Source: a virus
DNA length: 30,035 nt
Strand: one strand, 5' to 3'
Virus record (IMG/VR): IMGVR_UViG_3300005613_000298
Span: 1-30,035 of that record
Part shown: one piece after another, positions 1 to 30,035 of the stretch
Position numbering within the stretch: position 1 is the first letter of the stretch
How the letters are laid out: each line of letters starts with the position of its first letter
Notes under the pieces: generated by a model
Database searches by the model: none
The model's input: the letters and a program-made list of their open reading frames with translations, nothing else
Told to the model about the DNA's origin: nothing
Translations under genes and position numbers: made by a program

Positions 1-4
1 ATAA

Positions 5-2329
5 ATGGCCGAATATACAAATGATTTAAGATTAAAAGAAATAGCAACTGGTGATGAGTCAGGAACTTGGGGAACCAGTACCAACACAAACCTAGAGCTT
101 ATTGCCGAAGCTTTTAGCTATTCTACTGTTGCAACCTTTGATTCGGATGCCGATAAAACAGAAACAATAGCAGACGGCTCAACCGACCCATATAGAAGTA
201 TTTACGTCAAAGTAACATCTGGCGTATCTTTAACTGCAACCAGAACACTAACAATAGCACCTAATACGGTTTCTAAAATATTTATGATTGAAAACGCTAC
301 TAGCGGTTCTCAGTCAATAGCAATATCACAAGGTTCAGGAGCCAACGTAACCATTCCAAATGGTGATGTTAAAGTCATATATACAGACGGAGCTGGAGCT
401 GGAGCAGCAGTTGTAGATGCTTTTGCTAGCCTCAATATTGGTGATTTAACAGCAACCAATATAGCAGGTACTCTTACAACCGCAGCACAAACCAACATAA
501 CCTCAGTCGGCACACTATCCAGCCTTACAGTATCAGGTGATTTAACAGTTGATACCTCAACCCTTAAAGTTGATTCAACCAACAACAGAGTAGGTATCGG
601 TACAACAAGTCCTAGAGCTTTACTAGATATAGGTGGTTCAGAAAGCTCTTCTGCTGTTGGTGATGGTAATTTAGTAGTAAAAACAACAACAACTAATAAT
701 TCAGCTATCGTTATACAAGAAAATAGTGGTACTGAACAATTTGCTCTTGGTGTTAATGTTGATGGTGATTTTGTTGTAACAAATTCTGGCTCAACTGTTC
801 CATTTGTTATTCAGGACTCAGGCAACGTAGGTATTGGCAACACCTCCCCACAAAGAAGATTGGTTGTTGGTGATGGTTCAGGTTCTGAAATCATGTCTAT
901 TTATGCAGGTAATGCTAATTCCTCAGCTTTGCATTTTACCGATACAAATACAGCAACCGACTTTCAAGGCTTTGTAACATATAGCCACGTTGATGATGCT
1001 TTAAGATTTGGTGCTGCAGAAGCAGAAGGTATGCGACTAACCTCAACAGGGTTAGGTATTGGTGAAACCAGTCCAGCTGCTAATTTAGAAATAGGTGGAG
1101 TTACAGACCCTGATATTTATTTAACTTCATCAAATACTCTATCTACAGGTGCTTTATATTTTGGTGATTCAGGTGGAGATGAAAGAGGTTTTGTTAAATA
1201 TTTACATAATGGCGACAAATTAGCTTTTGGTACTGCAGGTAGTGAAGTAGGAAGATTTGACAGTTCAGGCAACTTTGGTATTGGTACAACTAGTCCTTCA
1301 GATTTATTACAAGTTGGTGGAGATTCAAACGGTATCATTAGAATAACAGGTGCTGGTACAGGAGTTGATTTTGGTCTTAATTGGGCTTCTAACCAAGCAA
1401 ACATATTTTCAAACACTTCAGATGCTAGATTAACTTTTAAAACGAATGGCTCAGAACGCATGAGGATTGATAGCTCAGGCAACGTAGGTATCGGTACAGA
1501 TGACCCTCAAAGTAAATTTGAATTACGTGAAGATTCTACTGGATTTGGTGAATTAAGATTAACTAATGCTAGATACAATACCAGTAGTATTGGTTCTGCC
1601 ATAAGTGCTAGAGGTTATCAAAATGTAGAAGCTGGAAGAATTGAATTTTTGAGATTAAATACATGGAATGAAGGAGCAGCTTCTAAAGATTCTGCTATGG
1701 TTTTTTCTACTACTAACGATGGTACTTCAGCAGAACGCATGAGGATTGATAATAGTGGGCGGTTGATGGTAAACCAAACATCTGCTTCAGTAGCTGGTGC
1801 TGGTTCTAAAGTTCAATTTGCTTCTGATGTATTGACTACAGGTTCTTTAGCAGGATATTTTTGGGAAAACAGAAGTGGTCTGACAATAGGTGCATCAAGT
1901 GGTTGGGGTGGTTGGTATTCAACTGGAACTTCAGTTCATTCTTTATATAGTGATGGTGCAAATGTAGCTAGTATTAATCGTTCATCAGGAGCTTATACTG
2001 CTCTTTCAGATAAAAATAAAAAGAAAGATTTTGAAGATTCAACTGTAGGTTTGGCAGAGGTAATGCAACTGCAACCAAAAAAATTCAGAATGTTAAATGA
2101 TTCAGATGATGCTCCTAAAAAATTAGGTTTTGTGGCACAAGATGTTGAAAATGTAATACCTGAAGCTTATTTTGAAGATACAAATGAAGATGCCAATGGA
2201 ATTGAAAGTACGTTTATTGGACTAACAGACAGACCAATTATTGCAGCTTTAACCAAAGCTATCCAAGAACAACAAGAACAAATCGAATCACTCAAAAGTG
2301 AAATAGAGCTATTAAAAGGAGGAAACTAG
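5..2329 (+). CDS. Tail fibre with C-terminal S74 intramolecular chaperone
   Basis: 774 aa. The N-terminal ~180 residues resemble the virion-anchoring end of marine phage fibres. The middle carries five GIG-[TNE]-[TD]-[SD]-P repeats (GGT codons at 593, 830, 1055, 1277 and 1487; 70-79 residues apart), each ending a beta-rich module. The last ~107 residues match the peptidase S74 (endosialidase-type) chaperone domain: the cleavage dipeptide is S668-D669 in ALSDKNKKKDF, followed by the conserved GFVAQDVENVIPEA segment and a C-terminal coiled coil (KAIQEQQEQIESLKSEIELL). In this family the domain trimerises the fibre and then cuts itself off, so the mature fibre should end near residue 667. It probably contacts the host surface. 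The terminal AAGGAGGAAAC also serves as the ribosome site of the next gene. Confidence 0.9.
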   Translation: MAEYTNDLRLKEIATGDESGTWGTSTNTNLELIAEAFSYSTVATFDSDADKTETIADGSTDPYRSIYVKVTSGVSLTATRTLTIAPNTVSKIFMIENATSGSQSIAISQGSGANVTIPNGDVKVIYTDGAGAGAAVVDAFASLNIGDLTATNIAGTLTTAAQTNITSVGTLSSLTVSGDLTVDTSTLKVDSTNNRVGIGTTSPRALLDIGGSESSSAVGDGNLVVKTTTTNNSAIVIQENSGTEQFALGVNVDGDFVVTNSGSTVPFVIQDSGNVGIGNTSPQRRLVVGDGSGSEIMSIYAGNANSSALHFTDTNTATDFQGFVTYSHVDDALRFGAAEAEGMRLTSTGLGIGETSPAANLEIGGVTDPDIYLTSSNTLSTGALYFGDSGGDERGFVKYLHNGDKLAFGTAGSEVGRFDSSGNFGIGTTSPSDLLQVGGDSNGIIRITGAGTGVDFGLNWASNQANIFSNTSDARLTFKTNGSERMRIDSSGNVGIGTDDPQSKFELREDSTGFGELRLTNARYNTSSIGSAISARGYQNVEAGRIEFLRLNTWNEGAASKDSAMVFSTTNDGTSAERMRIDNSGRLMVNQTSASVAGAGSKVQFASDVLTTGSLAGYFWENRSGLTIGASSGWGGWYSTGTSVHSLYSDGANVASINRSSGAYTALSDKNKKKDFEDSTVGLAEVMQLQPKKFRMLNDSDDAPKKLGFVAQDVENVIPEAYFEDTNEDANGIESTFIGLTDRPIIAALTKAIQEQQEQIESLKSEIELLKGGN

Positions 2330-2330
2330 A

Positions 2331-2759
2331 ATGGCAGAAAGTAAGGTGTGTAGGTCTTGTCAGCAAGAAAAACAGCTTACTGAATTTCACAAAGTTGGTG
2401 GTAAACAATCACATATCTATCGAACTTATTGTAATACATGTTCTTTAGAGATGGGTAAAAAGTTTAAAGATTATAAAAAATCTTGGCGACTTAAAAACAG
2501 ATACAATTTAGACAGAAAAGTTTATGACCAAATGTTAGTTGATTGTAATGACAGTTGTATGATTTGTGGTATTCATTCAGACAAACTTACAAAAAGTCTT
2601 TGTGTCGACCATAATCACAATACAGGAAAAGTTAGAGGTCTTCTTTGTGGAGCTTGTAATAGCCTTATAGGTTATGCTTATGAAAATAAAGAAGTGCTTT
2701 ATAAGGCAATTGAGTATCTTGATAGATATGAAGGCAACAATTTAAAATTAGTTAGTTAA
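2331..2759 (+). CDS. Recombination endonuclease VII-like HNH nuclease
   Basis: 142 aa. An N-terminal zinc ribbon (C7-x2-C10 and C34-x2-C37) precedes an endonuclease VII domain: C76-x2-C79, the VDHNH active-site segment (D93, H94, H96), then VRGLLCGACN with C106, C109 and N110. T4 gp49 of this family resolves branched DNA before packaging; here a Holliday-junction or branch-trimming role is inferred. It could also be a free-standing homing-type endonuclease, since it sits alone between fibre and tail genes far from the replication genes. It starts one base after the fibre stop behind a near-perfect AAGGAGGAAAC site. Confidence 0.85.
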   Translation: MAESKVCRSCQQEKQLTEFHKVGGKQSHIYRTYCNTCSLEMGKKFKDYKKSWRLKNRYNLDRKVYDQMLVDCNDSCMICGIHSDKLTKSLCVDHNHNTGKVRGLLCGACNSLIGYAYENKEVLYKAIEYLDRYEGNNLKLVS

Positions 2760-2775
2760 TATTAAGGAGAAAAAA

Positions 2776-3141
2776 ATGATTAATTATACTTGGGATGTAA
2801 AGAACGTGGACACTTATCCCAGCCACACCGACAGTCAAGACCCAGCCAACACTGAGTCTGACGTAGTTTATTTGGTTCATTGGAGACTAAACGGCTCTGA
2901 TGATGCTAATAATGATGCAGACGGTAACCCTGTTTCTGCAGGTGTTTATGGTTCAGTAGGGCTTGATGTCTCTGACTTAGCAGACTTCATAAGCTTTGCA
3001 GACTTAACAGTATCTGATGTTCAAGCTTGGGTTGAAGCAGCTATAGGAGCTGACCAAGTACAAGCTTACAAAGATAGTATTGATGCTCAGATTGCAGAGA
3101 AAATAAACCCATCATCAGTTAGCAGAGTAATCGGTAGTTAA
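2776..3141 (+). CDS. Small conserved phage protein (DUF7936-like), tail-region
   Basis: 121 aa, acidic, beyond simple motif recognition. It opens INYTWDVKNVDTYPSHTD, contains a predicted beta region with a VHWRLNGSDDANN turn, and ends in helices (SFADLTVSDVQAWVEAAIG ... DAQIAEKINP). This layout resembles the DUF7936 family found next to tail fibres in cyanophages and other marine phages; no biochemical role is known to me. An AAGGAG site lies 8 bases before the ATG. Placed directly behind the fibre and endonuclease VII genes, it is probably a minor tail or fibre-associated protein. Confidence 0.6.
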   Translation: MINYTWDVKNVDTYPSHTDSQDPANTESDVVYLVHWRLNGSDDANNDADGNPVSAGVYGSVGLDVSDLADFISFADLTVSDVQAWVEAAIGADQVQAYKDSIDAQIAEKINPSSVSRVIGS

Positions 3142-3155
3142 TTAGGAGAAAGAAT

Positions 3156-3338
3156 ATGGACGAGAAACAATTTTATATCGGCGTATTACAATTAATCGAC
3201 ATCTCTTCAAAAAGAGGTTGTTGGGAAGGTTCTGAATTGGGAGCAGTATCGCAAATCAGAAACGAAGTAGTAGAGAAACTCAAAGGCTTCAACGAAGAAG
3301 TTCAGGAAAACGTAGAAGAAATTAAGGAAGAAGAATAA
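3156..3338 (+). CDS. Small acidic hypothetical protein
   Basis: 60 aa. The C-terminal 20 residues are almost all Glu, Asn, Val and Lys (EEVQENVEEIKEEE), likely helical; the N-terminus (DEKQFYIGVLQLIDISSKRG) looks like a short amphipathic helix. No family recognised with confidence, although similar short proteins sit in this position in marine phages. Ribosome site TTAGGAGAAAG. Its TAA overlaps the next ATG (TAATG), so the two are probably co-translated. Confidence 0.6.
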   Translation: MDEKQFYIGVLQLIDISSKRGCWEGSELGAVSQIRNEVVEKLKGFNEEVQENVEEIKEEE

Positions 3339-3505
3339 TGTTTTTATTAGATTGGATTTATGATTTAGTTATATCGGTTTCACTTATTATAAGTGCAGCT
3401 TCTATAGTTGCTACATTAACACCATCAAAAAAAGATGATGAATGGTTAGGCAAACTATATAAGTTAGTAGACTTAATAGCATTAAATTTTAAAGTTAAAA
3501 AATAA
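3338..3505 (+). CDS. 55-aa single-span membrane protein
   Basis: Begins at the ATG overlapping the stop of the acidic gene and ends in a TAATG overlap with the methyltransferase. Sequence shows one hydrophobic span near residues 6-28 (WIYDLVISVSLIISAASIVA) followed by TPSKKDDEWLGKLYKLVDLIALNF, an amphipathic tail. Short phage proteins with a span followed by a T-P-x-K-K-D-D motif are common near lysis and tail genes; holin-like or inner-membrane function is only an inference. AAGGAAG lies upstream. Coding potential is supported by tight overlaps on both sides. Confidence 0.65.
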   Translation: MFLLDWIYDLVISVSLIISAASIVATLTPSKKDDEWLGKLYKLVDLIALNFKVKK

Positions 3506-4065
3506 TGGGCTGGGAACGCCCTTCTTATGCAGGTGGCAATCTGCAAATTACCCATGTCGACCAAGGGGCTCTTAAGTATTTAGATTCTCTTGGTTGTTCA
3601 TCTTTGCTTGATGTTGGCTGTTCTACTGGCGGTCAAGTGCAAGCAGCACTCAAATTAGGTTGGGGAGCTTTTGGTATAGACGTTGATGAAACTGTCATGC
3701 AAGGCCAACAAAATATAGCTCTTATTAACCTAGCACAAAACCCTGTGTACTTTCACAAACCTTTTGATGTTGTCTGGTCAGTAGAAGTAGCTGAACACAT
3801 CCCCAGAGAGCACGAAGATTTTTATGTTAAAACCCTAACAAAAAATTGCGACAAGTATTTGGTATTGACCGCAAACCAAAATGAAAAAATCCCCGGTCAT
3901 GTCAATTGTATGCCAAGAAATTATTGGATAGACCTTGTAGAAAAACATGGTTTAACTTATGATGAGAGCATATTACAAGAGCTTTTACAGCATTCAACTA
4001 TGCATAGAGAGTTCTTAAAAACAACAGGTATGGTATTTAAAAATGAGTCGAAAAACAGCAGCTGA
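3505..4065 (+). CDS. Class I SAM-dependent methyltransferase
   Basis: 186 aa. SAM-binding motif I is LLDVGCSTGGQ (residues 35-43), followed by an acidic residue at the end of strand 2 (GIDVDE, D59) and a motif IV-like stretch FDVVWSVEVAEHIP (residues 87-100), the usual Rossmann order. The E-x-A-E-H-I type motif is common in small-molecule, lipid or sugar methyltransferases rather than DNA enzymes, which would have DPPY or PC motifs; neither is present. Substrate unknown. It sits among tail and lysis genes, so modification of a host envelope molecule or virion component is possible. Overlaps the next gene by 23 bases. Confidence 0.8.
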   Translation: MGWERPSYAGGNLQITHVDQGALKYLDSLGCSSLLDVGCSTGGQVQAALKLGWGAFGIDVDETVMQGQQNIALINLAQNPVYFHKPFDVVWSVEVAEHIPREHEDFYVKTLTKNCDKYLVLTANQNEKIPGHVNCMPRNYWIDLVEKHGLTYDESILQELLQHSTMHREFLKTTGMVFKNESKNSS

Positions 4066-4261
4066 TGTGCATTTGGAATTGGCAGTACACGAAAAGGAAT
4101 GTGCAGAACGCTGGAAAACTGCTTTCAACAAATTTGAAGATATTGAAACCGACGTTAAAGAAATCAACAGCAAACTAGACTCTGGGACAAAAACAATTAT
4201 TGGACTACTTATAGGTTTGGTTGCTAGTATAATAACATTGATAGTAAGAGGTTTATTTTAG
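4043..4261 (+). CDS. Tail-anchored small membrane protein, holin-like candidate
   Basis: 72 aa. A charged coiled-coil-like N-terminus (residues 8-48, with HEKECAERWKTAFNKFEDIE) precedes one C-terminal span (TIIGLLIGLVASIITLIV, about residues 51-68) and the short end RGLF. This is the layout of XhlA-type and other accessory lysis proteins. It lies about 0.85 kb before the lysozyme. A separate GTA-type holin exists at 8211, so this protein may be an antiholin, pinholin-like or tail-assembly membrane factor; the sequence cannot decide. Confidence 0.6.
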   Translation: MSRKTAADVHLELAVHEKECAERWKTAFNKFEDIETDVKEINSKLDSGTKTIIGLLIGLVASIITLIVRGLF

Positions 4262-4265
4262 AATT

Positions 4266-5111
4266 ATGCGTCCAGAAATTTACGGTGCCGGTAAAAGATA
4301 CGACCCAGCTAATTTACCAGAGGGCTACTCCTTTCAAGACACATCTGGAAAGATGAGACGTACTGTCATGCCAAGTCAAGGAATGGTGTATGCTTATGGT
4401 CCAGATGGCCAACAAATTGAAGTTCCTGCTGGAGCACCGCCACCACAAGCAAACACAAGCCCGCAACCACAACCACAAGAACAACCCATAAGGTACGGTG
4501 CAACAACTGGTACTTTTGAATTAATGGAAAGAATGAGGCGAAGACAAGCTCCACAGTTAAATCCAGATGCTTTCCTACAGCACAGAATTGGCAATTACGG
4601 CCTAGAAAGACGCAAGGATGCACAGCTAATACCAGAAAATCAACGTGTTGAGCCACAACCAGTACAACCTCCTGAAGAAATATCCCCAATCCCACAACAA
4701 AGCCAACAACCTATCGCCCAACAGCCTTACACACAATCGCCTTTTTCCTTTGGTTTAGGCTCTTTAGGTTATGGCGGTTTTAGTCCCTATGGTGGTGGCT
4801 TTAGTCCTTTTGGTATGATGGGCGGCTATGGCGGTATGGGTGGCTATGGTGGTATGATGGGCGGCTTCAGTCCCTTTGGTGGCTATGGCGGTGGCTATGG
4901 CGGCATGATGGGTGGGTTTAGTCCTTTTGGTGGTTATGGTGGCTTTAGTCCTTTCGGTGGCGGCATTTATGGTGGTGGTATTAATAATTTGCCTCAAGCC
5001 CAACAAGCTCCTCAGCAACAAACAGCACAACCAGTACAACAACAAGCCAATCCTTTTGGCAATAGTATCAAACAACAATATGCCCAACCTATGGGCGGTT
5101 TATTTCAATAA
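4266..5111 (+). CDS. Low-complexity GYGG/FSPFGG repeat protein, probable virion protein
   Basis: 281 aa. Residues 1-60 form a small ordered region (RPEIYGAGKRYDPANLPEG ... MRRTVMPSQG). Residues ~60-155 are Pro/Gln-rich and disordered. Residues ~160-240 are Gly/Tyr/Phe/Met repeats in which FSP[FY]G occurs five times between GGYGG and GGMMGG units. The tail is Gln/Pro-rich. No catalytic motif. Codon use stays ordinary, so the repeat is not an assembly artefact. Its position among tail, lysis and virion genes suggests a virion or assembly role. The composition recalls prion-like or silk-like self-associating segments, but function is unknown. Long reverse-strand frames over this gene are by-products of the composition. 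Confidence 0.7.
   Translation: MRPEIYGAGKRYDPANLPEGYSFQDTSGKMRRTVMPSQGMVYAYGPDGQQIEVPAGAPPPQANTSPQPQPQEQPIRYGATTGTFELMERMRRRQAPQLNPDAFLQHRIGNYGLERRKDAQLIPENQRVEPQPVQPPEEISPIPQQSQQPIAQQPYTQSPFSFGLGSLGYGGFSPYGGGFSPFGMMGGYGGMGGYGGMMGGFSPFGGYGGGYGGMMGGFSPFGGYGGFSPFGGGIYGGGINNLPQAQQAPQQQTAQPVQQQANPFGNSIKQQYAQPMGGLFQ
4771..4985 (+). repeat. Gly-Tyr-Phe coding repeat block
   Basis: About 215 bases of degenerate tandem repeats built from GGYGG, GGMMGG and GGFSPFGG coding units. Units vary in length and synonymous codons (ggc/ggt, tat, ttt), so the repeat is old at DNA level but conserved at protein level. Confidence 0.75.
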
Positions 5112-5542
5112 TGTGGCAAGACACCAAATTAAAACTTATTGACCAATTAAAAGTCCATGAAGGCTTTCGTTCAACTGCATACAAAGATACTGAAGGTTTA
5201 CTAACTATTGGTATTGGCCGTTTAATAGATGAAGGCGGCGGCATAACTCCAGAAGAAGCAGAATTTTTATTAGACAACGATATAGAAAGGTGTCGTGCCG
5301 TCTTAGAAAGAAATTTACATTTTTACAGCAAGCTTTCTGAAACCAGAAAAATAGTTTTATTGGATATGTATTTCAACTTGGGCAACAGATTGTTTGGTTT
5401 TAAGAAGACACTTAAATACATCGAAAAAGGTGATTTTGCTAAAGCTGCAGAAGAAATGCTGGATAGCAAATGGGCAGGTCAGGTAGGTGAACGAGCACAA
5501 CGTTTATCTGAAATGATGAAGAACGATGAGTCCGAATCTTAA
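5111..5542 (+). CDS. Endolysin, T4-type lysozyme (glycoside hydrolase family 24)
   Basis: 143 aa. The catalytic triad region aligns to T4 lysozyme with the same spacing: E17 in HEGF, D26 in YKDTEG and T32 in LTIGIG, equivalent to T4 E11, D20 and T26. The C-terminal helix region with LLDMYFNLG, FKKTLKYIEKGDFAKAAEEMLDSKWA and GERAQRLSEMM is also family-typical. It cleaves the beta-1,4 bond of peptidoglycan at the end of infection. No signal peptide is seen, so release needs a holin. The start overlaps the previous stop (TAATG), and the end overlaps the next gene by 17 bases. Confidence 0.93.
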   Translation: MWQDTKLKLIDQLKVHEGFRSTAYKDTEGLLTIGIGRLIDEGGGITPEEAEFLLDNDIERCRAVLERNLHFYSKLSETRKIVLLDMYFNLGNRLFGFKKTLKYIEKGDFAKAAEEMLDSKWAGQVGERAQRLSEMMKNDESES

Positions 5543-6020
5543 AATTGGTTTAGCCGGAGAATACTTAGCAGCATCGCATTTAGCCAGATACTTTGACCAA
5601 ATATATCCTGCAGCATCAGGTTCCAGATTTGATTTTTTATGTCAATCGGATATACAGGTCAAAGTACAAGTAAAAACTTCTGACTCAATATTTGCTCATC
5701 ATGGTTCCGATTGGGTGCGTTGGGACATCAAAAAGAAAAAAACGGGCACTAAGAAGTACAGGGTTTACGACGGCAATGAAGTCGATATTTTTGCCTTTGT
5801 TTACCTCTCTCGTGATAAAGTTATATTTCAACCTAACTATAAACTAGGGAAAACCTTTCAAAAAAAGGTAGAATATATAAAAAAAGTAGAAACTCAATTA
5901 ACATTGAGTCAATCAGTTGAAGTAATAAGAGATATTAAGAATGCCATTAACGAAAATATTGTTCAAACCGGGAATCGACAAGGAGGGGACAGCATACACC
6001 AACGAGGGTGGTTGGTTTGA
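5526..6020 (+). CDS. PD-(D/E)XK-like nuclease family protein
   Basis: 164 aa. The pattern G8-x3-E12, D36 (SRFDF) and Q48-V-K50 (KVQVKTS) matches the reduced PD-(D/E)XK core of the PDDEXK_5 type, where Q replaces the second acidic residue. DNA cleavage is inferred from that pattern only. The last ~26 codons run 80 bases into the start of the next structural gene in another frame, an unusually long overlap here; the end GNRQGGDSIHQRGWLV looks like read-on after loss of an earlier stop. It may be an accessory insertion between lysozyme and tail genes. Confidence 0.6.
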   Translation: MSPNLKIGLAGEYLAASHLARYFDQIYPAASGSRFDFLCQSDIQVKVQVKTSDSIFAHHGSDWVRWDIKKKKTGTKKYRVYDGNEVDIFAFVYLSRDKVIFQPNYKLGKTFQKKVEYIKKVETQLTLSQSVEVIRDIKNAINENIVQTGNRQGGDSIHQRGWLV

Positions 6021-7809
6021 TGTCAACTTAGTTCGTTTTAGAAAAGGTTTTGCGGAAAAGTTCAAAGGTTGGGAACGTTTATCAGACAACACATATTTAG
6101 GCAATGCCCGTGCCATGCATCCATGGACAGCTCTTGAGGGTACCAAATATTTAGGCTTAGGCAGTCAATTAAAATACTACATTAACGAAGGTAATAGCTT
6201 CAACGACATAACTCCTATTAGAAGCACAACTGCAGCGGGTGATGTAACTTTTGCTGCTGTTAATGGCGATGCTACACTTACCGTTTCTGACACAGCACAT
6301 GGTGCCGTACAAAACGATTTTGTTACTTTTTCTGGTGCTTCTAGTTTGGGTGGCAATATAACAGACACTGTACTTAATCAAGAATATCAAATAGCAACCA
6401 TTATTGATGCCAACAGTTATACCATTGAAGCCAAAGATACCGACGGCAATACTGTATTAGCCGATGGTTCTGATACAGGAAATGGTGGAGCTAGTGTAGT
6501 CGGCACTTACCAAATAAATGTTGGTCTTGATGTTTATGTGCCTTCTACTGGTTGGGGTATCGGTACTTGGGGTGCTGGTGGTTTTGGTTCAGTAACAAGT
6601 TTAACAACTACCAACCAATTAAGAACTTGGTCGCATGATAATTTTGGTGAGAACTTAATTATTAATGTCAGAGCTGGTGGTATTTATCAATGGACAGAAA
6701 ACAATGGTGTTAATACTAGAGCTGTAGAATTATCGCAAATATCAGGTGCCAACTTAGTACCAACGGTTGCCAGTCAAATCATTACTTCAGAAAAAGATAG
6801 ACACTTAATTGTTTTAGGCGTTGACCCAATATCGGGTGGAGCTAGGACTGGTGTTATTGACCCTATGCTAATTGCTTTCTCTGACCAAGAAAATGCTTTG
6901 GAGTTTGAGCCTTTATCAACCAATACAGCAGGTTCATTAAGATTGTCTTCAGGTTCACAAATAATTGGTGCAGTCAAATCACGTCAAGAAATAGTCATCT
7001 TTACCGATACATCGGTTTATTCAATGCAGTTTATTGGACCACCATTTACTTTTGGTATTAACTTAATTAACCAATCTACTGGTCTAATAGCTCCGAAAGC
7101 TGCTATTACGACACCAGTTGGCATATTCTTTATGTCATTCAATGACTTTTATGTTTACAACGGTGCTGTACGTCAAGTGCCATGTACTGTTTTAGATTAC
7201 GTATTTTCTGATATTAATTTAGGCCAAGCTTTTAAAATATTTGCTTTTTCCAATAATGCCGAATCCGAAGTAGGTTGGTTCTATCCATCCTCTTCTTCTG
7301 ACGAGATAGACCGTTACGTTATTTACAACTATGAAAACAGCACATGGACTTTTGGACAACTCTTGCGTTATGCATGGATTGATGCCGATGTGGAAAACTT
7401 CCCAAGAGCAACAGCCAACAACTTATTATATCGTCAAGAGATTGGTTTCAATGACGATGGTCAACCAATGGAAAACGTCTTTATAGAATCCGCTGATTTT
7501 GATATTGGTGATGGCGAACAATTGCAATACATCAAACGCATCATTCCTGATATTAAGTTTTTAAGTAACGCTTCAGATGGTGAATTAGAAATGGTACTTA
7601 AGATGCGTAACTTCCCCGGTGACTCTTTATCAACAAAAGCAACTGTAAGTGTTGGTAGCACCACTCAACAAAGTTTTGTGCGTGGTCGTGGTCGTCAAGC
7701 AGTGGTGCGTTTTCAATCCAAAGACTCCAATGGCAATTCTGAAAACGATAATACTGGATGGCGTATTGGTGCAACCAGAATTGACATCAAACCAGACGGC
7801 AGAAGATGA
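5941..7809 (+). CDS. Large tail/DNA-stabilisation-type structural protein
   Basis: 622 aa. The N-terminus (MPLTKILFKPGIDKEGTAY, then NEGGWFDVNLVRFRKG) is a signature I recognise from abundant marine short-tailed phages and supports this ATG. Residues ~90-180 hold an Ig-like or beta insert (AAGDVTFAAVNGDATLTVSDTAHG). The remainder is repeated beta structure (STGWGIGTWGAGGFG, NQLRTWSHDNFGENLIINVRAGGIYQW, FFMSFNDFYVYNG), compatible with a propeller like P22 gp10 or a T7-type nozzle. A tail-hub or head-to-tail closing role is inferred. Only a weak ribosome site is seen, so translation may depend on the overlapping upstream gene. Confidence 0.75.
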   Translation: MPLTKILFKPGIDKEGTAYTNEGGWFDVNLVRFRKGFAEKFKGWERLSDNTYLGNARAMHPWTALEGTKYLGLGSQLKYYINEGNSFNDITPIRSTTAAGDVTFAAVNGDATLTVSDTAHGAVQNDFVTFSGASSLGGNITDTVLNQEYQIATIIDANSYTIEAKDTDGNTVLADGSDTGNGGASVVGTYQINVGLDVYVPSTGWGIGTWGAGGFGSVTSLTTTNQLRTWSHDNFGENLIINVRAGGIYQWTENNGVNTRAVELSQISGANLVPTVASQIITSEKDRHLIVLGVDPISGGARTGVIDPMLIAFSDQENALEFEPLSTNTAGSLRLSSGSQIIGAVKSRQEIVIFTDTSVYSMQFIGPPFTFGINLINQSTGLIAPKAAITTPVGIFFMSFNDFYVYNGAVRQVPCTVLDYVFSDINLGQAFKIFAFSNNAESEVGWFYPSSSSDEIDRYVIYNYENSTWTFGQLLRYAWIDADVENFPRATANNLLYRQEIGFNDDGQPMENVFIESADFDIGDGEQLQYIKRIIPDIKFLSNASDGELEMVLKMRNFPGDSLSTKATVSVGSTTQQSFVRGRGRQAVVRFQSKDSNGNSENDNTGWRIGATRIDIKPDGRR

Positions 7810-8123
7810 GCAAACTTTTACCCACAAGATTACCTCTGGCCTTTGATGAGGTAACACCAGAATTATTCAATCGTTTGGTCAGGATATTAGAAATCAATTT
7901 AGGTGAGTTTGACCCTGACAATGTCAGACAGATGACAACAACAGAGCGTGACCAATCTTTTTTCAATGCTGGTTCTTTGATATTCAATGTCAATGAAGAT
8001 GTCTTACAATGCTACGATGGCACCAGATGGCGTAATTTATTTGATAGTCAATTCTATGTCAATAACGATACTGGATTTGCTCTTACTGCATCACTGGGCA
8101 CAGTAACTGTTACCACAGCTTGA
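7806..8123 (+). CDS. Small collar/tail-fibre-associated structural protein
   Basis: 105 aa; overlaps the previous gene by four bases (ATGA). It opens SKLLPTRLPLAFDEVTPELF and later carries DVLQCYDGTRWRNLFD, a layout seen behind the large beta protein in related marine phages. The FNVNEDVLQCYDGTRW segment resembles the small beta motif of phage fibre or collar proteins. Ends in a Thr/Val-rich strand (ASLGTVTVTTA). Probably a minor virion protein; exact place in the particle unknown. A gene-free stretch of 87 bases follows. Confidence 0.6.
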   Translation: MSKLLPTRLPLAFDEVTPELFNRLVRILEINLGEFDPDNVRQMTTTERDQSFFNAGSLIFNVNEDVLQCYDGTRWRNLFDSQFYVNNDTGFALTASLGTVTVTTA

Positions 8124-8132
8124 TATACTTGC
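8120..8132 (+). promoter_or_regulatory. Extended -10 promoter candidate before the holin
   Basis: TTGATATACTTGC contains TGATATACT (8121-8129), a TGn plus TATACT extended -10. No good -35 is seen. The 13-mer matches 12 of 13 bases at 20169-20181, also intergenic. It would drive the holin and internal virion genes. The rest of the 87-base gap (8124-8210) holds only a weak 5-bp inverted repeat (CAGAT/ATCTG, 8156-8170). Confidence 0.45.
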
Positions 8133-8210
8133 TTTTTTATAAGAAAATAAAGGCTCAGATTATATATCTGCCTACATCGACATAGTTCGCCAAAATTAAA
8201 ATCACGTGTA

Positions 8211-8612
8211 ATGAGTATTATTGACAAATTAATTGAACCAGTCGCAAATATTGTTGACAAATTTGTTGAGGACAAAGACCTCAAGTTAAGATTAACTTAT
8301 GAGCTTAAAAGTGAGCTTCATAAAGCCAATATGGCACAAATTGAAGTTAACAGAGAGCAGGCTAAACACTCTTCTTTATTTGTAGCTGGAGCAAGACCTT
8401 CTATCATGTGGATATGTGCTTTAGGTCTTTTTTGGAGTTTCTTTTTAGCTCCTTTACTCAGCTGGTTTCTGGTAGTTTCAGGTTCTGATGCACCTTTACC
8501 AGAAATAGATACTGAGGGTTTAATGACTTTGACATTAGCACTGTTAGGATTAGGCGGAATGCGTAGTTATGAAAAAGTAAACAATGTAGCTAGAAAGAGC
8601 ATGAAAGAATGA
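8211..8612 (+). CDS. Holin, GTA_holin_3TM-like
   Basis: 133 aa. A charged helical N-terminus (residues 1-60, IDKLIEPVANIVDKFVEDKD) precedes the GARPSIMW motif, then hydrophobic spans at ~64-92 (ICALGLFWSFFLAPLLSWFLVV) and ~104-118 (GLMTLTLALLGLGGM), ending RSYEKVNNVA. The A-G-x-R-P then spans then R-S-x-E-K order is the signature of the gene-transfer-agent 3TM holin family. It likely forms the inner-membrane lesion that frees the lysozyme, although it is 2.7 kb from that gene. The stop overlaps the next ATG (ATGA). Confidence 0.82.
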   Translation: MSIIDKLIEPVANIVDKFVEDKDLKLRLTYELKSELHKANMAQIEVNREQAKHSSLFVAGARPSIMWICALGLFWSFFLAPLLSWFLVVSGSDAPLPEIDTEGLMTLTLALLGLGGMRSYEKVNNVARKSMKE

Positions 8613-10165
8613 ATGAAGGTATATTAACAGTAGAAAAAAAAGTAATGCGATTTGGTCCGCAGGCAGGAATGCAAAATCGTCTTATGGATATGGTTGGTTC
8701 TATTAGAAACCAAGAAAAAGAAAGAGCATTACAACAACGCAACGTTTTATTAAACAGACAAAATTTTGAATATGGCGGTTTAGCCGGCATTAGCAGACAA
8801 CAAGCCCTAAGTGGTGGTGCACCAATGGATACTGAATTGGTAGCCGTCACCCCACAAGAAAAACAAATGCTGCAAATGTTTGGTCCGGGCTATGATTTAG
8901 ATAGTGGTATCAAAGGCTATCTGCCGGGTTTTCTTAAAAAGATTGGTAAAGCCCTTAAAAGAGCAGCTCCAACAATTCTTACTATAGTTGGTGCGGCATT
9001 TGGTGGACCAGTAGGTGCTGGTTTTGGTCGGGCAATAGGCGGCAAAATAGCTGGTGAATCAACCAGAGATGCTTTACTAGCTGGTTTATCAGCAGGCATA
9101 GGAGCAGGTATAGCAGGAGCATCAGGTTTTGAAACAATTGGTCAATCCGCTATTACAGGTTTCTTCGCTGGTGCACCGGGTGGCATTAAATCCGCCGTAA
9201 GAGGTGCTGGTTATGGTGCCTTGGCTGGTGGTATTGCAAAAGGCTTTAGCATGGCAAATCAAGAAGGCGGCAAATTTACTGATGCTTTTAAGTACAAAGG
9301 TGTTAATGACAAAGATTATCAAAGCATTCTTTCAGCTAGAAGAGCACAAGCAGCAGAAAACTTAGTTGCAACTGGTCAAGCAGTTGACGTTCAAGGCACA
9401 TTGGAAGGTATGCAAGATTTAAGCAAAATTACACCAGAACAACCTATTGATATACCAACTGAATTTACTACCGATTATGGCACAACAGTACAAGAACTTG
9501 GTGCTCAAGCTGGAGGTCCATTACAATTTGACCCTACACTAGCACAATCAGGTGTTGTCAGTGCTGATGTACAGAATGCTATTCAACAATTACAGCTTTC
9601 AGGAGCTGATTTAAATACTGCAAGTCAAATAGCTTCTGATGCTGCAGCAACGTCAGCAACTAAAGAAGGGTTCTTTTCCAAAATTAATAATTACATGAAG
9701 CAGCCTTTTAAAGCATTTGGTGAAGACCTAGCGATTGCGGGAACAGATGTGTTTGGGTATGACCCATTAAAACTAGCAGCAGCTGGTGCATTAATTTCAG
9801 AAGGCACCAAAGTTCCAGAAATGGAATTGACAGAAGAACAAAAAGCTATAATGCAAGGAGCAACACCAGAAATGATTGCTCAATACAGTTTTGCCCCAGT
9901 TGCAACATCGCCATATTATGGAATGCCAGTATATCAGCCTTTAGTAGCTGGCTATGCTGACGGTGGCGTAGTAGAATTGGATATGAGAGAAGGTGGCGAA
10001 TCCGTTGGACCCGGAACTGGAACTTCCGATGATATTCCAGCGATGTTATCCGATGGAGAGTTTGTTATGACCGCTCAAGCAGTAAGAGGAGCTGGTCATG
10101 GTAGTAGAGAAGATGGCTCTAAATTAATGTATGGTTTAATGAGTTTATTTGAGGATATGGCATAA
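8609..10165 (+). CDS. Internal virion protein with glycine-zipper region
   Basis: 518 aa. Residues ~110-215 are hydrophobic, Gly/Ala-rich and full of GxxxG (FGGPVGAGFGRAIGGKIAG, LLAGLSAGIGAGIAGASG), as in proteins that insert into membranes during DNA ejection. The C-terminus has DGGVVELDMREGG followed by GPGTGTSDDIPAMLSDGEF and VMTAQAVRGAG, a module common to tape-measure and internal virion proteins. A T7 gp14- or P22 gp7-like ejection role is inferred from composition and position. Start at 8609 overlaps the holin stop; an internal ATG at 8645 is an alternative. Confidence 0.7.
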   Translation: MNEGILTVEKKVMRFGPQAGMQNRLMDMVGSIRNQEKERALQQRNVLLNRQNFEYGGLAGISRQQALSGGAPMDTELVAVTPQEKQMLQMFGPGYDLDSGIKGYLPGFLKKIGKALKRAAPTILTIVGAAFGGPVGAGFGRAIGGKIAGESTRDALLAGLSAGIGAGIAGASGFETIGQSAITGFFAGAPGGIKSAVRGAGYGALAGGIAKGFSMANQEGGKFTDAFKYKGVNDKDYQSILSARRAQAAENLVATGQAVDVQGTLEGMQDLSKITPEQPIDIPTEFTTDYGTTVQELGAQAGGPLQFDPTLAQSGVVSADVQNAIQQLQLSGADLNTASQIASDAAATSATKEGFFSKINNYMKQPFKAFGEDLAIAGTDVFGYDPLKLAAAGALISEGTKVPEMELTEEQKAIMQGATPEMIAQYSFAPVATSPYYGMPVYQPLVAGYADGGVVELDMREGGESVGPGTGTSDDIPAMLSDGEFVMTAQAVRGAGHGSREDGSKLMYGLMSLFEDMA

Positions 10166-11661
10166 TGGCAGATAGCGTAGTAACACAAATTTCAAGAGAA
10201 TCACCTGAAATCGAAGCAAGAAAAATTGCTCTCTTAAATGCAGCCATGGAACTTGGTCGACAACCACTGACTTTACCACCACAAATGGTAGCTGGTTTTA
10301 CTCCTGACCAATTAGCAGCTTTTCAAATGACCAGAGCTGGTATTGGCGGCTATCAACCTTACTTACAACAAGCAAGATTAGGTACACAAGAAGCAGTGGC
10401 AGCACAAAGAGCTGGTATTGAAGCTTTAACGCCTGCCGACTTTAGAGAGTCTTTGGTAGCAGCCAGAGGAGCCAGACCAATATCTTTTGAAGCTAGAGAC
10501 ATAGTCAGAGGTTCACAATTTGACCCCACACAAGCAGCCTTAGGTTTAAGAGAAGCCAGAGAGCAAGCACTGGGAACACAACCAACTTTCGGTGAAGCTC
10601 AAGACATAGTGAGAGGCACACAATTTGACCCAACACAAGCAGCAGCAGGTTTTAAAGAAGCTCGACAAACTGCAGGTGGTATTGCTGGTTTATACGACCC
10701 AAGTATGGCACAAGGTTTTTATGACCCTTTTGAAGAACGTGTTGTCCAACAAACCTTAGCTGATGTCAGAGAAGGTTTAGCAAAATCAGATGTGCAAAGA
10801 AGAGCACAAGCATTACAATCAGGAGCTTTTGGTGGTTCACGGAGCAGACTGCTAGGCGAAGAGCAAAGAGAAGCTGCTGCTCGGGGTGCTGCAGAGCAAG
10901 TTGGGGCTATCAGAAGTGCAGGTTTCCAAAGAGCACAACAACAAGCTCAACAAGCCTTTGAACAAGAAAAAGCACGAAGAGGACAACTGGCAGGACTACA
11001 GTCACAACTAGCCGGTCAAGAACAACAATTAGGGTTAGCAGGCTTGCAAGCCCAGTTGCAAAGGGCACAAGCATTATCAGGTATGGGCCAAGCCCAACAA
11101 CAACAAAGATTAGCTCAAGCTGGTTTATTGGGTGATATAGCTGGCCAATATCAACAATTAGGTCTAGCAGGCTTACAATCGCAATTACAAAGAGCACAGG
11201 CACTATCAGGCTTTGAGCAAGCACAGCAACAACAAAGACTGGCCCAAGCTGGTTTATTGGGCGATATAGCTCAAAGACAAGCAGCTGCAGGATTAGCCAG
11301 AGGTCAAGCCATTGGCCAAATGGGTATGGGTATTGGTTCCCTAGCACAACAACAAGCAGGTCTAGGACAACTAGGACAGCAACTTGTTGGACAGGACATA
11401 GAGAGACTTGCTAGAATAGGTGGCATGGGACAGCAGCAACAGCAAAATATATTTGAAGCTGCTAGACAATCCCAGTTACAACAAATGTATGAACCATACC
11501 AAAGATTAGGTTTTGTTTCAGATATTTATAGAGGTGCTCCAAGTACACAGCAGGCTATAACAATGCAGTCACAGCCCGGTGCTTCACCATTCCAGCAGGT
11601 AGCTGGTTTAGGTATTGCTGGCTTAGGTGCTTATGGAGCTGGAAGACAAATGTTTGGTTAG
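10165..11661 (+). CDS. Gln/Ala-rich helical internal virion protein
   Basis: 498 aa. The N-terminus is compact (residues 1-100). Two ~26-residue repeats with A-x-D-I-V-R-G-[ST]-Q-F-D-P-T-Q-A-A lie at 108-133 and 142-168. From ~190 to 440 the protein is a long Gln/Ala helix, including two 43-residue tandem copies at 291-333 and 334-376. No enzyme motif. Such proteins are seen between the glycine-zipper protein and the largest internal protein in marine podovirus-type genomes; it may form a tail-tube or ejection-channel helix bundle, which is inference. Starts by TAATG overlap with its neighbour. Confidence 0.7.
   Translation: MADSVVTQISRESPEIEARKIALLNAAMELGRQPLTLPPQMVAGFTPDQLAAFQMTRAGIGGYQPYLQQARLGTQEAVAAQRAGIEALTPADFRESLVAARGARPISFEARDIVRGSQFDPTQAALGLREAREQALGTQPTFGEAQDIVRGTQFDPTQAAAGFKEARQTAGGIAGLYDPSMAQGFYDPFEERVVQQTLADVREGLAKSDVQRRAQALQSGAFGGSRSRLLGEEQREAAARGAAEQVGAIRSAGFQRAQQQAQQAFEQEKARRGQLAGLQSQLAGQEQQLGLAGLQAQLQRAQALSGMGQAQQQQRLAQAGLLGDIAGQYQQLGLAGLQSQLQRAQALSGFEQAQQQQRLAQAGLLGDIAQRQAAAGLARGQAIGQMGMGIGSLAQQQAGLGQLGQQLVGQDIERLARIGGMGQQQQQNIFEAARQSQLQQMYEPYQRLGFVSDIYRGAPSTQQAITMQSQPGASPFQQVAGLGIAGLGAYGAGRQMFG
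11035..11292 (+). repeat. Two tandem 129-bp in-frame copies
   Basis: Copies at 11035-11163 and 11164-11292 encode 43 residues each, starting LAGLQ[AS]QLQRAQALSG and continuing through QQQQRLAQAGLLGDIA. 34 of 43 residues are identical by direct comparison; the seven positions before the final Gly differ most. It indicates an in-frame duplication of a helical segment. Confidence 0.85.
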
Positions 11662-11670
11662 GAGGAAATT

Positions 11671-12126
11671 ATGCCAATGGATAGAAGTTATATGAATAGA
11701 CAAATGTTCCAAGAAGGTGGTCTAGCTGACCCTGTCATGGAAGCACAAATGGCTGAAGACCAAGAAGCTATGATGATTGGTCAAAGCATAGGTGAAGAAA
11801 TGGGTCAAGGTATTGACCAAGCAGAAAACTTTGAAGAAATGATTAATGCTATCCGTGGTGATGTCAAACCAATAGAATTTAGAAAACAAGAACTTGGTTT
11901 AATAGTTGGTAACGAAGATGCCCAAATGACACCAGATTCTGTTTTAGCTTTGGTGCAACCTATAGTAGTCATTGAATTGCAAGCTAGAGGTATGCTCGAT
12001 GAACAAGGCATGGTTATGGATGAGTCTGTAGCTAGAGTCCAACCAGACCAAATGGCACAACCTTCAATGGTTGAAACTTTAGATAGGTCAGGAGTATTAG
12101 GGGTACAACCTGATATGGAGGGCTAA
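11671..12126 (+). CDS. Acidic virion-associated hypothetical protein
   Basis: 151 aa, Met- and Glu-rich. Begins PMDRSYMNRQMFQEGGLADP: the short GG-containing motif resembles tags in other internal proteins in this window. The middle holds a helical region ending VGNEDAQMTPDSVLALVQP, recognisable in related phages. Strong ribosome site TAGGAGGAAATT. Its stop is followed at once by the next ATG. Role unknown; perhaps an internal head protein or chaperone for the flanking large proteins. Confidence 0.6.
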   Translation: MPMDRSYMNRQMFQEGGLADPVMEAQMAEDQEAMMIGQSIGEEMGQGIDQAENFEEMINAIRGDVKPIEFRKQELGLIVGNEDAQMTPDSVLALVQPIVVIELQARGMLDEQGMVMDESVARVQPDQMAQPSMVETLDRSGVLGVQPDMEG

Positions 12127-13551
12127 ATGGCTCAGAATTATGACATCTTTAGAATTGACCCCAGTCTCACTTCCATTCCACAAGTAGACTATAATTATAT
12201 TAATGCTCCTACAGCAAGTGTTCCAAACCCATCGCAATTATTGGATATGCTTAATCCAGTGCCAGCAAAAAGCACTGAAGAACTAAAAACCGACATTACA
12301 GCAAGACAAGATTTTCTTAATAGTTTATTGGGAGAAGCCGATGACCAATCTAAAGCCAACGTTTTTTTAAAGTTAGCAGAATCAGGCTTGCGTTTAGCTG
12401 GTGCTCCCGGTGGCCGTAGCTTTGTGCAAAATTTAGCCGATGCATTCTCTGACTTTCCAGCTTTCTTACAAAAAATGAATCAAGAAAGAAATGCCCAAGA
12501 AAAAGCTATTAAATTACAAGCAATTAACTACGTGCTTAATGCTGAAGAAGAAAGAAGAAACCGTCCAACCAAGTTTTTTCAATCATTGCCAGATGATGTA
12601 CAAAAAGCTTTGCTTTTAGGTATTGACCCCAAATCCAAAGAGGGTAGAAAACTATTGGGTTTAGGTGTTGAAGGCGAAGTTGACTACACAAAAATGTTTA
12701 AAGACAAAGAAGTGGCTACTGCTACAGCATTGTTACCAGATTTCTTAGACATGAATCTTAACAGAGAGGGTTTGCAAGCTTTTGTCAATGCTGTAGAAAT
12801 CATGGCTAAACCAAAAACTGAAATTAACCAAGAAACTGGTATTGTGGAAACAAAGTCTGGATTTTTGCCATCAACTATTGAAAACGCTTTAAGAAACCAA
12901 AGGCAAGTTGGCGACCAAGTTGTCCCAATGTACACACTTTTAAATTCACCAACTATAAATAAGTATTTTGAAAATCAAGAAGAAACATCTTTTATACTGC
13001 AAGAACTTGAAAATCTGGATGTTCCAGAATCATTTGATGCCATTCAATTTGAAGAAGCTTATGGTATTCCGGGTAGCTTTTTTAGAGCTGTTAACGCTTT
13101 TGTTTCACCATTTGTTGAACAATTGCCTGAAGAGGATGCAACCAGAGCTAGACAAGAACTTGCAATATTAGAAAAAGATACTTTAAAAGAACTTAAGAAA
13201 TTTTACCCCGGCGAAAGAGGTAAGTATTTCATGGAATTAATGCAAGATATAACCGATTTTGTCCCCGATGGCTTAGGCATGAAAACTGCTTTGGTAGCCG
13301 TTGAACAATTAAAATCAACAAGAAATTATCTCGATGACGGAATTGAACTTAAAAAAGCAATTATTGAAAACCCAGAAGAATTTAGTGCTACTGACATAAG
13401 AAATGCCAAAGATGACTTATTAAGTTTAGCTACTTTAAGAAAAAAATACGATTTCATTATTGACCAAATTGAAGCATCTCGTGGGCAACGTTTTAGAGCT
13501 GGCATGACACAAGAGGATATATTTAAAGAATTTTTACCTAAAAAACAATGA
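12127..13551 (+). CDS. Internal virion protein, helical
   Basis: 474 aa, mostly charged helix. Around residues 75-115 it has a segment KANVFLKLAESGLRLAG followed by RSFVQNLADAF, then FPAFLQKMNQERNAQEKAIK, which I associate with internal or ejection proteins of marine phages. The C-terminal half (DDLLSLATLRKKYDFIIDQI) is coiled-coil-like. No catalytic motif or membrane span seen. Starts directly after the acidic gene stop; ends in an ATGA overlap with the 972-aa gene, suggesting that the two are made in fixed ratio. Confidence 0.6.
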   Translation: MAQNYDIFRIDPSLTSIPQVDYNYINAPTASVPNPSQLLDMLNPVPAKSTEELKTDITARQDFLNSLLGEADDQSKANVFLKLAESGLRLAGAPGGRSFVQNLADAFSDFPAFLQKMNQERNAQEKAIKLQAINYVLNAEEERRNRPTKFFQSLPDDVQKALLLGIDPKSKEGRKLLGLGVEGEVDYTKMFKDKEVATATALLPDFLDMNLNREGLQAFVNAVEIMAKPKTEINQETGIVETKSGFLPSTIENALRNQRQVGDQVVPMYTLLNSPTINKYFENQEETSFILQELENLDVPESFDAIQFEEAYGIPGSFFRAVNAFVSPFVEQLPEEDATRARQELAILEKDTLKELKKFYPGERGKYFMELMQDITDFVPDGLGMKTALVAVEQLKSTRNYLDDGIELKKAIIENPEEFSATDIRNAKDDLLSLATLRKKYDFIIDQIEASRGQRFRAGMTQEDIFKEFLPKKQ

Positions 13552-16466
13552 GTGAGCCATATTTCAAAGATTACGATTTAGAAGGTGCTATAAAAGCTGG
13601 CCTTAACAGTGAAATTTTGGCTGAAAATCTAGTTAAAGAATACCAATCACAAACAGGTAAAGAACTAAACACAGAAGGCTTTACAGACGATGAAGTTATT
13701 GCTTTGTTGACTGGAGCAGAGCCTGATGCTTTAAGAGGCATTTTGACTGAACTAGGAGCCTCAACCTTAGAGATGGGACCAGCAGTTGGTATGGCTTTAA
13801 CTGGTGGCCGTTTAGGTTCAATTGGTGGCATACCCGGTGCAATTGGTGGCACTTTAGCAGGAGGTGTTGCAGGCTTTTTTATGGGCGAACAACTAGAAGA
13901 TTTGGTTTACGGTGAAGGTCAAAGAAAATATACACCCGGAGCACGACCCTTTGCTGAGGCTGCTAAAACATTTGGTTCAGGCATACCTTTTGCTTTTACA
14001 CCCTACGGGTTGCCAAGACAAACAGGTTTAAAATTTGTTGATACAATTACTAAAACTGCCAGAGAACAACCAAAAGTTTTTTTAACAGCTGAAGGTGGTA
14101 TGTTAGGTTATGCATCAGCAGCTGGTGGTTTATCGGAAATGATAGCCCCCGGTGAGCTTAAATATCGTATTCCAGCAGAAATCGTCGGCGGCACAATTAA
14201 TTTAGCATCTTTGGTTTCAGCCGTTTCAGACCCTATAAAAAAACTTGGTGCTGCAGGACTGCGTAGATTGGGATTAGGTGGAGAAGAAGCTCTCCAAACC
14301 GATGCGGCTAATACTTTGTTTAAAATTTTAGATGAAGCTGGCGATGACCCTAATGAAATAATTCGGTTAATCAATGAGAATGAAAATCTATCTGGCGTTG
14401 CCGATACTTTGGCTCAAAGAACAGGCAACAGAACTTTAGCAGCTTTGCAAAATGAATTAATGTCTCGTTCACCTAATTTCAAAAGAGAAGTTGTACAAAG
14501 AACACAAGATAGCTTGAAAGCTTTAACTATTTTGGTCAATGCTTTAGAGGGCAGTGGCGACCCCCAAAATTTAAGACTAGCAGCAGAAATGCGTTATGGT
14601 GGTTTTAGAAATATATTAGCTCAAAAATTTGCCGATGCATCAGTCGAAGCCGACAAGGCTTTAGCTAGAGCTTTTCCTGATACTGCGGCTCCACAAAATG
14701 AAGTTGGTGAAGTGGTAAAAGACTATATGCAGGCGGCACTTAGAGAGGCAAGAGCACAAGAAACAAAACTTTGGAATGCTATTGATAAAGACGTTGATGT
14801 TGGTATTACCAATTTAAAATCTGCATTGCGTGGTTTAAAAGATGAAACAGTAGAAGAATTTCCGCTAGAGCAAGCTTTAGACAGTGTAAGACTTAGAACT
14901 TTAGATGCAGAAGCTTTAAATGCTAACGAACTATACAAATTACGTTCAGGATTTTTAGAAGAAGGTCGTGATGCTTTAGCCCAAAACAATTCCAAAAAAG
15001 CTAGAAGGTATTTTGCAGCAGCAGAAGCCATATTGGATGATTTGGATGCTTCTGCTACAGGCGATGCAGCCTACCAAACAGCACGTCAGTTTTCGAGAGC
15101 CCTTAATGACACTTTTACTGGAACTTTCCCAAGACAGATAGTTGGAACCAAAAAGGGTGGCGTTGATATTATCAATCCAGAATTATTGGTGCATAAAACT
15201 TTTACAACTGGTGGCTCACCAACAGCATTGCGTTTCAAACAAATGGAAGCAGCAGTTGACTTTATGAAAGACCAAGGTTTTAAAGAAGTCTCTGGTTTGG
15301 ATGACTTTAAAGAAGTAGAAGCCATGTTAGTCAGAGAAGCTTTAGAAAAAGTTCGTAACCCTGATGGTTCGGTAGACCCAACAAGATTGCAAGCATTCAT
15401 GAGACAAAATAAAGAAGTATTGGATTTTGTTCCTGATATTAGAAAAGACCTTAATGATTTATTAAACAAAAGAACAAGTTTAGAAAAATTAGAAAAAATA
15501 CAAAACCATAGAATCAATACTTTAGAAAAGAAAACAATTTTTGGTAAATTGATTTCAGATGCAAAAGGTTATGACAATCCAAATATTCTAGTAGCTGAAA
15601 TAATATCAAAGAAAAATCCAACCAAAGATTTAAAAGAAATAATACGTATTGCTAAAAGAGGTGGCCCAGAAGCTGTTGAGGGTTTATACACTTCATTGTT
15701 TGACAGTATTTATACTTTTGCTGGTGGCAAAAATAACAAGTTTAGTTTTGATAAGTTTTATAACAAAATGTTCACAGCACCAAAAGGGCAAAGCGACATT
15801 GCAACAATTTTAGCCAGTCAAGGCATCATAAGTCCTACACAGAAAAACTACATCAAAGACCTTTTTAAAAATGCCAAAAGGATAGAAGAAAGCATTATAA
15901 GCAGAGGTGGCATTGAGGGTATAGATTTAGAAACACCGGGTCTTGTAGACTTGGTTGCTAGAATAGTGGGTGCACGTTTTGGTGCACAAATGGGTGGAGG
16001 CACAGTTGGTGCTCCTCTTGTGGCTGCCGGAGCAGGTTCAAGATTTATTAGAAACATTTTGGACAAGGTCCCTAATTCACTGCAACAAGACTTTTTATCT
16101 AAAGCAATGTTAGACCCAGAGTTTGCTAAAATTCTTTTGAAAAAAGGCGTTACAGAATCAGAAAAGATTTTTATTGGTAATCAAATAAGAGCTTATATAG
16201 GTGGAGCTTTTAGTAAAGCTTTAGAAGATGAATTTGAGGGTGTTGATTTAGAGGCAGTACAAACATTTTTACCACAAGAGCAACCACAAGCACAACCTGT
16301 GCTACAACCAGCACCTCCGCCACCAGCAGAACTTGTGCAACAAACAACACAACAAACACCTTTTGTTATTCAACCACCAGCACAAGGCTCATCTTTGAGT
16401 GGCATAGATATTAGTCAAATATTAAGAGAAGAAGAACAGAGAAAGTTATTGGGTCTTGAAAGGTAG
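13548..16466 (+). CDS. Largest internal virion protein (ejection-type)
   Basis: 972 aa. Residues ~78-120 form a Gly-rich hydrophobic zipper (GMALTGGRLGSIGGIPGAIG, then LAGGVAGFFMG), followed by ARPFAEAAKTFGSGIPFAFT. A long helical middle (~240-770) has no catalytic motif that I can see; a second Gly-rich stretch lies near 810-835 (GARFGAQMGGGTVGAPLVAA). The last ~60 residues are Pro/Gln-rich, ending SQILREEEQRKLLGLER. Size and place as the last large late gene match the gp16-type inner core protein position of T7-like phages; homology is not claimed. The end overlaps the HNH gene by 11 bases. Confidence 0.65.
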   Translation: MSEPYFKDYDLEGAIKAGLNSEILAENLVKEYQSQTGKELNTEGFTDDEVIALLTGAEPDALRGILTELGASTLEMGPAVGMALTGGRLGSIGGIPGAIGGTLAGGVAGFFMGEQLEDLVYGEGQRKYTPGARPFAEAAKTFGSGIPFAFTPYGLPRQTGLKFVDTITKTAREQPKVFLTAEGGMLGYASAAGGLSEMIAPGELKYRIPAEIVGGTINLASLVSAVSDPIKKLGAAGLRRLGLGGEEALQTDAANTLFKILDEAGDDPNEIIRLINENENLSGVADTLAQRTGNRTLAALQNELMSRSPNFKREVVQRTQDSLKALTILVNALEGSGDPQNLRLAAEMRYGGFRNILAQKFADASVEADKALARAFPDTAAPQNEVGEVVKDYMQAALREARAQETKLWNAIDKDVDVGITNLKSALRGLKDETVEEFPLEQALDSVRLRTLDAEALNANELYKLRSGFLEEGRDALAQNNSKKARRYFAAAEAILDDLDASATGDAAYQTARQFSRALNDTFTGTFPRQIVGTKKGGVDIINPELLVHKTFTTGGSPTALRFKQMEAAVDFMKDQGFKEVSGLDDFKEVEAMLVREALEKVRNPDGSVDPTRLQAFMRQNKEVLDFVPDIRKDLNDLLNKRTSLEKLEKIQNHRINTLEKKTIFGKLISDAKGYDNPNILVAEIISKKNPTKDLKEIIRIAKRGGPEAVEGLYTSLFDSIYTFAGGKNNKFSFDKFYNKMFTAPKGQSDIATILASQGIISPTQKNYIKDLFKNAKRIEESIISRGGIEGIDLETPGLVDLVARIVGARFGAQMGGGTVGAPLVAAGAGSRFIRNILDKVPNSLQQDFLSKAMLDPEFAKILLKKGVTESEKIFIGNQIRAYIGGAFSKALEDEFEGVDLEAVQTFLPQEQPQAQPVLQPAPPPPAELVQQTTQQTPFVIQPPAQGSSLSGIDISQILREEEQRKLLGLER

Positions 16467-16767
16467 AAAACCAACCAAAGCAGAACAAGAACATATGAGC
16501 CTAGTTGCTCAACAACCTTGTGTCGTCTGCAAACAAAAAGGCAATTACAACTATCGGGTTGAAATACACCACATTAATGGCCGTACTAAAAAAGATTGTC
16601 ATTTTGATATTTTGCCTTTGTGTTTTGAACATCACAGAAAAGGCAATAAGGACGAACCAATATCAAGGCATCCGTATAAGAAAAGGTTTGTTAATGCCTA
16701 CGGCACTGAAGAAGAGCTTTTACAGCAGGTATTTATTCACAGCGTTAAAGATAACGCTCCTTTCTAA
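16456..16767 (+). CDS. Ref-like / HNH zinc nuclease
   Basis: 103 aa from a TTG start. Motif order is C22-x2-C25, H38-H39 (EIHHING), H49, C56-x2-H59-H60 (LPLCFEHH), then the C-terminal KKRFVNAYGTEEELLQQ typical of Ref, the RecA-dependent nuclease of phage P1, and related phage HNH proteins. The TTG start is favoured because the GRKPTKAEQEHMS segment is part of the family N-terminus; the first ATG (16495) would cut it away. Likely acts with recombination or packaging. It is the last gene before a convergent operon. Confidence 0.72.
   Translation: MKGRKPTKAEQEHMSLVAQQPCVVCKQKGNYNYRVEIHHINGRTKKDCHFDILPLCFEHHRKGNKDEPISRHPYKKRFVNAYGTEEELLQQVFIHSVKDNAPF
16741..16758. terminator. Small hairpin between convergent genes
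   Basis: AGCGTT (16741-16746), loop AAAGAT, AACGCT (16753-16758), followed on the plus strand by a T-rich run. It sits in the 23-base overlap of two convergent genes, so it may stop transcription both ways. The stem is only 6 bp and the U-tract is broken. Confidence 0.45.
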
Positions 16768-17296
16768 TATTATTTAATTTTTCTCTGATAGCTCTTCTTT
16801 TTAAAACCAAGTCTTTGTATTGCCCAAAAGACCAATCATCGTAATAACCTTTTTCTTCTAAGAAGATAGCAGCATCATCCAATGGTTCAATCTTTTGCAC
16901 AAAGACCATGGTGTAATCTAATTCAGCTTCATTAAGAAAATCGTAAGTACCAAACATTTCAACAGCCTCACCTTCTTCGTCTGGATGGAATGCCATCAGG
17001 TATAGACCTGTTTCATAGTTCCATTCATTCCAAGAATCTACTTCATGGTGCAGGCTAGAAGCCGATAATTCATAATTTGTGTTAAAAATGATTAAAACAT
17101 CGTCTTTTTTAGGGTCAAATTGCTTTACAGCTTCTGAGAGCGTTTCTGACGGTTTTTTTTCAATTACCCTAGCCTTACCCTTCCTAAAAGCGTTTCCTGC
17201 ATAGGGACAAACACTCAGAGAGCCGTTTTTTTCATTAGGCACCTCTAAAAAATTGATTGCCCAATCTTCAAGTTCTTTTCTGACCTTTTCTTCCAT
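16745..17296 (-). CDS. DUF1415-like hypothetical protein
   Basis: 183 aa from the ATG at 17296 (MEEKVRKELEDWAINF). The open frame extends upstream to a TTG at 17338, but no ribosome site is seen there. A LSVCPYAGNAFRKG segment near residues 40-50 and LMAFHPDEEGEA further on recall DUF1415, where C-P-F-A and A-F-H-P-D are conserved; this is motif similarity only. Acidic C-terminal half with many aromatic residues. It is the last gene of the minus prim-pol operon and converges with the HNH gene. Function unknown. Confidence 0.6.
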   Translation of the reverse strand: MEEKVRKELEDWAINFLEVPNEKNGSLSVCPYAGNAFRKGKARVIEKKPSETLSEAVKQFDPKKDDVLIIFNTNYELSASSLHHEVDSWNEWNYETGLYLMAFHPDEEGEAVEMFGTYDFLNEAELDYTMVFVQKIEPLDDAAIFLEEKGYYDDWSFGQYKDLVLKRRAIREKLNNIRKERYL

Positions 17297-17367
17297 TCTT
17301 GTCTTTTTTGCCAAATATCTTGTCCCAGTTATCGGCAAACTGTTGTTTATTAGTAATTGGTCGTTGT

Positions 17368-17520
17368 CTACTTCCCTTGCCCACGATATTTTTTAAAACT
17401 CCGTTTCCTATCTTTATTCATACTACTGACCATTAAGTTTCTACGGCCAATAGAAGTTTTTTTGCCCCTAACACCGCATACTGATTCATGCGTAATAAAA
17501 TTTTTTACTTTAGCTACCAT
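17368..17520 (-). CDS. 50-aa basic protein
   Basis: Very basic: VAKVKNFITHESVCGVRGKK continues with SIGRRNLMVSSMNKDRKRSF and ends KKYRGQGK. ATG at 17520 overlaps the end of the DUF6378-like gene by 11 bases. The compact basic composition suggests nucleic-acid binding or ribosome association, but no family is assigned. I recognise similar short proteins with SVCG-[VL]-RGKKTSIGRR in related marine phages, which supports that it is real. Confidence 0.65.
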   Translation of the reverse strand: MVAKVKNFITHESVCGVRGKKTSIGRRNLMVSSMNKDRKRSFKKYRGQGK

Positions 17521-17812
17521 TTCTTAAAGGGTTTATCCAACTACCATCTTTTTCTGTTAGATTTACCAACTCTGTCATTATAAGCGAATAACCAACCAAG
17601 TCATCAGCACTATCTTGGTGGTCTGATTGATTAATGACACGGCAAGCTTTGAAAGCTACCATCATGGCACAACATTGTGAAGGTGTTAACTTAACTCCCA
17701 AAAGACCGCTCCAAACATGAGACAGTTGTACAAAGAAAGAATCAGGCTTGGAATATGCCTCTCCTTTTGTTTCTAATAATTTAATTATTTCATCAGCTTT
17801 TTTCTGATACAT
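17510..17812 (-). CDS. DUF6378-like protein
   Basis: 100 aa. The layout of the family is visible: an N-terminal helix with ETKGEAYSKPDSFFVQLSHVW, then LGVKLTPSQCCAMMVAFKACR, and the closing SADDLVGYSLIMTEL. Related proteins are frequent in phage early regions and have no proven role. Strong ribosome site AAAAAGGAGAAAAAA. Overlaps the membrane-protein gene before it by 20 bases and the basic 50-aa gene after it by 11. Confidence 0.72.
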   Translation of the reverse strand: MYQKKADEIIKLLETKGEAYSKPDSFFVQLSHVWSGLLGVKLTPSQCCAMMVAFKACRVINQSDHQDSADDLVGYSLIMTELVNLTEKDGSWINPLRNGS

Positions 17813-18029
17813 TTTTTTCTCCTTTTTTATATTTAATTCTAATTATGTATTTTCTTATGATGGCAAAAATCGTTAATACGACTACTTGACACAAAGAAAT
17901 AATCAAAGCGTTATAAATGCCTAAAGATAAAACCACATAAGCAATGAACCAACTTAAAAAGAAATTGATTGGTAAGCCTATAAAAGTATCTAATGTTGCT
18001 TCTTCTAATGCTTTTTTATCAATCTTCAT
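17793..18029 (-). CDS. Two-span membrane protein, DUF7220-like
   Basis: 78 aa from the ATG at 18029; the codon before it is TTG. Charged start KIDKKALEEATLDTFIGLPI, two hydrophobic spans (about residues 15-38, FFLSWFIAYVVLSLGI, and 41-60, ALIISLCQVVVLTIFAII) and a very basic end (RKYIIRIKYKKGEKN). A-T-L-[DN]-x-x-x-G followed by two spans and a basic tail is the DUF7220 pattern. Inner-membrane location is likely; function unknown. It overlaps the prim-pol gene by 11 bases. Confidence 0.68.
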   Translation of the reverse strand: MKIDKKALEEATLDTFIGLPINFFLSWFIAYVVLSLGIYNALIISLCQVVVLTIFAIIRKYIIRIKYKKGEKNVSEKS

Positions 18030-20139
18030 CAAAGTAACTTCTTTCTGTGGCTATGAAAGAAAGTTTTGGTCTGCCACGTCCTCTTTGTTTGCGTTCTTGA
18101 ATATCGCCTGAATTTTGCAGACGTTCCAAAATTTCATTGAGTTGACGTTTAGGAAATGACCTGAAGACTGAGTGACGGTCTAAGTCACGCTTAGATACAC
18201 CTTTCTCTCCTTGCTCCCTAATGAAGCTCAAAACTTCCATCATACTTTTCTCTCCACGTGAACTTGCTACACGTTCACGACACATTTCAACTAATACGGT
18301 ATCATAATAGTTGACGTAGTTACAGCACCACTCAACTGTGGGTAAGTCAATAATCTTTCTTTCCACATCTTGAGCTAAGGTGCATATCAAAGCCAAACGC
18401 ATGGCTTTTTCTCTAGTTCGGGAATATAAAACTTCCAAACCAGTGTTCTCTATGTCCGATTGTTTTTTTACCAGAGTTCTTTCAAAATCTTCTAAATGCT
18501 CTAAGGCTGCAGCATCAAACTGTAATGTAGTCAATTCTGGTGGTCTTGTTTGAGCGTTGTGATTCATTGACTTCCAATCTGGATATTGATGATAACCACG
18601 CAAATCTTGAGCCCAACTTAATATAGTGTGATGTGGGTCTACCGATGGTTTTAATTTTGATGGTACTCTTGCTTGTGTTGATTCAGCCACAATAAATCTA
18701 TTCAAGAAACCATCCTGTACTTGATTGTTGGAAATGGCATCGTAAAAGTTCTTTGGCACTGTCATGCCCATTAAAGTAATTCCGGGATAGTAAATGTTTC
18801 TATCTTCATCGCCCCATTCTTTTGACCTATTAAATTCTGAATATTGGTCAGGACGTAATACGCCATCGCAACGTCCCCAAGACTCCATTAAGATACGCAT
18901 AGCTGACTGAGCCACGTGTTCATCGTTGTCAACTATTTGCTCCATTCTTTTACCAAATTCATCTATTATCACAATATGAGAGGGTTTTCTTGCTAGAGTT
19001 GAGAACACAGCACCAGAGGATGTATAACCAGAACCAGCCAGCATATCTTCTAAGCCGGCTTCGTGCAGAATCTTTTCAATAACCTTTTTACTGTTTTCCT
19101 TACCTTGCCCAGATTTGGCAACATTTAAGAAGAACAGAGAACTAAAGTTATCTATATCTGTCTTATATAAACGAGAACAAAGTACAGAACCTAAGGCCAA
19201 CGCTATTTGTACTGAAAGATATGGTTGTGGCGTTCTTGCCACTTGTTCTGCATATTCCCATACCTTTGATAGTATCCCCGGTGGCTCTAAAATACCATCT
19301 GGTTGGGTAAAATTTTCCTGAGGTTTTTTCCACACCGGAGCTAGATTTTCTGTGAGTTTTCTGTTATCTATCGTGAAGAGAGAGTCAATGATAGTCCGAA
19401 TTTCTTCGTCGTCTAGCGGGGGGACGTAAGTATCATTGACTTGTTTTAATATCCATAGAACCTCTTCTGGTGAGTGTCCCTTAGCTATTAAAGAACCTGC
19501 TACCTGCGTTAGTCTCATATTCCTTGAACCTTCAACAACAGGGGCAAATATTTCTGCATTGCTCTTTAAATCAAAAGGTTTAGCTTTGACGGCATCTTCT
19601 GAAGAGCCTCTAATCTTTTCTACAATGTCTTTTTCTAATATTGGTAAGTCAGATAAGTCGTCAAAGTCAAAGAAGGGGTCAACGTCTGGGGTGTAAACAA
19701 AGCCCGACTCATGTACGGCATAAGGTGCTAGAGCATAAGTAGCAACAATGTCTATTCTTTTCTCTAAAGTAGTTTTACTTTTGTCTGAAACGTAATGTCT
19801 AAAGTTGTGGGTATTTCTGAAGTAATAGTGTTTACCTTTACGGGTAGCTACCTTTACTGGCGTATGTATGTGTTTTTCACACCAATCAACTGCTTCTTGT
19901 GTATCAGCGTCAACGACACAGAAGTTGGTACAGATTAAAGCAGGGTTGACATTCCTTCTTTGTCGAAACCAATTTTCAATCTGTTGTTCTGTTGGTTGTT
20001 GTTTTTGGTATGCTTTCCAAGACCCTATTAAGGGTTGTTTTGTGTCTCGGCTAACTGGTATAACAGACCAACCGTTTTCCCAATATGCCATGGCCTTTTC
20101 TAAAGGCGTACTTTTTTCGTTAATATCATTAGCAAACAT
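18019..20139 (-). CDS. Primase-polymerase / helicase (prim-pol + DUF3987-like ATPase)
   Basis: 706 aa. Residues ~15-150 are a prim-pol domain: V-V-D77-A-D79 for metals, K-G-K-H104-Y-Y and R-I-D130-I-V-A-x-Y-A-L-A-P. A primase C-terminal helical region follows (~200-257, EGSRNMRLTQVAGSLIAKG). The ATPase part has a Walker A-like AKSGQGKE at 341-348 and Walker B IVIIDEF at 389-395; the usual Ser/Thr after GK is Glu here. The last ~80 residues look like a winged helix with a basic GRGRPK end. It should prime and unwind at the fork. AAGGAG lies 7 bases before the ATG; first gene of the minus operon. Confidence 0.85.
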   Translation of the reverse strand: MFANDINEKSTPLEKAMAYWENGWSVIPVSRDTKQPLIGSWKAYQKQQPTEQQIENWFRQRRNVNPALICTNFCVVDADTQEAVDWCEKHIHTPVKVATRKGKHYYFRNTHNFRHYVSDKSKTTLEKRIDIVATYALAPYAVHESGFVYTPDVDPFFDFDDLSDLPILEKDIVEKIRGSSEDAVKAKPFDLKSNAEIFAPVVEGSRNMRLTQVAGSLIAKGHSPEEVLWILKQVNDTYVPPLDDEEIRTIIDSLFTIDNRKLTENLAPVWKKPQENFTQPDGILEPPGILSKVWEYAEQVARTPQPYLSVQIALALGSVLCSRLYKTDIDNFSSLFFLNVAKSGQGKENSKKVIEKILHEAGLEDMLAGSGYTSSGAVFSTLARKPSHIVIIDEFGKRMEQIVDNDEHVAQSAMRILMESWGRCDGVLRPDQYSEFNRSKEWGDEDRNIYYPGITLMGMTVPKNFYDAISNNQVQDGFLNRFIVAESTQARVPSKLKPSVDPHHTILSWAQDLRGYHQYPDWKSMNHNAQTRPPELTTLQFDAAALEHLEDFERTLVKKQSDIENTGLEVLYSRTREKAMRLALICTLAQDVERKIIDLPTVEWCCNYVNYYDTVLVEMCRERVASSRGEKSMMEVLSFIREQGEKGVSKRDLDRHSVFRSFPKRQLNEILERLQNSGDIQERKQRGRGRPKLSFIATERSYFDED

Positions 20140-20233
20140 AAATCTCCTTTTGCTTGTATAATGTTATGTTGATATACTAGCAAATATAATTTATTCTAAT
20201 ATAATAAATTTGTAAACCTAAATGGAGTTTTGA
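20140..20233. promoter_or_regulatory. Divergent promoter region
   Basis: 94 bases between the prim-pol gene (minus) and the recombination operon (plus), almost entirely A and T. Plus strand: TGATATACT extended -10 at 20170-20178 with TTGCTT 17 bases before its hexamer (20150-20155). Minus strand: TTTACA (20216-20211) with poorly matching -10 candidates. Both flanking genes have good ribosome sites. Confidence 0.55.
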
Positions 20234-20827
20234 ATGGGATTAATTTTAAAAGAAGCAGTCAATGAGATTGCTAATTTGTCTTCACAAGACAAAATAAATA
20301 TTCGTGGAAAACTATATACACCCGTAGATAAAAGGGTGCAAATGTTTCGTAAACACTTTGGTGAAATGGGTGCAATAAAAACCAAAATATTGCATTGCGA
20401 TGACACTGTTGTCAGAGTTGTTGCCAAAGTAAGTGTCGCTTATGAAAGTGCATGGCATTGTATTGGTACAGGATTTGCTGAAGAATACCGCCAGTCTGGA
20501 CCTGTCAATAAAACCTCTGCTTTAGAGAATGCTGAAACATCAGCCATAGGTCGGGCTCTAGCATCCTGTGGTCTTGGTGGTGGTGAGTATGCCTCAGCCT
20601 TTGAAGTAGATAACGCAATTAACAACAAGCCCGAAGCTCCCAATCCGGCTGTCGACCTTATTACTCCAGCAAAAAAAGCTCAGTCGGTGGAGGAGCTTCA
20701 CTCAATATGGGAAGCAAACAAAGAACAATTGGAACTCTTAAAAGAGAGTAATAAGAAGGCTTACGATGTCTTGGTAAAAGATTTTGTAAGTTTGAGAAAG
20801 AAGCTTGAAAATAAGGAGGACTTATGA
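20234..20827 (+). CDS. Single-strand annealing-type recombination protein (Rad52/DdrA/ERF-like)
   Basis: 197 aa. The core (residues ~20-125) has KLYTPVDKRVQMFRKHFGE, a beta region with VVRVVAKVSV, then GTGFAEEYRQSGPVNKTSAL and ENAETSAIGRALASCGL. The E-N-A-E-T-S-A-I-G-R-A-L-A block is shared by phage annealing proteins related to DdrA/Rad52 and ERF. The C-terminal ~60 residues are a charged helix. It probably binds ssDNA from the exonuclease encoded 1 kb downstream. First gene of the plus early operon; GGAG site; ends in an ATGA overlap. Confidence 0.72.
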   Translation: MGLILKEAVNEIANLSSQDKINIRGKLYTPVDKRVQMFRKHFGEMGAIKTKILHCDDTVVRVVAKVSVAYESAWHCIGTGFAEEYRQSGPVNKTSALENAETSAIGRALASCGLGGGEYASAFEVDNAINNKPEAPNPAVDLITPAKKAQSVEELHSIWEANKEQLELLKESNKKAYDVLVKDFVSLRKKLENKEDL

Positions 20828-21315
20828 GCTTTGATACAGAAAGTATGCTGGATGGTGCCGATAAGGCATATCCTGAAATGATGCCTTCTGGTTGGTACAC
20901 CGCTGAAATCAAAGATACCAGCGAAAGACCAACTAAGAAAGGAGATGGTAAGTATATCAATATGAAATTTTTGATAACTGGTCCTAAATACAAGGGCAAG
21001 TTTATTTGGAAAATGATTCATCATGGTAACAAATCTACTGCGGCAGTTGATATTGCCAAAGAACAGATGGGTGCTATTAGTAAAGCTACTGGCATTGCTG
21101 TTTGGAATTCAGAAGAGGTTACTAATGATGCAGGGGATAAAGTAGTTCATTTCCCCGATTTCATAGGTAAGGGGCTCTATATAAGAGTCGGGGTTAAGAA
21201 GGGAACTAATGGATACAAAGACCGTGAAGAGGTTTATGAATTCCAATCTTTGATGAATCCCCCCTCTGAGCCTACTCCTGTGCCTGTGGCTGGTCAGAAA
21301 CCTGACTGGGCATAA
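20824..21315 (+). CDS. DUF669 protein, probable ssDNA-binding factor
   Basis: 163 aa. Matches the DUF669 layout: PSGWYTAEIKDTSERPTKKG, then GKYINMKFLITG, YKGKFIWKMIHHG, and a helix with AVDIAKEQMGAISKATGI. A second beta stretch (KGLYIRVGVKKG) and a Pro-rich acidic-type tail ending KPDWA complete it. DUF669 proteins sit in phage replication operons, and an SSB-like role is inferred from context and the flexible tail. Ribosome site AAGGAGGAC; the start overlaps the stop of the annealing protein. Confidence 0.82.
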   Translation: MSFDTESMLDGADKAYPEMMPSGWYTAEIKDTSERPTKKGDGKYINMKFLITGPKYKGKFIWKMIHHGNKSTAAVDIAKEQMGAISKATGIAVWNSEEVTNDAGDKVVHFPDFIGKGLYIRVGVKKGTNGYKDREEVYEFQSLMNPPSEPTPVPVAGQKPDWA

Positions 21316-21357
21316 AAAGATGTTGGGGTTGGAGTTAAAAATGTTTAGAATGGGAAT

Positions 21358-21600
21358 ATGTACGCTTTACGCAGTTTTCTTGTTTGTAGCTCTGACCCCT
21401 CTTCTGGTGAAACCAAAGAGGTGGATATCATTTATGCTGAAAATTGGCATGATGCTGAAGCCACCTTATTGGCCACCAAGGAATCAGATTTTGAATACAT
21501 TGATACTGAGGTAGAAGTTATTGATGAAAAACAAACAGAAAAGTCGAGTGTATTCTTTTATAGACCAATCGAGTCAAAAGAAAGACGTACTATACATTAA
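21358..21600 (+). CDS. Small acidic hypothetical protein
   Basis: 80 aa. An in-frame stop at 21346 makes ATG 21358 the first start. Starts YALRSFLVCSSDPSSGETKE, continues as alternating beta/helix with an acidic stretch (ESDFEYIDTEVEVIDEKQTE). No family recognised. Its last 77 bases overlap the next gene. The competing frame 21320-21514 gives a composition unlike its neighbours. Confidence 0.55.
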   Translation: MYALRSFLVCSSDPSSGETKEVDIIYAENWHDAEATLLATKESDFEYIDTEVEVIDEKQTEKSSVFFYRPIESKERRTIH

Positions 21601-21811
21601 CATCGACACCCCTGAAAAACGTATGACTTACGATGGTGATAAAGAACACTTTGGTAGTGTTATCTTGCCATGGCTAAGGAAATACAAGATGCCTGTCTAT
21701 AATTTTAACCTTACAGAAAAAGAGAATATTTTGAACTTTGTTGATGAGCATGGTTGGGTAGCACCCATCGTAATGACATCAGACTATTTATATGAGGAGA
21801 TACCGTTTTGA
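21524..21811 (+). CDS. Small hypothetical protein overlapping its neighbour
   Basis: 95 aa from ATG 21524; a TTG precedes it. Coherent coding part begins at KKDVLYINIDTPEKR and continues DGDKEHFGSVILPWLRKYKM, NFVDEHGWVAPIVM. Its first 26 codons lie in the other frame of the preceding gene, so the true start or a frameshift between the two deserves attention. The TGA overlaps the TTG start of the exonuclease (TTGA). Function unknown. Confidence 0.55.
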   Translation: MKNKQKSRVYSFIDQSSQKKDVLYINIDTPEKRMTYDGDKEHFGSVILPWLRKYKMPVYNFNLTEKENILNFVDEHGWVAPIVMTSDYLYEEIPF

Positions 21812-22593
21812 AACTAGGATTAGTAACAAATAGTAATAAAGAATACCACGAAGGTGATGGGTTATCTTCATCGCAATTGCGGGAGATTAACAAATCAACA
21901 TTACACGCCGTTCATAGGAGACAGATACAACCAACTAAAGCGTTAGAATTTGGTTCAGCCGCCCATAAATGGATTTTAGAAGAAGAAGATTTTTACAGTG
22001 AATTTGCTGTTATGCAAATATCTAGGCGAACTAAAGCTGGCAAAGAGAAAGCTGAAGAGTTGGCCTCTCAAGATATTGTTGTTATCACAGACGATGACTT
22101 TGAAAAGATACAAGGCATGAAACAAGCTTTGGTACCAGAAGCCTTAGACTTGTTAAATGGTGCTGTCGTTGAACAATCGGTTTATTGGGATAAAGACGAT
22201 GTCTTGTGTAAATGTCGTCCTGATGCTATGCAAGTTAAAACAGAGTTTGACCAAAATTCTGTTGCTTTAATTGATTACAAAACAACGCAGAGTTGTGAGC
22301 CTAAAGAGTTCATGCGTAGTTGTCGTAATTACCAATACGAAATGCAACTTGCTTGGTACGTTGAAGGTCTTAAGTCAATCAATTATCAAGTAAACGATAT
22401 TTATATTATTGCCCAAGAAAAAGTGTTTCCGTTTGCCAATAAAGTTTATAAGTTGACGGATGCAACCATACAATCTGGTCATTTTAATAACCAAGAAGCT
22501 TTTGCTAAATACAAAAGATATTTGAAGACTGAGGTACCTGAGTGTTACAACACACCTAATGTGTTGACTTTGGATTATGAGTCATTTCAATAA
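21808..22593 (+). CDS. RecE/Exo VIII-type PD-(D/E)XK exonuclease
   Basis: 261 aa from a TTG start chosen because GAGGAG lies 8 bases upstream and it overlaps the preceding stop. Core motifs: EFGSAAHKWI near residue 48-56, E122 in VEQSVYW, RPD139, then D156-Y-K158-T (LIDYKTT) and NYQYEMQLAWYVEGL (Q180). This is the DUF3799/Exo VIII C-terminal nuclease pattern. It should resect double-stranded ends to give ssDNA for the annealing protein in the same operon, a RecET-like pair. Confidence 0.82.
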   Translation: MKLGLVTNSNKEYHEGDGLSSSQLREINKSTLHAVHRRQIQPTKALEFGSAAHKWILEEEDFYSEFAVMQISRRTKAGKEKAEELASQDIVVITDDDFEKIQGMKQALVPEALDLLNGAVVEQSVYWDKDDVLCKCRPDAMQVKTEFDQNSVALIDYKTTQSCEPKEFMRSCRNYQYEMQLAWYVEGLKSINYQVNDIYIIAQEKVFPFANKVYKLTDATIQSGHFNNQEAFAKYKRYLKTEVPECYNTPNVLTLDYESFQ

Positions 22594-23020
22594 AAAACAA
22601 TTTGCCGAAGATTTAGCCAGAGGGCAAGACAATGAAAAACGTATTGCCCAAATTATTAAGAAAAAATATCCTTATGCCCGAACAATAATCAGAGATGGTT
22701 ATTTTAAGGCATGGGATATTAAGGTGGAAAATCCTGATACTACTGTTGAAGTCAAACAAGACGATAGAGCCAAAGAGACTGGTAATTTAATATTTGAAAC
22801 AGAGATGGAAGGCAAACCATCTGGTATCACAACAACAAAAGCTGAATGGTGGGTCCAGACAGTGGCCGATAAAGATTATTGGTTCAGCGTTGAAGAGCTA
22901 AGAGAATTTTTGTCAAAGTATCCAATAGTCAAAAGAAAGATGAAGGGTGGTCTAACTGGTAGATGTCATCTAGTGCCAATTAATCATATAGAGGCTTATC
23001 TACAATCCCGCCAGACTTAA
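22577..23020 (+). CDS. PD-(D/E)XK endonuclease (resolvase-like)
   Basis: 147 aa. Nuclease core: E20 in an N-terminal helix, W-D47 (FKAWDIKV) and E58-V-K60 (TTVEVKQD), followed by GNLIFETEMEGKPSGITTTK and EWWVQ. The SGI-x-T-T-K-A segment is typical of phage and archaeal Hjc-like nucleases that act on branched DNA; specificity is inferred. It overlaps the exonuclease by 17 bases and is the last gene of the plus operon. Its final 41 bases are antisense to the end of the gene coming from the right. Confidence 0.75.
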   Translation: MSHFNKKQFAEDLARGQDNEKRIAQIIKKKYPYARTIIRDGYFKAWDIKVENPDTTVEVKQDDRAKETGNLIFETEMEGKPSGITTTKAEWWVQTVADKDYWFSVEELREFLSKYPIVKRKMKGGLTGRCHLVPINHIEAYLQSRQT

Positions 23021-23498
23021 AGCCCATTTCCATTTGCCCTTTGATAAGAGCCTCTACTTGTTTTTCAATGTCCAAAATTTGGTCATCTAAAACACTTTCT
23101 CTTTTCTTGGCTTTGAGGTAAGATTTTCTACCCGCCCCAACAGCGTCTTGATTTCTGGCTGCAATATTTTTAATTTTAATGCGTTCTTTACCCAATTCGT
23201 TTATGATGTTCTCAAGGTCGGCCATTTGTTTTTTCACGTCTGGCGGTAAATTTTTTATCATTTGTTCTTTGGCTCTTGCTTTTCTACGAACATCACTAAA
23301 TTTTTGGGCCAAGTCTTCGCCCTTTTTAACTGTTTTCAACAATTTAGCTGGTGCACCAACACCAAACATACTTGATATTAATAGTCCGGTGTCTATAGGG
23401 TCTTGCGGGTCATAAATGACATCTGTCAAATCTTTTACTGTGAGCTCACCTCTTTCGAACATTCCTTTTATATCTTCTATTTCTTGTAAAATATCCAT
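22980..23498 (-). CDS. Virion-type hypothetical protein with GG-x-VDKPLY tag
   Basis: 172 aa. Helical N-terminus (DILQEIEDIKGMFERGELTV), a short SSMFGVGAPAKLLK segment, then a long charged coiled coil (~70-155) and the C-terminal KSGGIVDKPLYD. The tag is nearly the same as that of the 615-aa protein encoded upstream, with which it shares a TAATG overlap. Related tags are seen at ends of internal virion proteins in marine phages. The location away from the late genes and on the other strand is unusual. Confidence 0.62.
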   Translation of the reverse strand: MDILQEIEDIKGMFERGELTVKDLTDVIYDPQDPIDTGLLISSMFGVGAPAKLLKTVKKGEDLAQKFSDVRRKARAKEQMIKNLPPDVKKQMADLENIINELGKERIKIKNIAARNQDAVGAGRKSYLKAKKRESVLDDQILDIEKQVEALIKGQMEMGFKSGGIVDKPLYD

Positions 23499-25345
23499 TA
23501 AAAATCTCTTTGGTATAAGGGTTTATCGACAAAGCCGCCTGCTTTAAAAGCTGGCAAACCTTCTTCTTTTAGTTTTTTTATCATTTCTGGGGTAAATTCT
23601 AAAATGTATTCGGTTCTTTCTTTGTAATTTGGTCTTTCAAATTTAATGCTTTCAACGACATCGTCCAGTTGTGAAGTGCCACTTATGGCTGGTGACTCGA
23701 AGTTGTCCAATATGTTTTTAAGAAAAAGGCTGAAGTTGTACATACTATCACGAAAGCTTTCATTAGGTTCACGAATATTATATTGCTTCACAGGAATAGA
23801 AATTTCGGTAATTACTTCATTACCCATTTTGGGGTGTACTTCATACACATAATTACGACCCCCTTCGCCAAGTTCAGATTTTGGACCAACTTTTGCAGGA
23901 ACAAATTGCAAATCGTATTTATTTATTGAAGTCACGCCCTTACCAGTTTTATAATTGCCGCCATATTTGTTAGCTATCTTTTTTAAATACCTTGGTATCT
24001 TTTCATCGTATAGTCTAGTAATCGCAAATTGTATTTTTTCATCTGCACCCGGAGATTCTCTGCGTATAACATCAATAGCCTCTGGGGTTGATATGCCATC
24101 TAAGTTCTTCTTAACAGCATCATCAATCATATCTTTAATCATCATTTCTTCGTAATTTTTAGGGAATGGTCCTTTTGGAATATCTGATTTTGATTTAAAT
24201 ACAAAACCACCTGATTCGGGTATAAAACTTATATTATCATCCGCAGTTTCTTGTCTAACCTTTCTAATAATTGCGTCTCTTTCTTTCATTAAAGAATCAA
24301 CTTTTTCAATGTAATTATTTTTTTCTTGCACTGTTTTTTTGTATTCCTCTGGGTATAATCCAGCATCCAGCATTTCATCCAATTCTTTTAGTTTTGTATA
24401 ATTTGCATCCATTTCAATATTCTTTTCTTTTATTTGTTTTACTTCATCGGCATATTTGGTGCTAAATTCATCTACTAATTTTTGGTCTTGATAGCTGCCC
24501 TTGGCTCGACCATGCAGTTGCGATTGTATTCTCTCAGCAGAAAGAATTTTTTTACCATCTACATTTTTTACACTAGCTCCCATATTGGCATAAACACTCT
24601 TACCATAATGAGTGTCATCATAGCCTCTTGCTAAAGGGTTACGATAAACTTTTTCATAGTAGTCTTTACCACCACCAGAGGCATAGGTTTGATACTTGTT
24701 CGGACTTGTTGCTAAGTAAGGATTTGTGACGACTAAATTTCTACGGATTAAGTTTTCCAATTCTCCCAAAGCAATGCTGTCACCAACATTTTCTCTGTCT
24801 TTAAAGCCACTCATCTGGATAACTCTTATCTCTTCGTCCTTAACACCTCTTTGTTTAAAAAAGTTTTCTATATCACCTGTTTTGATTCTTTGGTTAGGAT
24901 TTATTTTAGGGTCATTTAAAACTTCCAAAGATTTCAAAGTTAATACACTTTTGTCGGGCAGAGAAGCTAAACCTCTTTTTAAAGCTTTTATTCCTGCGGC
25001 TGTACTAGCAGCGGCTGTTCCTACAATTGGTGCTGTGCCTGAACCTTCTAAAGTTGCCATAGCTATATTACCTAAACGGGGCAAGCCTTCGGTTTCAGCA
25101 GCTCTCTGGCTGTATTCGACTGCACCTATACCAGATAGCGTTTCACCAACTACTGGTGTAGCGTAAAGCAACATCTGAGTTTGCAAGGGTAGTTCTTCAA
25201 ATCGTGCATAGGCCTCACGCTCTTTGCCTTGGTCTAAAAGATTTTTTATTTCTTGTGCACCCTGAACTGTTTCGACAGAAGCACGAGCCACATTGCGTGG
25301 ATTGGTAATATCAAGTTGGTTTAAAAGCTCAAAAACATTAGCCAT
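23498..25345 (-). CDS. Large moron-like protein, polyvalent/ejection-protein type
   Basis: 615 aa from ATG 25345; a GTG at 25360 gives 620 aa but lies inside the putative -10. Residues ~55-75 (PLQTQMLLYATPVVGETLSG) and the following Gly/Ala stretch resemble N-termini of phage internal proteins. Around 255-285, NVDGKKILSAERIQSQLHG matches, from memory, a domain of very large phage proteins with V-D-G-K-K-x-L-x-x-E-x-I-Q-S-x-x-H. A coiled coil (~295-370), PFPKNYEEMMIKDMIDDA, IPRYLKKIANKYGG and YILEFTPEMIKKLKEEG follow, and the end is KAGGFVDKPLYQRDF. Enzyme activity cannot be read from this. It may be co-injected with DNA, as polyvalent proteins are. Confidence 0.65.
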   Translation of the reverse strand: MANVFELLNQLDITNPRNVARASVETVQGAQEIKNLLDQGKEREAYARFEELPLQTQMLLYATPVVGETLSGIGAVEYSQRAAETEGLPRLGNIAMATLEGSGTAPIVGTAAASTAAGIKALKRGLASLPDKSVLTLKSLEVLNDPKINPNQRIKTGDIENFFKQRGVKDEEIRVIQMSGFKDRENVGDSIALGELENLIRRNLVVTNPYLATSPNKYQTYASGGGKDYYEKVYRNPLARGYDDTHYGKSVYANMGASVKNVDGKKILSAERIQSQLHGRAKGSYQDQKLVDEFSTKYADEVKQIKEKNIEMDANYTKLKELDEMLDAGLYPEEYKKTVQEKNNYIEKVDSLMKERDAIIRKVRQETADDNISFIPESGGFVFKSKSDIPKGPFPKNYEEMMIKDMIDDAVKKNLDGISTPEAIDVIRRESPGADEKIQFAITRLYDEKIPRYLKKIANKYGGNYKTGKGVTSINKYDLQFVPAKVGPKSELGEGGRNYVYEVHPKMGNEVITEISIPVKQYNIREPNESFRDSMYNFSLFLKNILDNFESPAISGTSQLDDVVESIKFERPNYKERTEYILEFTPEMIKKLKEEGLPAFKAGGFVDKPLYQRDF

Positions 25346-25351
25346 AGGCTG

Positions 25352-25357
25352 ATTATA
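25352..25357 (-). promoter_or_regulatory. Consensus -10 placing ATG at +1 (leaderless)
   Basis: Minus strand TATAAT occupies 25357-25352. The ATG of the large gene begins at 25345, six bases later, exactly where +1 is expected. No ribosome site precedes the ATG. The -35 region is poor. The element follows directly behind a minus-strand terminator. Confidence 0.5.
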
Positions 25358-25360
25358 CAC

Positions 25361-25385
25361 AAAAAAATGCCCTCCGAAGAGGGCA
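25361..25385 (-). terminator. Strong intrinsic terminator with C(UUCG)G loop
   Basis: On the minus strand: TGCCCTC stem (25385-25379), UUCG loop, GAGGGCA (25374-25368), then seven T residues (25367-25361). The 7-bp stem closed by C-UUCG-G is very stable. It ends the small-gene operon that comes from 27128 and isolates the two virion-type genes downstream. Confidence 0.85.
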
Positions 25386-25469
25386 AGAGAAAGTTTTGAA
25401 CGAGCTACCTAAAGGGGGAGAGAGATAAGCTCACTTCAATACTACTTCCTGATTGGTCTATTTGCAAGT

Positions 25470-25763
25470 TTATTCAACACGCCAAACACGGAAACATTGC
25501 TTTTTATAAGTATTTCCATCGTCTGACTTGGCATCTATGGTCACTGAACGCACTGCCATTTTATAATCTTTCTCACGAGAATAACGATAAACTTTATTTC
25601 GTAATGAGTTATCTGGTGGTGCTAGATAGCACCCATCCTCGTCTGGCTCAACTAAATGTGGTTCAAAATGATGACCAACTTTCATGTCATCGGGAAACTT
25701 TTCATACTTTACCTTTTTCCATGCATTGGGTAGGGGTATGCCATTGCTAACTTTATTTTTCAT
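25470..25763 (-). CDS. DUF7303-like small protein (paralogue A)
   Basis: 97 aa. N-GIPLPNAWKKVKYEKFPDDM, then MKVGHHFEPHLVEPDEDG, and a closing RSVTIDAKSDDG ... QCFRVWRVE. The order 'I-P-[LI]-x', 'M-[KE]-V-G-x-x-F', 'R-V-W-R' is shared with the 87-aa protein at 26680-26943 and matches a small family common in phage early regions (DUF7303 as I recall). Function unknown; may be DNA- or protein-binding. TTAGGAGC site. It is the last gene before the terminator at 25361-25385. Confidence 0.65.
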   Translation of the reverse strand: MKNKVSNGIPLPNAWKKVKYEKFPDDMKVGHHFEPHLVEPDEDGCYLAPPDNSLRNKVYRYSREKDYKMAVRSVTIDAKSDDGNTYKKQCFRVWRVE

Positions 25764-25774
25764 AATGCTCCTAA

Positions 25775-25933
25775 TTAATGAACACTGCTTGATTGTCTGC
25801 GATTGTATTCTTGAACCCCAGTTTCAACAGCGTGTTCTAAATCTTTCTCGGTTATCTCAGTTCCTCTTCGAGCCAAACTATTTAGCTCATGTAAAAAACC
25901 ATCAATGTTAATTGGTTGGTCGTTTATTTTCAT
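25775..25933 (-). CDS. 52-aa hypothetical protein
   Basis: Reads KINDQPINIDGFLHELNSLA, then RRGTEITEKDLEHAVETGVQ and ends EYNRRQSSSVH. A short helical protein with an acidic middle. ATG at 25933 lies 26 bases inside the end of the DUF1289-like gene; the stop is 11 bases before the next ATG, whose ribosome site it carries. No family recognised. Confidence 0.6.
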   Translation of the reverse strand: MKINDQPINIDGFLHELNSLARRGTEITEKDLEHAVETGVQEYNRRQSSSVH

Positions 25934-26243
25934 AACTCTTTCTCCATCTTATGTAGGCTCGTTTAACTAAACCTTCATCTAAATGAAACTTCATTGCTAT
26001 ACTTGAAAGCTTTTGCCTTGTCATATAGGGTCTGTTCCATTGTTCAATCTGCCAAAGTTTCTTTTTAGATTCCATACTTAATTCCTTAGGTATGTTCTTG
26101 GAAACAAACTCTGACCAAAAACTTTCTCTGTTCCAGCCCGTAATCATTTCTTGACTTCTGCCACAGCCAGAGCAAACAAGGGCTCCATATGTACAGTTGC
26201 ACACGCCAATACAAGGATTATCGTCCAGTGCCTCAGAACTCAT
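25908..26243 (-). CDS. DUF1289-like zinc-binding protein
   Basis: 111 aa from ATG 26243, chosen for the CAGGA site at the right distance; an upstream ATG at 26279 has none. The first 40 residues contain NPCIGVCNCTYGALVCSGCG, with C11, C15, C24 and C27 arranged as in DUF1289 (C-x3-C ... C-x2-C), followed by RSQEMITGW where the family has R-T-x-x-E-I-x-x-W. The C-terminal ~70 residues are basic and helical (VKRAYIRWRKSYENKRP), perhaps for DNA binding. Function unknown. Confidence 0.7.
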   Translation of the reverse strand: MSSEALDDNPCIGVCNCTYGALVCSGCGRSQEMITGWNRESFWSEFVSKNIPKELSMESKKKLWQIEQWNRPYMTRQKLSSIAMKFHLDEGLVKRAYIRWRKSYENKRPTN

Positions 26244-26361
26244 ATGAATCCTGTGGCTGTAAGATGTGGTGTTACTCATTTTGAAAATCTATACACTTAT
26301 ATGGAGATTTGTACTATGTCTGCAAAATGCCTTGATAGTAACACCACAAAATCTCATGTTC

Positions 26362-26385
26362 ATATCAACTAATATAATATCAACT
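26362..26385. repeat. Two direct ATATCAACT copies in an intergenic region
   Basis: ATATCAACT at 26362-26370 and 26377-26385, 15 bases apart, in the 141-base gap before the DUF1289-like gene (26244-26384). On the minus strand they read AGTTGATAT. Spacing of about 1.5 helical turns. They could be operator half-sites or promoter parts. Confidence 0.4.
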
Positions 26386-26567
26386 CAATCTAATAATTCA
26401 AGTATTTGTTCTAATACAAACCTATCATCAGATAACATCTGTTTAGCTGAATTGCTGTCATAAGATATGTGATTTTCTGCTCTGGAATCGTTGTGTGCGT
26501 TAAAGCTATCGTGCATAGATAAACGCTTAGTAACCAATTCTTTTATTTCGCTAGTAACAGTTTTCAT
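26385..26567 (-). CDS. 60-aa hypothetical protein
   Basis: Starts KTVTSEIKELVTKRLSMHDS, ends DDRFVLEQILELLD; polar and helical, no known motif. A near-perfect GGAGGAAG site lies directly upstream and the start overlaps the previous stop (ATGA). Probably an early host-interaction or regulatory protein, as short genes in this position usually are; that is context only. Confidence 0.65.
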   Translation of the reverse strand: MKTVTSEIKELVTKRLSMHDSFNAHNDSRAENHISYDSNSAKQMLSDDRFVLEQILELLD

Positions 26568-26683
26568 TCTGCTTCCTCCAATTTTTTATTAGCATACTCC
26601 CAAGCATCTTCATCTGACAAGCCCATAAGTTTGCCATCTAAGTACATACTTTCTAAAAAGTAAGCAGTATGTTCGCAACTCAT
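26564..26683 (-). CDS. 39-aa acidic hypothetical protein
   Basis: Reads SCEHTAYFLESMYLDGKLMG then LSDEDAWEYANKKLEEAE. Both ends are joined to neighbours by ATGA overlaps (26683-26680 and 26567-26564), strong support for a micro-gene. The end contains the GGAGGAAG site of the next gene. The L-S-D-E-D-A-W-E-Y-A-N motif recurs in small proteins of related phages. Confidence 0.6.
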   Translation of the reverse strand: MSCEHTAYFLESMYLDGKLMGLSDEDAWEYANKKLEEAE

Positions 26684-26943
26684 ATCTTACGCCAAACTCT
26701 TATCTTCTTAGGCTCTCCTACCAAAGTTCTGGTGATGTAACGCCTATTAAGTAAATCCCCATCTCTATCCCAATTGTAAATATTTGAGATTTGGTAACGG
26801 GTTGTTGTAACTTTCTTCTCGCCTTCAACAACAAAACTATCGCCCACTTCCATTTGTGCTAAAGTTTCTCTCACCTCAGCAACAAATTCTGGCAACTCTC
26901 TTTTGCCTGTAATGGGGACATCTTTCTCTATTCTTAATCCCAT
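26680..26943 (-). CDS. DUF7303-like small protein (paralogue B)
   Basis: 87 aa. GLRIEKDVPITGKRELPEF, then LAQMEVGDSFVVEGE, a basic YQISNIYNWDRDGDLLNRRY segment and the end KKIRVWRKI. Shares its three-part layout with the 97-aa protein at 25470-25763. It begins by TAATG overlap with the preceding gene and ends by ATGA overlap with the following one. Function unknown. Confidence 0.65.
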   Translation of the reverse strand: MGLRIEKDVPITGKRELPEFVAEVRETLAQMEVGDSFVVEGEKKVTTTRYQISNIYNWDRDGDLLNRRYITRTLVGEPKKIRVWRKI

Positions 26944-27128
26944 TAGTTTTCCTGTAATACATCTTTGACAAACTTTAATGTTTGTTTGTCGTTTAAGTTA
27001 TGAGTTTGCATCAACATACGCAATGACACTCGGACATCTTGCTCGGCCAATTCTTTTGCTAATTGGTCGGTATTGTTTGTGTCTAATAAAGCATTAGACA
27101 ACGCTAGGTTATAAGTTTCCTTATCCAT
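26943..27128 (-). CDS. 61-aa hypothetical protein, first gene of the small-gene operon
   Basis: Starts at ATG 27128 (DKETYNLALSNALLDTNNTD), where CAAGGAG stands 8 bases upstream; the longer frame to 27182 would read through the promoter region. Mostly helical: QLAKELAEQDVRVSLRMLMQ and LNDKQTLKFVKDVLQEN. No family known. It leads a string of seven small genes that runs to the terminator at 25361. Confidence 0.65.
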   Translation of the reverse strand: MDKETYNLALSNALLDTNNTDQLAKELAEQDVRVSLRMLMQTHNLNDKQTLKFVKDVLQEN

Positions 27129-27379
27129 ATTTATAACTCCTTGGGTATAACTATATATGCATATCATAATGAAGTCAAACATTGCAAAACAAAGTAAACA
27201 AGTAAAAGATTTGCAAACTTATCACACAATTGACACCTTATCGTCACATAACTATGTAATAATATAAGCAGGATATAATCCTCGCACCCGAAAGGCGTAA
27301 AGCGTTACACAAAGTGGTACACACACCAAGACTGATGGCGAAGTGGTTGCATAAGGTCAAAGAAAATTAAGGAGATGCA
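27129..27379. promoter_or_regulatory. Divergent control region with palindrome, TTGACA and TATAAT
   Basis: 251 bases without a gene between the minus small-gene operon and the plus zincin gene. Visible items: a perfect 10-bp palindrome ATATGCATAT at 27155-27164; a consensus TTGACA at 27230-27235; a consensus TATAAT at 27274-27279 inside a small inverted repeat (AGGAT/ATCCT, 27270-27282). If transcription starts near 27286, the zincin message has a ~95-base G- and A-rich leader with short hairpins, e.g. GTAA/TTAC at 27297-27308. TTGACA and TATAAT are too far apart (38 bases) to form one promoter. Confidence 0.5.
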
Positions 27380-27994
27380 ATGAACATTGTAAAAAATAAC
27401 ACACACTTCAATTCGCAAGAATTAAAATCTCTGTTTTGCGTGATACATAATCACATTGCAAAACATCATAAACTAGGAAAACTCAAGGGTTGGAATATTC
27501 TTAATGTTTTTCTAGCAAACAAAGTGAAAGGTAGATTACATTCTGGTTGTGCTTATGTCGGCTACTCAAATATGCTGTATGGCTTGAAAAAAGAAGGCTG
27601 GAATATGTATTTATCAATAAATCGTAAAGAAAGCATTGATGAAATTATTCAGTTGTTTGGCCATGAGCTTTATCACAGCTACGGCTTTAACCATAAAGAC
27701 TACCCTGATGCGAAGGTACTCTTTGTCGGTTGGGAAGTTGATAGGATTAAAGCTAAGTTTGGTAAAGAGCTCACAGTTAAACCTGAGCCTAAGAAAAGAC
27801 TAAAACCTGTAAATACTATTTGGAAACAGATTGATGATTTTCATGCTTCAACAACAAGGTATGAAATCGTGAAGTCACCTGTTGATGATTGGTATATCTA
27901 TGATATTGATGAGGACAATATTATAGATTATTGCACCTATCCAAAAGAAGCATTGGAATATGCAAAATGGTTAGAATCAGAAAGTAAATCATAA
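27380..27994 (+). CDS. Small zincin-type metalloprotease
   Basis: 204 aa. H95-E96-L-Y-H99-S-Y-G102-F-N-H105 is a full HExxHxxGxxH zinc site, as in metzincins; here the protein is much smaller than secreted metzincins and has no signal peptide, so it is likely cytoplasmic. The preceding NRKESIDEIIQLFG helix supplies the motif. The C-terminal ~60 residues (RYEIVKSPVDDWYIYDIDED ... CTYPKEALEYAKWLE) form a separate acidic beta/helix domain. Substrate unknown: a host protein or a virion precursor. AAGGAG site. It is alone between a control region and a strong terminator. Confidence 0.7.
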   Translation: MNIVKNNTHFNSQELKSLFCVIHNHIAKHHKLGKLKGWNILNVFLANKVKGRLHSGCAYVGYSNMLYGLKKEGWNMYLSINRKESIDEIIQLFGHELYHSYGFNHKDYPDAKVLFVGWEVDRIKAKFGKELTVKPEPKKRLKPVNTIWKQIDDFHASTTRYEIVKSPVDDWYIYDIDEDNIIDYCTYPKEALEYAKWLESESKS

Positions 27995-28000
27995 CCACAA

Positions 28001-28027
28001 GAGGGGGCTTCGTGCCCCCTTTTTTTT
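28001..28027 (+). terminator. Strong intrinsic terminator
   Basis: AGGGGGC (28002-28008), loop TTCGT, GCCCCCT (28014-28020), then a run of T to 28027. The hairpin begins seven bases after the zincin stop. Full stem of 7 bp with five G-C pairs in a row. Confidence 0.92.
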
Positions 28028-28101
28028 GACTTTTGTCACAGACTTTTGTCATGGGGAAAACCACTGTACATGGGCTTTTGGCAAGATTTAGGCTTTTGTC
28101 A
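28028..28101 (+). repeat. Four 11-bp GRCTTTTGKCA iterons
   Basis: Copies at 28028-28038 and 28041-28051 (GACTTTTGTCA), 28073-28083 (GGCTTTTGGCA) and 28091-28101 (GGCTTTTGTCA), all in the same direction. The first, with the T before it, is also a perfect inverted repeat TGAC-TTTT-GTCA. They lie between a terminator and the small terminase transcription unit, so they may be terminase-recognition (pac/cos) sites, replication iterons or repressor operators. Confidence 0.7.
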
Positions 28102-28123
28102 CACTTTCTTAATTTCTATAAAA

Positions 28124-28132
28124 TGTTATACT
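28124..28132 (+). promoter_or_regulatory. Extended -10 candidate (TGTTATACT)
   Basis: TGn followed by TATACT, the same hexamer as the sites at 8121 and 20170; no convincing -35. It lies 23 bases beyond the last iteron. The transcript would begin near 28139 and contain a possible long-range 6-bp pair CAGACT (28156-28161) with AGTCTG (28216-28221). Confidence 0.4.
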
Positions 28133-28250
28133 AACCAAATAAGAAGCAACTAGAGCAGACTTTAAGATTGGTCAGCTCACATAAAAACACCCTAAAAGAG
28201 AAGTAAAGGTGACATAGTCTGTAACATTAATTTATTTTTAGTCAAAAATA

Positions 28251-28259
28251 TGATAAAAT
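28251..28259 (+). promoter_or_regulatory. Extended -10 candidate (TGATAAAAT) for the structured RNA
   Basis: TGA plus TAAAAT (five of six consensus bases). Expected +1 is 28265-28267, coinciding with the first base of the closing stem of the RNA candidate at 28265. Confidence 0.45.
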
Positions 28260-28264
28260 CTGCC

Positions 28265-28356
28265 GTGAACTTAAGTTGCTTTGGCAACAGATTCAATCTA
28301 ACGATTGACTCAAGTTGCCTCTAGTTCACTCCCCCCGTAAGGGGGAATCATCTTTT
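28265..28356 (+). ncRNA. Candidate structured small RNA
   Basis: A 7-bp closing stem GTGAACT (28265-28271) / AGTTCAC (28323-28329) holds an inner stem GGCAAC (28283-28288) / GTTGCC (28314-28319) and a 6-bp hairpin TCAATC (28293-28298) / GATTGA (28303-28308). A second GTTGC (28275-28279) could instead pair with GCAAC (28284-28288), so two folds exclude each other. A G-C hairpin CCCCC-GTAA-GGGGG (28332-28345) with a T-rich stretch (AATCATCTTTT) follows, as a terminator would. No protein-coding frame is convincing here. No RNA family recognised; tRNA is ruled out by length and lack of a T-loop. Confidence 0.5.
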
Positions 28357-28371
28357 ATCACCCAAGGGTGA

Positions 28372-28400
28372 TTGCGAAAGGGGAGAAGTTTATCTATAAT
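28372..28400 (+). promoter_or_regulatory. Sigma70-like promoter placing ATG at +1 (leaderless)
   Basis: TTGCGA (28372-28377), 17-base spacer, TATAAT (28395-28400). ATG 28407 starts six bases after the -10, at the expected +1, and has no ribosome site. A hairpin ATCACC-CAAG-GGTGAT (28357-28372) borders the -35. Confidence 0.6.
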
Positions 28401-28406
28401 CATTTC

Positions 28407-28589
28407 ATGCCAAGAAAACACCTTAGTAGAGCCTCAGAAGTATATTGGGCTCAAGAAGCTGTTAAGAATAGAGAAAAATATCCTACTATTGCTGAAGCAG
28501 TAGATATGTTAGAATCAGTGTTCGGTCAAGTAACTGTGATGAGAATTAAACATGGCAAGAGAAAAAGTCCTAAGTCCCAAACAAGTTAA
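28407..28589 (+). CDS. 60-aa basic protein upstream of small terminase
   Basis: Start at ATG 28407 (PRKHLSRASEVYWAQEAVKN) rather than the GTG at 28368, because a consensus promoter would begin the message at 28407. Helical, basic ends (RIKHGKRKSPKSQTS). The middle EKYPTIAEAVDMLESVFGQV may be a small helix-turn-helix-like unit; not assigned. Overlaps the small terminase gene by 38 bases in another frame, so it is probably co-expressed and may assist DNA recognition. Confidence 0.6.
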   Translation: MPRKHLSRASEVYWAQEAVKNREKYPTIAEAVDMLESVFGQVTVMRIKHGKRKSPKSQTS

Positions 28590-29028
28590 GTTTATCGATT
28601 TTTATATGCAAGGCTTCACGCAAAGTGAAAGTGCGTTTCGTGCTGGGTTAGGCACATCTAAGAATTCAGCTAAGGTGTATGCCAATCAGTTGATGAATAA
28701 ACCAGAATACATTCATGTCCAAGATGAGATTAAAAGACGACAGATGGAAGCATTGGAAAATGCTGGGGTCTCTTTGGAAACTCATATCAAAAGTTTAAAG
28801 AGTATTAGGGATAGAGCCTTGTCGGATAAAAACTATTCGTCTGCTGTTAAGAGTGAAGAATTAATCGGTAGGGTTAGCAACTTGTATCAGACTCAGACTA
28901 AGACCACAATTGAACACATACATTCATTAGACCTTGAATCCACTAAGGCTAAGATACTTGAATTGCAAAAGAAGTTGTCGCCTTATTTAGAAGGTGAGGT
29001 TGTCGAAGCTGACATCAATCCTCAGTAA
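28552..29028 (+). CDS. terS: Terminase small subunit (Terminase_2-like)
   Basis: 158 aa. N-terminal helix-turn-helix region LSPKQVKFIDFYMQGFTQSE, then SAFRAGLGTSKNSAKVYANQ and LMNKPEYIHVQDEIKRRQME, the classic Terminase_2 order in which the phage DNA site is bound. A central helical oligomerisation part and a C-terminal acidic end (LEGEVVEADINPQ) for contact with the large subunit complete it. The large subunit is not next to it: the following genes are on the opposite strand, so it must lie outside the window. Confidence 0.85.
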   Translation: MAREKVLSPKQVKFIDFYMQGFTQSESAFRAGLGTSKNSAKVYANQLMNKPEYIHVQDEIKRRQMEALENAGVSLETHIKSLKSIRDRALSDKNYSSAVKSEELIGRVSNLYQTQTKTTIEHIHSLDLESTKAKILELQKKLSPYLEGEVVEADINPQ

Positions 29029-29089
29029 ACTTAATCCAATAATAGATTATCACTCCAAGAATGGTTAGGGCTAAAGGTATATAACTCAA
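29015..29089 (-). CDS. 24-aa membrane micro-peptide (tentative)
   Basis: TTG start at 29089 overlapping the previous TGA (TTGA), with GGAG five bases upstream. Reads SYIPLALTILGVIIYYWIK then FTED: one hydrophobic span. The end overlaps the small terminase stop on the other strand by 14 bases. Non-ATG start and small size keep confidence low. Confidence 0.35.
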   Translation of the reverse strand: MSYIPLALTILGVIIYYWIKFTED

Positions 29090-29199
29090 AGTTGCTCCAT
29101 TTTATCTTGATAGAATTGCTTGTTGGAATGGAGTAGCACACACGCAGTTATGAAAAACACACATATAAAGGAGATTAGCGTGTATGCTATCCAAATCAT
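29086..29199 (-). CDS. 37-aa single-span membrane micro-protein
   Basis: Reads IWIAYTLISFICVFFITACV, then LLHSNKQFYQDKMEQL: an N-terminal span and a charged tail. Upstream TGAGGCG, which contains the stop of the preceding micro-gene, can serve as ribosome site. No family known. Confidence 0.5.
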   Translation of the reverse strand: MIWIAYTLISFICVFFITACVLLHSNKQFYQDKMEQL

Positions 29200-29210
29200 T
29201 CAAAGTCGCC

Positions 29211-29300
29211 TCATTGGTAGTATTGGTAAATTACCACAGCAATGATATAAATAAAAATGATAGTGAAGTATAACTTTTCGTAATCTATCTTCTTTTTCAT
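29211..29300 (-). CDS. 29-aa single-span membrane micro-protein
   Basis: Reads KKKIDYEKLYFTIIFIYIIA, then VVIYQYYQ: basic N-terminus, then one span, suggesting N-in orientation. ATG at 29300 overlaps the previous TGA (ATGA). The stop TGA is part of the next gene's TGAGG ribosome site. Confidence 0.5.
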   Translation of the reverse strand: MKKKIDYEKLYFTIIFIYIIAVVIYQYYQ

Positions 29301-29410
29301 TGCCAACAACTTATATCTGGTGGGTCGCCACCATCGTCAAAAAAAGCTAAGACCACAATAGCTATGCCTAATATCGCAATAGCTAAAATAATATTATCTT
29401 CAAACATCAT
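29297..29410 (-). CDS. 37-aa single-span membrane micro-protein
   Basis: Starts at the double ATG 29410/29407 behind AAGGAAAAAG; the longer frame to 29533 is antisense-like noise. Reads MFEDNIILAIAILGIAIVVL then AFFDDGGDPPDISCWQ: one span, then an acidic end. Start and stop both sit in ATGA overlaps with neighbours. Confidence 0.6.
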   Translation of the reverse strand: MMFEDNIILAIAILGIAIVVLAFFDDGGDPPDISCWQ

Positions 29411-29595
29411 TTCTTTTTCCTTGTTAATAATCTGTGCAAAATCCAATAGGTTAAGACTAAAGCTGCTACAGCACTTAAAGATACTAAAAGATGAAAAGCT
29501 AAATAAGCTAAGTCGTCTAAAGTGTTTTGCCAAGATTGGTAAGTCGCCATATCCATAGAGCCACTGTAGACCAAGCGTTCTAAATGTCCATTCAT
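29407..29595 (-). CDS. 62-aa single-span membrane protein
   Basis: N-terminus NGHLERLVYSGSMDMATYQS (outside or peripheral), span at about residues 33-54 (AFHLLVSLSAVAALVLTYWI), basic end LHRLLTRKKK consistent with the C-terminus inside. ATG overlaps the previous stop (ATGA). No family known. Confidence 0.65.
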   Translation of the reverse strand: MNGHLERLVYSGSMDMATYQSWQNTLDDLAYLAFHLLVSLSAVAALVLTYWILHRLLTRKKK

Positions 29596-29789
29596 GTTTT
29601 ATCCTTACCTAGCCAAGCATTGGTTTCCATTACTTTAACACATTTATAGCAGTAGTTACCTTGCATATCCTCATCACCGATAAATGGGTTGGTCATGCCT
29701 TCAATGTTCCAAGCAATCTCATCGTGTAATAAAAACTTCTTATCGCATTTATCGCAAGTTCTATAATCGTCATAAGTTTCAGTTGCCAT
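29592..29789 (-). CDS. 65-aa zinc-ribbon protein
   Basis: RTCDKCDKKFLLHDEIAWNI followed by QGNYCYKCVKVMETNAW: two C-x2-C pairs (C12/C15 and C47/C50) about 30 residues apart, a typical zinc ribbon. AAGGAAAC site; overlaps the previous gene by 11 bases and the following by four. Probably nucleic-acid- or protein-binding; function not known. Confidence 0.7.
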   Translation of the reverse strand: MATETYDDYRTCDKCDKKFLLHDEIAWNIEGMTNPFIGDEDMQGNYCYKCVKVMETNAWLGKDKT

Positions 29790-29952
29790 TAGTTTCCTTG
29801 TTAAATTGAATTGGGTTGGATTCAGCAGTTATCATTTTATTAACAGCAATATTTATGCAAGTTGTGTTGTTTGGTAAGTTAAACACCTTGCAAACAGTTG
29901 TCCAATCGTCATCGTTTTTAAAATCTGATTCCCATAAAGTATGTTCAGTCAT
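29779..29952 (-). CDS. 57-aa hypothetical protein
   Basis: Reads TEHTLWESDFKNDDDWTTVC, then KVFNLPNNTTCINIAVNKMI and TAESNPIQFNKETNGN. Preceded by AAGGAGAA at ideal distance, so likely real. D/N-rich. Its last 11 bases overlap the zinc-ribbon gene. No family known. Confidence 0.6.
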   Translation of the reverse strand: MTEHTLWESDFKNDDDWTTVCKVFNLPNNTTCINIAVNKMITAESNPIQFNKETNGN

Positions 29953-29961
29953 CTTTTCTCC

Positions 29962-30035
29962 TTAATGAATTGTGCCTTGACTCTCTGGTAAAAGAAAATC
30001 GAAGACATCTTCGTTAATCTGCAAGCGTCCATCAA
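29962..30035 (-). CDS. C-terminal fragment of a gene cut by the window edge
   Basis: Open frame ending at TAA 29962: DGRLQINEDVFDFLLPESQG then TIH. Its end is ten bases before the next ATG and carries that gene's AAGGAG site. Too short to identify. Confidence 0.5.
   Translation of the reverse strand, partial: DGRLQINEDVFDFLLPESQGTIH

Follow-up and report, generated by a model that had tools for sequence, protein, structure and literature searches.

A folded element and a repeat array in the non-coding gap upstream of the small terminase gene of a marine phage

The window analysed here is the whole stretch of a 30,035-base virus record, a contig classed as linear, from a marine phage related to the HTVC023P and CRP-901 groups. 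Near its end lies a gap (28025-28406) flanked by a strong intrinsic terminator belonging to the upstream gene and by an ORF of 60 amino acids that overlaps terS, the gene of the small terminase subunit. Judging by its sequence, the terminator would cut the gap off from upstream transcription. The features of this region are as follows.

27999-28024, plus strand: intrinsic terminator of the upstream gene, GGGGGC-TTCGT-GCCCCC followed by eight T
28031-28038, 28044-28051 and 28094-28101, plus strand: exact copies of the array motif TTTTGTCA
28076-28083, plus strand: near copy of the array motif, TTTTGGCA
28096-28124, plus strand: promoter-like site TTGTCA-17-TAAAAT, a consensus match only, with its -35 box inside the last array copy
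28233-28250, plus strand: perfect 7-bp hairpin with loop AGTC, lying just ahead of the 28249-28259 promoter region and reaching into its first bases
28251-28259, plus strand: extended -10 element TGATAAAAT
28265-28271/28323-28329, plus strand: outer stem (7 bp) of a rod-like fold
28275-28288, plus strand: alternative hairpin GTTGC-TTTG-GCAAC (stem 28275-28279/28284-28288, loop UUUG)
28283-28288/28314-28319, plus strand: middle stem (6 bp) of the rod-like fold
28293-28298/28303-28308, plus strand: inner stem (6 bp) of the rod-like fold, loop UAAC
28332-28336/28341-28345, plus strand: G-C hairpin CCCCC-GTAA-GGGGG with a GNRA-type loop and a poor U-tract
28357-28372, plus strand: hairpin ATCACC-CAAG-GGTGAT
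28407-28589, plus strand: ORF of 60 amino acids overlapping terS, matching no family
28552-29028, plus strand: terS, small terminase subunit (Pfam Terminase_2 PF03592, PHROG 51)

Upstream of the terminator, at 27380-27994, is a gene resembling HExxH metalloproteases through a weak Pfam match below the cut-off. In the closest relative, the sister contig IMGVR_UViG_3300005512_000081, it is replaced by an unrelated ORF of 83 amino acids (L001 2194-2445), while the preceding flank (26879-27376) is identical, and this position is possibly a site of cargo exchange. Short ORFs overlapping or abutting the start of terS are also present in several relatives, although their sequences differ. The 60-residue ORF itself, in the part before the terS overlap, has three substitutions relative to the sister contig, all of them synonymous.

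The three nested stems of 7, 6 and 6 bp proposed in a sequence-only reading of this DNA are present, both by direct reading and in the minimum free energy (MFE) fold. The duplication of AAGTTGC (28273-28279 and 28312-28318) was likewise confirmed, as was the mutually exclusive stem it had been said to create, since pairing within the alternative hairpin bars the middle stem of the rod. A loose scan gave the G-C hairpin, which may also be counted as 28330-28346 with 6 bp and a 5-nt loop, a terminator-like score. Its proposed role as a terminator held only in part: the hairpin is there, but its tail AATCATCTTTT is interrupted, with AATC preceding TTTT, unlike the tail of the genuine terminator at 27999-28024. 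The hairpins at 28233-28250 and 28357-28372 are additional to those first described.

In comparison with dinucleotide shuffles the element is more stable than expected. The 90-nt window starting at 28261 has an MFE of -34.1 kcal/mol (z = -4.3 to -5.05), with none of 200 shuffles as stable, and in a scan of both strands of the whole 30 kb it ranks first of 1,998 windows by folding z-score; nowhere among the 1,998 are energies lower than for this stretch and its complement. Five perfect hairpins with 4-nt loops, out of 49 in the whole window, cluster within 140 nt (28233-28372), a number reached in none of 200 shuffles of the whole window, in which the largest cluster was four. The minus strand is as stably folded as the plus strand, so energy alone cannot separate an RNA structure from palindromes in DNA. 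Read as the plus strand, which is the strand of terS, the loops UUUG, UAAC and GUAA fall into recognised classes of RNA tetraloop. The complementary loops CAAA, GTTA and TTAC, as inferred from the sequence, lie outside those classes. UNAC loops, here UAAC, have been described as GNRA-like (PMC5311481).

The extended -10 was found on the plus strand where the sequence-only reading had placed it, and a start about 7 nt beyond it would fall at 28265-28267, the foot of the closing stem as had been suggested. However, the second promoter-like site at 28096-28124, which would transcribe the entire interval, makes initiation at 28265 one option among others. Both sites are consensus matches only, and the small ORF and terS follow them in the same direction. 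Were the extended -10 the sole promoter in use, the RNA would not include the hairpin at 28233-28250. The extended -10 pattern TGNTANAAT occurs seven times on the plus strand of the window and not at all on its minus strand. A TTGTCA array copy also fits as a -35 box, not only in the window but in the relatives L056 and L076, again by consensus match only and with spacings of 16-17 bp. The leaders of these two, the nearest comparable relatives with such a site, show no unusual folding (z of 0.1 for L056 and -0.9 for L076), so leader structure is not general among those relatives.

The element was found in one other contig only, the sister, which is 100% identical over the element and matches across 28216-28414 apart from one inserted nucleotide in the loop of hairpin 28357-28372. 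A coding role was rejected, as this indel shifts the frame. The identity itself was also rejected as a sign of constraint, because the two contigs are 96.2% identical over 15.9 kb aligned and share 28 stretches of 120 nt or more without a single difference, and with the single other copy identical no covariation can show.

The sequence-only reading knew no family of this shape, and Rfam agrees: its 4227 models, including phage packaging RNA (pRNA), gave no gathering match and the best sub-threshold matches within the element at E up to 10 were at chance level (E 6.5 and 8.3). A tRNA and tmRNA search found none, and none of 50,697 phage records matched at the nucleotide level. When relatives were sought through terS, the 60-residue ORF, the primase and a protein of 619 amino acids, only the sister contig was recovered. 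A search with the large terminase TerL gave 80 loci, namely the sister contig and 79 relatives, and the element is absent in all 79. The covariance-model search proposed in the sequence-only reading was run with model R1 over about 1.36 Mb of related loci, made up of the TerL relatives plus representatives of the terS relatives, and scored the known copies only. DNA stem patterns found only the sister in the viral collection, with 20 further matches to looser patterns having no credible covariance-model match. Among genome contigs, two Thiomicrorhabdus matches to the stem patterns were set aside as resembling, by reading of their sequence, the ends of IS30-type insertion sequences, and one Bifidobacterium match looks like chance. 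In effect, neither compensatory base changes in relatives nor conservation beyond this lineage was found in the collections searched, the sole other copy being identical, and these are the outcomes that had been named in advance as speaking against the RNA. Finding no relatives, however, does not argue against a structure as strongly as direct evidence would.

TerL in the sister contig shares about 59-62% identity with its counterparts in HTVC023P, HTVC027P, 023Pt_psg01 and DSL-LC04, and the HTVC023P-related marine phages (MN698239, MN698241) are thus similar in this protein, as well as in their TerS family. Several of them also have a long non-coding gap before terS, as here, but without the sequence and structure of the element. 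For the window primase, the similarity is to Pseudoalteromonas phages C7 and H40/1 and to CRP-901/902. Ancestry is mixed: the primase (18022-20139) is nearest to those of Pseudoalteromonas phage C7 and Roseobacter phages CRP-901/902, while the sister-contig TerL (L004 928-2415) has its closest relatives in phage 023Pt_psg01 and in the HTVC023P type of Pelagibacter phage. Inspection by eye of the region upstream of terS in CRP-902 did not reveal a comparable element or array.

Outside the folded element and beside terS lies the TTTTGTCA array, a new observation which is better supported than the folded element. In 80 loci with related terS genes (L092-L171, mutually related and hence not 80 independent events), 615 TTTTGTCA/TGACAAAA sites were counted in 36.6 kb upstream of terS (16.8 per kb), as against 12 in 299 kb elsewhere in the same loci (0.04 per kb). 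The sites occur in both orientations, and their positions and spacing align across the group. The window terS is only about 20% identical to the terS of this group, yet three exact array copies and one near copy are kept, whereas 1,000 shuffles of the 550-bp region never gave three. The window and L076 have in common an extended stretch, TTGTCAGACTTTTGTCAT...GGGAAACC. From its sequence and position the array looks like a candidate region where a protein would bind, be it in terminase packaging, in autoregulation or in control of the operon, and across a large group of marine phages it is a candidate packaging or operator site. The array is also found upstream of terS at L059 407-704 and L074 40-168, and in both of these relatives the ATG of the small ORF before terS falls within a TGACAAAA copy. 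HTVC023P has the same architecture with a different motif, five copies of CTAGGAAA in one orientation, spread over about 90 bp upstream of terS (L088 11680-11771).

The simplest account of the element is that it is a lineage-specific structured 5′ leader of a two-gene mRNA carrying the 60-residue ORF and terS, a reading which is proposed tentatively and at a little under an even chance. What is established is that the stretch folds, that such a fold is rare, that it sits in this gene context and that it is non-coding. In favour of a leader are the top-ranking fold with z of about -5, the five hairpins, the loop classes of the plus strand, the extended -10 just upstream, the insulation from the upstream gene by its terminator, terS downstream on the same strand, and the indel against the sister contig, which breaks any reading frame and falls in a loop. 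Against it are the identity of the sole relative, the equal folding of the minus strand and the unremarkable leaders of L076 and L056. Transcription would start at about 28131 and/or at 28265-28267, and the UUUG-loop hairpin would form first in the nascent RNA. Once the second AAGUUGC copy is made, a longer nested rod would take over, with its 7-bp stem closing at or near the 5′ end. The rod and the two hairpins behind it may then shield the 5′ end of the message from 5′-dependent decay, and may govern when, or how much, small terminase is made. Structured 5′ leaders of the ompA 5′ UTR type stabilise mRNA. Like these, the element has a hairpin lying at the predicted first nucleotide or close to it, and more hairpins ahead of the coding region; it differs in sequence and gene, and is known from two genomes only.

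The main rival is a DNA-level site, either cos/pac-like for packaging or an operator, in which TerS or a regulator would bind the inverted and direct repeats and the RNA fold is a by-product of the palindromes. This is rather unlikely but a serious contender. Sites of the cos/pac kind adjoin terS, the R-sites of lambda cosB being an example, and the gap is likewise non-coding DNA directly upstream of terS, with repeat arrays in the window and its relatives. The relatives have their DNA-motif array in the corresponding interval, of which the window has a short form, the copies of AAGTTGC/GCAAC at 28273, 28284 and 28312 do not all point the same way, and both strands fold alike. The different array at the same place in HTVC023P is expected if the sites track the TerS protein. 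However, the folded element contains no exact array motif, the loops of its plus strand match RNA tetraloop classes, and the G-C palindrome is positioned between the array and terS. A functionless origin in fortuitous or passively drifting palindromes would agree with an element known from just two nearly identical contigs, whose identity is no higher there than in many other stretches, but it is the least probable explanation of all, as the element is first in the window and beats all shuffles.

The sequence-only reading, which is partly supported as a whole, had offered a small phage RNA gene or a switch. For a free-standing RNA of about 28265-28356 ending in the G-C hairpin, the extended -10 lies immediately ahead of the first stem and the scan scored the hairpin as terminator-like; with AATC breaking the U-tract, and no homologue from Rfam or the covariance model, it is improbable. 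Packaging RNA of the phi29 type is comparable in its phage and packaging context and compact predicted fold, but the Rfam search did not match it and this phage has a normal TerS/TerL pair. An attenuator or switch responding to a ligand or protein through the duplicated AAGTTGC appears more doubtful still. Its stems are mutually exclusive, and in prefix folding the UUUG hairpin appears first and is displaced once the second AAGTTGC copy is complete, an order which is a model result and no proof of a switch. In addition, CTCCCC (28329-28334) is complementary to GGGGAG at 28380-28385. Nevertheless, the nested fold, at -22.5 kcal/mol, is 4.7 kcal/mol more stable than the three-way alternative that contains the UUUG hairpin (-17.8 kcal/mol), the terminator is weak, there is no conserved core, and GGGGAG lies 21 nt from the ATG, beyond normal Shine-Dalgarno distance. 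Regulated switching is possibly compatible with the structured leader, which does not require it. Most ambitious is a terminase-locus phage RNA that would switch between UUUG hairpin and rod, serve in packaging or terminase timing and act in joint RNA and DNA control of packaging with the TTTTGTCA array in abundant marine phages; this is very improbable. It would overstate the evidence to present the element as a new family of RNAs, as a switch or as a gene for a small RNA.

The gap before terS in this phage thus holds a lineage-specific folded element, whose favoured reading is a structured leader on the terS mRNA, together with a family-wide repeat array, and both are candidates for terminase control or for a packaging site.
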